Positions 1 through 64,000 of a stretch of DNA of 64,000 bases are shown here, one piece after another (positions within the stretch are counted from its first letter, which is position 1; every line of letters starts with the position of its first letter). Below the pieces are notes generated by a model. It was given only the letters and a program-made list of their open reading frames with translations. It was not told the DNA's origin and did no database searches. The stretch comes from Aequorivita sublithincola DSM 14238 (GTDB lineage: Bacteria > Bacteroidota > Bacteroidia > Flavobacteriales > Flavobacteriaceae), in assembly GCF_000265385.1 (NCBI RefSeq), contig NC_018013.1, forward strand, positions 2,135,001 to 2,199,000, written 5' to 3'. Made by a program: the position numbers and the translations under genes.

Positions 1-475
1 GCGTGACATTCGCAATGTTTTGTTCAATCTTTTTTTGTTTTTCAGCTTCACTCATTGCCGCGGTAATACCATCCATAATTTTGGTGGTTACGTCTTCAAT
101 TTTCACAATAAAAGTAGCGGTAACTCCTGGATTGGGAAGTTCTTCCTTTAAGTTCATCGCCCAAAAGCCATCTTCTAAATAATCATTTTCCAAAGAAGAA
201 TGACTCTGAATTTGTGAATAACCGCAGTGATGATTAGTTAGTAAAAGCCCTTGGTTACTGATTACTTCGGAAGTACAACCGCCATTAAAATGCGGCACAG
301 CGTCTTTTAGACTTGCATTGTTAACATCATAAATATCCTTGGCAGTCATTTTCATACCGAGGTTGGTCATTTCAGATTCATTCATTCCTTCTAAAAGTGA
401 AGGAATCCACATACCGCCTTGTTGGGCAAAAAGAGGAACTGATAAAAAGATAAAGAGTAGTCGTAACGTTTTCAT
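1..475 (-). CDS. S46 family serine peptidase (dipeptidyl-peptidase 7/11 type), 5' part only
   Basis: The window shows the first 158 codons; the gene runs off the left edge. The product starts MKTLRLLFIFLSVPLFAQQ, a signal peptide, followed by GGMWIPSLL near residue 20 and by GCTSEVISNQGLLLTNHHCGY-like sequence around residues 66-86. The NHHC segment (residues 81-84) carries the His of the S46 catalytic triad; the Asp and Ser lie outside the window. S46 peptidases are periplasmic or surface exopeptidases that release dipeptides from peptides, common in asaccharolytic or protein-feeding Bacteroidota. The ATG at 473-475 is the only plausible start because the signal peptide follows directly. DPP7 and DPP11 cannot be told apart without the specificity residue. 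Confidence 0.9.
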   Translation of the reverse strand, partial: MKTLRLLFIFLSVPLFAQQGGMWIPSLLEGMNESEMTNLGMKMTAKDIYDVNNASLKDAVPHFNGGCTSEVISNQGLLLTNHHCGYSQIQSHSSLENDYLEDGFWAMNLKEELPNPGVTATFIVKIEDVTTKIMDGITAAMSEAEKQKKIEQNIANVT

Positions 476-699
476 AATAGAGGATTTTCGAATAATAATC
501 TGCAATATAACAATACGTCTTGAAACCACTATTCTTTTAAATAATAGAATATGACGAATAATATGAAAAGGGAAGGAATTTTAAAAAGGAGAGCAGTTTT
601 ATACAAATTGGAAGTAGAAATAGGTCAAAAACAAATCTGTCAGATTGCGAAAAGGTATCGCTCCTGTAATTATAATTAATAAAGTTTAGTTAGATTTTT

Positions 700-783
700 T
701 TAAAGTCGTTCCTTCAATTCAGAAACGATAAAAAGTGCCACAAATAATATGACTGTTCCAACTGCTAGTGTACCTACTCCCAT
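700..783 (-). CDS. possible 27-aa single-pass membrane peptide
   Basis: An ATG-started ORF encodes MGVGTLAVGTVILFVALFIV followed by SELKERL. It is one hydrophobic segment of about 19 residues with a charged tail, which is the shape of a small membrane protein. It lies in the otherwise empty stretch between the S46 peptidase and the GreA/GreB-like gene, on the same strand as both, about 80 nt after the latter's stop. No family is recognised, and no ribosome binding site is expected in this phylum. It could be a chance ORF; the clean membrane-like composition is the only argument for it. Confidence 0.35.
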   Translation of the reverse strand: MGVGTLAVGTVILFVALFIVSELKERL

Positions 784-860
784 AGCACAAAATTAATAAA
801 ATTTACTTTGTATAAAAGTGAATGGAATAAATATAATGGAATGGGAGCGTTTTTTAACAA

Positions 861-1364
861 CTAATCATATTCAATTTCTATAACTTGAAGTTTTCTTTGA
901 TCTTCGCCCATAGTGAAATCGACAACATCGCCAACTTTACTTCCTGTAAGCGCAACCGCGATTGGTGCGACAAAAGCTATTTTTCTTTTGGCTACATCGG
1001 CTTCATCTGCACCAACAATCTGAAAATTCTGAAGCGTGGGTGAGGGACTTATTTTATAAGAAACTTTTGCTCCAAAACGCACTTCTTCCTTTGGTTGGAA
1101 TTTAGGATCTAGAATTCTTGCAGATGCAATACGTTCGTTTAGTAAATCCAGCTTGCCATTTAATACTGCCAATTCAATTCGCCGTTGCTGTTCATGAGTT
1201 GTGTTGAGATTGGCGCGCTCGTTTTCTAACTGTTCACGTTCTTCAAGCAGCAATTCCATCCCTTTTGGCGTAACATAATTTATTGCTCCAGCAGGCAGCG
1301 CAGCCCTTGGTGGAATTATTGGGGTTTCTTCTTGGTCTCCTTCTTTTACAAATCCGCGGCTCAT
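861..1364 (-). CDS. GreA/GreB-family transcription elongation factor-like protein
   Basis: 167 aa. Residues 1-25 are the MSRGFVKEGDQEE...IIPPR lead typical of the GreB-like proteins of Bacteroidota; residues 34-82 are charged and predicted coiled coil; residues 90-167 match the GreA/GreB C-terminal FKBP-like domain, with FGAKVSY, ADEAD and GSKVGDVVDF. Gre factors enter the secondary channel of RNA polymerase and stimulate cleavage of backtracked RNA using acidic residues at the coiled-coil tip. Here the tip region (about residues 52-62, LNTTHEQQRR) lacks the acidic LSENAEY-type signature of GreA, so cleavage-stimulating activity is uncertain. The 167-aa length suits the family. It is a single gene with no clear operon partner. 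Confidence 0.85.
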   Translation of the reverse strand: MSRGFVKEGDQEETPIIPPRAALPAGAINYVTPKGMELLLEEREQLENERANLNTTHEQQRRIELAVLNGKLDLLNERIASARILDPKFQPKEEVRFGAKVSYKISPSPTLQNFQIVGADEADVAKRKIAFVAPIAVALTGSKVGDVVDFTMGEDQRKLQVIEIEYD

Positions 1365-1524
1365 ATCAATTTTTTATTTTCAAGATACTAATTTTAGATT
1401 ACATTTTTGAAATTGAATTTCATTCTTAGGTTTTCCGAGTTATAATATTTGAAATCCTGCTTTTGCCTTAATTCGAAAGTAACTTCATGAGAGTTTGAAT
1501 TCTTTTCTATTCATCAAGAAATTG

Positions 1525-1532
1525 TACCTTTG
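1525..1532 (+). promoter_or_regulatory. TAnnTTTG promoter element of the CBS-like gene
   Basis: TACCTTTG matches the Bacteroidota -7 consensus TAnnTTTG and ends 17 nt before the ATG at 1550, implying a very short leader. No good TTTG -33 element is seen at the usual 17-23 nt spacing. Confidence 0.55.
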
Positions 1533-1549
1533 CCGCTTCAAAAATAACT

Positions 1550-2908
1550 ATGGAATACGCAGAAAATATATTAGGAACCATCGGTAACACGCCAATGGTG
1601 AAGATCAACAAAATAATTGGAGACATTCCTGCTTTGGTACTTGCCAAATATGAAACCTTCAATCCAGGAAACTCCGTGAAAGACCGAATGGCGGTAAAAA
1701 TGATTGCCGATGCCGAAGCAGATGGACGTTTAAAACCAGGCGGAACCATTATTGAAGGAACTTCAGGAAATACTGGAATGGGCTTGGCGCTGGCTGCAAT
1801 CGTAAAAGGCTATAAAATGGTCTGCGTAATTAGTGATAAGCAGAGTAAAGAAAAAGTAGATATTCTGAAAGCTGTGGGAAGTAAAGTTATAGTTTGCCCA
1901 ACAAACGTAGCTCCCGAAGATCCTCGCAGCTATTATTCTACATCAAAAAGACTTGCTGAAGAAACCCCTAATAGTTGGTACGTTAATCAATACGACAATC
2001 CAAGCAATGCGGCAGCACATTACGAAAGCACAGGTCCAGAAATCTGGAAACAAACCGATGGAAAAGTGACGCATTTTGTGGTAGGCGTTGGTACTGGAGG
2101 AACGATTAGCGGCGTTGGTAAATATCTAAAAGAACAGAATCCAAACGTAAAAATATGGGGAATTGACACTTACGGAAGTGTTTTCAAAAAGTACCACGAA
2201 ACAGGAATTTTTGACGAAAACGAAATTTATCCATACATAACCGAAGGAATTGGCGAAGATATCCTTCCGAAAAACGTTGATTTTAGTGTAATTGATGGTT
2301 TCGTAAAAGTAACTGATAAAGACGCAGCAATCTACACTCAGAAACTTGCGAAAATAGAAGGTTTCTTTTTAGGAAATTCTGCTGGAGCTGCGATTAAAGG
2401 ATTACTTCAACTAAAAGATAATTTCACAAAAGATGATGTGGTAGTTGTTCTTTTCCACGATCACGGAAGTAGATATGTAGGTAAAATGTACAATGACGAA
2501 TGGATGCGCGAGCGTGGTTTTGTGGAAGATGTGGCTAAAAACGCTTCAGATTTAATTAAAGAACATCAAGACTTTCCATTAATAACTGTAAAAACAGAAG
2601 AGCTTGTAGGCCACGCCATAGAGCGCATGAAAAAATACAACATCAGCCAAATTCCTGTTGAAGACACCACTGGTTTTGTGGGTGCTTTGGATGAAACCGA
2701 TTTACTTCGAAAGTATTTAGAAAACAAAAATGTTGCGGACCTTCCAATAAAAGAAGTGATGCGCAAACCTTTCCCAATCGTAAATAAAAACACGCCAATT
2801 GAAGAAATTTCAAAATTGATTCAAAAGGAAAACAACGCTGTTTTGGTAGACTTAGGTGATGGGAAATTCAATATAATTACGAAGCACGACGTTATAAGTG
2901 CTTTGTAG
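1550..2908 (+). CDS. PLP-dependent cystathionine beta-synthase / cysteine synthase family protein with CBS pair
   Basis: 452 aa. Residues 1-320 are a fold-type II PLP domain: NSVKDRM with the Schiff-base lysine K44, the substrate loop GTSGNTG at 70-76, and the phosphate-binding GTGGTISG near 180-190. Residues from about 335 are a tandem CBS-domain pair. The enzyme should join serine (or an activated serine) to homocysteine or sulfide in the cytoplasm. The domain order matches cystathionine beta-synthase, but without the N-terminal haem region of the animal enzymes. Cystathionine synthesis and cysteine synthesis cannot be separated from the sequence. A TAnnTTTG promoter lies 17 nt upstream of the start. 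Confidence 0.9.
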   Translation: MEYAENILGTIGNTPMVKINKIIGDIPALVLAKYETFNPGNSVKDRMAVKMIADAEADGRLKPGGTIIEGTSGNTGMGLALAAIVKGYKMVCVISDKQSKEKVDILKAVGSKVIVCPTNVAPEDPRSYYSTSKRLAEETPNSWYVNQYDNPSNAAAHYESTGPEIWKQTDGKVTHFVVGVGTGGTISGVGKYLKEQNPNVKIWGIDTYGSVFKKYHETGIFDENEIYPYITEGIGEDILPKNVDFSVIDGFVKVTDKDAAIYTQKLAKIEGFFLGNSAGAAIKGLLQLKDNFTKDDVVVVLFHDHGSRYVGKMYNDEWMRERGFVEDVAKNASDLIKEHQDFPLITVKTEELVGHAIERMKKYNISQIPVEDTTGFVGALDETDLLRKYLENKNVADLPIKEVMRKPFPIVNKNTPIEEISKLIQKENNAVLVDLGDGKFNIITKHDVISAL

Positions 2909-3000
2909 TTTTTTACCACAAATTCACGAATATTATTATATATTTATTTGTGAATTCGTGGCGAAATTTTCAAATATATTATTCGTATTTTTAACCTAAT

Positions 3001-3384
3001 ATGAAAAACGAAGCAAAAAAATTATTCCGCTTTTTACGCACCAAGCCTTTGCCTGCGAACACCAATGAAATTTTAGCATTGGAACGCACAAAATTGGCCA
3101 ATGAGCGCACTTTGCTTTCCTATATTCGTTCTTCGCTTTACTTGCTTTTGGGCGGTATTGCTATTCTTCAACTTCAGGATTTTAGAGACATTCATTACTT
3201 GGGCTACTTAGCACTTGTAGTTTGTGTTATCTTTTTGGTAGTGGGGATTTTCCGCTACGTTATACTTTCACGAAGGCTTTATAAATGGAATCGCATTCTT
3301 TTTGTGGACACCATTTCAGAAAAAGTAGAGAAGCAAGCAGATATGCAGGAAAAAATGGTGAAAGACAAAGTTGAATCACAATAA
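3001..3384 (+). CDS. DUF202 family membrane protein
   Basis: 127 aa with the DUF202 (YidH-like) signature: NEILALERTKLANERTLLSY around residues 21-41 followed by two membrane segments (about 45-62 and 70-92) and a basic C-terminus. The function of DUF202 proteins in bacteria is not established; the domain also occurs at the C-terminus of eukaryotic VTC polyphosphate polymerases. It sits 92 nt after the CBS-like gene and 55 nt before the DUF2851 gene on the same strand, so cotranscription is possible but not shown. Confidence 0.85.
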   Translation: MKNEAKKLFRFLRTKPLPANTNEILALERTKLANERTLLSYIRSSLYLLLGGIAILQLQDFRDIHYLGYLALVVCVIFLVVGIFRYVILSRRLYKWNRILFVDTISEKVEKQADMQEKMVKDKVESQ

Positions 3385-3439
3385 TTTCTCCTTATATTTA
3401 CATTACAACTTTACAGGCTCCCCCTTAAAATAAATTACA

Positions 3440-4732
3440 ATGAAAGAGGATTTTCTACACTATGTGTGGAAATTTCAGAAGTTGGAAGTGGTTGATTTTT
3501 ATACTTCGGACGATGAAAAACTCCACATCAAGGATCAAGGGAGCCACAATCTAAATTCAGGCCCCGACTTCTTCAATGCCCAAATTGAACTAGACAATCA
3601 GCTTTGGGCTGGCAATGTTGAAATACACATTAAATCTTCAGATTGGTATGCACACCGACACGAAACTGATCCTGCGTATGACAATGTAATTCTTCACGTA
3701 GTCTGGGAACACGATGCCGAAATTTTCAGAAAAGACGGTTCTACAATCCCAACTTTTGTTATAAAGAAACACATTCCCAAAAATACTTTGGAGCGTTACA
3801 AAAAACTATTTTCAAAGGAAAAAAAGTGGATCAATTGTGAAAATGATTTTGAAGCTGTTGATACTTTTGTGATTGAAAATTGGTTGGAACGTCTCTATTT
3901 CGAAAGACTTCAAAAGAAAGAAGCCATACTTCTTAAAGAACTGGAAGATTCCCAAAATCATTGGGAAAGCCTGCTTTTCAGAATGCTTTGTAAAAATTTT
4001 GGGTTAAAGGTGAATGGTGATTCTTTTTTCAGCATTGCAAAATCTGTAGATTTTTCTGTTGTGAACAAATGCAGTCAAGACCTTCAGGATTTGGAAGCAT
4101 TATTAATGGGTCAAGCTGGTTTGCTGGACGGAGAGAAGGAAGATGGGTATTTCAAAACGCTGAAAACCAAGTATGATTATTTAAAACATAAGTTCCATCT
4201 TAATAATAAAAACGTTATTACTCCTAAATTTTTTAGACTTCGACCGCCAAATTTTCCTACGCTGCGGCTTGCGCAGTTTGCAGTGGTTTATTTTCAGCAG
4301 AAAAACCTTTTTTCGAAAATAATAAGTCTTCAAAATGCAAAAGATTTTCAAACGCTTTTCAACGTTTGTGCAAGTGATTATTGGAATACGCATTACAATT
4401 TCGGCATTTCGTCAAAAGAACGAAAAAAACAAATTACTAAAAGCTTCATTGACCTTTTGATAATAAATACGGTAATTCCTCTAAAGTTTTGTTACGCACG
4501 GCAACAAGGACGAGATGTTTCAGAAGAAATATTGGAACTTGCTGCGGAAATTTCTTCCGAAGAAAATATGATTGTAAGTAAATTCAATTCACTTAAAGAA
4601 ATTTCAAAAAACGCATATCAAAGTCAGGCGTTGCTTCAGCTTAAAAGTGAATATTGCGATAAAAACAGATGTTTGCAATGCGCCGTGGGAAATTCAATAG
4701 TTGGTTCGGAAAGAAAAATTCCGGAGAACTAA
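3440..4732 (+). CDS. DUF2851 family protein
   Basis: 430 aa, soluble, without a signal peptide. The N-terminal third contains the family signature HNLNSGPDFFNAQI, then GNVEIHIKSSDW and NVILHVVWEHD; the C-terminus ends with a cysteine pair, CDKNRCLQCAVG. These conserved Asp/Glu/His motifs resemble a nuclease-like core, but the activity of the family is unknown, so no function is assigned. DUF2851 proteins of about 420-430 aa are widespread in Bacteroidota, often beside a PspC gene as here. Confidence 0.88.
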   Translation: MKEDFLHYVWKFQKLEVVDFYTSDDEKLHIKDQGSHNLNSGPDFFNAQIELDNQLWAGNVEIHIKSSDWYAHRHETDPAYDNVILHVVWEHDAEIFRKDGSTIPTFVIKKHIPKNTLERYKKLFSKEKKWINCENDFEAVDTFVIENWLERLYFERLQKKEAILLKELEDSQNHWESLLFRMLCKNFGLKVNGDSFFSIAKSVDFSVVNKCSQDLQDLEALLMGQAGLLDGEKEDGYFKTLKTKYDYLKHKFHLNNKNVITPKFFRLRPPNFPTLRLAQFAVVYFQQKNLFSKIISLQNAKDFQTLFNVCASDYWNTHYNFGISSKERKKQITKSFIDLLIINTVIPLKFCYARQQGRDVSEEILELAAEISSEENMIVSKFNSLKEISKNAYQSQALLQLKSEYCDKNRCLQCAVGNSIVGSERKIPEN

Positions 4733-4790
4733 CTTCTATTTTCTATTTATGAACACACAGTTTTTGCTTGAAAAAGTGTAATTTGCGAGT

Positions 4791-5021
4791 ATGTTGCAAG
4801 CAGTATATTCATTGCGGTATTATCTTGAAAAACGTGGTTTTTACGTGTCTTCGCGCTTAGCAGATAGATTAGGAATGCGCGCTAAAAGCGTTCGTCTTTT
4901 TTTTATCTATGTTTCCTTCGCCACCTTGGGCGTTGGCTTCGCACTTTATCTTACGATGGCTTTTTTGTTAAAACTTAAAGATCTAGTAAACACCAAACGA
5001 ACCTCTGTTTTTGATTTATGA
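4791..5021 (+). CDS. PspC-domain membrane protein
   Basis: 76 aa. Residues 17-55 match the PspC domain (YVSSRLADRLGMRAKSVRLF followed by one hydrophobic helix). In proteobacteria PspC senses envelope stress; stand-alone short PspC proteins in Bacteroidota have no proven role. The stop codon overlaps the start of the potassium-channel gene by four bases (ATGA), which points to translational coupling and one operon. Confidence 0.85.
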   Translation: MLQAVYSLRYYLEKRGFYVSSRLADRLGMRAKSVRLFFIYVSFATLGVGFALYLTMAFLLKLKDLVNTKRTSVFDL

Positions 5022-6025
5022 AGCAACTCTTCAGCTCTAAAATTACGGTAGCAATCCTGCTCTTGCTTTTAGTGTTTATGACGGGCGTTGTTGGGTTTCA
5101 TTTTTTTTCACAATACTCTTGGATAGACGCTTTTTATATGACGGTAATCACCGTAACTACTGTAGGTTATGGTGAAGTGATGCCATTGAGTGCGCAGGAA
5201 AAAATATTTGTTTCGCTTCTCATCATTTCCAGTATCTTTATCGTTGCTTACGCCATTTCGGTAATTACAGAGTATATTTTAAGTAAAAATTTAGGCGATT
5301 TAAGACATAAAAAAGTGCAAAAAAAATTAGATTCCATGCAAGATCACGTCATAATTTGCGGTTATGGCAGAAACGGAAAACAGGCGGCCCAAAAGTTATT
5401 AGCTTACAACCGTAACTATGTTATTATTGAAAAAAACCAAGAAGTTATTAATCATTATTCAGATGAAAATAATTTATTTGTTTTAGGAAATGCTATTGAA
5501 GACGAAATTTTACTGAAATCTGGAATAGAAAGAGCTTCAACCCTAATTTGTGCCACCCCCAATGATGCGGACAATCTATTCATCGTGCTTTCTGCGCGGC
5601 AAATGAATAAAAACCTAAAAATAATAAGTCGTGCCAGTGAAGAGACGAGCTACAAAAAAATGAAACTCGCAGGCGCAGACAACGTGATTATGCCAGATAA
5701 AATTGGCGGCGACCATATGGCTTCATTGGTTGTTGTTCCAGACTTGGTTGAGTTTTTAGATAATCTGACTGTTGCTGGACAACAAGACAGCATCAATGTT
5801 GAACAAATATCCTTTGAAAAAATGTGTCCGCATGGACGGGAGCAAGCCATAAAAGATCTTGATGTGCGGAATAAAACGGGCTGTTCCATTATTGGGTATC
5901 GTTCGCCAACAGGCGAATATATTGTTAATCCGGAACCTTCACTTATACTTCAAAAAAATTCAAAACTAATATTGATTGGGCGTCCAGAACAAATTGAAAG
6001 CCTTAAGAAAGAGTACGGAGTTTAA
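5018..6025 (+). CDS. potassium channel with cytoplasmic RCK (TrkA-N/TrkA-C) domain
   Basis: 335 aa. Two membrane helices (about 9-29 and 63-85) flank a pore loop with the selectivity filter TVGYGE at residues 48-53. A TrkA-N Rossmann domain follows, with nucleotide-binding GYGRNG at 115-120 and the acidic strand end VIIEKN; a TrkA-C ligand-binding domain occupies roughly 240-335. This is the layout of MthK-type ligand-gated potassium channels, a tetramer in the inner membrane. It overlaps the PspC gene by four bases. Confidence 0.92.
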   Translation: MKQLFSSKITVAILLLLLVFMTGVVGFHFFSQYSWIDAFYMTVITVTTVGYGEVMPLSAQEKIFVSLLIISSIFIVAYAISVITEYILSKNLGDLRHKKVQKKLDSMQDHVIICGYGRNGKQAAQKLLAYNRNYVIIEKNQEVINHYSDENNLFVLGNAIEDEILLKSGIERASTLICATPNDADNLFIVLSARQMNKNLKIISRASEETSYKKMKLAGADNVIMPDKIGGDHMASLVVVPDLVEFLDNLTVAGQQDSINVEQISFEKMCPHGREQAIKDLDVRNKTGCSIIGYRSPTGEYIVNPEPSLILQKNSKLILIGRPEQIESLKKEYGV

Positions 6026-6120
6026 GAAAAAGTTAACAAATTTCTGTTCGATTCTTCGAGATTCTTAACTTTTTTGGACATCTTGCTTTTTTTTTCAATA
6101 TTAAACTTGATAAATCCGCC

Positions 6121-7782
6121 ATGAAGAAATTTCTTCTTTCACTAATTACATTTCTAATTCCAATCTTCACTTTCGCCCAAGAACAAAAAAGTCTTGGAGA
6201 TAAAATTGATGGTGCGTTTGCTAAATACACAACCCCAATCGTAGATTTAATTTTTTATCCTGTAACAATAGCGGGAAAGGATATGCCGATTGTAATTATT
6301 CTTTTGTTATTGGGAGCACTTTTTTTCACACTGTATTTCAATGGTGTTAACTTTAGATATTTAAAAATTTGTATAAAAACAGCTGCTGGAAAATACGATG
6401 AACTCGACCATCATGTTCCTGCGGATCAAGAAATTGAGGTAAAGGATGGTAAAATTCACGATACGGTTCATTTAACTGGAGAAGTTCCTGGTGAGGTTAC
6501 TCACTTTCAAGCATTAACGGCTTCCTTGTCCGCAACGGTAGGACTGGGAAATATTGCTAGTGTTGCTGTTGCCATTGCCATTGGCGGTCCAGGAGCAACT
6601 ATATGGATGATTGTAGCTGGACTATTGGGAATGGCTTCAAAATTTGTGGAATGTACACTAGGTGTAAAATATAGAGAAGTAGATGCAGACGGGAAAACCT
6701 ATGGAGGGCCAATGTATTACCTAGCCAGTGGTCTTAAGGAAATGGGAATGGCCGGCTTTGGTAAATTTTTGGCTGTCTTTTTTGCTGTTATGTGCATTGG
6801 AGGATCCTTTGGTGGGGGAAATATGTTTCAATCCAATCAAGCAGCTGCTCAGTTAACACAATTAATGGATTGGGATGGACCAAACGCTGGTCTTTATGTA
6901 GGATTGGTTATGGCCGTTGTTGTTGGTTTGGTAATTATAGGTGGAATTAAAAGAATAGGTTCCGTAACCGAAAAAGTGGTTCCTTTTATGGCCATTGTTT
7001 ATGTGGGAGCTGGTTTAATAATTATAGGAATCAATTACGATATGATTCCTTTTGCGGCCAATCAAATATGGGAAGGCGCTACAAACCCAAATGCTGCTTT
7101 TGGTGGTGTTATTGGAGTACTAATTGTTGGCTTTCAACGTGCGGCGTTTTCTAATGAAGCAGGAGTTGGTTCTGCAGCAATTGCGCACTCCGCAGTGAAA
7201 ACACGTTATCCAGCCAGTGAAGGCTTAACCGCATTGTTGGGACCTTTTGTAGATACTGTTATTATATGTACTATGACAGCTATAGTAATTATTATAACCA
7301 ATGCGAAGCACAATTTATTTACTTATGGAAATCTAGATGCTGCAAGTAATGTTATGCTCAATGCAACCAATCAACCAATCAACGGAGTAGATTTAACCTC
7401 TGTGGCTTTTAATTCTGCCATTCCAAACTTTTCTATAGTACTTACTATAGCGGTTATCTTGTTTGCTATATCTACTATGATTTCTTGGTCCTACTATGGG
7501 CTTCAATCTTGGAAGTTTCTTTTTGGAAAAGGAAAGGTTTCAGATATTACATATAAAGTATTGTTTTTAATATTTTTGGTTGTAGGAGCTTCTTCAAGCT
7601 TGGGTGCTGTAATCGGTTTTTCCGATGCTATGATTTTTGCGATGGTTTTTCCAAACATTATTGGTTTGGTATTGCTTTCTCCTAAAGTGAAAAAAGAATT
7701 GAGAAAATATCTGAACGCAATTAAAATAAATAAAATGGATGCTACCATTCATAAAGAAAGTAAAGAAGTGAAAGAAATTTAA
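6121..7782 (+). CDS. sodium:alanine/glycine symporter (AGCS family), copy 1
   Basis: 553 aa. The product starts MKKFLLSLITFLIPIFTFAQ, a signal-peptide-like lead unusual for bacterial AGCS proteins but shared with its neighbour. About ten hydrophobic segments follow. Family motifs include GLGNIASVAVAIAIGGPGAT, SKFVECTLGVKYRE, GGPMYYL, and SNEAGVGSAAIAHSA. AGCS proteins import alanine or glycine with Na+ or H+. The gene is a tandem paralogue of 8050-9747: the proteins align throughout, and the roughly 90 nt upstream regions are also similar (shared TTAACAAATTT and CATCTTGCTT). A hairpin terminator follows its stop codon. Confidence 0.93.
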   Translation: MKKFLLSLITFLIPIFTFAQEQKSLGDKIDGAFAKYTTPIVDLIFYPVTIAGKDMPIVIILLLLGALFFTLYFNGVNFRYLKICIKTAAGKYDELDHHVPADQEIEVKDGKIHDTVHLTGEVPGEVTHFQALTASLSATVGLGNIASVAVAIAIGGPGATIWMIVAGLLGMASKFVECTLGVKYREVDADGKTYGGPMYYLASGLKEMGMAGFGKFLAVFFAVMCIGGSFGGGNMFQSNQAAAQLTQLMDWDGPNAGLYVGLVMAVVVGLVIIGGIKRIGSVTEKVVPFMAIVYVGAGLIIIGINYDMIPFAANQIWEGATNPNAAFGGVIGVLIVGFQRAAFSNEAGVGSAAIAHSAVKTRYPASEGLTALLGPFVDTVIICTMTAIVIIITNAKHNLFTYGNLDAASNVMLNATNQPINGVDLTSVAFNSAIPNFSIVLTIAVILFAISTMISWSYYGLQSWKFLFGKGKVSDITYKVLFLIFLVVGASSSLGAVIGFSDAMIFAMVFPNIIGLVLLSPKVKKELRKYLNAIKINKMDATIHKESKEVKEI

Positions 7783-7793
7783 GAACAGTTTAC

Positions 7794-7880
7794 ATTAATA
7801 TAAAATCCCACTTCACGTTCCCTGAACAAGAACGAAGTGGGATTTTTATTTTTATTGCACATTTTTTCTTTGTTGTGTAG
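7794..7880 (+). pseudogene. relic of the 5' end of the helix-hairpin-helix gene
   Basis: Twelve nt after the stop of symporter copy 1, codons 7794-7877 read INIKSHFTFPEQERSGIF and then a hydrophobic run, ending in TAG at 7878-7880. The intact gene at 9759 begins MNIKSHFTFNKQQRSGIL plus a hydrophobic run. The DNA aligns without gaps for about 60 nt, including 23 identical bases. The start codon has become ATT, and the frame stops after 28 codons. The relic marks the boundary of the symporter tandem duplication: the duplicated unit carried the beginning of the next gene. Confidence 0.85.
7802..7850 (+). terminator. hairpin terminator of symporter copy 1, formed from the gene relic
   Basis: The arms are AAAATCCCACTTCACGTTC (7802-7820) and GAACGAAGTGGGATTTT (7830-7846). 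They pair over 17 bp with a two-base bulge, enclose a 9-nt loop, and are followed by TTATTTTTATT. The arms lie inside the relic of the HhH gene start; the intact gene has a similar but weaker inverted repeat at 9773-9812. Confidence 0.85.
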
Positions 7881-8049
7881 ATTTTTCTCAGGAATCGGAA
7901 TGCACTGAACGAATTAAAAGTTATAAAAAGGACAAATGGAGTTTAGGAAAGCATTAACAAATTTTTGAACAATTTTTTGATATTTAGTTTTTTTTAAGCA
8001 TCTTGCTTCGTTTTTATTTTAAAAACCAATTCATCCTTAAAACTCCACT

Positions 8050-9747
8050 ATGAAGAAATATCTTCTTTCGCTATTCACATTTTTAATTCCATTACTAAAT
8101 TTTGCACAAGAAGCACCTCCAGAGATGGGGATTGATGAACAAATAAATCAAGCTTTTGCACCGGTTTCCAATTTTTTCTCGAGTGTTGTTTTCTTTCAAA
8201 TAGGTGGGATTCCCTTTGTTTTGATACTTCTTGTAGTTAGTGCTACATTTTTCACATTATATTTTGGCTTTCCTAATTTCAGATATTTTTGGCGAGCAAT
8301 ACAAACTGTTCGTGGTAAATATGAAGACATAGAAAATCATGGTGCAAAAGTTTTGTACGGTGAAGGTGGTATTGCTCAAGGTGTAGATATGAATAAGGTT
8401 GACGACTTTCATGCACACGTGGAAGCACTTGATGATGACCTAGCAATAGATGGCGATATTGTAGATACCATTCGTGATGAAAGTTCAGCTGGAGAAGTTA
8501 GTCACTTTCAAGCATTGGCCACAGCTGTTTCTGGAACTGTAGGTAATGGTAATATTGCTGGAGTTGCTTTAGCCATTGCACTTGGTGGTCCTGGAGCAAC
8601 CTTTTGGATGGTTGTTTGTGGTCTTTTAGGTATGTCCACCAAATTTGTAGAATGTACTCTTGGAGTTCAGTATAGAGATGTGGGCCCAGATGGAACCGTT
8701 TATGGAGGACCCATGTATTATCTAAGTAAAGGTTTAAAAGAAAAAGGCTTCGCAACTTTGGGTAAAATTACAGCCGTTTTATTTGCAATTTTTTGTATAG
8801 GCGGATCATTTGGTGGTGGTAATGCAGCACAATCTAACCAAGCAACTATTGTATTAAAAGATTTATTTGACCTTCAGAGTACTGCTGCTGGATTTTGGAT
8901 TGGCGTATTGCTAGCAATTTTGGTTGGTATTATTATTATTGGAGGTATAAAAAGGATAGCACAAGTAACAGAAAAGGTAGTTCCCTTTATGGCAATTATG
9001 TATGTAGTAGCTTGTTTGTATATAATTCTCAGTAATTTTAGTTTAATTGATGATGCTTTTAGTTTAATTTTTAGAGAGGCATTTAACCCAAGTGCAATAG
9101 GAGTAGGAACTTTAATTGGAGTATTATTAGTAGGTTTTAAAAGAGCTGCATTTTCTAACGAAGCAGGTGCAGGTTCAGCATCCATTGCTCACTCTGCCGT
9201 GCGCACAAAGTATTCTGCAAGTGAAGGCTTAGTTGCACTTTTAGAACCTTTTATTGATACCGTAGTGATCTGCACAATGACTGCTCTAGTTATTATTATT
9301 TTTAATATGGGAGGGTTCTTTGAGTATGGAGATGTAACCGGCCACGGTGTTGCTATTATTGATGGTGTTTCGTATGAAGGTTCTGGAATTACTGCCCAAG
9401 CATTTCACGAGTTCATTCCATATTCAAACATTTTCTTAACCATAGCCGTATTCCTTTTTGCGGTATCTACAATGATTTCTTGGTCTTATTATGGACTTCA
9501 ATCTTGGAAATATCTCTTCGGAAGAGGAAAAACGATGGACTTAGTTTATAAAGTTCTTTTTTGTATCTTTATTATAATTGGTGCCGCTGCAAATATGAAA
9601 TCAATCTGGGACTTCTCTGATGCGATGATTTTTGCTATGATTTTCCCAAACATGGTTGGATTATTCTTCCTTTTCCCTGTGGTGAAAAAGCAGTTAAAAA
9701 GATATCTTGACGCAATAAAACTGAAAAGGGACGCCATATCGGAATAA
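8050..9747 (+). CDS. sodium:alanine/glycine symporter (AGCS family), copy 2
   Basis: 565 aa, paralogue of the preceding gene. It starts MKKYLLSLFTFLIPLLNFAQ, then the same segments as copy 1: GNGNIAGVALAIALGGPGAT, TKFVECTLGVQYRD, GGPMYYL and SNEAGAGSASIAHSA. Compared with copy 1 it has about 25 extra residues in the region between the first membrane helix and the first core motif (residues about 90-140), rich in Asp and Glu. The stop codon is only 11 nt before the HhH gene, without a terminator, so the two are probably cotranscribed. Different substrates or affinities for the two copies are plausible but not shown. Confidence 0.93.
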   Translation: MKKYLLSLFTFLIPLLNFAQEAPPEMGIDEQINQAFAPVSNFFSSVVFFQIGGIPFVLILLVVSATFFTLYFGFPNFRYFWRAIQTVRGKYEDIENHGAKVLYGEGGIAQGVDMNKVDDFHAHVEALDDDLAIDGDIVDTIRDESSAGEVSHFQALATAVSGTVGNGNIAGVALAIALGGPGATFWMVVCGLLGMSTKFVECTLGVQYRDVGPDGTVYGGPMYYLSKGLKEKGFATLGKITAVLFAIFCIGGSFGGGNAAQSNQATIVLKDLFDLQSTAAGFWIGVLLAILVGIIIIGGIKRIAQVTEKVVPFMAIMYVVACLYIILSNFSLIDDAFSLIFREAFNPSAIGVGTLIGVLLVGFKRAAFSNEAGAGSASIAHSAVRTKYSASEGLVALLEPFIDTVVICTMTALVIIIFNMGGFFEYGDVTGHGVAIIDGVSYEGSGITAQAFHEFIPYSNIFLTIAVFLFAVSTMISWSYYGLQSWKYLFGRGKTMDLVYKVLFCIFIIIGAAANMKSIWDFSDAMIFAMIFPNMVGLFFLFPVVKKQLKRYLDAIKLKRDAISE

Positions 9748-9758
9748 ACTTTTAAAAG

Positions 9759-10643
9759 ATGAATATAAAATCCCACTTCACGTTCAATAAGCAACAACGG
9801 AGTGGGATTTTACTTTTGTTGCTACTCATCATCTCATTGCTGTGCGTGTATTGGTTTGTAAATTTTTCTAAAGAAGATACTTTTGACAACTCTTCTGCGG
9901 AAATTGTTTCGATGCAAAAGGAATTGGATTCCCTTCGCCTAATTGAAATAGAAAAACGGAAACCGAAGAAATATCTCTTCAACCCAAACTTCATCACAGA
10001 TTACAAAGGCTACACTTTAGGAATGTCTAATGAAGAAATTGACCGTTTACTTCAATATAGAAAAGAAGACAAATGGATTAATTCTGCTGCGGATTTTAAG
10101 AAGGTTACAGGCGTCTCAGATTTATTATTGAATGAACTGAGTCCATATTTCAAATTTCCAGTTTGGATCACGAATCCAAAACCGAAAACCGATTTTAAAG
10201 ATTTTAAAAGTGAAAAAGGGTTTACTGAAAAGTCTTTCGTCCAAAAAATTGATTTAAACAAAGCTACCAAAGAAGAACTGCAACAAGTTAGCGGCATCGG
10301 CGAAGCATTGAGCAAACGTATTATTTCCGATCGCGACAAGTTAGGAGGATTTTCAAGTGATGTTGAATTGAATAGTATTTACGGTCTAAACCCAGAAGTT
10401 GTGCAGCGAACCTTAAATCTTTTCACTGTAAAAACGCCGAAACAAATAGCCAAAATCAATGTGAATAAGGCTTCGGCCTCAGATATTTCAACCATTCCAG
10501 GGGTGTCTTTTGAAATGGCAAAGAAAATCTGGGAATACAGAAGACTTCACGAAAAAGTGAGCAACATTCAAGAACTGGACAAAATTGAAGGAATGACGGA
10601 AAGAAAGTTACAGCTAATTCAGTTATATTTGTCCGTTGAGTAA
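9759..10643 (+). CDS. ComEA-like helix-hairpin-helix protein with N-terminal membrane anchor
   Basis: 294 aa. After SHFTFNKQQRSG a single membrane helix spans about residues 17-32. The rest is outside or periplasmic and holds helix-hairpin-helix units: one divergent copy around 85-135, then IDLNKATKEELQQVSGIGEA (about 165-185) and INVNKASASDISTIPGVSFE (about 228-248). These resemble ComEA, the DNA receptor of natural transformation, though here three HhH units are present and no other competence gene is in the window. The arrangement AGCS symporter - HhH gene is the unit that was partly duplicated. Confidence 0.87.
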   Translation: MNIKSHFTFNKQQRSGILLLLLLIISLLCVYWFVNFSKEDTFDNSSAEIVSMQKELDSLRLIEIEKRKPKKYLFNPNFITDYKGYTLGMSNEEIDRLLQYRKEDKWINSAADFKKVTGVSDLLLNELSPYFKFPVWITNPKPKTDFKDFKSEKGFTEKSFVQKIDLNKATKEELQQVSGIGEALSKRIISDRDKLGGFSSDVELNSIYGLNPEVVQRTLNLFTVKTPKQIAKINVNKASASDISTIPGVSFEMAKKIWEYRRLHEKVSNIQELDKIEGMTERKLQLIQLYLSVE

Positions 10644-10707
10644 GGTGTAAAATCGCCTTCTTGGTGTCAAAACCGTTTCAAATAACGATCCAATAAAAAG
10701 AAATACA

Positions 10708-11871
10708 ATGAGTTTATATTTTACAGAAGAACACGATTTTTTCAGAAAAAGTTTTCAGGATTTTCTTCAAAAGGAAGTAGTCCCACATATTGATAAGTGG
10801 GAAAAAACTGGAACCATAGACCGTTTTATTTGGGAGAAATTTGGCGAGATGGGCTATTTCGGAATCTATCAACCCGAAGCCTACGGCGGACTAGATTTAG
10901 ATCTTTTTTACACCGTAATTTTTCTGGAAGAACTTCAAAAAGTGAACAGTGGCGGTTTTGCAGCAGCGATGTGGGCTCACGCTTATCTTGCAATGACGCA
11001 TCTTAAAAAAGAAGCCAACAACGAACAAAAAGAAAAATATTTAGCACCAAGTATTACAGGCGAAAAAATAGGCTGTCTGTGTATTACCGAACCTTTTGGA
11101 GGAAGCGATGTATCTGGAATGCGAACCACCGCAGTAAAAAAGGGAGATAGCTACATTTTGAATGGTTCCAAAACTTTTATTACAAACGGAATTTATAGCG
11201 ACTATTTAATAGTTGCCGCCAAAACTGCGCCAGAACTAGGTAACAAAGGCATCAGTATATTTGTAATGGATCGCGACACCAAAGGAATTACTTCAAACAA
11301 GTTAGACAAACTAGGCTGGAGAGCAAGCGACACAGGAGAAATAGCTTTCGATAACGTCGAAATCCCACTTGGAAATTTATTGGGCGAAGAGAACGCTGGT
11401 TTTCCATATATAATGCAGCATTTTGCTTTAGAAAGGCTCATTATGGGAATCAATGCACACGCTCGCAGCGAATTTGCTTTGGAGTATACCATTCAGTATA
11501 TGAAAGATCGTTTTGCCTTCGGAAAAAGTATTTCAAAATTTCAAGCCTTACGTCATCGAGTTGCCCAACTTGCAAGTGAAATTGAGGTTTGTAAAACATT
11601 TAATTATGTAACTGCAAAACGTTTAAACGACGGTGAATATGTGGTAAAAGAAGCTACAATGAGCAAGCTAATTTCTACCAAAGTTTCTGATGAAGTAATG
11701 ACTGAATGTCTTCAATTTTTAGGAGGTTATGGTTATATGGAAGATTATCCATTGGCACGGTTGATGCGTGATAGCAGACTTGGCCCGATTGGTGGTGGTA
11801 CTTCAGAAATTCTTCGTGAGATTATTGCCAAAATGGTCATTGAAGGAAAAGAGTATAAACCAGCAACCTAA
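10708..11871 (+). CDS. acyl-CoA dehydrogenase, isovaleryl/long-chain type
   Basis: 387 aa, full-length for the family. The FAD and substrate motifs CITEPFGGSDVSGMRT (125-140), LNGSKTFITNG (151-161) and FGKSISKFQALRH are present. The C-terminal motif reads GGGTSEILREI with Gly where short/medium-chain enzymes carry the catalytic Glu. Instead E242 in ALERLIMG matches the position used by isovaleryl-CoA and long-chain dehydrogenases, so I infer E242 as the base. The enzyme should introduce the alpha,beta double bond in an acyl-CoA, in beta-oxidation or branched-chain amino acid breakdown. It stands alone between the HhH gene and a regulatory-domain protein. Confidence 0.93.
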   Translation: MSLYFTEEHDFFRKSFQDFLQKEVVPHIDKWEKTGTIDRFIWEKFGEMGYFGIYQPEAYGGLDLDLFYTVIFLEELQKVNSGGFAAAMWAHAYLAMTHLKKEANNEQKEKYLAPSITGEKIGCLCITEPFGGSDVSGMRTTAVKKGDSYILNGSKTFITNGIYSDYLIVAAKTAPELGNKGISIFVMDRDTKGITSNKLDKLGWRASDTGEIAFDNVEIPLGNLLGEENAGFPYIMQHFALERLIMGINAHARSEFALEYTIQYMKDRFAFGKSISKFQALRHRVAQLASEIEVCKTFNYVTAKRLNDGEYVVKEATMSKLISTKVSDEVMTECLQFLGGYGYMEDYPLARLMRDSRLGPIGGGTSEILREIIAKMVIEGKEYKPAT

Positions 11872-11997
11872 ACTTCTTTTGACCATTTTGGCAAAAATTC
11901 AATTTAATTATTGCGAAGATGGTTATTGTAGGAGTTGCTTATAAACTAGCCACATAATAATCTTCATTTTTTAAATTCTTAAATCTTATTGCGAGGA

Positions 11998-13416
11998 ATG
12001 AAACATTTCACCATAAAACATTTTTTTACCTTACTAATCCTTTTCATTGGCGCAACCACCTTCGCCCAAACAGAGCTAAAAGGAAAAGTTGCAGATTTCC
12101 TAACCTATCAACCCATTGAAAGTGCCAGTGTTTATATTGAAAACACAACGATCGGCTCCATATCCAATGCGGATGGTAATTTTGTATTGAAAGTGCCGGC
12201 ACAGCATTTAAAAGACACTTTAATTATTTCTTCCATAGGTTACAAAAGCTTTAAAGTCATTATAGGTGAATTTGAAAATGGTACCGATATCTTTTTGGAA
12301 GAAGATGTTGCTTCTTTAGATGAAGTGGTAATAGTTGCAGATCCACGTCCCAAAACTGGTAACGGGATCGTGCAAAAAGCCATTGAAAAGCTACCGAGCA
12401 ATTTGCCTGAAACAGCTTATCTTCAAAAAGGGTTTTTACGTCACAAAGAGCGAAACAAAAAAGAATACAAATGGCTCATTGAAAGTGCCATCACGTTATA
12501 TGATTCTAGCTACGCTTCGGGCGCAAAAAACAACTTGAAAATAAATGTGGACGAAACCCGAAAAAGCTACGATTTAAGAGATGTAGATAGCCTTTTCACT
12601 TATTCAGCATATCTTAAAAGTATAGGCTCCAAAGCAGGAAATTTAAGTAGAAAAAACATTAAAACTTCTGCTTTAGTTGACGCCATAAAATGGAACGACA
12701 GCCGCGTAAATGGTTTAGAAAATCTTTTCAAAGGAAAGCTTAATCTGGTTAGAAATTCAAATATTACGGGCGCTTTGTTAGGTAAAAATATGCTCGAAAA
12801 ACACCAATTTACTTTAGATACCATTTTAGTAGATAACGGAAGAAAACTTTACAAAATTAAAATTTCAAAAGGAGCAGATTTTGTTGGGTTGAGCACGCCA
12901 AATATTTACAATGAAGGTTTTGAGCCAAAAGGATGGATTTATATTTATTATGACAACTACGCCATCAAGAAAGTAGAGTATGAATTAGTCGCTGCCTCCG
13001 ATATTCAGAAAAAGCGTAGTAAAAGCCTTTTTGATACGCAGGTAATTCATAAACTTATAATGACTTATAAGGATTACAATGATAAAATGTACTTAAACTA
13101 CATCTATTATGAAACACCAAAATTAGTAAACACAGGCGACCGATCTTCAGACAGAACAAAAACCGAATCAGAACCAGGTTTTGATAAAGCTGAACAATAT
13201 TATTACACGGTTCAGGAAATTTTATTTAGCGATATTATAGAAGATCCAGAATTAATAAGTCAAGAATTGCAGCAAAACGACTGGTCCGCTGATGTTTTTT
13301 CAAGCAAACCTTACCATGAATCCTTTTGGAAAACCTACAACGTTTTGTTAGAAAGCAAGGAGGAAGAGAAGCTAATTCAAGACCTAAGCAAGCGTGCAAC
13401 TTTATATGAAGAATAA
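11998..13416 (+). CDS. exported carboxypeptidase-regulatory-like domain protein
   Basis: 472 aa from the ATG at 11998; an in-frame TTG at 11989 is possible but the ATG fits the signal peptide MKHFTIKHFFTLLILFIGAT better. Residues about 25-110 form a CarboxypepD_reg-like beta-sandwich (LKGKVADFLTYQPIESASVY, then ISSIGYKSFKV), the domain that opens many TonB-dependent receptors. The rest has no recognised domain and no beta-barrel length, so this is not a complete receptor. Similar proteins of this layout are common, uncharacterised periplasmic or outer-membrane proteins in Flavobacteriaceae. Confidence 0.8.
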   Translation: MKHFTIKHFFTLLILFIGATTFAQTELKGKVADFLTYQPIESASVYIENTTIGSISNADGNFVLKVPAQHLKDTLIISSIGYKSFKVIIGEFENGTDIFLEEDVASLDEVVIVADPRPKTGNGIVQKAIEKLPSNLPETAYLQKGFLRHKERNKKEYKWLIESAITLYDSSYASGAKNNLKINVDETRKSYDLRDVDSLFTYSAYLKSIGSKAGNLSRKNIKTSALVDAIKWNDSRVNGLENLFKGKLNLVRNSNITGALLGKNMLEKHQFTLDTILVDNGRKLYKIKISKGADFVGLSTPNIYNEGFEPKGWIYIYYDNYAIKKVEYELVAASDIQKKRSKSLFDTQVIHKLIMTYKDYNDKMYLNYIYYETPKLVNTGDRSSDRTKTESEPGFDKAEQYYYTVQEILFSDIIEDPELISQELQQNDWSADVFSSKPYHESFWKTYNVLLESKEEEKLIQDLSKRATLYEE

Positions 13417-13464
13417 TTTTTTAAAAAAACTGAACACTGAGTACTGAATACTGAATACTTTTTT

Positions 13465-13472
13465 TACTTTTG
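13465..13472 (+). promoter_or_regulatory. TAnnTTTG promoter element of rpsU
   Basis: TACTTTTG fits the Bacteroidota -7 consensus, 29 nt before the rpsU ATG. Just upstream (13427-13459) lies an ACTGAA/ACTGAG-type short repeat, which may mask the -33 region. Confidence 0.6.
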
Positions 13473-13485
13473 CCGACCTAAAGAG

Positions 13486-13495
13486 AGGAGGTGAT
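13486..13495 (+). promoter_or_regulatory. near-complete Shine-Dalgarno sequence of rpsU
   Basis: AGAGAGGAGGTGAT at 13482-13495 matches all but one base of the full complement of the 16S 3' end, with GGAGG ending 10 nt before the ATG. No other start in the window has such a site. In Bacteroidota the anti-Shine-Dalgarno is held by bS21, bS18 and bS6, and rpsU mRNA has been reported as an exception carrying a strong SD, giving autoregulation by bS21. The site decides the rpsU start. Confidence 0.85.
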
Positions 13496-13501
13496 GACAC
13501 T

Positions 13502-13696
13502 ATGTTAATTATACCAGTTAAAGACGGAGAAAATATCGATAGAGCGCTAAAGCGTTTTAAGCGTAAATTTGATCGTACAGGAACTATGCGCCAATTGCGT
13601 TCAAGACAAGCTTTTTCGAAACCTTCAGTTAAGAAAAGAGCGCAAATGCAAAAAGCCCAATATATCCAGAATCTTAGAGATCAGGAAGATATTTAA
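13502..13696 (+). CDS. rpsU: 30S ribosomal protein bS21
   Basis: 64 aa, MLIIPVKDGENIDRALKRFK with a highly basic rest, standard for bS21 of Bacteroidota. It is a small-subunit protein near the 3' end of 16S rRNA. In Flavobacterium ribosomes bS21 helps hide the anti-Shine-Dalgarno sequence, so the strong SD in front of this gene suggests feedback: only ribosomes lacking bS21 translate it well. The gene is followed by a perfect hairpin terminator and then xerC. Confidence 0.97.
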   Translation: MLIIPVKDGENIDRALKRFKRKFDRTGTMRQLRSRQAFSKPSVKKRAQMQKAQYIQNLRDQEDI

Positions 13697-13699
13697 TAA

Positions 13700-13719
13700 A
13701 TTCCTGCGAAGGTAGGAAT
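13700..13719. repeat. interspersed hairpin, TTCC-GCGAAGG-GGAA type
   Basis: ATTCCTGCGAAGGTAGGAAT is an imperfect palindrome. A second member, ATCCCCGCGAAGGCGGGGAT, lies at 24634-24653 between rpoB and rpoC. Both share the core GCGAAGG with complementary flanks, so they belong to one short extragenic palindrome family. Confidence 0.6.
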
Positions 13720-13730
13720 CTTAAACATAC

Positions 13731-13767
13731 AAATCCGTTGGAATTTTTTTTCCAACGGATTTTTTTT
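13731..13767 (+). terminator. rho-independent terminator of rpsU
   Basis: AAATCCGTTGGAA (13731-13743) pairs perfectly with TTCCAACGGATTT (13750-13762), with a T-only loop and a following T run to 13767. It separates rpsU from xerC. Confidence 0.93.
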
Positions 13768-13814
13768 ATGAGTAAAAGTTATTGGGTTGTTGGGTTATTG
13801 AGTTATTTTGTGTT

Positions 13815-13959
13815 AGAAACAAGAAACAAGAAACAAGAAACAAGAAACAAGAAACAAGAAACAAGAAACAAGAAACAAGAAACAAGAAACAAGAAACAAG
13901 AAACAAGAAACAAGAAACAAGAAACAAGAAACAAGAAACAAGAAACAAGAAACAAGAAA
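13815..13959 (+). repeat. heptanucleotide tandem repeat (AGAAACA)20 ending at the xerC start codon
   Basis: Twenty perfect copies of AGAAACA (13815-13954) plus five more bases, the last of which is the A of the xerC ATG. No stop codon occurs in any forward frame of the tract; all frames translate to RNKKQET repeats. An upstream ATG at 13768 currently reads through the tract out of frame with xerC. Confidence 0.97.
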
Positions 13960-14843
13960 TGTCCTTCCAAGCCTTCACAAACTATCTCCAACTCGAAAAA
14001 AAATTTTCGCCACATACGGTGATCGCTTATTTGAGGGATTTGGAAGATTTTCAAGTATTTGCTTCAACAGAATATCAGTACGACGAAATTTTAGGTGTAA
14101 ACTATTCCATTGTGAGAAGCTGGATAGTTTCGTTGGTAGATTCAGGCATTTCAAACCGAAGTGTAAATCGGAAAATATCTTCGCTTAAAACCTATTATAA
14201 ATTTCTTTTGAAAACGAGCCAGATAGAAATAAATCCTTTGGCAAAACACAAAGCGCTTAAAACTTCAAAAAAAATACAAGTTCCTTTTTCCGAAAAAGAA
14301 ATAGTAAATGTTATGGAGCTGCTTCAAGCCGAAAATAATTTTGAAGGATTGCGAAACCGTTTAATTGTTGAGCTTTTTTATTCTACGGGCATACGAAGGG
14401 CAGAACTTATTAATCTGAAAGTTAACGACGTGTCTTTTGCCCAAAAAACCATCAAAGTTTTAGGTAAGAGAAACAAGGAGCGTATCATTCCATTGTTGCC
14501 GTCAGTACTGAGAACTATAAATGAATATTTGTCCTATCGAGACGAGTTAGAAAAAATAGTAGACACAGATCAAATGTTTCTAACCAAAAAAGGGATTAAA
14601 ATCTATGAAACCCTTGTCTATCGGATTATTAATTCATACTTTAGTAAAGCTTCAGAAAAAGTAAAGAAAAGCCCGCATATTTTGCGTCATTCTTTTGCAA
14701 CACATCTATTAAACGAAGGAGCAGATATAAATGCGGTGAAAGAGTTATTGGGCCATTCAAGTCTTGCCTCGACACAGGTGTACACACAAAATAGTATAGC
14801 CAAGTTGAAAGAGGTTTACAAAAATTCACATCCGCGCAATTAG
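13959..14843 (+). CDS. xerC: tyrosine recombinase XerC/XerD family
   Basis: 294 aa from the ATG at 13959, the usual XerC/D length. Residues 1-95 are the SAM-like core-binding domain; the catalytic domain holds R146 (STGIRRAEL), K170 (LGKRNKER), H240 and R243 (PHILRHSFATHLL), H266 (LGHSS) and Y275 (TQVYTQ), a complete set. The housekeeping role would be resolving chromosome dimers at dif. In-frame TTG at 13782 would add a translated repeat tract and is rejected. The setting before hpf, tRNAs and tuf suggests the housekeeping enzyme rather than a mobile integrase. Its start codon abuts the heptanucleotide tract. Confidence 0.92.
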   Translation: MSFQAFTNYLQLEKKFSPHTVIAYLRDLEDFQVFASTEYQYDEILGVNYSIVRSWIVSLVDSGISNRSVNRKISSLKTYYKFLLKTSQIEINPLAKHKALKTSKKIQVPFSEKEIVNVMELLQAENNFEGLRNRLIVELFYSTGIRRAELINLKVNDVSFAQKTIKVLGKRNKERIIPLLPSVLRTINEYLSYRDELEKIVDTDQMFLTKKGIKIYETLVYRIINSYFSKASEKVKKSPHILRHSFATHLLNEGADINAVKELLGHSSLASTQVYTQNSIAKLKEVYKNSHPRN

Positions 14844-14907
14844 TAAATACTAAAAGTAAAGTATGGTAAAAAATTACATAATATATTAATTTAAAAATTA
14901 TATAATT

Positions 14908-15210
14908 ATGAAAGTAAACGTACAGACACCCAATTTTGCTGCGAAAGATGAATTATTGGTATTTGTTGAAAAGCGATTATCTAAGCTAGAACAGTTTTAT
15001 GACAAGATTGTTTTTGCAGATGTATTTTTAAAAGTGAACAAGACAAGCGAAAAGGAAAACAAAAGCGTTGAGGTTTTGTTGAGCATCCCTGGAGATGATA
15101 TAATGGTAAAGAAAGAAGCGAAAACCTTTGAAGAAGCAATAGACGAAGTAGTGAAAACTTTAGAAAGACAGCTAAAAAAAAGAAAACAGAAACAAAAAGC
15201 ATATTTGTAA
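14908..15210 (+). CDS. hpf: ribosome hibernation promoting factor / RaiA family (short form)
   Basis: 100 aa: MKVNVQTPNFAAKDELLVFV, then KRLSKLEQFYDKIVFADVFL and a lysine-rich end KKRKQKQKAYL. This is the short HPF/YfiA domain, without the C-terminal dimerisation domain of long HPF. It binds the 30S decoding region in stationary phase and slows translation. It lies 64 nt after xerC, upstream of the tRNA-tuf operon promoter. Confidence 0.92.
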   Translation: MKVNVQTPNFAAKDELLVFVEKRLSKLEQFYDKIVFADVFLKVNKTSEKENKSVEVLLSIPGDDIMVKKEAKTFEEAIDEVVKTLERQLKKRKQKQKAYL

Positions 15211-15231
15211 TAGATTTTTTTTAGAAAAAGT

Positions 15232-15261
15232 TTTGTAGAAAAAATAATTTCTCTACATTTG
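15232..15261 (+). promoter_or_regulatory. promoter of the tRNA-tuf operon
   Basis: TTTG at 15232-15235 and TACATTTG at 15254-15261 are separated by 18 nt, the canonical Bacteroidota arrangement of -33 and -7 elements. It is the best-formed promoter in the window and faces the tRNA-Thr gene. Confidence 0.8.
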
Positions 15262-15262
15262 C

Positions 15263-15290
15263 AGTCCGTTAGAAATAGCGGACTTTTTTA
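15263..15290 (+). terminator. leader hairpin with T run at the start of the tRNA-tuf transcript
   Basis: AGTCCGTTA and TAGCGGACT pair over 9 bp (one G-T pair) around a GAAA loop, followed by six T residues. It lies directly at or after the expected transcription start. It may be the terminator of hpf, or an early attenuator of the tRNA operon. Confidence 0.65.
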
Positions 15291-15324
15291 TGGCTAAAAA
15301 ATAGCCGTGAAAAGACGTTCAAAA

Positions 15325-15398
15325 GCCGATGTAGCTCAGCTGGCTAGAGCAGCTGATTTGTAATCAGCAGGTCGTGGGTTCGAGTCCCTCTATCGGCT
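15325..15398 (+). tRNA. tRNA-Thr(TGT)
   Basis: 74 nt. The acceptor GCCGATG pairs with TATCGGC; the anticodon stem GCTGA/TCAGC encloses TTTGTAA with anticodon TGT; the T arm contains GGTTCGAGTCC. CCA is not encoded. First gene of the Thr-Tyr-Gly-Thr-tuf cluster. Confidence 0.97.
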
Positions 15399-15444
15399 CT
15401 TAAATATTGAAATTATCATTTGAAATTTCGGTTTCAAATGAATC

Positions 15445-15526
<82 letters not shown>

Positions 15527-15711
15527 CAAACAATTTTTGCTTTGGCAAAAATTGAAAATTTCAAATTACAAAAACCAAATTCCAAAAGAATTGGTTTAAA
15601 ATTTGAAAGAGTTCATTAAAATCTTGAAAATACTTTTAGATTATTTTCTAAAAATGGTTTCAGCTTCTTTTGGAATTTGGAATTTAATTTTTGGAATTTA
15701 TTTAAAAAATT

Positions 15712-15784
15712 GCGGGAGTAGCTCAGTTGGTAGAGCGTCAGCCTTCCAAGCTGAATGTCGCCGGTTCGAACCCGGTCTCCCGCT
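15712..15784 (+). tRNA. tRNA-Gly(TCC)
   Basis: 73 nt. Acceptor GCGGGAG pairs with CTCCCGC; anticodon stem TCAGC/GCTGA encloses CTTCCAA with anticodon TCC. Its 3' end is repeated 117 bp downstream at 15885-15906. Confidence 0.97.
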
Positions 15785-15865
15785 CTAAAGTTCTTTTAAA
15801 GATTGAAAATGTAGTTTTATTGCTGTGTTTTCATTTAAGAATAATGAGCAAGGGTGAGAAGTTTA

Positions 15866-15906
15866 TGCTGAGCGTAGTCGAAGCAAACCTGGTCTCCCGC
15901 TCTAAA
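15866..15906 (+). repeat. short palindrome joined to a second copy of the tRNA-Gly 3' end
   Basis: TGCTGAGCGTAGTCGAAGCA (15866-15885) resembles the interspersed GAGCG-GTCGAAG repeat seen in many bacterial genomes. It runs directly into AAACCTGGTCTCCCGCTCT (from 15885), which matches the tRNA-Gly 3' end and its first downstream bases at 20 of 22 positions. Confidence 0.75.
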
Positions 15907-15979
15907 AAGTTAATTGTTGAAAGTTAATTGTTAGTTTAATAACTCAAAACTTTAAACTTTGAACCTGAAACCCATTAAC

Positions 15980-16051
<72 letters not shown>

Positions 16052-16192
16052 CAAAAATATTTTGAAATTACCAATACGATTTAGATGGTTAAGGTTCTTT
16101 CAAATTTGATTTCGATTTCAGTTTCGATTTCATAAAATTTAGAATACAAGTAACACTAATATATTTATAACTAAGATTAAAATTAATACAAA

Positions 16193-17380
16193 ATGGCAAA
16201 AGAAAAATTTGATCGTTCGAAACCACACTTAAACATTGGTACTATTGGACACGTAGATCACGGAAAAACAACCACTACTGCAGCTATTACTAAAGTTATG
16301 GCTGATGCAGGATATTCTTCAGCGGTATCATTTGATCAAATTGATAATGCGCCAGAAGAAAAAGAAAGAGGTATCACAATTAACTCTTCACACGTAGAAT
16401 ACCAAACGGCTTTGCGTCACTACGCACACGTAGATTGTCCGGGTCACGCGGATTACGTTAAGAACATGGTTACTGGTGCTGCTCAAATGGATGGTGCTAT
16501 TCTTGTAGTTGCTGCTACAGATGGTCCAATGCCACAAACACGTGAGCACATCCTTTTAGGTCGCCAAGTAGGTATTCCTAGAATTGTAGTATTCATGAAT
16601 AAAGTTGACTTAGTGGATGACGAAGAATTGTTAGAACTAGTTGAAATGGAAATCCGTGACCTTCTTAGCTTTTACGAGTATGATGGTGACAATGGTCCTG
16701 TTGTTCAAGGTTCTGCTTTAGGAGCACTTAACGGTGAGCAAAAATGGGTAGATGCGCTTCTTACATTAATGGAAGAAGTTGATAAATGGATTGAAGAGCC
16801 AGTTCGTGATATCGAGAAGCCTTTCTTGATGCCTATTGAAGATGTATTCTCTATTACTGGTCGTGGAACTGTTGCTACAGGTCGTATCGAAACTGGTATT
16901 GCTAAAACTGGAGATCCAGTTGAGATCATTGGTATGGGTGCAGAGAAATTAACCTCTACTATTACTGGTATTGAAATGTTCCGTCAAATTCTTGATAGAG
17001 GTGAAGCTGGTGATAATGCTGGTATCCTTTTAAGAGGTATTGAGAAATCTCAGATTTCTAGAGGTATGGTTATTGTTAAGCCAGGATCTGTAACACCACA
17101 CGCTAAATTTAAAGCTGAGGTTTATATCCTTAAAAAAGAAGAAGGTGGACGTCATACTCCATTCCACAACAACTACCGTCCACAGTTTTACGTTCGTACA
17201 ACTGACGTAACTGGAACAATTATGCTTCCTGATGGTGTTGAAATGGTTATGCCTGGTGATAACTTAACAATTAATGTTGAGTTGCTGCAATCAATTGCAA
17301 TGAACGTAGGTCTTCGTTTCGCTATCCGTGAAGGTGGACGTACTGTAGGTGCAGGTCAGGTAACTGAAATTTTAGATTAA
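16193..17380 (+). CDS. tuf: elongation factor Tu
   Basis: 395 aa, [21 protein letters not shown] motifs are complete: [10 protein letters not shown] (P-loop), RGIT in switch [13 protein letters not shown]. Domains 2 and 3 follow in full. It carries aminoacyl-tRNA to the ribosome A site. The gene is preceded by tRNA-Thr(GGT) and followed by a hairpin and tRNA-Trp, then secE; the tRNA-Thr/Tyr/Gly/Thr-tuf order is the same as in the E. coli tufB operon. Confidence 0.99.
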
Positions 17381-17403
17381 TTATCATATAATTAAAAGTT
17401 CTG

Positions 17404-17430
17404 GGTGTCCCGAATTAACTTCGGGATACC
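17404..17430 (+). terminator. hairpin after tuf
   Basis: GGTGTCCCGAA pairs with TTCGGGATACC over 11 bp around TTAAC, followed by TTGGCTTTTA. The TCCCGA/TCGGGA core recurs at 17534-17551 and 20715-20730. It probably acts as a partial terminator of tuf mRNA. Confidence 0.65.
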
Positions 17431-17442
17431 TTGGCTTTTATA

Positions 17443-17454
17443 ACGGGTTTAACT
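17443..17454 (+). pseudogene. short tRNA-Trp 5' fragment
   Basis: ACGGGTTTAACT matches the first 12 bases of tRNA-Trp (ACGGGTTTAGCT) with one change. By itself weak, but a longer relic follows at 17521. Confidence 0.4.
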
Positions 17455-17520
17455 AATCTGTTGATTTTTAAATCTGAATAATATTCATAATTCTGAATTC
17501 ACAATTCATGATTATTATAA

Positions 17521-17562
17521 ACGGGTTTAGCTTTCCCGATAGCTATCGGGATTGTAGAGCAC
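17521..17562 (+). pseudogene. tRNA-Trp 5' relic split by a palindromic repeat
   Basis: ACGGGTTTAGCT (17521-17532) and TTGTAGAGCAC (17552-17562) match the first 27 bases of the tRNA-Trp gene at 17594 apart from a few missing bases (the CAG at the break and one G of TTGG). Between them sits TTCCCGATAGCTATCGGGA, whose last 18 bases are a perfect palindrome. The relic lies 73 bp before the intact gene. Confidence 0.8.
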
Positions 17563-17593
17563 GAAAAAAGATTGAAATAGAAATATTTCATTT

Positions 17594-17666
17594 ACGGGTT
17601 TAGCTCAGTTGGTAGAGCACTGGTCTCCAAAACCAGGTGTCGTGAGTTCGAGTCTCCCAACCCGTG
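17594..17666 (+). tRNA. tRNA-Trp(CCA)
   Basis: 73 nt. Acceptor ACGGGTT pairs with AACCCGT; anticodon stem CTGGT/ACCAG encloses CTCCAAA with anticodon CCA; discriminator G. It lies 76 nt before secE, the conserved trp-secE-nusG order found in several phyla. Confidence 0.97.
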
Positions 17667-17742
17667 CAAAAAGAACTGTTTTTTGAAATTGTTTTAATAA
17701 AACAAAAACTTCAAAATAACCCAAATTTAATACTACGACAAA

Positions 17743-17931
17743 ATGGTAAACTATATTACAGAATCGTACAAAGAACTTAGAAACCACGTTAGCTGGCCTA
17801 CTTGGGCAGAGGCACAAAAGCTTACCGTGATCGTAGCGGTTTTCTCTGTTTTGTTGGCCTTGGCAGTTTGGGGTATAGATACTGTATTCCACTGGTTAGT
17901 AGATCAATATTTCATCTGGATCAAGTCGTAA
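17743..17931 (+). CDS. secE: preprotein translocase subunit SecE
   Basis: 62 aa with one membrane helix (about 27-46) after the amphipathic segment YKELRNHVSWPTWAEAQKLT, the conserved SecE region. It clamps SecY in the inner-membrane translocon. It is followed three nt later by nusG, the conserved pair. Confidence 0.96.
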   Translation: MVNYITESYKELRNHVSWPTWAEAQKLTVIVAVFSVLLALAVWGIDTVFHWLVDQYFIWIKS

Positions 17932-17934
17932 GCA

Positions 17935-18489
17935 ATGACTGAAACAACAAGTACAAAGAAGTGGTATGTAGTCCGTTCAGTTAGTGGACAGGAAAACAAA
18001 ATCAAATCGTATATCGAAAGTGATATTAAACGATTAGGTCTTGAGGACTATGTTGATCAAGTTCTCGTGCCCACAGAAAAAGTAATACAGATCCGCAACG
18101 GAAAAAAAGTAAACAAAGAACGTGTTTACTTTCCTGGTTATATAATGATACAGGCAAACTTAGGAGGTGAAATTCCACACATTATTAAGTCAATTAATGG
18201 TGTTATTGGCTTCTTAGGTGAAGTTAAAGGAGGAGATCCTGTGCCGCTTAGACAATCTGAAGTAAACAGAATGTTAGGAAAGGTAGATGAGCTTTCTGTT
18301 AAAGACGACAGTGTAAACATCCCTTTTACCATTGGCGAAACCGTAAAAGTTATAGACGGACCTTTCAATGGATTTAATGGTACTGTTGAAAAAATAAATG
18401 GAGAAAAACGCAAGCTTGAAGTAATGGTTAAGATTTTCGGAAGAAAAACTCCATTAGAGCTAAGCTATATGCAAGTAGAAAAAGTTTAA
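17935..18489 (+). CDS. nusG: transcription termination/antitermination factor NusG
   Basis: 184 aa. NGN domain (WYVVRSVSGQENKIKSYIES, VYFPGYIMIQ) and a C-terminal KOW domain (GETVKVIDGPFNGFNGTVEK). It binds RNA polymerase over the cleft, supporting processivity and coupling with ribosomes or Rho. Second gene of the secE-nusG-rplKAJL-rpoBC run. Confidence 0.97.
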   Translation: MTETTSTKKWYVVRSVSGQENKIKSYIESDIKRLGLEDYVDQVLVPTEKVIQIRNGKKVNKERVYFPGYIMIQANLGGEIPHIIKSINGVIGFLGEVKGGDPVPLRQSEVNRMLGKVDELSVKDDSVNIPFTIGETVKVIDGPFNGFNGTVEKINGEKRKLEVMVKIFGRKTPLELSYMQVEKV

Positions 18490-18553
18490 TTGTTACGCTT
18501 AATAGGTTTTTTCAAAGGCTTCCACTTTTGAATAACCAAACTAAAATTTAGAA

Positions 18554-18991
18554 ATGGCAAAAGAAATTAGTAAAGTAGTTAAGTTGCAAGTTCGTGGAGG
18601 TGCTGCTAACCCATCACCGCCAGTTGGACCTGCTCTTGGTGCTGCCGGTGTAAACATCATGGAGTTCTGTAAGCAGTTTAATGCTAGAACACAGGATAAG
18701 CAAGGTAAAGTATTGCCAGTAGCGATCACGGTTTTTAAAGATAAGTCTTTTGACTTTGTTATTAAAACACCACCCGCTGCAGTGCAAATACTAGAAGCTG
18801 CTAAGGTAAAAAAAGGCTCCGGTGAACCACACGCAAAAAAAGTAGCCACAATCTCTTGGGAACAAGTAAAAGTAATCGCGGAAGACAAAATGCCGGATCT
18901 TAATGCATTTACCATCGAGTCTGCTATGAAAATGGTAGCTGGTACTGCACGTTCTATGGGAGTAAAACTAAAAGGTAACGCACCTTTTTAA
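18554..18991 (+). CDS. rplK: 50S ribosomal protein uL11
   Basis: 145 aa, [20 protein letters not shown] with [20 protein letters not shown], the typical N-domain, and the rRNA-binding C-domain. It forms the GTPase-associated centre with 23S rRNA. Lies 64 nt after nusG. Confidence 0.98.
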
Positions 18992-19012
18992 TCTGAAAAA
19001 AGAATCTATAAA

Positions 19013-19711
19013 ATGGCACGATTAACTAAAAAGCAAAAGGAAGCCGCTGCAAAAATAGAGCCTAATAAGGCCTATTCAGTAGCTGAAGCTTCTGCTTTAA
19101 TAAAAGAAATCACCAGCGTAAAGTTTGATGCTTCCGTTGACCTTGCAATTCGTCTTAACGTGGATCCACGTAAAGCGAACCAAATGGTTAGAGGCGTTGT
19201 TACCCTTCCACACGGAACAGGTAAAGACGTTAAAGTATTGGCATTGGTAACTCCAGATAAGGAAGCCGAAGCTAAAGAAGCAGGAGCAGATTACGTAGGT
19301 CTTGATGAGTACCTCGACAAAATTAAAGGAGGATGGACAGATGTTGACGTAATTGTAACTATGCCAAGTGTAATGGGTAAACTAGGTCCCTTAGGACGTA
19401 TATTAGGGCCACGTGGCCTTATGCCAAACCCAAAGACAGGTACAGTAACAATGGACGTTGCTAAAGCAGTTTCTGATGTGAAAGCTGGTAAAATTGACTT
19501 TAAAGTTGACAAAACTGGTATTGTACATGCCGCAATCGGAAAAGCATCTTTTGATGCCGAAAAAATTGCAGGAAACGCAAGAGAATTATTAACAACCCTC
19601 GTTAAATTGAAGCCACAGGCAGCAAAAGGTATTTACATAAAAAGTATTTTTATGTCTAGTACTATGAGTCCTGGTGTTCAAGTTGATACAAAAAGGTTTA
19701 CTGAGCAGTAA
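19013..19711 (+). CDS. rplA: 50S ribosomal protein uL1
   Basis: 232 aa, full length, including [20 protein letters not shown] and the C-terminal signature. It forms the L1 stalk and in many bacteria represses its own rplKA message. 21 nt after rplK; no obvious L1-type leader was identified. Confidence 0.98.
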
Positions 19712-19723
19712 AAACAGGAAATT

Positions 19724-20245
19724 ATGACAAGAGAAGAAAAATCACAAGTAATTGAAACGTTAACTGCACAGTTGTCTGATAATACTAATATTTATTTAGC
19801 AGATATTTCAGGCCTTAATGCAGGGGCTACTACTAACCTTCGTCGTGCTTGTTTTAAAGCAGGAATTCAGTTGGCAGTTGTTAAGAACACATTGCTTAAA
19901 AAAGCAATGGAGAGTTCAGATAAAGACTTTGGAGATTTAACAGGAATACTTAAAGGAAACACTTCTTTAATGTTCTCTGAAACAGGTAATGCACCTGCTA
20001 AAGTAATTAAAGAATTCAGAAAAAAATCCGCTAAGCCTGTTTTAAAAGGAGCCTACATCCAAGAGTCAATTTACGTTGGCGACGATCAATTGGATAGTTT
20101 AGTAGAGCTTAAATCTAAAGACGAACTTATTGGAGAAATTATCGGGTTGTTACAATCACCTGCTAAAAACGTTATTTCTGCTCTTAAGAGTGGTGGTAAT
20201 ACAATTGCAGGACTTGTTAAAACCTTATCCGAAAGAGAAGGATAA
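19724..20245 (+). CDS. rplJ: 50S ribosomal protein uL10
   Basis: 173 aa, MTREEKSQVIETLTAQLSDN with the conserved region DISGLNAGATTNLRRACFKA. It anchors the L7/L12 dimers on the ribosome stalk. Only 12 nt separate it from rplA, so there is no room for the separate L10 leader seen in other phyla. Confidence 0.97.
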   Translation: MTREEKSQVIETLTAQLSDNTNIYLADISGLNAGATTNLRRACFKAGIQLAVVKNTLLKKAMESSDKDFGDLTGILKGNTSLMFSETGNAPAKVIKEFRKKSAKPVLKGAYIQESIYVGDDQLDSLVELKSKDELIGEIIGLLQSPAKNVISALKSGGNTIAGLVKTLSEREG

Positions 20246-20302
20246 AACAAACATTGCACTAATAAATTTATATAAACACAATTATTTTTAAAAACGATAG
20301 AA

Positions 20303-20680
20303 ATGGCAGATTTGAAAGATTTCGCAGAAAAATTGGTTAACCTAACAGTAAAAGAAGTTAATGAGTTAGCTACAATATTAAAAGACGAGTATGGTATTGA
20401 GCCTGCTGCTGCAGCTGTTGCTGTTGCTGCTGGTGGAGGTGCTGGTGCTGAAGATGCTGCTGAGGAGCAATCAGAATTCACAGTAATGTTGAAAGCTGCT
20501 GGTGCATCTAAACTTGCCGTAGTAAAACTAGTTAAAGAATTAACTGGTGCTGGTCTTAAAGAAGCAAAAGAATTGGTTGATAGTGCTCCTTCTCCAATAA
20601 AAGAAGGTGTATCTAAAGATGAAGCTGAAGCTTTAAAAGCACAACTAGAAGAAGCTGGAGCAGAGGTTGAGCTTAAGTAA
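20303..20680 (+). CDS. rplL: 50S ribosomal protein bL12
   Basis: 125 aa: N-terminal dimer region, an Ala/Gly-rich hinge ([18 protein letters not shown], about 34-52) and the C-terminal factor-binding domain with [19 protein letters not shown]. It recruits translational GTPases. A strong hairpin follows before rpoB. Confidence 0.98.
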
Positions 20681-20703
20681 GCTCCCAGAGTTCCAAACCT
20701 TAA

Positions 20704-20742
20704 GGTTTAGGTCTTCCCGATAAGTCGGGAAAGACCTAAACC
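20704..20742 (+). terminator. attenuator-like hairpin between rplL and rpoB
   Basis: GGTTTAGGTCTTCCCGA (20704-20720) pairs with TCGGGAAAGACCTAAACC (20725-20742) over 17 bp with one bulged A and a TAAG loop. The following sequence is only weakly T-rich, fitting partial termination. The preceding CCAAACCTTAAGG can pair with the 5' arm, giving a competing fold. Confidence 0.75.
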
Positions 20743-20816
20743 ATTTTGCGTATAATATGGTTAACACCTTTTTTATACGATTTTCAATATTATTTTAATT
20801 AAAATTCCGTCCATAG

Positions 20817-23800
20817 ATGTCAGCAACGCAAACTGAAAGATTGAATTTTTCCTCTGTAAAAAATAAGCCGGACTATCCCGACTTTTTGGACATTCAGATT
20901 AAATCCTTTCAGGATTTTTTCCAGTTGGAAACCAAATCAGAAGAAAGAGGCCAAGAAGGTTTATACAAAACCTTTTTGGAAAATTTCCCGATAACCGATA
21001 CTCGCAACCAATTCGTTTTAGAGTTTTTAGACTATTTCGTAGATCCCCCAAGATATTCCATTCAGGAATGTATTGAACGCGGTCTAACCTATAGCGTACC
21101 TCTAAAAGCACGGTTGAAACTGTACTGTACAGACGCAGAACACGAAGATTTTGAAACCATAGTTCAGGATGTTTACTTAGGTACTATTCCATACATGACC
21201 CCGAGCGGAACTTTCTGCATCAATGGGGCCGAGCGTGTTGTTGTTTCTCAACTTCACCGTTCGCCAGGTGTATTCTTTGGCCAGTCTTTCCATGCAAATG
21301 GAACAAAGCTATATTCTGCCCGTGTAATTCCTTTTAAAGGTTCATGGATTGAATTCGCCACAGATATCAACAGCGTAATGTACGCCTACATTGACCGTAA
21401 GAAAAAGTTACCGGTTACCACACTTTTCCGTGCTATCGGTTTCGAAAGAGATAAAGATATTCTTGAAATATTTGACCTTGCGGAAGAAGTGAAAGCTTCA
21501 AAAACAGGACTTAAAAAATACATTGGTCGTAAACTTGCCGCTCGTGTGCTAAAAACTTGGCACGAGGATTTCGTAGATGAAGATACAGGCGAGGTTGTTT
21601 CCATTGAACGTAATGAGATTATTTTAGACCGTGATACCGTTCTTGAAAAGGAACACATTGATGAAATACTCGATTCTGGAGCTAAAACAATTTTATTGCA
21701 CAAAGAGGATAACCTTTTGGCAGATTACGCCATTATCCACAATACCTTACAAAAAGATCCTACCAACTCTGAAAAAGAAGCGGTAGAACATATATATAGA
21801 CAACTTCGTAACGCTGAACCGCCAGATGAGGAAACTGCTCGTGGAATTATCCACAAACTTTTCTTTAGCGACCAAAGATATAATCTTGGGGAAGTAGGGC
21901 GTTACAGAATGAACAAAAAACTGGGTCTTGATATCGCTATGGACAAGCAAGTGCTTACCAAAGAAGATATCATTACTATAGTTAAATACTTAATCGAGCT
22001 TATCAACTCTAAAGCTGAAATTGATGATATTGACCACTTATCTAACCGTCGTGTACGTACTGTAGGTGAGCAATTATCACAACAATTTGGTGTTGGTCTT
22101 GCACGTATGGCGCGTACCATTCGCGAACGTATGAACGTTCGTGACAACGAGGTGTTTACACCTATTGATTTGATTAATGCGAAGACTTTGTCTTCTGTAA
22201 TTAACTCATTCTTTGGTACTAACCAACTTTCACAATTTATGGATCAAACTAACCCGTTGGCAGAGATTACGCACAAGCGTCGTCTTTCTGCACTAGGGCC
22301 AGGAGGTCTATCTCGTGAAAGAGCAGGTTTCGAAGTTCGTGACGTTCATTATACGCACTACGGTCGTCTTTGCCCGATTGAAACTCCTGAAGGGCCAAAC
22401 ATTGGTTTGATTTCTTCTCTTGCAGTTTTTGCGAAGGTGAACAATCTTGGGTTTATTGAAACGCCATATCGAAAAGTGACAGATGGAAAAGTTGACTTCA
22501 AAAATGAACCTATCTATCTTTCTGCAGAAGAGGAAGAAGATATGCACATTGCACAAGCTAACATTCCATTGACGGATAAAGGGGTTATAGATACAGATAA
22601 GGTTATTGCTCGTATGGAAGGTGACTTCCCACTAGTAGACCCAACTGTTTTGCATTATGCAGATGTTGCGCCAAACCAGATTGCATCAATTTCTGCATCG
22701 TTAATTCCTTTCTTGGAACACGATGATGCAAACCGTGCACTGATGGGATCAAACATGATGCGTCAGGCAGTACCGTTAATGATTTCTGATTCTCCAATCG
22801 TTGGAACTGGTCTTGAAAGACAAGTTGCTTCAGATTCACGTGTTTTGATAAATGCCGAAGGAGATGGTGTGGTAGAATATGTTGATGCAAACGAAATCAC
22901 TATTAAATATGACCGTACCGATGAGCAGCGTATGGTTAGTTTTGATGCTGACGAAAAAACATACCAACTTGTAAAATTCAGAAAAACCAACCAAGGTACT
23001 TCCATTAACTTGAAGCCTATTGTTAGCAAAGGCGATAGAGTGAAAAAAGGACAAGTACTTTGTCAAGGTTACGCTACTGAAAAAGGAGAACTTGCACTTG
23101 GACGAAACATGAAGGTTGCCTTCATGCCTTGGAAAGGTTACAACTTTGAGGATGCAATCGTTATTTCTGAAAGAGTAGTTCGTGAAGATATTTTCACTTC
23201 TATACATATTGATGAGTATTCATTGGAAGTTCGAGATACCAAATTGGGTAACGAAGAATTAACAAATGATATTCCAAACGTTTCAGAAGAAGCTACTAAA
23301 GATTTAGATGAAGCGGGTATGATTCGTATAGGAGCAGAGGTAAAACCTGGCGATATCCTTATCGGAAAAATTACTCCAAAAGGAGAAAGCGATCCAACAC
23401 CTGAAGAAAAACTTCTTCGCGCTATTTTTGGAGACAAAGCTGGTGATGTGAAAGATGCTTCCCTTAAAGCTTCACCATCATTACATGGTGTTGTAATTGA
23501 GAAAAAGTTGTTTGCTCGCGCCGTAAAAGACAAACGCAAACGTGCTAAAGACAAAGAAGACATCGCAGAACTTGAAGCAAAATACTATGCTAAGTTTGAT
23601 GAACTTCAAGATGTTTTGGTTGAAAAACTTTTCACAATTGTTGGAGGTAAAACTGCACAAGGAATCAATAATGATCTTGGTGAAATAGTATTTCCAAAAG
23701 GTAAAAAGTTCACATTAAAAATGCTTCACGCTGTTGACGATTACACTCACTTAACTGGGGGTGTTTGGACAACGGATGATGAAACCAACGTGTTGGTTGC

Positions 23801-24629
23801 AGATTTAATGCACAACTATAAAATTAAGGAAAACGACCTTCAAGGTAACTTGCGTCGTGAGAAGTTTACAATCTCTGTTGGAGATGAACTTCCATCCGGA
23901 ATTTTGAAACTTGCTAAAGTTTACATCGCTAAAAAGCGTAAACTAAAAGTAGGAGACAAGATGGCGGGACGTCACGGAAACAAAGGTATTGTTGCACGTA
24001 TTGTACGTGAAGAAGATATGCCTTTCCTTGAAGATGGAACTCCTGTAGATATCGTGCTGAACCCACTTGGGGTACCATCGCGTATGAACATTGGGCAAAT
24101 TTATGAAACCGTTCTTGGATGGGCTGGACAAAAATTAGGTCGCAAATATGCAACCCCAATTTTTGATGGTGCAACGATAGACCAGATAAATGAATTGACT
24201 GATGAAGCTGGAATTCCAAGATTTGGACATACCTATCTATTTGACGGTGGAACTGGTAAGCGTTTTGATCAACCTGCAACCGTAGGTATAATCTATATGC
24301 TGAAACTAGGCCACATGGTAGATGATAAAATGCACGCACGTTCCATAGGACCTTACTCACTTATTACACAACAGCCTCTTGGTGGTAAAGCACAATTTGG
24401 TGGTCAGCGTTTTGGAGAGATGGAAGTTTGGGCCTTGGAAGCTTATGGTGCATCCAGCACGCTTAGAGAAATATTGACTGTTAAATCTGATGATGTTATT
24501 GGAAGGGCGAAAACCTACGAAGCAATCGTAAAAGGTGAAACCATGCCAGAACCAGGATTACCAGAATCTTTCAACGTACTTATGCACGAATTGAAAGGAT
24601 TGGGTCTTGACATTAGATTAGAGGAATAA
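20817..24629 (+). CDS. rpoB: DNA-directed RNA polymerase subunit beta
   Basis: 1270 aa, the normal size in Bacteroidota. The rifampicin pocket reads [20 protein letters not shown], then [13 protein letters not shown], with the sensitive-type residues at the positions most often changed in resistance. The catalytic region [15 protein letters not shown] and the C-terminal [20 protein letters not shown] are intact. It forms the polymerase core with rpoC, 85 nt downstream. Confidence 0.99.
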
Positions 24630-24633
24630 ATGA

Positions 24634-24653
24634 ATCCCCGCGAAGGCGGGGAT
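24634..24653. repeat. interspersed hairpin between rpoB and rpoC
   Basis: ATCCCCGCGAAGGCGGGGAT, second member of the family seen at 13700-13719. It lies five bases after the rpoB stop, inside the operon; without a T run it should act as an RNA stem rather than a terminator. Confidence 0.65.
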
Positions 24654-24714
24654 CTCATTGAATTTCTTCCGAGGAACTTAAAGCCTCATTTAACAACAAA
24701 GTTTATTTTAAATC

Positions 24715-27700
24715 ATGATGAACAGAAATAAAGAAAACACAGTACAGAAATTCGACAAGATTTCTATTGGTTTGGCTTCCCCTGAATCCATTTTGGCGGA
24801 ATCACGTGGTGAAGTTCTAAAACCCGAAACAATAAACTACCGTACGCACAAACCAGAGCGTGACGGACTTTTCTGTGAGCGCATTTTCGGTCCTGTAAAG
24901 GATTACGAATGTGCCTGTGGTAAATATAAAAGAATCCGCTACAAAGGTATTGTTTGTGACCGTTGTGGTGTGGAAGTGACTGAAAAGAAAGTACGTCGTG
25001 ACCGTGTGGGACATATCAACTTGGTAGTTCCTGTGGCGCACATTTGGTACTTCCGTAGCCTTCCAAACAAAATTGGTTACCTTCTTGGTTTACCTTCCAA
25101 GAAATTGGATATGATTATTTACTACGAACGTTATGTAGTAATTCAGCCAGGTATTGCAAAATACGAAGGTGGAGAAGCTGTTAAGAAATTAGACTTCCTT
25201 ACCGAAGAAGAATATCTTGCAATTCTAGATACAATTCCACAGGAAAACCAGTATTTGGATGATACAGATCCAAATAAATTTATCGCGAAAATGGGCGCAG
25301 AGTGCTTGATCGATCTTTTACAAAGAATCGACTTGGACACTTTGTCTTACAACCTTCGTCATAAAGCAAACAACGAAACTTCAAAACAACGTAAAACTGA
25401 GGCGTTAAAGCGTCTTCAAGTTGTGGAAGCACTTCGTGATGCAAACAAAAACCGCGAGAACAAAGCTGAGTGGATGATTATGAAAGTAGTTCCGGTAATT
25501 CCACCAGAACTTCGTCCATTGGTGCCGCTTGATGGTGGTCGTTTCGCAACTTCAGATTTAAATGATCTTTACCGTCGTGTAATTATACGTAACAACCGTT
25601 TGAAGCGATTGATGGAGATTAAAGCTCCAGAAGTTATTCTTCGTAACGAGAAACGTATGCTTCAGGAATCGGTAGATTCATTATTTGACAATACACGTAA
25701 ATCTTCAGCAGTAAAAACTGATAGCAACCGTCCGTTGAAATCTCTTTCAGATTCATTGAAAGGAAAACAAGGTCGTTTCCGTCAAAACTTACTTGGTAAG
25801 CGTGTGGATTATTCTGCTCGTTCGGTAATTGTTGTTGGACCAGAATTAAAATTGTTTGAATGTGGTATCCCAAAAGATATGGCTGCCGAACTTTACAAAC
25901 CTTTCGTAATCCGTAAATTGATTGAAAGAGGAATTGTAAAAACCGTAAAATCTGCAAAGAAAATTATAGATAAAAAAGAGCCTGTAGTTTGGGATATCTT
26001 GGAAAACGTTCTTAAAGGACACCCAGTTATGCTAAACCGTGCGCCTACACTTCACCGTTTAGGTATTCAAGCTTTTCAACCAAAATTAATTGAAGGTAAA
26101 GCAATCCAGCTTCACCCATTGGTATGTACCGCATTCAACGCGGATTTCGATGGTGACCAGATGGCGGTTCACCTTCCATTAGGGCCAGAGGCTATTTTGG
26201 AATGTCAGCTTTTGATGCTTGCATCACACAACATTTTGAACCCAGCAAACGGTCAGCCGGTTGCGGTTCCTTCTCAGGATATGGTTTTGGGTCTGTATTA
26301 TATGACCAAACTTAGAAAAACTATGGGAGATGTTGTGGTGAAAGGAGAAGGTCTTACTTTTTATTCAGCTGAAGAAGCTATCATCGCCTACAATGAAGGT
26401 ATGGTGGATCTTAACGCCGAAATAAGAATTAGAACTCAAGATTTTAACGAGGAAGGTAAGTTGACAATGCAAATTATCACTACCACACTTGGAAGAGTAA
26501 TCTTTAACGAAAAAGTTCCTGTAGAAGCAGGATTTATAAACGAAGTATTGACTAAAAAGTCGCTTCGTGATATTATCGGGAAAATTTTGAAAGTAACTTC
26601 AGTTCCTGTTACTTCAGCTTTTCTTGATGAAATTAAAACTTTAGGGTATAAGTTCGCATTTGAAGGCGGATTGTCTTTCAGCTTAGGTGATATTATTATC
26701 CCAGCAGAAAAACAAGGAATGATTGATAGTGCCAACGAACAAGTTGATGGTATTATCAACAGCTATAACATGGGACTTATTACCAACAACGAACGTTACA
26801 ACCAAGTTATTGATATTTGGACTGCAACCAACGCAGAACTTACTGAGCTTTCTATGAAGCGTATTCGTGAAGATCAGCAAGGTTTCAACTCTGTGTATAT
26901 GATGCTTGATTCTGGTGCGAGGGGTTCTAAGGAACAAATCCGTCAGCTTACTGGTATGCGTGGTTTGATGGCTAAACCTAAAAAATCAAACTCTGGTGGA
27001 GGTGAGATTATTGAAAACCCAATTCTTTCTAACTTTAAGGAAGGTCTTTCAATTCTTGAATACTTTATTTCTACGCACGGTGCGCGTAAAGGTCTTGCAG
27101 ATACCGCTCTTAAAACGGCAGATGCTGGTTACCTAACACGTCGTTTGGTAGATGTTTCACAAGACGTTATTATCAACATTGAAGACTGTGGTACCCTTCG
27201 TGGTATTGAGGTTTCAGCTTTGAAAAAGAACGAGGAAGTTGTAGAAACTTTGGGCGCAAGAATTGTTGGGCGTATTGCGCTTAACGATGTTGTTAACCCA
27301 CTAACCAAAGAACTTTTAGTAGCTTCTGGTGATCATATTGATGAAGACATTGCAGATGCAATTCAAAAATCACCGTTGGATAGTGTTGAAGTTCGTTCCG
27401 CACTTACTTGCGAAGCGAAAAAAGGAATTTGTTCACAATGCTACGGTCGTAACCTTGCCAACAATAAAATGGTTCAAAGAGGTGAAGCCGTTGGGGTAGT
27501 GGCAGCACAATCTATTGGTGAGCCAGGAACCCAGCTTACACTTCGTACGTTCCACGTGGGAGGTATTGCAGGTAACATTTCAGAAGAAAACAAATTGGTT
27601 GTTCGTTTTGACGGAAAAGCTGAAATTGAAGATCTTAAAATCGTTAAAGGTGAAGACAATCAAGGAAAAGCGGTAGACATCGTTATTTCTCGTACTTCGG

Positions 27701-29016
27701 AATTGAAATTAGTTGACAAGAAAACAGGAATCACACTTAGTACCAACAACATTCCTTACGGTTCTACACTGTATGTGAAAGATGGCGATAGCCTAACTGC
27801 TGGTGATGTAGTTTGTTCTTGGGATCCATATAACGGTGTGATTATTTCAGAATTTGCTGGAAAGATTAAATACGAAAACATCGTTCAAGGTTTAACCTAT
27901 CAAGTTGAAATTGATGAGCAAACTGGTTTCCAAGAAAAAGTAATTTCTGAATCTAGAGATAAAAAACGTATTCCAACCCTTCAAATTTTAGGGAAGAAAG
28001 ACGAAGTTATCCGTAGCTATAACCTACCGGTTGGAGCACACATAATGGTGGACGATGGCGACAAAATAAAGATTGGTAAAGTACTTGTTAAGATTCCACG
28101 TAAATCTGCGAAAGCGGGTGATATTACAGGAGGTCTTCCTCGTGTTACCGAACTTTTTGAAGCGCGTAACCCTTCAAACCCTGCTGTAGTTAGCGAGATT
28201 GATGGTGTTGTTTCCTTCGGAAAAATAAAACGTGGTAACCGCGAAATTATCGTAGAGTCTAAATTAGGCGAATTGAAAAAGTATTTGGTGAAATTGAGTA
28301 ACCAAATTCTAGTTCAAGAAAACGATTATGTTCGTGCAGGTATGCCACTTTCTGATGGTTCTATTACGCCAGAAGACATCCTTCGTATTAAAGGCCCTTC
28401 AGCAGTACAACAATATTTGGTGAACGAAGTTCAAGAGGTATACCGTCTGCAAGGGGTGAAGATTAACGACAAGCATTTTGAAGTTGTTGTTCGTCAAATG
28501 ATGCGTAAGGTTAGAATTCAAGATCCGGGAGATACTACTTTCCTTGAAGATCAACTAGCTCATAAAGACGATTTTATTGAAGAAAACGATAAAATCTTCG
28601 GAATGAAGGTTGTTACCAACGCTGGTGAATCTGAAAACTTGAAAGAAGGTCAGATACTTTCGCCAAGGACCCTTCGTGATGAAAACTCTTTATTGAGAAG
28701 AAATGACAAAGAACTTGCAGAAGCACGTGATGTGGTTACAGCAACGGCAACTCCAGTACTTCAGGGTATTACAAGAGCTTCGCTTCAAACTAAATCATTC
28801 ATCTCTGCGGCTTCCTTCCAGGAAACTACTAAAGTATTGAACGAAGCAGCAGTAGCTGGAAAAGTTGATACCTTAGAAGGCTTGAAAGAAAACGTAATTG
28901 TAGGACATAAAATACCAGCCGGAACCGGTATGCGTAGATATGATACTATAATTGTGGGATCAAAACAAGAATTGGAAGAAATGAACCGCGCAAAGCAAGA
29001 AGTGAATTATAATTAA
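24715..29016 (+). CDS. rpoC: DNA-directed RNA polymerase subunit beta'
   Basis: 1433 aa, normal for the phylum. The N-terminal zinc site is [20 protein letters not shown], the active-site magnesium motif is NADFDGDQM, and a second zinc site includes [13 protein letters not shown]. The trigger loop and the C-terminal sandwich-barrel region are complete. ATG codons occur at 24715 and 24718; either could be used. Last gene of the long secE-rpoC run before a palindrome. Confidence 0.99.
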
Positions 29017-29035
29017 TTTTATGCGGCCCAACTGT

Positions 29036-29059
29036 AGAGACGCACGGCCGTGCGTCTCT
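29036..29059. repeat. 24-bp perfect palindrome after rpoC
   Basis: AGAGACGCACGG is followed directly by its exact complement. It is GC-rich against an A/T-rich background and lies 20 nt after rpoC. No T run follows, so it is listed as an interspersed palindrome and possible mRNA 3' end protector or partial terminator. Confidence 0.75.
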
Positions 29060-29090
29060 GCCAGGACGCAATAATAATAATAATCAAACA

Positions 29091-29411
29091 ATGGCAGATC
29101 AAAAAAATCAACCACCAAAACAAAGCCAGATAAACATTGAACTGGACGAAGCCGTAGCCCAAGGAATCTACAGCAACTTGGCCATCATCAACCATTCTGT
29201 TTCAGAATTTGTGATAGATTTTGTGACCATAATGCCAGGAATTCCAAAGAGCAAAGTGAAGTCGAGAATTATCTTAACGCCACAACACGCAAAAAGATTC
29301 CTAAAAGCCTTGAATGACAATGTTAAAAGATTTGAAAATGCCCACGGCGAAATAAAGGATTATGAGCAGCCGCCCATTCCCTTAAACTTTGGCCCAACGG
29401 GCGAAGCATAA
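29091..29411 (+). CDS. DUF3467 domain protein
   Basis: 106 aa, soluble. The family core INIELDEAVAQGIYSNLAII, SEFVIDFVTIMPG and LTPQHAKRFLKAL covers nearly the whole protein. DUF3467 has no known function; in Bacteroidota the gene commonly follows rpoC, as here, 75 nt downstream. It ends at a strong terminator. Confidence 0.9.
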   Translation: MADQKNQPPKQSQINIELDEAVAQGIYSNLAIINHSVSEFVIDFVTIMPGIPKSKVKSRIILTPQHAKRFLKALNDNVKRFENAHGEIKDYEQPPIPLNFGPTGEA

Positions 29412-29439
29412 AAAAAGCCCCAATTTTGGGGCTTTTTTT
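29410..29439. terminator. bidirectional terminator between the DUF3467 gene and prfC
   Basis: AAAAAAAGCCCC pairs with GGGGCTTTTTTT around AATTTT-type loop bases. The A run and T run let it serve both the plus-strand rpo region and the convergent minus-strand prfC. Confidence 0.93.
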
Positions 29440-29524
29440 GTGCTTCAAATTTCAAAATACTAATGCCAAATTTCAAAGGGAAATCTATGCGTATAGATCT
29501 TCAAGTGTTTTAATTGGTGGAAGA

Positions 29525-31126
29525 CTAATTTTTCATTTTTTCAAACTCGCTAACAAAATGCAATTTCACATTCGGATATTTAGATTGCGTCATTTGTAGC
29601 GTAAAGGCCGAGTCGGCGAAGAATACTAATTGTCCGCGTTTATCCTTTGCTAAGAACTTCGCTTTCACTCTTTTAAAATCTGCAAACTCCTCACTTTTTG
29701 GGTCTTTGGCCTCTACCCAGCAAGCTTTGTATACATTGAGATTTTCATAAGAGCAACTTGCGCCATATTCGTGTTCAAGCCTATATTGAATTACTTCAAA
29801 TTGAAGTGCGCCAACTGTGCCAATTGCTTTTCTACCATTTAGTTCCAATGTGAAAAGTTGCGCCACACCTTCATCCATTAATTGATCGATTCCCTTTTCG
29901 AGTTGCTTGCTCTTCATAGGATCAGCATTGTTGATATATTTAAAGAATTCAGGAGAAAAACTTGGAATACCTTTGTATTGCATTTCTTCACCTTCAGTAA
30001 GCGTGTCGCCAATTTTAAAATTTCCAGTATCGTGAAGGCCAACAATATCTCCGGGATAGGAAACATCAACAATCTGTTTCTTTTCAGCAAAGAATGCGTT
30101 TGGACTACTGAATTTCATTTTTTTGCCATTGCGAACGTGAAGATATGGCGAGTTTCTTTCAAAAATTCCAGAAACAATTTTAACAAAAGCCAAGCGGTCA
30201 CGATGCTTCGGGTCCATGTTTGCATGAATTTTAAAAACGAAGCCAGAAAATTCCTTTTCATCTGGTTTTACCAGTCTGGTTGAACTTTCTTTGGCGCGTG
30301 GAGTAGGGGCTATTTCAACAAAACAATCCAGCAGCTCGCGTACTCCAAAATTATTTAATGCCGAGCCAAAAAATACAGGCTGTAGGTTTCCTTCAAGATA
30401 TTCTTTACCATCAAAATCTGGGTAGACTTCATGAATAAGTTCTATCTCCTCCCGAAGCGTATCGGCTGCTTTTTTACCAATTAACTTGTCAAGTTCAGGA
30501 CTGCTTAAATCTTCAATTTCTATGGTTTCTTCAATATTCTTTCTGCTATCGCCACTAAAAAGGTTTACATTTTTTTCCCAAACATTATAGATCCCCTTAA
30601 AATCATAACCCATACCAATCGGAAAGCTTAAAGGGGTAACACGTAAGTGCAACTTCTGTTCAATTTCATCTAACAAGTCGAATGCATCACGGCCTTCGCG
30701 GTCTAATTTATTTATGAAAATGATAATCGGAATATTGCGCATTCTGCAGACTTCAACAAGTTTTTCAGTTTGTTCCTCAACTCCTTTGGCAACGTCTATT
30801 ACAACTATTACACTATCAACCGCGGTTAAGGTTCTAAAGGTGTCTTCGGCAAAATCTTTATGCCCGGGAGTGTCTAAAATGTTGATTTTAATGCCTTCAT
30901 ATTCAAAAGCCAGAACAGATGTAGCTACGGAAATACCACGTTGTCGTTCAATTTCCATAAAGTCACTGGTGGCACCTTTTTTTATCTTGTTATTCTTTAC
31001 GGCCCCTGCTTCATTTATTGCACCACCAAAGAGTAAAAGTTTTTCTGTAAGAGTTGTTTTTCCGGCATCAGGATGGGCGATTATCCCAAAAGTTCTTCTA
31101 CGTTGTATTTCTTTTTTTAATGACAT
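29525..31126 (-). CDS. prfC: peptide chain release factor 3
   Basis: 533 aa from the ATG at 31124-31126 (MSLKKEIQRRRTFGIIAHPD); a longer reading from 31192 would add 22 residues, unlike the family, and would include the promoter element. G motifs: AHPDAGKTTLTEK, DTPGHKDF, NKLDREG. The protein recycles RF1/RF2 after termination. It is convergent with the rpo operon. Confidence 0.96.
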   Translation of the reverse strand: MSLKKEIQRRRTFGIIAHPDAGKTTLTEKLLLFGGAINEAGAVKNNKIKKGATSDFMEIERQRGISVATSVLAFEYEGIKINILDTPGHKDFAEDTFRTLTAVDSVIVVIDVAKGVEEQTEKLVEVCRMRNIPIIIFINKLDREGRDAFDLLDEIEQKLHLRVTPLSFPIGMGYDFKGIYNVWEKNVNLFSGDSRKNIEETIEIEDLSSPELDKLIGKKAADTLREEIELIHEVYPDFDGKEYLEGNLQPVFFGSALNNFGVRELLDCFVEIAPTPRAKESSTRLVKPDEKEFSGFVFKIHANMDPKHRDRLAFVKIVSGIFERNSPYLHVRNGKKMKFSSPNAFFAEKKQIVDVSYPGDIVGLHDTGNFKIGDTLTEGEEMQYKGIPSFSPEFFKYINNADPMKSKQLEKGIDQLMDEGVAQLFTLELNGRKAIGTVGALQFEVIQYRLEHEYGASCSYENLNVYKACWVEAKDPKSEEFADFKRVKAKFLAKDKRGQLVFFADSAFTLQMTQSKYPNVKLHFVSEFEKMKN

Positions 31127-31149
31127 CTTTTTTTCATAAATAATCTTGA

Positions 31150-31157
31150 CAAAGATA
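31150..31157 (-). promoter_or_regulatory. TAnnTTTG promoter element of prfC
   Basis: On the minus strand this reads TATCTTTG, 23 nt upstream of the prfC ATG. It supports the shorter prfC start. Confidence 0.6.
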
Positions 31158-31192
31158 AAGCTTGTTATTGTAGATTGAAAAGACTTATCCAA

Positions 31193-31577
31193 GTAAAACC
31201 AAACAAATTAGTTTTTGAAAATTTGAACGTTTAATTAGTGAATTTTTGCTCAATATATTCTCCGTTTAAATGGTGAAATGTTTTATTAATATAACATTTA
31301 AAGAAGTTGTAAAGTCCTATTTTTAAAGGAATATACGTATTAACACGTATATGTTTTACATAGATTAAGGTTCCTATTTTTGGACGATTTATGTTGTTTA
31401 TCGATTATTTTTAACCATTCAGCTAATAGTTGTTTTCATCCTATAATTTTACAATTCAATCAATATATCTTTGTGCAAGTAAATTTTAAATCTCCATAGG
31501 CCGATTAGTTTTCTTCCCCACTTATAGCCTTAAATAGTATAAGATATTAATAGTTGTAAATTTTTAAAAGTTTAAAT
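31193..31577 (+). promoter_or_regulatory. 385-nt upstream region of the giant adhesin gene
   Basis: An A/T-rich stretch without a credible ORF. It contains the paired motif ATACGTATTAACACGTAT at 31333-31350 (about 230 nt before the start; a second copy lies before the cyclase gene) and a TAnnTTTG match, TATCTTTG, at 31466-31473. The second would give a leader of about 100 nt. Nothing else was recognised. Confidence 0.5.
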
Positions 31578-34500
31578 ATGTTGAAAATAATTACTAAATT
31601 ATTTGCTTCTGATAAGAGGTTTTTAATAAGTCTCATTTTTATCGCCTTTTTTGGTACACAAGGTTTTTCCCAAGCTAAAGGTTATACAGATGAGGGAGAA
31701 GTAATACTTCCTTATTCGCAAGAGTATTTGGATCAGTATAATGCTGCTCTAGATAAGAAAGCTGCTGAAAATATTGCAACCTTCCGCTCTAGATCAAAAG
31801 CAGAAGCTTTTAATAATGCTAGTAAAGGTAATCTGGCAGGTGCTTGTAATCTAATTACTTGCGGATCTTTTGAAAAAGCAGATGTTAGTGGTGGTACATT
31901 CCGAAATGCTGTTGGTGGCACAAATGGCCAATACCAAGCCGATGCAGCTTACACCTGTTGGAATGATGTGGGAACTGTTGATTGGTCTGAAGGACAATAT
32001 ATATCCTATTCACAATCAAATGCCAACGTAGTTTATCCTGGGATTATTCAACCATCAAATTTTGATGGTGGCGGATTTGCTATATTTTCATTTCGAAATG
32101 AAGCGATAAATCAAACTTTAACTGTAGTTCCAAATACAGTCTATACAGTATGTTTTGAGATTGCTGTAATTCCTCGTTATAATGAAGTTAATGCTAATAA
32201 CGGTGGCGGTACCATAATTGAGTATGTACCAAACCTACAATTTGGTGTTCAGAATGGAGCTGTACAAATTTCCGATCCACTTACTTATACTCATGCGAAC
32301 CTAGTTCAACATACTACTGCAGATTTCCCTTCAAGATTGTCGAGGTCCACAACTGGGGCCAATCAAAATCCTGGTGGATGGACAAATATAAATCCTTATT
32401 GGGAAAATAGATGTATTACTTTTAGGTCTGGACCTTCAGCAACATCAGTAAATGTTTTCTATAAAACTGGAAACCCAGGTAGGTCTGTGGTTTTGGTAGA
32501 TGGTTTAAGATTAGCGATCGAAGGTTACGCAAATGCTCCAGTAGTTTCACCAACAGATAAAACATATTGCGCCCCAACACAGGTGCAACTAGACTCTTTT
32601 GTTACTTCAACAACTCCGGGAGGGGCGCAACTAAGATGGACAACTAATCCAGATTTAAGTGTAACGGCAGATTACTTGCCTCAGAATCCAACTAGAACAA
32701 CTCCCGGCGTATGGTATGCTTTTTATTACAATCCTACGGCTGGCTGTACATCACCATCAAGAAAGCTAACTTTAAGAACAACAGATTTAGATTCAAGTTT
32801 TACAAAAACTAATGTTACTTGTTTTGGTCAAGCCAATGGTGCTATTGATTTAACCGTTACAGGAGGAAGTGTACCCTATACTTATCTCTGGTCTACCACA
32901 AATGGAAGTGGTCTAAACCTTACAGCTCAAGATCAATTTGGATTAACAGCTGGAACATATAATGTTACGGTTACTGATGATAATGGTTGTAAAACTCTGG
33001 AAAGTGTTGTGATATCTGAAACATCTGCAGTTAATCCACCAATCAGCGGCGGAAATAAGACGGAATGTAAGACGATTCCAATTCAAACCTTGACTGCATC
33101 AGCCATCGTTCCAACTGGGCAGACAGTCGTTTGGTATTTGATTCCAGTTGGTGGAACGCCTGTTTCACCTCCAACGCTAAACACAGTTGGAGTAAAAGAT
33201 TATTATGCTGAAGCTGTGGTGACTGCGAGTGGATGTAAATCTTCAACGCGAACCAAGGTAACTTTGAAGATAATTAATACACCAACAGTTGATGATCCTG
33301 CGGATGTCACCCGTTGTGATAGTTATACTTTGCCTGCCTTGACCAATGGAAACTACTTCACTGGTAGTGGAGGAACAGGTACTCCATTGTTCGCTGGCAA
33401 CAACATTACCAGTACTCAGACCATCTATGTTTATGCTGAGACAAGTACTACACCAAACTGTACTGCGGAGAATAGCTTTGTTGTTACAATAAACCCAACA
33501 CCAACAGTTGATGATCCAGCGGATGTCACCCGTTGTGATAGTTATACTTTGCCTGCCTTGACCAATGGAAACTACTTCACTGGTAGTGGAGGAACAGGTA
33601 CTCCATTGTTCGCTGGCAACAACATTACCAGTACTCAGACCATCTATGTTTATGCTGAGACAAGTACTACACCAAACTGTACTGCGGAGAATAGCTTTGT
33701 TGTTACAATAAACCCAACACCAACAGTTGATGATCCAGCGGATGTCACCCGTTGTGATAGTTATACTTTGCCTGCCTTGACCAATGGAAACTACTTCACT
33801 GGTAGTGGAGGAACAGGTACTCCATTGTTCGCTGGCAACAACATTACCAGTACTCAGACCATCTATGTTTATGCTGAGACAAGTACTACACCAAACTGTA
33901 CTGCGGAGAATAGCTTTGTTGTTACAATAAATCCAACACCAACAGTTGATGATCCAGCGGATGTCACCCGTTGTGATAGTTATACTTTGCCTGCCTTGAC
34001 CAATGGAAACTACTTCACTGGCAGTGGAGGAACAGGTACTCCATTGTTCGCTGGCAACAACATTACCAGTACTCAGACCATCTATGTTTATGCTGAGACA
34101 AGTACTACACCAAACTGTACTGCGGAGAATAGCTTTGTTGTTACAATAAACCCAACACCAACAGTTGATGATCCTGCGGATGTCACCCGTTGTGATAGTT
34201 ATACCTTGCCTGCCTTGACCAATGGAAACTACTTCACTGGTAGTGGAGGAACAGGTACTCCATTGTTCGCTGGCAACAACATTACCAGTACTCAGACCAT
34301 CTATGTTTATGCTGAGACAAGTACTACACCAAACTGTACTGCGGAGAATAGCTTTGTTGTTACAATAAATCCAACACCAACAGTTGATGATCCAGCGGAT
34401 GTCACCCGTTGTGATAGTTATACTTTGCCTGCCTTGACCAATGGAAACTACTTCACTGGCAGTGGAGGAACAGGTACTCCATTGTTCGCTGGCAACAACA

Positions 34501-37500
34501 TTACCAGTACTCAGACCATCTATGTTTATGCTGAGACAAGTACTACACCAAACTGTACTGCGGAGAATAGCTTTGTTGTTACAATAAACCCAACACCAAC
34601 AGTTGATGATCCAGCGGATGTCACCCGTTGTGATAGTTATACCTTGCCTGCTTTGACCAATGGAAACTACTTCACTGGCAGTGGAGGAACAGGTACTCCA
34701 TTGTTTGCTGGCAACAACATTACCAGTACTCAGACCATCTATGTTTATGCTGAGACAAGTACTACACCAAACTGTACTGCGGAGAATAGCTTTGTTGTTA
34801 CAATAAACCCAACACCAACAGTTGATGATCCTGCGGATGTCACCCGTTGTGATAGTTATACCTTGCCTGCTTTGACCAATGGAAACTACTTCACTGGCAG
34901 TGGAGGAACAGGTACTCCATTGTTCGCTGGCAACAACATTACCAGTACTCAGACCATCTATGTTTATGCTGAGACAAGTACTACACCAAACTGTACTGCG
35001 GAGAATAGCTTTGTTGTTACAATAAACCCAACACCAACAGTTGATGATCCTGCGGATGTCACCCGTTGTGATAGTTATACCTTGCCTGCTTTGACCAATG
35101 GAAACTACTTCACTGGCAGTGGAGGAACAGGTACTCCATTGTTCGCTGGCAACAACATTACCAGTACTCAGACCATCTATGTTTATGCTGAGACAAGTAC
35201 TACACCAAACTGTACTGCGGAGAATAGCTTTGTTGTTACAATAAACCCAACACCAACAGTTGATGATCCTGCGGATGTCACCCGTTGTGATAGTTATACC
35301 TTGCCTGCTTTGACCAATGGAAACTACTTCACTGGCAGTGGAGGAACAGGTACTCCATTGTTTGCTGGCAACAACATTACCAGTACTCAGACCATCTATG
35401 TTTATGCTGAGACAAGTACTACACCAAACTGTACTGCGGAGAATAGCTTTGTTGTTACAATAAACCCAACACCAACAGTTGATGATCCTGCGGATGTCAC
35501 CCGTTGTGATAGTTATACCTTGCCTGCTTTGACCAATGGAAACTACTTCACTGGCAGTGGAGGAACAGGTACTCCATTGTTCGCTGGCAACAACATTACC
35601 AGTACTCAGACCATCTATGTTTATGCTGAGACAAGTACTACACCAAACTGTACTGCGGAGAATAGTTTTGTGGTTACTATAAATGTTACACCGTTGGCAG
35701 ATAATCCAAGTGATGTTAGTGCTTGTGGTAATTATACATTACCAGCATTAGTTAATGGCGCATATTATACGAGTCAGAATGGACAGAATCCTATTGCTGT
35801 TGGGACTGTTATTATTGCTACACAAACGATTTATGTTTATGCAGAAACGGGTACAGTTCCAAACTGCTTTACGGAAAATAGTTTCATAGTTACTATAAAC
35901 AATTGTGGAATTATTTTAGAAAAAATAGCTACTCCAAATAATCCACAAGGATGTACTCCAATTGCCCCAGGAGAGTCTATTTCATACACATTTAAAGTGT
36001 CAATTCCGACAGGAAGCGCACCTGTAAATAATGTTGTAATAACCGATCCATTATTAGAGGCACCAAACCCTATTGTTCCGATTGTATATGTATCTGGTGA
36101 TGACGGTGACACTATCTTGGAAGACGGTGAGTTGTGGACATACAGTGCATCTTATGTTGTAACTCAACAAGATATTACAAATGGTCTTGTGCAAAATACG
36201 GCAACTGTAAATGGTCAGGTTCAAACCTCAGGAAATCCTTACCCAGTTTCAACTTCTGGTTCAGTAACGGTTAATCTTTGTCAAAATGCTGAAATGTCTA
36301 TTGTAAAATCGAGCAGTAGCGAAACAGGAAATTGTATTTCTTTTGAAGAAGGTAATACGATAGATTATAAGTTTGTAGTAAGTAACGATGGTGATGTAGA
36401 TATTACAAATGTTGTTATTACTGATCCATTATTTTTGGCGCCAAACCCAGTAGTTTCTATTGTATATGTTTCGGGAGATGATGGTGATGGAATCTTAAAT
36501 ATTGATGAAGATTGGACATATACTGTAACTTATACAATAACACAAAGCGATGTAGATGCAGGTTCTATTGTAAATACTGCAGAAGTAGATGGAAACTCAG
36601 TTTTGGGTGCTGTTGATACGGCTACTAGTAATACAGTTACGGTATTGATCTGCCAAGCAGCAGACATCGCAATTGTAAAAGAGAGCGATCAAGTACCGGG
36701 CAACGACGGATGTGTTGCACTTGAGGATGGTGATATCATTACCTATACCTTTAGAGTAACCAACGAAGGCAACGTGTCAATAGACAATGTAGTTATAACT
36801 GACCCATTAGTAGGTCTATCAGCGATCACAGGTCCAACAGGCGATACTGGTTCAGACGGTATCCTAGGACTTAATGAAGTTTGGGAATACACTGCAACCT
36901 ATACAGTAACGCAGGATGATGTTAACGATGGCGAGGTAACCAACCAAGCTACAGTTAACGGATTGGCAATGAACCCATCAAATACACCAGTAATCGATGA
37001 CTCTCACCCAACCTCTACAACAGCAGATGGCGATACAGTGGTTGTTATCTGCCAGAACCCTGATATCGCAATCGTAAAAGAGAGCGATCAAGTACCGGGC
37101 AACGACGGATGTGTTGCACTTGAGGGTGGTGATATCATTACCTATACCTTTAGAGTAACCAACGAAGGCAACGTGTCAATAGACAATGTAGTTGTAACTG
37201 ACCCATTAGTAGGTCTATCAGCGATCACAGGTCCAACAGGCGATACTGGTTCAGACGGTATCCTAGGACTTAATGAAGTTTGGGAGTACACTGCAACCTA
37301 TACAGTAACGCAGGATGATATTGACAACGGTGAAGTTACCAATCAAGCTACAGTTAACGGATTGGCAATGAACCCATCAAATACACCAGTAACCGATGAC
37401 TCTCACCCAACCTCTACAACAGCGGATGGCGATACAGTGGTTGTTATCTGCCAAGCAGCAGACATCGCAATTGTAAAAGAGAGCGATCAAGTACCGGGCA

Positions 37501-40500
37501 ACGACGGATGTGTTGCACTTGAGGATGGTGATATCATTACCTATACCTTTAGAGTAACCAACGAAGGCAACGTGTCAATAGACAATGTAGTTGTAACTGA
37601 CCCATTAGTAGGTCTATCAGCGATCACAGGTCCAATAGGCGATACTGGTTCAGACGGTATCCTAGGACTTAATGAAGTTTGGGAATACACTGCAACCTAT
37701 ACAGTAACGCAGGATGATGTTAACTATGGCGAGGTAACCAACCAAGCTACAGTTAACGGATTGGCAATAAACCCATCAAATACACCAGTAACCGATGACT
37801 CTCACCCAACCTCTACAACAGCGGATGGCGATACAGTGGTTGTTATCTGCCAAGCAGCAGACATCGCAATTGTAAAAGAGAGCGATCAAGTACCGGGCAA
37901 CGACGGATGTGTTGCACTTGAGGATGGTGATATCATTACCTATACCTTTAGAGTAACCAACGAAGGCAACGTGTCAATAGACAATGTAGTTGTAACTGAC
38001 CCATTAGTAGGTCTATCAGCGATCACAGGTCCAACAGGCGATACTGGTTCAGACGGTATCCTAGGACTTAATGAAGTTTGGGAGTACACTGCAACCTATA
38101 CAGTAACGCAGGATGATGTTAACGATGGCGAGGTAACCAACCAAGCTACAGTTAACGGATTGGCAATGAACCCATCAAATACACCAGTAACCGATGACTC
38201 TCACCCAACCTCTACAACAGCGGATGGCGATACAGTGGTTGTTATCTGCCAAGCAGCAGACATCGCAATTGTAAAAGAGAGCGATCAAGTACCGGGCAAC
38301 GACGGATGTGTTGCACTTGAGGATGGTGATATCATTACCTATACCTTTAGAGTAACCAACGAAGGCAACGTGTCAATAGACAATGTAGTTGTAACTGACC
38401 CATTAGTAGGTCTATCAGCGATCACAGGTCCAACAGGCGATACTGGTTCAGACGGTATCCTAGGACTTAATGAAGTTTGGGAGTACACTGCAACCTATAC
38501 AGTAACGCAGGATGATGTTAACGATGGCGAGGTAACCAACCAAGCTACAGTTAACGGATTGGCAATGAACCCATCAAATACACCAGTAACCGATGACTCT
38601 CACCCAACCTCTACAACAGCGGATGGCGATACAGTGGTTGTTATCTGCCAAGCAGCAGACATCGCAATTGTAAAAGAGAGCGATCAAGTACCGGGCAACG
38701 ACGGATGTGTTGCACTTGAGGATGGTGATATCATTACCTATACCTTTAGAGTAACCAACGAAGGCAACGTGTCAATAGACAATGTAGTTGTAACTGACCC
38801 ATTAGTAGGTCTATCAGCGATCACAGGTCCAATAGGCGATACTGGTTCAGACGGTATCCTAGGACTTAATGAAGTTTGGGAATACACTGCAACCTATACA
38901 GTAACGCAGGATGATGTTAACGATGGCGAGGTAACCAACCAAGCTACAGTTAACGGATTGGCAATAAACCCATCAAATACACCAGTAATCGATGACTCTC
39001 ACCCAACCTCTACAACAGCAGATGGCGATACAGTGGTTGTTATCTGCCAGAACCCTGATATCGCAATCGTAAAAGAGAGCGATCAAGTACCGGGCAACGA
39101 CGGATGTGTTGCACTTGAGGGTGGTGATATCATTACCTATACCTTTAGAGTAACCAACGAAGGCAACGTGTCAATAGACAATGTAGTTGTAACTGACCCA
39201 TTAGTAGGTCTATCAGCGATCACAGGTCCAACAGGCGATACTGGTTCAGACGGTATCCTAGGACTTAATGAAGTTTGGGAGTACACTGCAACCTATACAG
39301 TAACGCAGGATGATATTGACAACGGTGAAGTTACCAATCAAGCTACAGTTAACGGATTGGCAATGAACCCATCAAATACACCAGTAACCGATGACTCTCA
39401 CCCAACCTCTACAACAGCGGATGGCGATACAGTGGTTGTTATCTGCCAAGCAGCAGACATCGCAATTGTAAAAGAGAGCGATCAAGTACCGGGCAACGAC
39501 GGATGTGTTGCACTTGAGGATGGTGATATCATTACCTATACCTTTAGAGTAACCAACGAAGGCAACGTGTCAATAGACAATGTAGTTATAACTGACCCAT
39601 TAGTAGGTCTATCAGCGATCACAGGTCCAACAGGCGATACTGGTTCAGACGGTATCCTAGGACTTAATGAAGTTTGGGAATACACTGCAACCTATACAGT
39701 AACGCAGGATGATGTTAACGATGGCGAGGTAACCAACCAAGCTACAGTTAACGGATTGGCAATGAACCCATCAAATACACCAGTAATCGATGACTCTCAC
39801 CCAACCTCTACAACAGCAGATGGCGATACAGTGGTTGTTATCTGCCAGAACCCTGATATCGCAATCGTAAAAGAGAGCGATCAAGTACCGGGCAACGACG
39901 GATGTGTTGCACTTGAGGGTGGTGATATCATTACCTATACCTTTAGAGTAACCAACGAAGGCAACGTGTCAATAGACAATGTAGTTGTAACTGACCCATT
40001 AGTAGGTCTATCAGCGATCACAGGTCCAACAGGCGATACTGGTTCAGACGGTATCCTAGGACTTAATGAAGTTTGGGAGTACACTGCAACCTATACAGTA
40101 ACGCAGGATGATATTGACAACGGTGAAGTTACCAATCAAGCTACAGTTAACGGATTGGCAATGAACCCATCAAATACACCAGTAACCGATGACTCTCACC
40201 CAACCTCTACAACAGCGGATGGCGATACAGTGGTTGTTATCTGCCAAGCAGCAGACATCGCAATTGTAAAAGAGAGCGATCAAGTACCGGGCAACGACGG
40301 ATGTGTTGCACTTGAGGATGGTGATATCATTACCTATACCTTTAGAGTAACCAACGAAGGCAACGTGTCAATAGACAATGTAGTTATAACTGACCCATTA
40401 GTAGGTCTATCAGCGATCACAGGTCCAACAGGCGATACTGGTTCAGACGGTATCCTAGGACTTAATGAAGTTTGGGAGTACACTGCAACCTATACAGTAA

Positions 40501-43500
40501 CGCAGGATGATATTGACAACGGTGAAGTTACCAATCAAGCTACAGTTAACGGATTGGCAATGAACCCATCAAATACACCAGTAACCGATGACTCTCACCC
40601 AACTTCTACAACAGAGGACGGCGATACCGTTGTTGTTATTTGCCAAAACCCTGATATTGCAATCGTGAAAACAGGGGTCTTCAATGATGTAGATGGCAAC
40701 GATTGTGCTGATGCAGGAATTGATACGATTACGTATACGTTCACTGTGACCAATGAAGGAAACGTGAGCCTATCAAATATAACAGTTACCGACCCATTGT
40801 TGGAAGCACCGAACCCAGTAGTTGCTATTTTATACCAAAGTGGTGATACTGATGCAGATGGAAAACTTGATGTAACCGAAACTTGGATTTATACAGCTAC
40901 TTCCTATGTTATCACACAGGATGATATAGATGCAGGTAACGTAACCAACCAAGCTACAGCAGTTGGCACATCACCAGCAGGAGACAATGTAGAGGATCAA
41001 TCAGGAACTGATATTAATAATGACGATGCAACGGTTATCGAGCTTTGTCAAGACCCAGCTATCGCAATTGTTAAAACTGGTATCTTCAACGATGAGAACC
41101 AGAATGGATGTACAGATGTTGATGAGACTATCACTTATACCTTCTCAGTAACCAATGAAGGAAACGTGAGCTTGAGTAATATTGTGGTTGATGACCCACT
41201 ATTGGGTGGACCAATTGCGGGACCAGATAGTGGTGATACTGATGGCGACGGCAAACTTGATGTAACCGAAACTTGGATTTATACAGGATCTTATGTGATT
41301 ACACAAGACGATATAGATACTGGTGAGGTAATTAACCAAGCTACTGCAACTGGAACTGCACCAGATCAAAGTACAGTAAGTGATCTTTCAGGATCAACTA
41401 CTACTACTGATGATTCAACAGTTATCGAACTTTGTCAAGACCCAGCAATAGCAATAGTGAAAACAGGAATCTTTAACGATGAAAACCAGAACGATTGTTC
41501 TGATGTAGATGAGACTATCAGCTATACTTTCACCGTAACAAATGAAGGCAATGTGAGCTTGAGCAATGTAACAATAACTGATCCCTTGATTACAACAATC
41601 ACTGGTCCAACGGGCGATACTGATGCTGATGGTGAACTTGATGTAACTGAAATATGGACATATTCAGGAATCTACGCAATCACACAAGACGATATAGATG
41701 CAGGTGAAGTAGAAAACCAAGCCACAGCAGAAGGTACTGCGCCAGATGCAAGTGTTGTAAGCGATCTTTCAGATGAAAGTAGCGTTCTGGAAGACGATCC
41801 AACAGTAATCGAGTTGTGTCAGGATCCAGCCATCGCAATCGTTAAAACGGGAATCTTCAACGATGAGAATCAAGACAACTGTTCCGATGTTGATGAAACC
41901 ATCACTTACACTTTCACTGTAACCAATGAAGGAAACGTGAGTTTGAATTTTGTTGAAGTAACAGATCCACTTATTACTATAATTACTGGACCAACAGGAG
42001 ATACAGACGGTGATAGTGAACTTGATGTAACTGAAGTTTGGACATTTACTGGAACTTATGCTATCACACAGGATGATATAGATGCAGGTGAAGTAATAAA
42101 CCAAGCGAAAGTAAAAGGACAAGCTCCTAATGGTGATTTGGCAACTGATCTTTCTGATGAAAGCAGCGTATTGGAAGATGACCCAACGGTAATTGAGCTT
42201 TGTCAAGATCCAACTATCGCAATCGTTAAAACAGGAATCTTCAACGATGAGAACCAGGACAACTGTTCCGATGTTGATGAAACTATCACTTACACTTTCA
42301 CCGTTACCAATGAAGGAAACGTGAGTTTAAGTAACGTAACTGTAACAGATCCATTAATAGCCATAATCACTGGTCCAACTGGTGACACTGATAACGACAG
42401 AAAACTTGATGTTACTGAAACTTGGGTTTACACCGGAACCTATGCAATCACACAAGATGATATAGATGCAGGCGAAGTAATAAACCAAGCCACAGCAGAA
42501 GGTATTGCACCAAATCAAAGTACCGTAACCGACCTTTCTGATGAAAGCAGCGTATTAGAAGATGACCCAACAGTAACAGAGTTGTGCCAAGATCCAGTTA
42601 TTGCTATAGTGAAAACAGGAATCTTCAACGATGAAAATCAGAACGATTGTTCTGATGTTGATGAGACCATTAGCTATACTTTCACTGTAACAAACCAAGG
42701 CAATGTGAGCTTGAGCAATGTATCTGTAACAGATCCATTGATTGCCACAATCACTGGCCCAACAGGCGACACTAATGGTGACGGTGTATTTGATGTAACT
42801 GAAACTTGGATATATACTGGAACTTATGCTATAACGCAAGCAGATATAGACGCTGGTCAAGTAACAAACCAAGCAACAGCAGAAGGTACAGCACCAGATG
42901 CAAGTGTTGTAAGTGACCTTTCCGATGAAAGTAGCGTACTAGAGAACGACCCTACAGTAATTGAACTATGCCAAAACCCAAAAATTGCTCTTATTAAAAC
43001 TGGAGTTGTTGATGACACTAATGGCAACGGTTGTGCTGATGTAGGTGAAACTATTGATTATAGCTTCATTGTTTTCAACCTTGGAAATGTTACGTTATCA
43101 AACATAATAATTACAGATCCTTTGGTAACTGTAAATGGCGGTCCAATAACATTGGCTCCAGGTGCTACAGATGAAACATCGTTCACTGCAATTTACACTA
43201 TCACACAAGGTGATATTGATGCAGGACTTGTTATAAATCAAGCCACAGTTACAGGTACAGATAATTCTGGAACCATAGTAAGCGATCTATCTGATGACAA
43301 TAGTGAACTTGAAGATGATCCAACCATTACTGAACTTTGTCAAAACCCACTTATTGCTTTAATAAAAGTAGGTGTGCCAGCAGATGAAAATGGTAACGGT
43401 TGTGCTGATGTTGGAGAAACAATAATATACAGCTTTAGTGTTAAAAACACTGGTAATGTTGCATTGACTAATGTAATGGTAACCGACCCACTAGTTGATG

Positions 43501-44444
43501 TTGTTGGCGGCCCTATCAGCCTAGTTGCTGGTCAAGAAGATGTAACAACATTTAAAGCAGTATATACAGTAACCCAAACAGATGTTGATGCAGGATTTAT
43601 TGAGAATCAAGCTACAGCAGATGGAATTGCTCCAAATGGTGATATGGTTTCAGATCAATCTGATAATAACAGTTATCTTGAGAACGATCCTACAATCACT
43701 GTTCTTTGTCAAAACCCATCGATTTCATTAGAGAAAACAGGTGTGTTCAACGATGAGAATGGAGATGGTGCATCAGAAGTAGGCGAAACAATATCCTACG
43801 CATTCGCTGTAACTAATACAGGAGATGTGACTCTGTATAACATTATGATTACAGATCCATTGCCAGGTATTCAAATTTTTGGGGGCCCAATTGCAAAACT
43901 GGAACCAGGTGAAGTAGATAGTACAACATTTACCACAACCTATGCTATAACTCAAGAAGATATTGAAAATGGGGAAGTAGTAAACCAAGCAACTGTAACA
44001 GGTGAGGATATTAGTGGTACTATCGTTACCGATGACTCGGATGATCCAACAGACCTGACGAACAACGATACCAATGGAGATGGAGATCCTGATGATCCTA
44101 CAGTAGTAATATTACCAAATGTGTTGCCTATTACTTTTGTAATATACAATGGTATCACGCCAAACAATGATGGTATAAATGACTTCTTCTTATTGGAAGG
44201 TATAAGCAATTGGCCAAACAATAACGTTAAGATTTTCAATAGATGGGGTGTACTTGTCTTTGAAACTGATGGTTATGGTGGCAGTGACGATAAACAGAAT
44301 GTGTTCAGTGGAATTTCTGAAGGTCGTGTAACGGTAGAGCAGAGCAAGGAATTACCTACTGGAACTTACTTCTATATTCTTACTTTCCCAGGAGAGAACC
44401 CTGGTAAAGGAAGCTACAACGGATACTTATATATTAACAGATAG
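31578..44444 (+). CDS. giant repeat-rich cell-surface adhesin, T9SS type B cargo (SprB-like)
   Basis: 4288 aa. A signal peptide (1-31) is followed by a beta-rich N-terminal domain (about 60-330), Ig-like segments, one SprB repeat (about 411-474, [20 protein letters not shown]), an Ig-like segment, 11 near-identical 73-aa units (568-1370) plus a divergent twelfth, and 21 DUF11-type domains: two divergent, ten near-identical 133-aa units (1693-3022), nine divergent (3023 to about 4178). The last about 110 residues ([24 protein letters not shown]) are the gliding-motility-type C-terminal domain recognised by the type IX secretion system. By analogy with SprB it should be exported and anchored on the cell surface for adhesion or gliding. 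The PorP/SprF gene next to it supports this. Confidence 0.9.
33279..35687 (+). repeat. 11 tandem 219-bp coding repeats in the adhesin gene
   Basis: Units start every 219 bp from 33279 to 35469 and encode 73 aa each ([20 protein letters not shown] onward). They differ almost only at a few synonymous sites. Units 4 and 6 share the same variant set, as do 8 and 9, pointing to recent copying between units. A clearly diverged twelfth unit follows at 35688. Confidence 0.97.
36654..40643 (+). repeat. 10 tandem 399-bp DUF11 coding repeats in the adhesin gene
   Basis: Units start every 399 bp from 36654 to 40245 and encode 133 aa each, ending in VVVIC. Two main variants occur: [10 protein letters not shown] with DDVNDGE, and [10 protein letters not shown] with EGGD and DDIDNGE. 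The second variant is at units 2, 7 and 9; units 1-2 and 8-9 look like copies of one two-unit block. Confidence 0.97.
40644..44110 (+). repeat. nine diverged DUF11 domains of the adhesin
   Basis: Domain starts at 40644, 41049, 41436, 41820, 42204, 42588, 42972, 43341 and 43710, each opening with Q-N/D-P and following a Cys. Six of them carry [16 protein letters not shown] loops. They are older and more divergent than the 399-bp block. Confidence 0.9.
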
Positions 44445-44457
44445 AAAATCAAAAAAT

Positions 44458-44483
44458 TCCTGGGAGGAAATTCCCTCCCAGGA
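44458..44483 (+). promoter_or_regulatory. intercistronic hairpin between the adhesin and sprF-like genes
   Basis: TCCTGGGAGG pairs perfectly with CCTCCCAGGA around six bases. No T run follows, so it is more likely an mRNA processing or stability element than a terminator; the next start codon is 16 nt downstream. Confidence 0.65.
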
Positions 44484-44498
44484 TTAAAATACATAACT

Positions 44499-45440
44499 AT
44501 GAAACACAGTTATCTAACATTACTAATTTTGATTTTACTTGGTACGTTTTCAAGTAAAGCACAGCAGGATCCACAGTACACACAATATATGTACAATACG
44601 GAGGTAGTAAACCCTGCATATGCGGGAAATCGTGAAGCTCTAAGTTTTGGTTTACTTTACCGAACTCAATGGGTTAATTTTGGTGAAGGAGCTCCGAACA
44701 CAGGTACTTTTACCGTAAACTCACCAGTTGGTAATAACATGGGTTTAGGTCTCTCCGTAGTTAACGACAGGATTGGTCCCGCAATTGAAACTAACTTTAA
44801 TATTGACTATTCTTATAGTATCAATACTTCTGAAACTGGGAAATTGTCCTTTGGGCTCAAGGCAGGTTTGGATATTTTAGATGTTGATTTTTCTAAATTA
44901 AATATATACGATCCGAGCGATCCTTATTTTCAAGATAGCAATATAGACAACAAACTTCAACCTCAAATTGGAGCTGGTATTTATTACAATACCGAAAAGT
45001 TTTATGCAGGTCTTTCAGTTCCCAACTTCTTGACGACTAAACATTTCGATAAAAGCAGTATTGCTAACACTACTGTAGAAACAACAGCTGCAGAACGAAT
45101 GCATTACTTTTTAATTGCAGGATATGTTTTTGATATTAGTGATAATTTAAAGTTCAAGCCAGCAACTTTATTTAAGTTAGTAAGCGGTTCTCCATTGCAA
45201 GCTGATGTTTCTGCCAATTTCTTACTTTATGATAAAGTAACTCTTGGAGCTGCATACAGATGGAGCGCAGCAATGAGTGGCTTGGTTGGCTTTCAGGCTA
45301 CTGACAATATATTCATAGGTTTCGCTTATGACTATCAAACAACAGATATTCAAGCATACAGCGATGGTTCTTATGAACTAATGCTTCGTTTTGATTTGTT
45401 TAATAAACCTGAAAGAGTGCTAACTCCGAGATTCTTCTAA
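44499..45440 (+). CDS. PorP/SprF family type IX secretion membrane protein
   Basis: 313 aa. Signal peptide, then QQDPQYTQYMYNTEVVNPAY, the hallmark of PorP/SprF proteins, and an outer-membrane beta-barrel pattern ending in aromatic residues. SprF of Flavobacterium johnsoniae is needed for SprB to reach the surface, and SprF paralogues pair with neighbouring type B cargo. This one lies 54 nt after the adhesin and should be its dedicated partner. Confidence 0.93.
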   Translation: MKHSYLTLLILILLGTFSSKAQQDPQYTQYMYNTEVVNPAYAGNREALSFGLLYRTQWVNFGEGAPNTGTFTVNSPVGNNMGLGLSVVNDRIGPAIETNFNIDYSYSINTSETGKLSFGLKAGLDILDVDFSKLNIYDPSDPYFQDSNIDNKLQPQIGAGIYYNTEKFYAGLSVPNFLTTKHFDKSSIANTTVETTAAERMHYFLIAGYVFDISDNLKFKPATLFKLVSGSPLQADVSANFLLYDKVTLGAAYRWSAAMSGLVGFQATDNIFIGFAYDYQTTDIQAYSDGSYELMLRFDLFNKPERVLTPRFF

Positions 45441-45453
45441 AAAAATAAAGACT

Positions 45454-47385
45454 ATGAATACAATAGTACGAAACATATTTCTTTTCGCCTTTGTGGTTTT
45501 AACCGCAGGAAGTTCTTTTGCACAGCAAAAGGATATTAAAAAAGCAAACAAAGAATTTGACAAATTTGCCTATATAGACGCCCGTGAAATCTATTTGAAA
45601 GTAGTGGAAGACGGCTATGAATCTGCTGAAATTTTCAAAAAACTTGGTGATACCTATTATTTTAACAGTGATTACACGAATGCTGCAAAATGGTATGAAA
45701 AATTGGTAACACAATTTCCAGATCAAACAGAACCTGAATATTATTACAGAGCAGCACAATCTTTAAAGAGCCTTGGGAAATATTCAGAATCTGATGCACT
45801 TTTGAAGGATTATGTTGCAAAAGGTGGAAAAGGATTGGTAATCAAAAAATTTGAAGATGATCCTAACTATCTTAAAAGCACCGTTTTCAAGACGAGGGAT
45901 TTCGCTCTTGAAAAAGTAGGTGTCAATACTTCTAATTCAGATTTTGGTGCTTCCTTTTACGGAGAAGATAAGATTGTATATGCATCAGCATCGAATACTG
46001 AAGGAGCAAAAGTAGCAGATTGGACCGATCAACCTTTCCTAGATTTATTTATGGCGGATAGAGATTCTATTGGCCAGCTTAGCAATGCTACGCGATTAAG
46101 GGGAGATATAAATACTGCGTATCACGAATCATCCGCTGCATTTACCAAAGATGAATTTACAGTTTATTTTACAAGGAATAACTTTCTGGATGGTAAAAAA
46201 GGAAAGGATAAAAACAAAACTATACGCCTAAAATTATATAAAGCTACCAAAGGCAGCGATTCTTCTTGGTCTAATGTAGTTGAACTTCCTTTTAACAGTA
46301 AGGAATATTCCGTAGCACATCCAGCTTTAAGTCCAGATGGGAAAAAACTATATTTTTCTTCTGATATGCCCGGGACACTTGGTATGTCTGATCTTTGGTA
46401 TGTTGACATTCTTCCTAACGATACCTATGGAACACCTATCAATTTAGGATCTGGTATAAATACTGAGGCACGGGAATCATTTCCTTTCATAAGTGATAAA
46501 AATAATCTCTATTTCTCAAGTGATGGCCGCTCAGGCCTTGGCGGCTATGATATATTTGTAACTCCTCTTGATAAGGATGGAAAATCTGGAATAATTACAA
46601 ATTTGGGAGCTCCTTCAAATAGTGCTCAGGACGATTTTGGCTTTATAATTAATGAAGATTCGCGGATAGGATATGTTTCCTCAAATAGAGGTGGAGACAG
46701 AGGAAGTATTGATGATGATATATATTTGGTAAAGGAAATATGTTCAATCACCATAAAAGGAAAAGTTTTCGACGAAGATACTAAAGACCCGATTCCAGGA
46801 GCAAGCGTTTCTTTACTTGACGAGAATAATCAGCTGGTTAACCAAACCACTGCCAAAAATGATGGAACCTATAGTTTTATTGGTAATTGCGGAACTCAAT
46901 ACACTGTGAGAGGGGTAAAAGAAGGATACAATCCTTATGAGAAAGTAATTGAAACTCCGCTGCTTTCAGGAACCGTCGAAGTACCGCTTCCGTTAAAAAG
47001 AATTGGGCCTTGTCCACCAAACGATTTGGGCTGTAAGCTAAATCTACAACCAATCTATTTTGATTTCGACAAATCAAACATTCGTCAGGATGCTGAAATA
47101 GAACTTGCTAAAATTCTTGCGGCAATGGGAGAATATCCAGAATTGATTATCCATATAGAATCTCACACAGATTCAAGAGGTAATGATAATTACAACGAGG
47201 CTCTTTCTGAACGCCGTGCACAATCTACTCTAAAATGGTTAGTTAGTAAAGGTATTGACAGGAATAGACTAACTGCCAAAGGATATGGAGAGACACAACT
47301 AGTTAATCAGTGTTCAAATGGAGTACCTTGTACTGCAGAAGAACATCAGCTTAACAGAAGATCTATGTTCATCATAAAAAACTAA
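45454..47385 (+). CDS. OmpA-family outer-membrane protein with TPR, PD40 and regulatory domains
   Basis: 643 aa. Signal peptide ending near SSFAQQ; TPR-like helices (about 57-118); WD40-like PD40 repeats (HPALSPDGKKLYFSSD, then FPFISDKNNLYFSSDG); a CarboxypepD_reg-like domain (about 430-510); and an OmpA peptidoglycan-binding domain (about 530-640, IYFDFDKSNIRQDAEIELAK, HTDSRGND). The domain order matches the PorE-like proteins associated with T9SS. It lies 13 nt after the sprF-like gene, so adhesin, SprF-like and OmpA-like proteins form one module. Confidence 0.92.
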   Translation: MNTIVRNIFLFAFVVLTAGSSFAQQKDIKKANKEFDKFAYIDAREIYLKVVEDGYESAEIFKKLGDTYYFNSDYTNAAKWYEKLVTQFPDQTEPEYYYRAAQSLKSLGKYSESDALLKDYVAKGGKGLVIKKFEDDPNYLKSTVFKTRDFALEKVGVNTSNSDFGASFYGEDKIVYASASNTEGAKVADWTDQPFLDLFMADRDSIGQLSNATRLRGDINTAYHESSAAFTKDEFTVYFTRNNFLDGKKGKDKNKTIRLKLYKATKGSDSSWSNVVELPFNSKEYSVAHPALSPDGKKLYFSSDMPGTLGMSDLWYVDILPNDTYGTPINLGSGINTEARESFPFISDKNNLYFSSDGRSGLGGYDIFVTPLDKDGKSGIITNLGAPSNSAQDDFGFIINEDSRIGYVSSNRGGDRGSIDDDIYLVKEICSITIKGKVFDEDTKDPIPGASVSLLDENNQLVNQTTAKNDGTYSFIGNCGTQYTVRGVKEGYNPYEKVIETPLLSGTVEVPLPLKRIGPCPPNDLGCKLNLQPIYFDFDKSNIRQDAEIELAKILAAMGEYPELIIHIESHTDSRGNDNYNEALSERRAQSTLKWLVSKGIDRNRLTAKGYGETQLVNQCSNGVPCTAEEHQLNRRSMFIIKN

Positions 47386-47406
47386 ATTAAATATATCAAT
47401 TCTTTT

Positions 47407-47440
47407 AAAAGCGTTCAATACTTGCTATTGAGCGCTTTTT
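47407..47440 (+). terminator. terminator of the adhesin module
   Basis: AAAAGCGTTCAATA pairs with TATTGAGCGCTTTT (one G-T pair) around CTTGC, followed by T residues. It lies 21 nt after the OmpA-like gene stop. Confidence 0.88.
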
Positions 47441-47465
47441 ACTTTTAAAACACTTTCCCTTTTCG

Positions 47466-47473
47466 TACTTTTG
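47466..47473 (+). promoter_or_regulatory. TAnnTTTG promoter element of the idi operon
   Basis: TACTTTTG, 22 nt before the idi start, fits the Bacteroidota -7 consensus. Confidence 0.6.
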
Positions 47474-47495
47474 GGGCAAATCGCGTTTTTAAATA

Positions 47496-48011
47496 ATGGA
47501 AGAGCAAGTAATTTTAGTGAATGAGAATGATGAAAAAATTGGTTTAATGCCTAAGCAGGAAGCCCACGAAAAAGGGGTGCTTCATAGAGCATTTTCAGTC
47601 TTTATCTTTAACAGCAAAAATGAAGTAATGCTGCAACAAAGAGCATTGCATAAATACCATACGCCTGGACTTTGGGCCAACACTTGCTGTAGCCATCAGC
47701 GTGATGGTGAAACTACGTTGGAAGCCGGAAAACGCAGGCTTTTTGAAGAAATGGGTTTTGTTTCAGACTTAACAGAAACCACTTCATTTATCTACAAAGC
47801 GCCGTTTGAAAATGGATTGACAGAACACGAACTGGATCATATTTTAGTAGGAAAATTTGAAGGTAATCCTGAAATTAACCCAGAAGAAGTAGCTTCCTGG
47901 AAATGGATGGAGCTTGAAGAAGTGAAAAAAGACATTCAAACCAATCCTGATATTTACACAGCTTGGTTTAAAATTATTTTTGATAAATTTTATCAACACC
48001 TTCTTGTATGA
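47496..48011 (+). CDS. idi: isopentenyl-diphosphate delta-isomerase, type 1
   Basis: 171 aa Nudix-fold enzyme. The active-site region is LWANTCCSHQRDGE with C64/C65 and H67, and FEEMGF carries the metal-binding glutamates. It interconverts IPP and DMAPP for isoprenoid and quinone synthesis. Its stop overlaps the next start by four bases. Confidence 0.95.
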   Translation: MEEQVILVNENDEKIGLMPKQEAHEKGVLHRAFSVFIFNSKNEVMLQQRALHKYHTPGLWANTCCSHQRDGETTLEAGKRRLFEEMGFVSDLTETTSFIYKAPFENGLTEHELDHILVGKFEGNPEINPEEVASWKWMELEEVKKDIQTNPDIYTAWFKIIFDKFYQHLLV

Positions 48012-48418
48012 GTTTGACCGTCTATAGAAAAGCACATTTCAATGCTGCACATCGTCTCTTCAAAAAGGAATGGAGCGATGCCAAAAATCTAGAAATTTTC
48101 GGCAAATGCAGCAACCCCAATTATCACGGTCATAATTATGAACTGGAAGTTGGTATTACAGGTGACATTGATCCCGAAACAGGTTTTTTAATGGATTTAA
48201 AAATCTTAAGACAAATTATTGAAGAAGAAGTGGAAACTCCTTTCGATCATAAAAATCTAAACATTGAAGTTCCAGAATTTAAAAGCCTAAACCCAACAGT
48301 AGAAATTATTGCAGTTGTAATTTGGAATAAAATAAGAACTCGCATAGATTCAAAATATAAAATTTCTGTAAAACTATACGAAACTCCTCGCAACTTTGTT
48401 GTCTACAACGGTCATTGA
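48008..48418 (+). CDS. 6-pyruvoyl-tetrahydropterin / 6-carboxytetrahydropterin synthase family protein
   Basis: 136 aa. Zinc ligands H15 (FNAAHRL), H40 and H42 (NPNYHGHNYELEV) and the catalytic-type C34 (GKCSNPN) are present; the end DHKNLN resembles PTPS. It could act as QueD in queuosine synthesis or in pterin synthesis; no other pathway gene is present to decide. It overlaps idi by four bases and the next gene by one. Confidence 0.9.
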   Translation: MSLTVYRKAHFNAAHRLFKKEWSDAKNLEIFGKCSNPNYHGHNYELEVGITGDIDPETGFLMDLKILRQIIEEEVETPFDHKNLNIEVPEFKSLNPTVEIIAVVIWNKIRTRIDSKYKISVKLYETPRNFVVYNGH

Positions 48419-49395
48419 TGATTACTATTTCAACTTTATATCCGCTAAAATTTGAGCCTATACTAAAAGAAAAAGTATGGGGCGGCAATAAGTTGAATAC
48501 CCTTTTTCAAAAAGAAGCAATTGGTGAAATTGGGGAGAGTTGGGAGATTTCAGGCGTTAACGAAAATGTTTCCGTAGTTTCAAATGGATCATTAAAAGGA
48601 AAGTCTCTAAACTGGTTGTTGGAAGTTTATAAACACAAATTGGTTGGCAGAAAAGTATATCGACATTTTGGAAATACATTTCCGTTACTTTTCAAACTTA
48701 TTGATGCTTGCGAAGACCTTTCTGTCCAAGTTCATCCAGATGATTTTTTGGCGAAGAAAAGGCACAATTCCTTCGGAAAAACTGAAATGTGGTACATTCT
48801 AGATGTTGAAAAAGAAGGAAGACTCATTCTCGGCTTTAATGAAAAGATGAGCCAAAAAAAATATTTGAAAGCGCTATCTGAAAATAGAATCACCGAAATT
48901 CTAAAATCTGAACCTGTAAAAAAAGGAGATGCTTTTATTCTGAAACCAGGAACAGTCCACGCCATTGGTGCAGGAGTTTTGTTGGCAGAAATTCAGCAAA
49001 CTTCAGATATAACCTATCGAATTTACGATTGGGAGCGTCCAGACACCAACGGGCAAATGCGGCAATTGCACACCGATTTGGCTTTGGATGCAATAGATTT
49101 CAATTCTTCAAAAACTAAATTGGAGTTTTCAGAAGAAAAAAATATTCCTTTAACCATTGGAACCACAGATTTCTTTTCAGTAAATAAACTAATTCTTTCT
49201 CAAAACTACATTCGTAATTTTGAAGTAAAAACTTCGTTTACAGTTTATATGTGCTTGGAAGGCACCGCTATAATTGAAACCGACAACTATTCCGAAGAAA
49301 TAATAAAGGGACAAACCATCTTGATTCCGGCCCAATTGACTGAAATAAAATTCAATACGAATTCTGCAAGCTTTTTAGAAGTGTACATTCCGTAA
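48418..49395 (+). CDS. manA: mannose-6-phosphate isomerase, class I
   Basis: 325 aa from the ATG at 48418, which overlaps the previous TGA (TGATG); a TTG three bases earlier is less likely. Metal-binding motifs: LSVQVHPDD, GKTEMWYIL and KPGTVHAIGAGVLLAEIQQT-like sequence. It interconverts fructose-6-P and mannose-6-P for GDP-mannose and glycan precursors. Length fits the short Bacillus-type ManA. It is cotranscribed with idi and the PTPS-like gene. Confidence 0.93.
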   Translation: MITISTLYPLKFEPILKEKVWGGNKLNTLFQKEAIGEIGESWEISGVNENVSVVSNGSLKGKSLNWLLEVYKHKLVGRKVYRHFGNTFPLLFKLIDACEDLSVQVHPDDFLAKKRHNSFGKTEMWYILDVEKEGRLILGFNEKMSQKKYLKALSENRITEILKSEPVKKGDAFILKPGTVHAIGAGVLLAEIQQTSDITYRIYDWERPDTNGQMRQLHTDLALDAIDFNSSKTKLEFSEEKNIPLTIGTTDFFSVNKLILSQNYIRNFEVKTSFTVYMCLEGTAIIETDNYSEEIIKGQTILIPAQLTEIKFNTNSASFLEVYIP

Positions 49396-49402
49396 ATCTT
49401 CG

Positions 49403-49410
49403 TATCTTTG
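49403..49410 (+). promoter_or_regulatory. TAnnTTTG promoter element of the 88-aa protein gene
   Basis: TATCTTTG, 54 nt before the ATG at 49465 and just after the manA stop, fits the -7 consensus. Confidence 0.55.
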
Positions 49411-49464
49411 CCCGATTTAAAAAATTACCTAGATTAATTATAGCAATAAAAAAGAACAACTAAA

Positions 49465-49731
49465 ATGGCAAACGTAAGAGATTTAAAAAAAGATATTAAC
49501 TATGTTTTGGGAGATATTATTGAAGCAGTTTACATGTGGGAACTGACCAATGCAGACAAAGACAACAAAAAAGCTGAGGGTCTTATAGACGAAGCAATTC
49601 TTACTTTTGATGAACTAATTACAAAAGTGAACCAAAAGAATGTTGAAAACAAAAAGAAACATTTCACGGCTATAAATGCTCAACTTGAAGCAGATGGCAG
49701 AAAGCTTATCGATAAAATAAACGCACTATAA
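49465..49731 (+). CDS. conserved small helical protein of unknown function
   Basis: 88 aa, MANVRDLKKDINYVLGDIIE with an all-alpha, charged composition rich in Lys, Asp and Glu. No signal peptide or membrane segment. I recognise the sequence type as a conserved Flavobacteriaceae protein without an assigned function; I do not assign one. Its own promoter element precedes it, and its stop codon overlaps the end of the convergent DUF4369 gene by six bases. Confidence 0.8.
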   Translation: MANVRDLKKDINYVLGDIIEAVYMWELTNADKDNKKAEGLIDEAILTFDELITKVNQKNVENKKKHFTAINAQLEADGRKLIDKINAL

Positions 49732-50439
49732 TATAGTATCCGCTTTTTTACGATTTACAATAAAAGACTCCAATTCGGTTCCGTATTTGGAGTTTTTTAT
49801 TTTTGGTGATAAGGCATTATAAACAGTATCTAGATACTTAATATTAGAATCATAAACCTCGCTCAACATCAAATAGGGCGCTACTTCCTGATCTTTATGA
49901 TTCATTGCAAAATTGATGGTTGCCAAATATTTACTTGTAAGTAATGCCCGCTGTTTCTGATCGATTTTCATTAATGAAGAATCTACATTTTTAGAGTCCA
50001 CTTTCAATCTTTCCTCAATCAAGCTTAAGTTTTTAATAATGTAACGATCCTTCAGTTTAAGGTATTCTTTCAAAACACTATCGTTTTTAGAACCAGTTAC
50101 CTTGGCAGCACTTCCAAAGTTTTTCAAGTTGGTTTTAATGTTTAGCTCAGCATTTTCAGCAAAAAAAGCAATGCGATCATCACGCATAGTACCATCTTTC
50201 AACCGAACATAGAGATAATAAATCTCTGGACTTTCAATTTTTTTAGAAAAAGAAAAATTTGAGTTTCCATCCACAATAAGGGAATCTATAGTAACCAAAA
50301 CCGTGTCTTCAAACTTCTGAAGCAACAACGTTCCCTTTTTCAAACCTTTCACATTTCCAGTAAGGTTCATCATTTCTGTATCTGTAGAGCAACCAATAAG
50401 GCTTAGAAATACAATTGTAATTTTAAGAAAATAGCGCAT
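49726..50439 (-). CDS. DUF4369 domain lipoprotein
   Basis: 237 aa from the ATG at 50437-50439: MRYFLKITIVFLSLIGCSTD gives a lipobox Cys at residue 17. An upstream in-frame ATG at 50484 would put 15 residues before the signal sequence and is rejected. The DUF4369 domain (LTGNVKGLKKGTLLLQKFED) covers the N-terminal half; this domain often precedes thioredoxin-like domains, but none follows here. Function unknown; probably an outer-membrane or periplasmic lipoprotein. Confidence 0.85.
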   Translation of the reverse strand: MRYFLKITIVFLSLIGCSTDTEMMNLTGNVKGLKKGTLLLQKFEDTVLVTIDSLIVDGNSNFSFSKKIESPEIYYLYVRLKDGTMRDDRIAFFAENAELNIKTNLKNFGSAAKVTGSKNDSVLKEYLKLKDRYIIKNLSLIEERLKVDSKNVDSSLMKIDQKQRALLTSKYLATINFAMNHKDQEVAPYLMLSEVYDSNIKYLDTVYNALSPKIKNSKYGTELESFIVNRKKADTIL

Positions 50440-50580
50440 TTTATCTTTTTTTAAAGGAATGCAAATATGAATAATTTTTTTCAAAAATAGTTGATAAACT
50501 TGAAGCAGGAATCAGGAAAAAGAGATTAAAGAACAAAGAGCATAGACAAAAGAAGCTTTGAACTTTTAATTTTAATTTTT

Positions 50581-50629
50581 GAAATAGAAAATAGAAAATA
50601 GAAAATAGAAATAGAAACTAGAAACTGGA
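50581..50629 (+). repeat. short GAAAATA/GAAACTA tandem repeat
   Basis: GAAAATA repeated three times followed by GAAACTAGAAACTGG. It lies in the 194-nt gap between two minus-strand genes and resembles the GAAACAA tract before xerC and the GAAACTTGAAAC tract at 55032. Confidence 0.7.
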
Positions 50630-50633
50630 AAGC

Positions 50634-51971
50634 CTAACTTGTGGAAGCTAATTGCATCAGCACCGTACATAAAATTGCGCCAACCGTTCCAATTGCGTAG
50701 CCAAACACAGCTAATAAAACTCCAACTGTCGCAAGTGATGGATGAAAAGCCGAAGCTACAATAGGCGCCGAAGCAGCACCACCAACGTTTGCCTGACTTC
50801 CTACGGCCAAGAAAAAATAGGGCGCACGAATCTTTTTTGCAACCAAAATCATCAAGCCGGCGTGAATTGCCATCCAGACTAAGCCAATAACGATTAGCCA
50901 TAAGTTGTCAAAAATCAAAGTCAAATCCATTTTCATCCCAATGCTCGCTACCAAGATATAGATAAAAACACTTCCAAATTTACTTGCGCCAGCGCCTTCG
51001 TAACTTTTCGCTTTTGTGAAGGAAAGCAGGACTCCAATTATTGTTGTAATGGTTATCATCCAAAAGAAGCTGGAATCAAGGAAAGTAAAAATGTTTCGGG
51101 TTATACCTTTCGGAATTCCGTCAACCACTGAAGTAAAGAAACTACTAAGAATATCTGCGCCAAAATGAGCAAAACTAACCGTTCCGAAGGCTATTGCAGC
51201 AAGAATCATTAAATCTGTAAGCGTTGGATTTCTTTCTGATTTTTTGGCGTAATCAGAAACCTTCTCCTTCAAGCTTTCAATTGCAGAAGTATCTGCTTTT
51301 AACCACTTATCAATTTTTTCGGACTTTCCAATTCCGAAAAGAATTACGGCCATCCAAATATTGGCAACCACGATATCTACAAAAACCATCCCTCCGTAAA
51401 GCTTTTGGTTGTAACCGTAAATTTCTAGCATTGCAGTTTGGTTGGCTCCACCGCCAATCCAGCTTCCTGCAAGTGTTGACAGTCCACGCCAAACAGCATC
51501 AGCGCCAACGCCGCCGACCGCTTCTGGGTGAATGGTCCCAACTATCAAAACAGCAATGGGACCGCCAATAATAATCCCTACCGTTCCTGCAATAAACATA
51601 ATAAGTGCTTTCGGTCCTAAGTTGAAAACACCCTTTAAGTCAATACTAAGCGTCATCAGTACCAAAGCAGCTGGCAATAAATATCTGCTGGACATATAAT
51701 AAAGACTTGTACTTCCAACGGAAACATCGCCTGTATCTGAAATGGAGGTCCATTCTGGTGAAATTACTCCTGTAGTTGTAAACAACGCTGGAAGAAAATA
51801 AGCCATGAAAAGTGCGGGCACAACACCGTAGAATTTTTTCCAAAAACCATCTTCGCGTGAAGAGGTATAAAAAATGAAGCCTAAGGCTATCATTAAAATA
51901 CCAAAAACAATGGTATCATTAGTAAATAGAGGAGTAGTGTCCTTTATGATTTCGATGGTTGTATCTTGCAT
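50634..51971 (-). CDS. DUF819 family membrane protein (YjcL-like)
   Basis: 445 aa from the ATG at 51969-51971 (MQDTTIEIIKDTTPLFTNDT); an earlier in-frame ATG at 51998 adds nine residues and cannot be excluded. About 12 hydrophobic helices; GGPIAVLIVG, TLAGSWIGGGANQTAM and VGSQANVGGAASAPIVASAF are conserved. DUF819 proteins resemble sodium-coupled carboxylate or anion transporters, but the substrate is unknown. Confidence 0.88.
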   Translation of the reverse strand: MQDTTIEIIKDTTPLFTNDTIVFGILMIALGFIFYTSSREDGFWKKFYGVVPALFMAYFLPALFTTTGVISPEWTSISDTGDVSVGSTSLYYMSSRYLLPAALVLMTLSIDLKGVFNLGPKALIMFIAGTVGIIIGGPIAVLIVGTIHPEAVGGVGADAVWRGLSTLAGSWIGGGANQTAMLEIYGYNQKLYGGMVFVDIVVANIWMAVILFGIGKSEKIDKWLKADTSAIESLKEKVSDYAKKSERNPTLTDLMILAAIAFGTVSFAHFGADILSSFFTSVVDGIPKGITRNIFTFLDSSFFWMITITTIIGVLLSFTKAKSYEGAGASKFGSVFIYILVASIGMKMDLTLIFDNLWLIVIGLVWMAIHAGLMILVAKKIRAPYFFLAVGSQANVGGAASAPIVASAFHPSLATVGVLLAVFGYAIGTVGAILCTVLMQLASTS

Positions 51972-52129
51972 TTTGGATGGTTTTGACGCAAAATACATAT
52001 TTATTTCAGAACTATGAATTCCGAATTATGAATTGTCGTTAATTTTTGTCAGCCCTTAGTTTCATATAAACAGTAGATTTATAAACCGTTCCACGACGGA
52101 CAGGGATCTAAACTCATAAACTTATCAAC

Positions 52130-53059
52130 TCATTTCGCAATAAAATCACTTACAGTATGAATCAATTCAGGCATTACGGGAAGGTTGTAAATATTGTATG
52201 ATTTGGTATTTTCTAAATCATTTCCTTGAATTTCTTTGAAAATATGATTCATATTAGAAATGATTTTATATTCAGCATCTGGCTTTGCGTTTTTTAGCAT
52301 TTCAGCTTCAGATACTTGTACTTGAATGTCTTTATCACCATTTATTATTAAGACTGGAATCTTCAATTTTGTGATTTCTACTTTAGGATCATATTGCATC
52401 CAAGTGTAAATGAAAGGTTGAATATCTTTTCTGAAAATGGAAGCCAGCCCAGGACTGTAGTTATTTGCAACACCGTTTGCCCGAAGATCCTCAAAAGAAG
52501 TTCGTGCATTTTCCACAAGACCCGGTGCTTGTTTAGTGAGTTGATCTACAATTACAGCATCAATTCTCTGTCCAGCTCCAGCTAAAGAAACAAAACCATC
52601 CGCACCATTTTGTGCCGCAACTATGCCAACTAACGAACCTTGACTATGCCCAATAATATAAATTTTTGAAAACCTTTTATCGTTTTTGAAATATTCAAGA
52701 ACGGCGATGGCATCAGTAATAAAATCGTTAAAACGAATCTTTTTTTCATCTACAGAGCGTTGTTTCATTTGCTTTACAATTCTTTTATCGTACCTAAATG
52801 TTGCGATATTATTTTCGTAAAGTCCTTCAGCTAGAAATTTTGAGGAATTGTTTTCAAGCATTTGCTGGTTTCCGTTTCTATCCGTTGGTCCGCTTCCGCC
52901 AATAATTATTGCCAACGGCAATTTCTCTGATGTTTCAGGAACTATTAAAGTGCCATCAATTAAGGGTGTAATGCTTAAATCTTCAGCATTATAGATTTTC
53001 TTTTGGGCTGTGGCAATAATTCCGAAGAAAAGTAGAATGATTATTAAGGGCTGTCTCAT
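52130..53059 (-). CDS. exported alpha/beta hydrolase
   Basis: 309 aa with a signal peptide (1-18, ending ATAQ). The oxyanion-type motif IIIGGSGPTDRNGN (51-64), nucleophile elbow GHSQGS with S139, acid in INGDKDIQV and catalytic His in SNMNHIFKEI make a complete triad. The protein resembles periplasmic esterases or peptidases of the family; the substrate is unknown. It is a single minus-strand gene. Confidence 0.88.
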   Translation of the reverse strand: MRQPLIIILLFFGIIATAQKKIYNAEDLSITPLIDGTLIVPETSEKLPLAIIIGGSGPTDRNGNQQMLENNSSKFLAEGLYENNIATFRYDKRIVKQMKQRSVDEKKIRFNDFITDAIAVLEYFKNDKRFSKIYIIGHSQGSLVGIVAAQNGADGFVSLAGAGQRIDAVIVDQLTKQAPGLVENARTSFEDLRANGVANNYSPGLASIFRKDIQPFIYTWMQYDPKVEITKLKIPVLIINGDKDIQVQVSEAEMLKNAKPDAEYKIISNMNHIFKEIQGNDLENTKSYNIYNLPVMPELIHTVSDFIAK

Positions 53060-53405
53060 ATATTTTTTTTAAAGCTACTGATTATAACCTTTGGTTTGGA
53101 AAAAAAGTATAATGGTTTTGTTAGAAAATTTCAAAAATATAACAATGAAAAAATCTAAATGCATTAATAGGGATGAGTCTTAGGTACAAAATTGAAAAAG
53201 CACACTTTTATAGGTTAGTATAATATACGTATTGATACGTATTGTGAAGTCTTTCAGAATTATAGAAATTTGAAGGAATAAGAAATTTAGCAAGTTAGAT
53301 AACTTCAAATTTGTTTTTAAACCGATCGACAATTGGATTTCTTGTGCTTTTGAAGTTTAATCAATATTCCTTTTAAATTTGAAAACAACCATTAAAACCA
53401 ACCAC
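53060..53405 (+). promoter_or_regulatory. 346-nt divergent intergenic region with paired TACGTA motif
   Basis: No ORF of note. ATACGTATTGATACGTAT at 53225-53242 is two tandem 10-bp half-sites and matches the site upstream of the adhesin gene at 31333. It lies 163 nt before the cyclase start. No clear TAnnTTTG element was found. Confidence 0.45.
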
Positions 53406-54239
53406 ATGAAACTATTTATAACTTTTATCGCAGTATGTTCCATATTCCTTGGATGTGAAAATAGGACTGCCGTCACTTCGCAAGAGCAAACTACTGCTTC
53501 CGATGAGAAATCAATTCTTGACGGAAAAATTATAGACCTTACCCATACATTTTCAAAAGAAAGTATTTATTGGGTTACCGCTAAAGAGTTTAAGTTAGAC
53601 ACAGTCGCTTTTGGTGAAACCAAAGGTGGCTATTTTTATTCCGCCAATAATTTTGAAACTGCGGAACACGGCGGCACGCATATAGACGCACCAATCCATT
53701 TTGTTGCAAATGCAGAATCTGTAGATCAAATTCCCTTAATCCGATTGATGGGAAACGGTATTAAAATAGACGTTTCAGAAAAGGTGGATAACGATCGCGA
53801 ATATCAAATTTCAATTTATGATTTTACAAATTGGGAAAAAGAAAACGGGACAATTCCAGACAATGCAATTGTTTTATTGGAAACAGGTTTTTCTATTTTC
53901 TATCCAAATAAAAAAGCATACTTAGGCACAGACGAACGTGGTCAAGAAGTTGTACAAAAATTACATTTTCCAGGCCTTTCGCCCGAAGCTGCTAAATGGT
54001 TGGTTGCGAATAGAAATATTAGCAGCATTGGGCTAGATACAGCAAGTATAGATTATGGACAATCAACTATGTTTCAAAGCCACGTTATTTTGCTTTCTGC
54101 CAATATTCCAGCTTTCGAAAATGTTGCCAATCTTGAAGAATTACCAGCTAAGGGTTTTCAAGTAATAGCGCTTCCTATGAAAATAAAAGGTGGTAGCGGC
54201 GGTCCATTGCGCATTATTGCTATTGTTCCAGGGAATTAA
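53406..54239 (+). CDS. cyclase family protein (kynurenine-formamidase-like metal hydrolase), lipoprotein
   Basis: 277 aa from the ATG at 53406, MKLFITFIAVCSIFLGCENR, giving a lipobox Cys; a TTG 27 nt earlier is rejected. The metal-binding motif HGGTHIDAPIHF (residues 88-99) is the signature of the Cyclase family, with H88, H92, D94 and H98. Members hydrolyse amides or esters, e.g. N-formylkynurenine. A lipid-anchored, exported form is less usual. It is followed by the truncated YfcC-type transporter gene, with which it may once have formed an operon. Confidence 0.9.
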   Translation: MKLFITFIAVCSIFLGCENRTAVTSQEQTTASDEKSILDGKIIDLTHTFSKESIYWVTAKEFKLDTVAFGETKGGYFYSANNFETAEHGGTHIDAPIHFVANAESVDQIPLIRLMGNGIKIDVSEKVDNDREYQISIYDFTNWEKENGTIPDNAIVLLETGFSIFYPNKKAYLGTDERGQEVVQKLHFPGLSPEAAKWLVANRNISSIGLDTASIDYGQSTMFQSHVILLSANIPAFENVANLEELPAKGFQVIALPMKIKGGSGGPLRIIAIVPGN

Positions 54240-54285
54240 AAGTTACAGTAGCTTATCGAATAAACAGTGAAAAATTAAATTTTCA

Positions 54286-54582
54286 ATGAATATAACCAAA
54301 GAAGCAAAAGGGTCAATTCTGAGCAATTTATTGAGCCGAACACCGCATGCCATCACGATGCTTTTTGGGATTATAGTACTGGTTTCAGTATTAACGTATA
54401 TTCTACCGGCGGGAACTTATGATAGAGTGCTTCTAAACGGTAGGAATGTAGTGATTCCTAATTCGTATAAAACAATTGCGGCTTCCCCAATAAGCATTCT
54501 CGATTTATTCAAAGCCATTCCATTAGGGCAATTTCTCCATAAAACAACAAAACCACGCCTATCGGCGTGGCTTTCTAAGTAA
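54286..54582 (+). pseudogene. truncated YfcC/DcuC-type membrane transporter gene
   Basis: 98 codons. The first about 80 residues (RTPHAITMLFGIIVLVSVLT, then YILPAGTYDRV and ISILDLFKAIPLG) match the N-terminus of YfcC-like carriers, which are normally some 450-500 aa. After GQFLHK the frame runs into the tmRNA terminator hairpin and the remaining codons (TTKPRLSAWLSK) are not family sequence. The gene has been cut off next to the 3' end of ssrA. It should not be functional. Confidence 0.88.
54541..54571 (-). terminator. terminator of tmRNA
   Basis: On the minus strand GCCACGCC and GGCGTGG pair around a short loop, followed by TTTTGTTGTTTT. It lies just after the tmRNA 3' end. Confidence 0.9.
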
Positions 54583-54586
54583 TCAG

Positions 54587-54982
54587 TGGAGCCGGGGAGA
54601 TTCGAACTCCCGTCCAAACGCGCAATTATAATGCCTTCTACATGCTTAGTTTTCATTTAGATTTTCGTGAGATTGCCGGTCGAAAACTACCAACGCACCC
54701 CTTATCTTTACTTGAGCTTCACGGCAACATCAAAGCACTATTGCCGCTAGGTTTACTTTTACGAAGCCACTAAATCAACCGCCGCAAACCAAGGCCGTTG
54801 AGTGACTTCCTGCTTACCCACCTTGTGGGCCGAGGCACATCCTACTATGATTCGGATTATGCAGCTAGGGCGTAGTTATTCTCGCCGTTTAAAAAGTGTG
54901 AAATATGATATTTACGAGCTATATCCCAGCGCTCGACATGCTTACAATACAATTAGACCCGCTGTCAAAACCAGTCGGCCCC
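54587..54982 (-). ncRNA. ssrA: transfer-messenger RNA
   Basis: About 396 nt. The acceptor 5' GGGGCCG pairs with 3' CGGCTCC (one G-U), followed by discriminator A; the T arm contains GGGAGTTCGAATCTCCC. The 5' part reads GACTGGTTTTGACAGCGGG. The tag frame at 54886-54857 reads GENNYALAA then TAA. tmRNA rescues stalled ribosomes and tags the product for proteolysis. CCA is not encoded. Confidence 0.97.
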
Positions 54983-54990
54983 ATTATTAG

Positions 54991-55058
54991 TATTCAGTGT
55001 TCAGTTGCAGTATTCAGTGGTTGCGTTAACTTGAAACTTGAAACTAGAAACCTGAAAC
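54991..55058 (+). repeat. TTCAGT / GAAACTT short-repeat tract
   Basis: TATTCAGTGTTCAGTTGCAG and TATTCAGTGG are followed by TTGAAACTTGAAACTAGAAA-like units. Similar word repeats occur at 13427-13459 (inverted), 50581 and 57181. Confidence 0.7.
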
Positions 55059-55084
55059 GCGCACCAAAGATACATGAAAAACCC

Positions 55085-55092
55085 TATCTTTG
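55085..55092 (+). promoter_or_regulatory. TAnnTTTG promoter element
   Basis: TATCTTTG, 34 nt before the ATG at 55127, fits the -7 consensus. Confidence 0.6.
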
Positions 55093-55126
55093 CGACCGCT
55101 TTAATTTATTCAAAAAACATACCAGA

Positions 55127-56341
55127 ATGCCAATAACCTTCGCTATCATTAAAGAACGCAAAAACCCGCCAGATCGTCGGGTGGTTTTTTCACCAGAAAA
55201 GTGCCAAGAAGTCATAAAACAATTTCCAGATGCTAAGATAATCGTGGAAGCGTCTGACGTTCGCATATTTTCTGATGAAGCATATCGCGATGCAGGTTTT
55301 GAAGTGAAGGAAGATGTTTCGGAAGCAGATGTAATGTTAGGAGTGAAAGAAGTTCCTGTTGACGCGCTAATTCCAAATAAAAAATACTTTTTCTTTAGCC
55401 ATACCATTAAGAAACAGCCTTACAATCGCAAACTTCTAAAAGCGATGCTGAACAAAGATATTCAAATGTTCGATCACGAAACCATTGTGAATGCGGACAA
55501 ACAAAGGCTGATTGGTTTTGGTTATTACGCAGGTTTGGTAGGTGCTTATAATGGTTTTAGAGGATTGGGATTGCGTGATAATTTATTTGAATTACCAAAA
55601 GTGGAAAACCTTCCAGATCTAGATGCTGTGAAAGCGGAATTGGACAAAATATCACTTCCGAATATAAAAATCATCCTTTCTGGAACTGGAAAAGTGGCAA
55701 GAGGAGCAAAGGAAATATTAGATCATTTAAAAATATGCGAAGTTACCGATGCGGAATACCTTTCCGAAGAATTCAATGAACCAGTTTATTGTTTGATAGA
55801 CGTTTCAGAATACAACAAACGCAAAGATGGTGGCGAATTCAATAAAGAAGAATTTTACGAAGATCCATCCGATTACGAAAGCGATTTCATGAAATACGCC
55901 AAAGTGAGCGATGTTTTTTTTACAGGTCATTTTTACGGTAATGACGCACCTTATTTTTTCACGAAGAAAGACGCCAAAAACCCAGATTTCAAAATAAATC
56001 TGGTTGCAGATATTTCTTGTGACGTGGACGGGCCGATAGCCTGCACGCTTCGCGCTTCCACTATTGCAAACCCTTTTTACGGTTACGATAAAAAAACGGG
56101 AAGTGAAACTGCCTATGATTCTCCAAGCGCAATTACAGTAATGGCAGTAGATAATTTGCCTTGCGAATTGCCGAAAGATGCCAGCGAAGGTTTTGGCGAA
56201 ATGTTTTTAGAAAACGTAATTCCCGCTTTCTTTAATAACGATAAAGACGGAATTCTACAACGCGCCAGAATAACAACTGAAGACGGAAAACTTACTCCGA
56301 GATTTGTATATCTACAGGATTATGTGCAATTTGCCGACTAA
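55127..56341 (+). CDS. saccharopine dehydrogenase / alanine dehydrogenase-like NAD(P) oxidoreductase
   Basis: 404 aa from the ATG at 55127 (MPITFAIIKERKNPPDRRVV); a longer reading through 54905 overlaps tmRNA and is rejected. AlaDH/PNT-type N-terminal domain (ERKNPPDRRVVFSPEKC, FFFSHTIKKQPYNRKLLKAM), Rossmann segment IKIILSGTGKVARGAKEIL, and ADISCDVDGPIACTLRASTI with the D-rich active-site segment of the lysine-forming saccharopine dehydrogenases. Substrate cannot be fixed. It is followed 29 nt later by an SDR gene on the same strand. Confidence 0.85.
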   Translation: MPITFAIIKERKNPPDRRVVFSPEKCQEVIKQFPDAKIIVEASDVRIFSDEAYRDAGFEVKEDVSEADVMLGVKEVPVDALIPNKKYFFFSHTIKKQPYNRKLLKAMLNKDIQMFDHETIVNADKQRLIGFGYYAGLVGAYNGFRGLGLRDNLFELPKVENLPDLDAVKAELDKISLPNIKIILSGTGKVARGAKEILDHLKICEVTDAEYLSEEFNEPVYCLIDVSEYNKRKDGGEFNKEEFYEDPSDYESDFMKYAKVSDVFFTGHFYGNDAPYFFTKKDAKNPDFKINLVADISCDVDGPIACTLRASTIANPFYGYDKKTGSETAYDSPSAITVMAVDNLPCELPKDASEGFGEMFLENVIPAFFNNDKDGILQRARITTEDGKLTPRFVYLQDYVQFAD

Positions 56342-56370
56342 CAATTTCACTTTTCGTTAACAGCTAGCAA

Positions 56371-57177
56371 TTGGAAAACACGAAACAGAAAAATCAAATA
56401 GCACTCGTTACTGGCGCCGCTTCAGGACTTGGGTTTGAACTGGCCCTGCTTTTGGCCAAAGATAATTACGACCTGATTTTGGCAGACGTAGATGCTGAAA
56501 AACTACAAAAAGCGAAGGAAACCATCACTTCAGAATATGCTTCAGAAGTACAACTAATCATTAAAGATTTAAGCAGGAATAATATAGCCGAGCAAATATT
56601 TCAGGATTTAGACGGCAAGCCCATTGACGTACTTATAAACAATGCTGGTTTTGGAATTTTTGGAAGTTTTATTGATACCGATTGGCAACGCGAAATGGAT
56701 ATGCTGAATCTGCACGTAATGACCACAACGCATTTAACCAAACTAGTGCTAAAAGGAATGGTTGAGCGCGGTAGCGGAAAAATATTAAATATGTCTTCGT
56801 TAGCGGCTTTTCAACCAGGACCTTTAATGTCGCTGTATTACGCTTCCAAAGCATATATTCTTTCCTTTTCTGAAGCAATTGCGAATGAGTTGAAAGGCTC
56901 AGGTGTTACCGTTACTTGCTTATGTCCTGGACAAACCAAAACCTGCTTTCAGGATGTAGTCTCTAATGGTTGTAAGGCTTCAGATAATAAAATAAAATTT
57001 AATATTGGTTCTGCAAAAGAAGTTGCTGAATATGGTTACGAAGCCATGCTGAAAGGTAAGGTTGTTGCTATTCCTGGAAATATTAATAAATTTCTTTCTA
57101 AACTACCACGTTTCGTTTCGAGAAATACTGCAACAGCTATCATCAGAAGGATTCAGGAGAAGAACAGAGAGGGTTAG
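56371..57177 (+). CDS. short-chain dehydrogenase/reductase
   Basis: 268 aa. TTG start at 56371: an in-frame TAG lies two codons upstream and no ATG precedes the Rossmann motif. TGAASGLGFE (NADP loop), NNAGFGIFG, catalytic S in MSSLAAFQPG and YYASKAYI with the Tyr-Lys pair are intact; the C-terminus is basic. Substrate unknown. Probably cotranscribed with the saccharopine dehydrogenase-like gene. Confidence 0.9.
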   Translation: MENTKQKNQIALVTGAASGLGFELALLLAKDNYDLILADVDAEKLQKAKETITSEYASEVQLIIKDLSRNNIAEQIFQDLDGKPIDVLINNAGFGIFGSFIDTDWQREMDMLNLHVMTTTHLTKLVLKGMVERGSGKILNMSSLAAFQPGPLMSLYYASKAYILSFSEAIANELKGSGVTVTCLCPGQTKTCFQDVVSNGCKASDNKIKFNIGSAKEVAEYGYEAMLKGKVVAIPGNINKFLSKLPRFVSRNTATAIIRRIQEKNREG

Positions 57178-57180
57178 TTT

Positions 57181-57230
57181 TCAGTCTCAGTGTTCAGTCT
57201 CAGTGTTCAGTCTCAGTCTCAGTAATCAGT
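57181..57230 (+). repeat. TCAGTCTCAGTGT tandem repeat
   Basis: The 13-bp unit CAGTCTCAGTGTT occurs twice followed by two degenerate copies. It lies between convergent genes and belongs to the same word-repeat type as 54991-55058. Confidence 0.75.
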
Positions 57231-57243
57231 ATATTAATAGCTA

Positions 57244-59211
57244 TCAGATTTTTTTTAATTCGATGGGTTCATCAGATTGAATTTTAATCAGTTCACCAAA
57301 AAATTCCTGTAAAGATTTATAGGCTTCAGGTTCAAATTTTGGGTTGTTAAGTTTAACGCTGAGCCTAATATTTACCTTACTTCCAGAGACATCATAAATA
57401 ACCGAAAGTTCACCGTCATTCTCTGGCAATTTCAACAATTTGTTTGCGGGAACTTTTACGATTTGATACTGGTCTTTCACATCTATGGAAACCAAATAAT
57501 TGTTTTGTATTGGAAAACCGAAATCTATTGGATAAAGCCGTTTTTCAGCAGAAAAAGGATTTTCAGAGAAATAAGTTTGCATCACAAAAGGATAAAGAAA
57601 GAACGTACTTCCAACAGCTTGGTCGTGCAATGAAATATCATAACTTTCTTTATAAGGCTGTTCTAAATCTTTTTCGTTTTCAATAGTTAGGTTTGTAACA
57701 TCTAAAAATTCATTTCGGCTTTGTTTCTTTTTTATGATTTCATCTTTTCTGAAATCATTGTATTCTTTTCGTTTATAAACCGAAATATAACCCGTGGAAA
57801 CCTCGTTTACTTTTCCAGAAAAAAGACCAGATTCATTGGCAGAAAGCTGCAAATTCACATAATGCATGTTTTTTGCAATTGGTGCAATCGGTTCCCAATA
57901 ACTTCCTTTTTTGAAATCCAAAACACGTCCTTCTACATTCAAATCTCGAAATGGAAGCACGCCAAAAGGAGTTTCTTTTTCCGTAGCGTCAAGCAAGTAT
58001 TTTTCATTGTTAATGGTTAGTAGTACGATGGCGTAATTAAAATCGGTAAGTACAGGATATTGCTTTGTTGGCAAAGCTCTATCGCGAGTGGCAATGAGCA
58101 TTATTTTTGCGTCAAGACCTGCAACTTCCAACGCATTGATTAACCCTAAATTGATTTCGGAACTATTGCCCGTTTTCTTTTCAAAGGCTTCTTTTACGCG
58201 AATATCTTGAAGAATCCGCGTTTCGTTATTCCAAGCCATGTTTTTCTGAATAAAATAGTAAACAGCTTTGGCGCGTTCCAATTCATTTGAAATTGTAGTT
58301 ACGGAAGCAGGAATTTGCTCCTGAAAATAGCTGTTGTACTTTAACTGGCGCCCCAAATCTTTATCATAACGAAATTCACGATCTACATCATCCCAAGATT
58401 TTGAAAAGGCTGATCTACTTTCATCTAAACTGATAACATCTCTAAGCTCAAACTTCATCGATGGAATGTAATTACTCTTGGAAAGCATATATTTTTCTTC
58501 CTTATAAGCGGGAATCGCTTTCATTGCATAGGTGGCAGATTCACAATCGGCAGGAATTTTAAAACCAGGTAGATGAAAACAATCCTTTTTTATTTCGGCG
58601 TGGTTTACATCTAATTTTCGATCGCCATAAAGCGTGCGGTTATAGGTGTAGTTTCCAGGAATTTCTGTGTGAAGTTCAGAATAGATTGTAGGCAGTTCAT
58701 TCATAAAAACCCAGCCATCCAGTCTACTAAGAAAAGGTGTTTCAAGGCGGTAAGTATATTCCAAAATACTGCCATCCTGCACATTTGCAAAAGTGAATTT
58801 TTTGATGGTATAATGCTGCCCTTCCTTAATATCAAAGATTGCATTGTCACTTACGAAGACTTGTGATTTGCCATTGTGGGTAACAGCTCTCAAGCCTTTT
58901 ATATTTTCGTTAACCTCGTTTTCGCGGTAATATGGAATTTCAAAAGTTGCATAATCAAAGTTCTTGGCGTCAAAAACCTTAATCTTTCTATGCACTTCTT
59001 TTATAAGCCTTATGTAGCCATCGGCAGCATCTACGGTGTAATTGCCTCTTTCATATAAAACAACGCCAGTTGCCTCGGGATCTAAAGGATAGCTTGTTAA
59101 TGCAAATTCTTCTGCCAAAGGCTCGCCGAAGGTTTGAACTCTACTAACTTGTGCAGATAGCGAAGAAAGCACAAGAAAGCAGTTAAGAAGAAGTAGTGTT
59201 TTTAAAAGCAT
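57244..59211 (-). CDS. exported DUF3857 protein with degenerate transglutaminase-like domain, copy 2
   Basis: 655 aa. Signal peptide 1-20; DUF3857 domain (about 60-215); transglutaminase-like domain (about 310-415). In the last, the position of the catalytic Cys reads TGNSSEINLGLI (347-358), the His position reads FNYA (391-394), and only LLDAT (406-410) keeps its Asp. So the domain is probably not catalytic; such substitution is seen in many Bacteroidota DUF3857 proteins. It starts one base after the stop of its paralogue (TAATATG), so the two are translationally coupled. Confidence 0.88.
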   Translation of the reverse strand: MLLKTLLLLNCFLVLSSLSAQVSRVQTFGEPLAEEFALTSYPLDPEATGVVLYERGNYTVDAADGYIRLIKEVHRKIKVFDAKNFDYATFEIPYYRENEVNENIKGLRAVTHNGKSQVFVSDNAIFDIKEGQHYTIKKFTFANVQDGSILEYTYRLETPFLSRLDGWVFMNELPTIYSELHTEIPGNYTYNRTLYGDRKLDVNHAEIKKDCFHLPGFKIPADCESATYAMKAIPAYKEEKYMLSKSNYIPSMKFELRDVISLDESRSAFSKSWDDVDREFRYDKDLGRQLKYNSYFQEQIPASVTTISNELERAKAVYYFIQKNMAWNNETRILQDIRVKEAFEKKTGNSSEINLGLINALEVAGLDAKIMLIATRDRALPTKQYPVLTDFNYAIVLLTINNEKYLLDATEKETPFGVLPFRDLNVEGRVLDFKKGSYWEPIAPIAKNMHYVNLQLSANESGLFSGKVNEVSTGYISVYKRKEYNDFRKDEIIKKKQSRNEFLDVTNLTIENEKDLEQPYKESYDISLHDQAVGSTFFLYPFVMQTYFSENPFSAEKRLYPIDFGFPIQNNYLVSIDVKDQYQIVKVPANKLLKLPENDGELSVIYDVSGSKVNIRLSVKLNNPKFEPEAYKSLQEFFGELIKIQSDEPIELKKI

Positions 59212-59212
59212 A

Positions 59213-61183
59213 TTATATTTTTTTTAATGTAATTGGTTCGTTTTTCAACGTGGTTACGATCGTGCCAAAAAACTCTTTTAAGGATGCATACGCATCGTTA
59301 GGAAAACGAAAAGCATTAAGTTTCATATTGAAACGGATGTTTATTTTGCTTCCTTCGGCAACATAAGTAACCGAACATTCACCATCATCATTAGGAAGTT
59401 TGATGCTTCTACTTTTTGGTAATTGTTCAACTTCATAAACCTCGCCCAAATCGATGGATATTAAATAGGTGTTTGAAAACGGAAAGCCGAAATCCATCGG
59501 ATAGCTACGTTCCTTCATTTTGAAAGGGTTTTCAGAAATATATGTTTTGTTGAAAAATGGATAAAGAATCACTTTGTCGCCCACAGTTTCGGGTTCTATG
59601 GAAATAGTATAATTTTCTTTTAGCGGGTTTTCAATTACGTAGAGGCCTTCCACTTGGTAGTCTTCAATTTCGATTCCTGCTTTGTCCTTTTGTTGAGTTT
59701 TTATATATTCTTGAAGCGATTCTTCGTCAATAGTATTTCTTTTTTTCAGGGCAATGTAGCCATAACCAGCTTGGTTCACTTTTCCGGTAAAATTACCATC
59801 AGTTTGAGCAGTTATTTGTGAATTTACATAATCTATGTTTTGCTTAAAAGGTTCAATGGGCATCCAGTAGCTTCCTTTACTGAAATCCATTACACGGCCT
59901 TGAACATTTAGGGCGCGAAAGGGTATAAGGCCGAAGGGAGCTTGTTTATCTGTACCGTCAAGTAAAATTTTTTCGTCATTTATCATTAGCACCGCTAAGA
60001 CATAATTAAAATTGGAAAGAACAGGGTATAATTCTGTAGGTAAACCATTGTTTCGGATGGATAGTAGTACGGGCATAGCATTAAGTCTTGCAGCCTCAAG
60101 TGCATTCACTAACGAAAGATTGATTGCAGCTACGCTTCCTAATTTATCTTTGAAGGCATCTTTCACTTTAATTTCATAATTAAAAAAACGCTTATTCCAA
60201 GTGTATTCTTCTTGTATAAATTTATAAACAGCTTTGGCACGATCAAGATCATTTTCAATTTTCAAAATATCATTTGGTATTTTTCTTCTGAAGTAATTAT
60301 TTTGATTCAATTGTTCTCCAAAGTCATCATCATTTTCAAAACGTTTGTCAACATCTTTCCAATTTCGGGTAAATACTTGTTCTCGCCAATCAATTTGAAA
60401 ACTTCTAAAAGACAAGGGTTCGTAAACAAGTTTAGAAACATAATTCTTTTTGGCCAACATATAATTTTCCTCGGTAAATGATGGAATATTTTCCATAGCG
60501 TAAAGGTGAACTTCAGAATCAACCTTACTTTTATCTGGTAACAAACACCCCTTCTCCTTTAACGACAAGTTTTTTATTGCTAATTCCTGATCTCCGTATA
60601 GAATACGGTTATATTTCAAATTTACGGGCAGTATAGTTTGGAACAAGCTGTAAATTGTGGGGAGCTCGTGTTGAAATTCCCATCCATTCAAATAATAAAA
60701 AAAAGGGCTTAAAATGGTATACTTATATTCTAAAATACTTCCATCTTGAACATTTGGAAAGGTAAATTTTAGAGTTTTTATGGAACCTGTTTCCTGTGTT
60801 TTAAAAAATCCACTTTCCGATACGACACTTTGTTCCGTCCCATTGTGGGTTATAGCTTCATATTCTAGAATTTCCTCTTTGCTCCAACTATTTCCTTCAT
60901 AATAAGAGATTTCTACAGTGGAATAATCAAATTTTTTTGCATCAAATACCTTAATTTTTCTATAGATTTCCTTGACAAGATAAATTCCTAGACCAACCGA
61001 CTTGACATAATAATTGCCAGATTCATATAAAATTATCCCAGGAGAATCAGGCTCAGGTTCGTACTTTTTGAGCGCAAATTCTTCTTGGGTGGGTTTGCCA
61101 AACCTTTCAAAACGCGGTTTTTGAGCATTCAAATAAAAAAAATTTACGAGAAAAATTAAAAGTATGCCTCTTTTTATGTGCAT
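59213..61183 (-). CDS. exported DUF3857 protein with degenerate transglutaminase-like domain, copy 1
   Basis: 656 aa. Signal peptide ending near FYLNAQ, then the same domain plan as its neighbour. The transglutaminase Cys position reads LGSVAAINLSLV and the His position FNYV, with LLDGT for the Asp. The proteins share many blocks (ERFGKPTQEEFAL against QTFGEPLAEEFAL, KIKVFDAK, NVQDGSILEY). Tandem paralogues; function unknown, periplasmic or outer-membrane side. Confidence 0.88.
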   Translation of the reverse strand: MHIKRGILLIFLVNFFYLNAQKPRFERFGKPTQEEFALKKYEPEPDSPGIILYESGNYYVKSVGLGIYLVKEIYRKIKVFDAKKFDYSTVEISYYEGNSWSKEEILEYEAITHNGTEQSVVSESGFFKTQETGSIKTLKFTFPNVQDGSILEYKYTILSPFFYYLNGWEFQHELPTIYSLFQTILPVNLKYNRILYGDQELAIKNLSLKEKGCLLPDKSKVDSEVHLYAMENIPSFTEENYMLAKKNYVSKLVYEPLSFRSFQIDWREQVFTRNWKDVDKRFENDDDFGEQLNQNNYFRRKIPNDILKIENDLDRAKAVYKFIQEEYTWNKRFFNYEIKVKDAFKDKLGSVAAINLSLVNALEAARLNAMPVLLSIRNNGLPTELYPVLSNFNYVLAVLMINDEKILLDGTDKQAPFGLIPFRALNVQGRVMDFSKGSYWMPIEPFKQNIDYVNSQITAQTDGNFTGKVNQAGYGYIALKKRNTIDEESLQEYIKTQQKDKAGIEIEDYQVEGLYVIENPLKENYTISIEPETVGDKVILYPFFNKTYISENPFKMKERSYPMDFGFPFSNTYLISIDLGEVYEVEQLPKSRSIKLPNDDGECSVTYVAEGSKINIRFNMKLNAFRFPNDAYASLKEFFGTIVTTLKNEPITLKKI

Positions 61184-61243
61184 TTAAAAATTTATAATTT
61201 GTTTCTACCGCAAAATAGAATAAATAATAGAATAATAAAATTG

Positions 61244-61912
61244 TCAAGCCATCATATATCGAAAAAGGAATTTTTCAAAAAACCAATAACTCAATTTTAG
61301 AAACAAACCAAAAAAAATGGTGAACAACCACGCCTGAAGGTTGTCAATTGGGTTGGTAAGTATTGCGAAAATGTCCATTAAAAGTCCAAAAGGGGTATGA
61401 AGCAAATCCCAAGAATTCCATCGTAAAACCCTGCCTAGATACATTCCAAAACTCACCATAAAAGGAAGGATTGCCATAAACATTGAAACCAGTTTAATAC
61501 TGAAATTTTTTAAAAGTACTTCCTCAATATCTCTAATTGAAAAAATATAGTAGGTGATGCCCGTAATTGCAAAAACGGAAATCATTAAACCGTCAAAGCC
61601 AATCCATCCAGAAGGACTTAAGCGAAGGTGAATAAAATCTGTCAGTAAATACGGTGCATTTGGAAGAAAAAGTATCCAAACTATTAATAAAAAATATGGT
61701 TTATGTTTTGTCAATTGCTGTTTCGTTTTAATATAAGTGGAAATGAAAAAAGGAATCATCGCCAAAAATAAATTCCACGACAGAAATAGGTAGAAGAAGG
61801 AATAGGTAATTTTCATTCGAATAGTAAGAAGGAAAATACTCAAAACTGTCAACAAAAAAAGTGGAAATAATATGTTGAAACGATCAAAGAGAAATGTTTT
61901 TATTTTTTGCAT
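61244..61912 (-). CDS. DUF1361 membrane protein
   Basis: 222 aa with about seven hydrophobic segments. The family motif LFLPNAPYLLTDFIHL and the SWDLLHTPFGLLMD region mark DUF1361, whose function is unknown. It overlaps the upstream DUF2809 gene by 13 bases, so the two are one operon. Confidence 0.88.
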   Translation of the reverse strand: MQKIKTFLFDRFNILFPLFLLTVLSIFLLTIRMKITYSFFYLFLSWNLFLAMIPFFISTYIKTKQQLTKHKPYFLLIVWILFLPNAPYLLTDFIHLRLSPSGWIGFDGLMISVFAITGITYYIFSIRDIEEVLLKNFSIKLVSMFMAILPFMVSFGMYLGRVLRWNSWDLLHTPFGLLMDIFAILTNPIDNLQAWLFTIFFGLFLKLSYWFFEKFLFRYMMA

Positions 61913-62277
61913 TCTTTAGTGATAAGATTTTCGATTAATAAAATAAGGAGAAAGCCAATGAAATATGCTACAAGATCCCAAACGTCAAACACGGAACCGA
62001 TAATGGTTAAAAGTACTTTTGATTGTACTTTTTGTATTTCCGCTAGCTTGAAATATTGTAAAATTTCCACAAAAAAGGCAAAAGTTAAAACTGAAATAGC
62101 AATTTTGAAAACGTTTTTTCTGATGAAAATTTTTAAGAAGCAATACAGAAGCACTATTACCAAAACATCACCCAAAAAACCTCTTATAAAATAGCTAAAG
62201 TGAAAATAAGCGATTGCGAATTCAATTAAAAGTACGATTACGAATGTGCTGAAATAATTTCTGTTAAAATAAAGCAT
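61900..62277 (-). CDS. DUF2809 membrane protein
   Basis: 125 aa from the ATG at 62275-62277 (MLYFNRNYFSTFVIVLLIEF). A reading from 62391 would translate the upstream hairpin and overlap creD, so it is rejected. About four membrane helices; IRGFLGDVLVIVLLYC and GSVFDVWDLVAYFIG are the DUF2809 core. Function unknown. It overlaps DUF1361. Confidence 0.88.
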   Translation of the reverse strand: MLYFNRNYFSTFVIVLLIEFAIAYFHFSYFIRGFLGDVLVIVLLYCFLKIFIRKNVFKIAISVLTFAFFVEILQYFKLAEIQKVQSKVLLTIIGSVFDVWDLVAYFIGFLLILLIENLITKECKK

Positions 62278-62294
62278 ACTGAACGTTTTGGATG

Positions 62295-62329
62295 AAAACC
62301 TCACAGGTTTTAAAAATCTGTGAGGTTTT
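62295..62329 (-). terminator. hairpin between creD and the DUF2809 gene
   Basis: AAAACCTCACAG pairs perfectly with CTGTGAGGTTTT around 11 bases. On the minus strand it follows creD by 15 nt and ends in TTTT. T residues follow on the plus strand as well. Confidence 0.8.
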
Positions 62330-62344
62330 TTACTAGCACTGTTA

Positions 62345-63694
62345 TTAGCTTTCATTATTCCAGTCAATTCGTCTTGAAGCGAACATAACAATCGCCAAAA
62401 TCAAGAACAGGCCAATGCTGCCAACCAAAAGTGCATAATTTTCCAGCTGAATAATCACGTAAATAAATCCATAAAGTGAAGCCAACGAACCGCAGATAAG
62501 CAATGGAAACTTAAACCCTTTCAGAATAGCTCGGGAATAAACTGTTATCAACGCAAGTACCGAAAACGCGGCAATAGCATAGGCCTTAAAGAAATTACTA
62601 TGTTCCGAAATTGAAATGAGCAGTGTATAAAACATTACCAAAGCCAAACCAATCATCACATATTGAAACGGATGTATGTAAATTTTGCTAACCAATTGTA
62701 TCAACAAAAACACAAGCAGCGTTAGCCCAATAACCATAAATCCGTATTTGGCGGTGCGTTCGCTCTTTTGATATTCATCCACGGGAATGATAAGTTTCGT
62801 CCCAAAAGCCGAAGCCGAAAGGTCTGGAAGATACCCGAAAAACGATTGCTCAAATTGCCGGTTAATTTGTAGCACCCGCCAAGTGGCCGTAAAACCGTCT
62901 TTGCTTATTTCCTTGTTGGTGTCTTCTGGCAAAAAGTTTCCATCAAAACTAGGGGAGTGCCAGTTGGATTTCATCGTGGCATCAGTTTCTTTTCCAATAG
63001 GTAGAAATTTTAAACTTTCACTACCGTTTATTTTTAAGTCGAAGGAAAAAGGAAGTGGTTTTGTAAAAAATTCTTTAGCGTCGGGAATGTTGTTACTCTG
63101 AATAGTATTTAAATATTCTGTGGAATATTGCGGCGTCATGGAAAGTGCTTCAGAATCCAGCTTCACGACTGGCGTGGTTTTAATACCCTTCAAATTTGAA
63201 GTTTTCAGAATAACGGTGGCTTTTTCCCAAAGTATATTTTCATCGGCAATATCAGTATTTGAGAAATCAATTTCAGGAAAATTACCTTTCACATTAATTT
63301 CTGCGGAATAAACTACAGATTCGTAAATACTTCGGTTTAAAGGTTTAGTGTCCACCTTTGAGGCAATGTTCAGTTTATCTGGGAAGAAGTAAGCATTCTC
63401 AACGGTTTCCTTCGTTTTTGTGTAATACGAATTGCTTTTTTCGTTAAAGATCTTTTCTTCGGAAATCACTTTATAAGGAATTTTCACTATAGGGCCTGAA
63501 AGCAAAACCTCGTTGCCCCACTTTTCGTTTATTTCTCGGATAACTTCTTCTTGCCGGTACGCTCTCTCATTTATGAGCGATTTCACGAATTCCAACGGAA
63601 TCAATAATACCAATAATAAAAACCCGACCACCAACATTCTTGCGGTGATGGAATTACGCATCCAATTGCTGAATTTACTTTTTTTCTGTTCCAT
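62345..63694 (-). CDS. creD: CreD family inner-membrane protein
   Basis: 449 aa. N-terminal helix (about 18-37), a large periplasmic domain with SGPIVKIPYKVI and FGYLPDLSASAFGTKLIIPV, and five C-terminal helices from about residue 318. This is the normal CreD layout. CreD is tied to envelope integrity and colicin E2 tolerance in E. coli. A winged-helix regulator gene lies upstream on the same strand, the usual partner in Bacteroidota. Confidence 0.93.
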   Translation of the reverse strand: MEQKKSKFSNWMRNSITARMLVVGFLLLVLLIPLEFVKSLINERAYRQEEVIREINEKWGNEVLLSGPIVKIPYKVISEEKIFNEKSNSYYTKTKETVENAYFFPDKLNIASKVDTKPLNRSIYESVVYSAEINVKGNFPEIDFSNTDIADENILWEKATVILKTSNLKGIKTTPVVKLDSEALSMTPQYSTEYLNTIQSNNIPDAKEFFTKPLPFSFDLKINGSESLKFLPIGKETDATMKSNWHSPSFDGNFLPEDTNKEISKDGFTATWRVLQINRQFEQSFFGYLPDLSASAFGTKLIIPVDEYQKSERTAKYGFMVIGLTLLVFLLIQLVSKIYIHPFQYVMIGLALVMFYTLLISISEHSNFFKAYAIAAFSVLALITVYSRAILKGFKFPLLICGSLASLYGFIYVIIQLENYALLVGSIGLFLILAIVMFASRRIDWNNES

Positions 63695-63831
63695 GATTTT
63701 TGTGTTTATAGTTTGTATTTAAAAGTTTATGGTTTCTTGTCGAATCATTTTATAAAGTACTTTGTTTTTCAAAGCAAAAGAATAAAAAAAAGGTTTTATT
63801 TAATTTCATCATCCCCTTTAGGGGCAAGTGA

Positions 63832-64000
63832 TTAAGACTTAGGAGGTTTCCCAATCAACCGCTCCAAAGCCTCAATATGTTTTTTAAATTCAGCACGGCC
63901 TAGTTTCGTTGCAGTGTAATTGGTATTGGGTTTTCTTCCCACAAAACTTTTTTCAACCAGAATATATTCAGATTGTTCTAGTGCTTTTATATGGCTAGCT
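63832..64000 (-). CDS. winged-helix transcriptional regulator, 3' part
   Basis: The last 56 codons are in the window: SHIKALEQSEYILVEKSFVG then RKPNTNYTATKLGRAEFKKH and a Lys/Pro-rich end. The beta-wing pattern (VEKSFVGRKPNTNYTATKLG) matches the stand-alone HTH_34/MarR-like regulators that accompany creD. The start lies outside the window. It probably controls creD, 137 nt downstream. Confidence 0.85.
   Translation of the reverse strand, partial: ASHIKALEQSEYILVEKSFVGRKPNTNYTATKLGRAEFKKHIEALERLIGKPPKS

Follow-up and report, generated by a model that had tools for sequence, protein, structure and literature searches.

A probable transcription terminator written into the first codons of the following gene in Flavobacteriaceae, and its relic in Aequorivita sublithincola

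It is known that terminators can lie within coding regions, that attenuators can occur near start codons and that terminators evolve by compensatory changes. In E. coli reporters, a hairpin and T tract placed soon after an AUG or an upstream stop codon proved functional (PMC4824070). In the available part of that study, translation cost a terminator 30 bp past the AUG only ~10% of its efficiency. Trailing ribosomes repressed terminators lying close behind a stop codon, and the maximum was reached beyond ~30 bp; for a distance of 17-18 bp, the values in the two series were near 0.12 and 0.8. Three further papers describe related features in the portions at hand, namely RNA 3′ ends mapped inside or just before reading frames of E. 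coli (PMC7815308), premature terminators and attenuators at the gene-start border, in part no more than 15 nt from a start codon, where transcription and translation may be controlled jointly (PMC2965389), and compensatory stem changes in intrinsic terminators of Bacillus cereus (PMC5381666). Terminator predictions are also used in a transcriptome paper on F. psychrophilum, as its available part indicates (PMC9723704).

The locus described here lies in the single-contig, 3.52-Mb genome of Aequorivita sublithincola DSM 14238, within a stretch of 64,000 nt (NC_018013.1, positions 2,135,001 to 2,199,000) that is called the window; coordinates count from its first letter. The gene order is a K+ channel-like gene, symporter S1, a spacer, symporter S2, a gene with helix-hairpin-helix (HhH) domains and an acyl-CoA dehydrogenase gene, with the following features:

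6033..6105, + strand: upstream (promoter) region of symporter S1, resembling the S2 upstream region (local alignment score 49)
6121..7782, + strand: symporter S1, AgcS / Na_Ala_symp family (PF01235, 4.4e-118; TIGR00835 over cut-off)
7794..7880, + strand: relic of a further HhH gene copy, comprising its start with ATT in place of ATG and a frame closed by TAG (from alignment; ~410 nt at the same position in relative G003)
7802..7846, + strand: relic hairpin, proposed S1 terminator (17 pairs, 19 nt past the S1 stop, T-rich tail to ~7856)
7954..8023, + strand: upstream (promoter) region of symporter S2, resembling the S1 upstream region
8050..9747, + strand: symporter S2, AgcS / Na_Ala_symp family (PF01235, 7.1e-125; TIGR00835 over cut-off)
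9759..10643, + strand: intact HhH gene (HHH_3 domains, PF12836, 4.2e-36; hydrophobic segment near the N-terminus by eye)
9766..9812, + strand: dual-coded hairpin in HhH codons 3-18, proposed S2 terminator (T-rich tract to ~9822)

Both symporters exceed the curated cut-off of the AgcS model TIGR00835 (272.65 bits), S1 with 370.8 and S2 with 384.3 bits, and the HhH protein stays below that of the ComEA model TIGR01259 (81.4 bits vs 152.35). Across 5000-11000, no Rfam family was matched beyond one chance-level hit (E 0.89).

A second copy of the HhH gene found intact at 9759 has left its start, in decayed form, at 7794-7880. Several claims of the original prediction, made from the letters of the window, hold at this point: the alignment of the spacer with the HhH start is gap-free (23/24, 27/30, 38/45 and 50/60 identical bases at increasing length), the sole mismatch within the first 27 relic bases turns the ATG into ATT, and the regions upstream of the two symporters are alike, with a local score of 49, whereas the best of 500 single-base shuffles reaches 31. 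The relic arms also pair over 17 bp (13+4) before a T-rich tail, as had been proposed. The reading frame of the relic runs on to a TAG at 7878-7880, and homology and broken coding capacity, the two marks of a pseudogene relic, are both found. When broken HhH pieces were sought in 59 relatives with the HhH protein as query, ~410 nt of recognizable HhH, stops included, appeared between the two symporters of a same-genus relative (G003), with 72-80% identity to HhH genes of the genus and 76.6% to its own intact copy; a second relative (G012) has a shorter broken piece. Since the same position in G003 keeps this much HhH sequence with stops, the homology of the relic is not due to chance. A second copy of the proposed unit of promoter, symporter and HhH start is supported, but the copied unit was larger than the 60 nt suggested.

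Among 27 same-genus relatives, S1 and S2 occur together in five (G003, G010, G012, G018 and G027); another (G021) pairs S1 with a third symporter type, and the remainder have one symporter in the fetched locus. The stem is kept in the relics of all six S1+S2 genomes, window included, where it lies 15-19 nt past the S1 stop and comprises 15-19 pairs with -16.2 to -23.3 kcal/mol. In G003, relic and intact copy agree at 24/24 stem bases vs 254/353 bases downstream, so it is the stem that has been retained. In the window, the relic folds with -19.8 kcal/mol (z -6.2) and the intact HhH start with -18.5 (z -6.2), or, in tighter fold windows, with 17 pairs and -19.3 against 16 pairs and -17.3. The claim that the intact copy pairs less well is therefore marginal in the window and does not generalize, as the relic stem is the stronger in four of the six genomes (-23.3 vs -17.8 in L041, -21.1 vs -17.3 in L048, -19.3 vs -17.3 in the window) and the weaker in two (L033, L038). 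A relaxed hairpin pattern matches just two places in the whole 3.52-Mb genome, the relic and the intact HhH start, and a mobile or generic terminator repeat was rejected on this count. A generic terminator scan confined to loops of 3-8 nt listed neither hairpin. A separate scan of 40 window ORFs for in-gene terminators gave one long-stem candidate at ~61899-62355 (minus strand) and one weak candidate.

The original prediction had explained the relic by duplication of the symporter, and here the trees disagree. Each of the three symporter types forms a single group that joins symporters of other genera: S1 joins G029 (on a long branch), S2 joins G033 and G035, and the third type joins G032 and G030 (with weak support). 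The symporter types therefore look older than the genus, in contrast to the HhH relic, which is close to the HhH genes of the genus. Recent duplication of one symporter in tandem finds no support in the tree, where S1 and S2 are not each other's closest relatives. Because they fall in separate groups joining other genera, the simplest account would be the addition of a divergent symporter together with its downstream HhH copy. In the Aequorivita HhH tree, the G003 relic sits on a long branch. The six S1+S2 genomes do not form one clade in the full-length HhH tree (two changes are needed), so the two-symporter order may have one origin or more than one.

The hairpin extends far beyond the relic. 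HhH starts were taken from 127 further genomes, for a total of 161 (26 from Aequorivita and 135 others); the initial match covered 271/299 genomes, and the 127 loci used were mostly the best-scoring ones, with some listed rows skipped. Two genomes with a split HhH gene (G006 and G009) were left out of the 161-row tests, one locus of another family (L066) is included, and two (L104 and L124) have a shifted register, on the basis of which they were scored as in-gene. At least 10 of 12 register pairs are kept in 153/161 HhH starts, comprising 26/26 intact Aequorivita starts and 127/135 outside the genus (152/160 overall without L066). The stem is formed by the codons around KSHF...R(S/N)GI, and the T-rich tract comes next. 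Among loci with names, 77/79 carry the hairpin, including those of Altibacter, Ulvibacter, Winogradskyella, Lacinutrix and Algibacter; this set overlaps with the 161 rows, and one further locus of 80 has no start. Outside Flavobacteriaceae, inspection by eye gives a perfect version in one locus (G037, f3); L195 and L198, an f10 locus and an f2 locus close to a symporter, show no hairpin. Five f7 loci in which no symporter was found (L316, L317, L319-L321) keep 5-7 of the 12 pairs, and f11 loci (L310-L315) have weaker, G-U rich pairing (8-11 pairs) as well as a different hairpin in the next codons. Several order-level loci begin too far from the HhH start for the hairpin to be judged. From this distribution, the hairpin is taken to be ancestral and to lie within coding sequence.

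This bears directly on the central claim of the original prediction, that a coding start was turned into a terminator. Relatives with one symporter in the fetched locus do carry the same hairpin, inside an intact HhH start, a result close to the one that had been named as refuting the claim; most sampled genera likewise have it there. Because the intact starts of relatives already carry the same hairpin, the relic kept the structure and did not gain it.

Conservation of the hairpin is visible at the level of nucleotides. The mean folding energy is -16.1 kcal/mol and rises to -4.7 when the peptides are recoded synonymously with the codon usage of each fetched locus (as few as 82-83 codons in some rows); 136/161 genes beat all 400 recodings. 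The Ser codon is TCC in 145/161 starts (pooled background 11%) and the Gly codon is GGG in 153/161 (10.6%). Paired cells make up 1850/1932 of the stem alignment. Parsimony over the 12 pairs on a 160-row HhH tree (L193 left out) gives 53 double compensatory changes vs 1-14 when the partner is slid by 1-3 nt, part of the 53 falling in rows without the hairpin (L093, L102, L192), besides 97 one-sided pair-keeping and 77 stem-breaking changes. Some compensations reach into the protein: CTT with AAA in L152 changes amino acids on both sides (KSLF, RKG), and CGT with AAC in L176 and TCT with GAG in L119 (Gly to Glu) do so on one side or both; a further pair is CGC with AGC in L188. The T-rich tract doubles as code for a hydrophobic stretch and exceeds what codon usage predicts, with Ile as ATT in 142/152 cases (background 59.5%), Leu at motif codon 16 as TTA/TTG in 148/154, and a T count over the recoded mean in 146/161 rows; Leu at motif codon 15 shows no T preference. 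Judged from sequence comparison, the synonymous controls, compensatory changes and codon bias together show that selection acts on nucleotides at the HhH start.

The hairpin also follows the gene upstream. A loss table of 158 rows leaves out L062, L127 and L176, in which a gap was misread or no alanine symporter was found. The in-gene form is lost in 6/158 rows, which the tree spreads over five or six positions, and an intergenic terminator stands before the HhH ATG in 5/6 losers vs 4/152 others (Fisher 1e-6), or, when only the 32 rows whose spacer measures 24-400 nt are taken, in 5/5 losers vs 4/27 (Fisher 6e-4); both p values are too small, because species are not independent. In most rows the spacer is too short for any intergenic terminator. 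Four genomes carry both forms and L192 carries neither. These counts come from a scan loosened (longer loop, one mismatch) after terminators had been seen by eye, and the stricter scan finds 3/5 of the spacer losers. The loosened scan calls the motif region terminator-like in 121/152 rows vs 12/805 background coding windows.

A second sample of 20 more divergent loci gives the hairpin in 10/10 cases with a symporter upstream and in 2/2 with an NSS-like transporter upstream (L303, L304). Within Flavobacteriaceae, it is absent from 8/8 loci of this sample in which HhH has no co-directional transporter upstream; seven of these have a divergently read permease-like gene and one lies behind a PspC-like gene (names by eye), and L300, with 10 weak register pairs and an MFE of -0.5, was counted as lacking the hairpin. 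The counts combined from both samples for the Fisher test of transporter versus none are 166/6/0/8. All four NSS-like loci (L127, L176, L303, L304) keep the hairpin with 12/12 pairs; their transporter is presumably of the NSS type with a small MetS-like partner, as judged by eye.

Taken together, the hairpin is, with a probability of roughly 0.8, a dual-coded intrinsic terminator that serves the transporter gene, is widespread in Flavobacteriaceae and has persisted where a duplicate of the gene hosting it has died. It has the sequence properties of an intrinsic terminator, with a stable stem directly before a T-rich tract, selection on pairing, and a position just downstream of, and dependent on, the gene that it would end. 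The loop of ~19 nt exceeds those of textbook terminators. According to the model, the terminator of an amino-acid transporter gene, usually for an AgcS-type Na+/alanine symporter, would be encoded in HhH codons 1 to 15-18. RNA polymerase leaving the transporter gene would cross the HhH start codon, and the nascent RNA would fold the stem of KSH(F) and R(S/N)GI codons ~20-28 nt past the transporter stop. The observed distance from transporter stop to stem has a median of 23 nt with quartiles of 21 and 28 (157 rows), and the hairpin is also present where the stop is 96-278 nt away (L113, L126, L153). Since the T-rich tract, typically ATT TTT TTA TTG, follows the stem directly, many transcripts should end there, placing their ends inside HhH codons 17-20. 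We infer that HhH would depend on the read-through fraction for its expression. In Aequorivita, a divergent S1 with its own downstream HhH copy would have come to lie before S2-HhH, and the extra HhH copy would have decayed except for its first 50 nt, kept because they still end S1 transcripts. By analogy, a position early in HhH and 20-28 nt behind a stop fits the geometry in the available part of the E. coli study (PMC4824070), and partial repression by ribosomes is possible.

Other explanations account for parts of these observations. A hairpin that hides the HhH start, such that HhH is translated only by ribosomes coming from the transporter gene and no terminator exists, would suit a stem that begins 1, 3 or 4 codons past the nearest in-frame ATG (144/161 rows) and a symporter stop that commonly lies ~10 nt ahead of the HhH start. 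Translation control of this kind is nonetheless improbable, because relics of dead HhH copies retain both stem and T-rich tail, the T tract itself is constrained, most hairpin losses are paired with intergenic terminators, and the hairpin is missing in all eight genomes without a co-directional transporter before HhH. Even less credence goes to the duplication of an ordinary coding start that became a terminator only later by gaining pairs: the stronger relic stem in four of six genomes would agree with it, but the relic is weaker in L033 and L038, and the stem in intact starts (26/26 and 127/135) rules out an origin of the terminator after duplication. A later strengthening of the relic stem is possible. 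The palindrome might finally be a by-product of the peptide KSHFxFxxxQRxGI, a motif well conserved among 11 aligned proteins; however, the hairpin is lost in synonymous recodings, TCC and GGG are close to fixation although both are uncommon codons, residues co-change in ways that keep pairs, and non-coding relics retain the stem. Peptide constraint alone is ruled out by the recoding control, and the by-product explanation has a negligible chance of being right.

The remaining proposals refine the terminator reading. In the bolder of them, HhH in the operon form would have no promoter of its own and would be made only when a ribosome close behind RNA polymerase, finishing the transporter or starting HhH, blocks the stem, which would make the HhH N-terminus a family-wide case of a protein shaped by RNA down to paired substitutions. 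This is a tentative proposal that we would bet against. A Bacteroidetes-type promoter motif occurs before HhH in 3/161 cases vs 65/644 interior windows, but with 0/41 in the positive control upstream of symporters this count carries no information on an HhH promoter. Slightly more doubtful, though compatible with a terminator, is an attenuator that senses ribosome position or an amino acid and regulates read-through. In its favour, a terminator at the HhH start leaves little spacer for an HhH promoter in most rows, and the narrow stop-to-stem spacing (21, 23 and 28 nt) falls where the E. coli curve is still rising in the available part of its source (PMC4824070); the S1 relic, by contrast, would have no gene to regulate.

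If the terminator reading is correct, one stretch of DNA would seemingly serve, across a family, as both the terminator of one gene and the coding start of the next, with paired amino-acid changes by which an RNA stem is preserved. In the Aequorivita relics these two roles come apart, in that the coding decays and the stem stays. Terminators in the first codons of downstream genes may escape scans that consider intergenic DNA and short loops only, and the locus offers a testable system for the coexistence of translation starts and intrinsic termination in Bacteroidota. Among top-ranked titles, with most subscription papers and preprints outside the scope, no published report was found of a family-wide terminator in the start of the next gene with paired amino-acid changes. 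The element resembles the systems introduced at the outset and differs from each, as far as their available texts go. In the E. coli reporters the terminators were engineered on plasmids (PMC4824070), whereas here they are natural, written in codons and common to many genera. The mapped E. coli 3′ ends are premature ends or internal sRNAs of one gene (PMC7815308), and here the proposed end belongs to the gene upstream. The premature terminators and attenuators were sought before the start codon, in a paper whose available text lacks the word Bacteroidetes (PMC2965389). Ultimately, compensatory stem changes are shared with the terminators of B. cereus (PMC5381666), but in the HhH start some of these compensations also alter the residues of a protein.

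At a single locus in related Aequorivita species, three old symporter types, those of the AgcS-type genes S1 and S2 and a third, substitute for or add to each other, while HhH, the gene that follows them, is retained. One S1-containing locus with two symporters (L049, genome G021) has no recognisable HhH relic, the decayed second HhH start, in the spacer between them. The spacer holds a hairpin that is perhaps a replacement terminator, taking the place of the relic hairpin:

About 6288-6457 of the oriented L049 locus (inter-symporter spacer): A+T-rich hairpin of 11 bp with a T-rich tail, directly 3′ of the S1 stop

The HhH gene of another locus, L193 (G193:C3:23547-24386), contains three internal stops (one TAG and two TAA), and its start hairpin keeps 12/12 pairs. 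This is possibly a second independent instance of a dead HhH that retains the terminator.

The genomes L077, L083, and L129 each carry an intergenic terminator in addition to the in-gene hairpin, the proposed terminator within the first HhH codons. Since the HhH tree places L083 and L129 with L093 and L114, in which the in-gene hairpin has been lost, the order of events suggested is that the new intergenic terminator was gained first and the old in-gene one was lost later.

Synonymous conservation in Aequorivita HhH reaches 0.956 at codons 281-294 (6 codon columns; window about 10599-10643), exceeding both the gene mean (0.599) and the start (0.814, 9 columns). Because conservation at the 3′ end is higher than at the start, a further overlapping element may be present there.

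Elsewhere in the window, ORF 61899-62355 (minus strand) has a long terminator-like hairpin within its predicted first 61 nt, immediately 3′ of the preceding gene. A wrongly called start codon may explain this position.

In family f11, outside Flavobacteriaceae, there is a possible in-gene hairpin unlike the main one:

KKERNGILLL codons of HhH, 3′ of a symporter (L310, L311, L313, L314, L315, and L066): AAGGAGC...GCTCCTT
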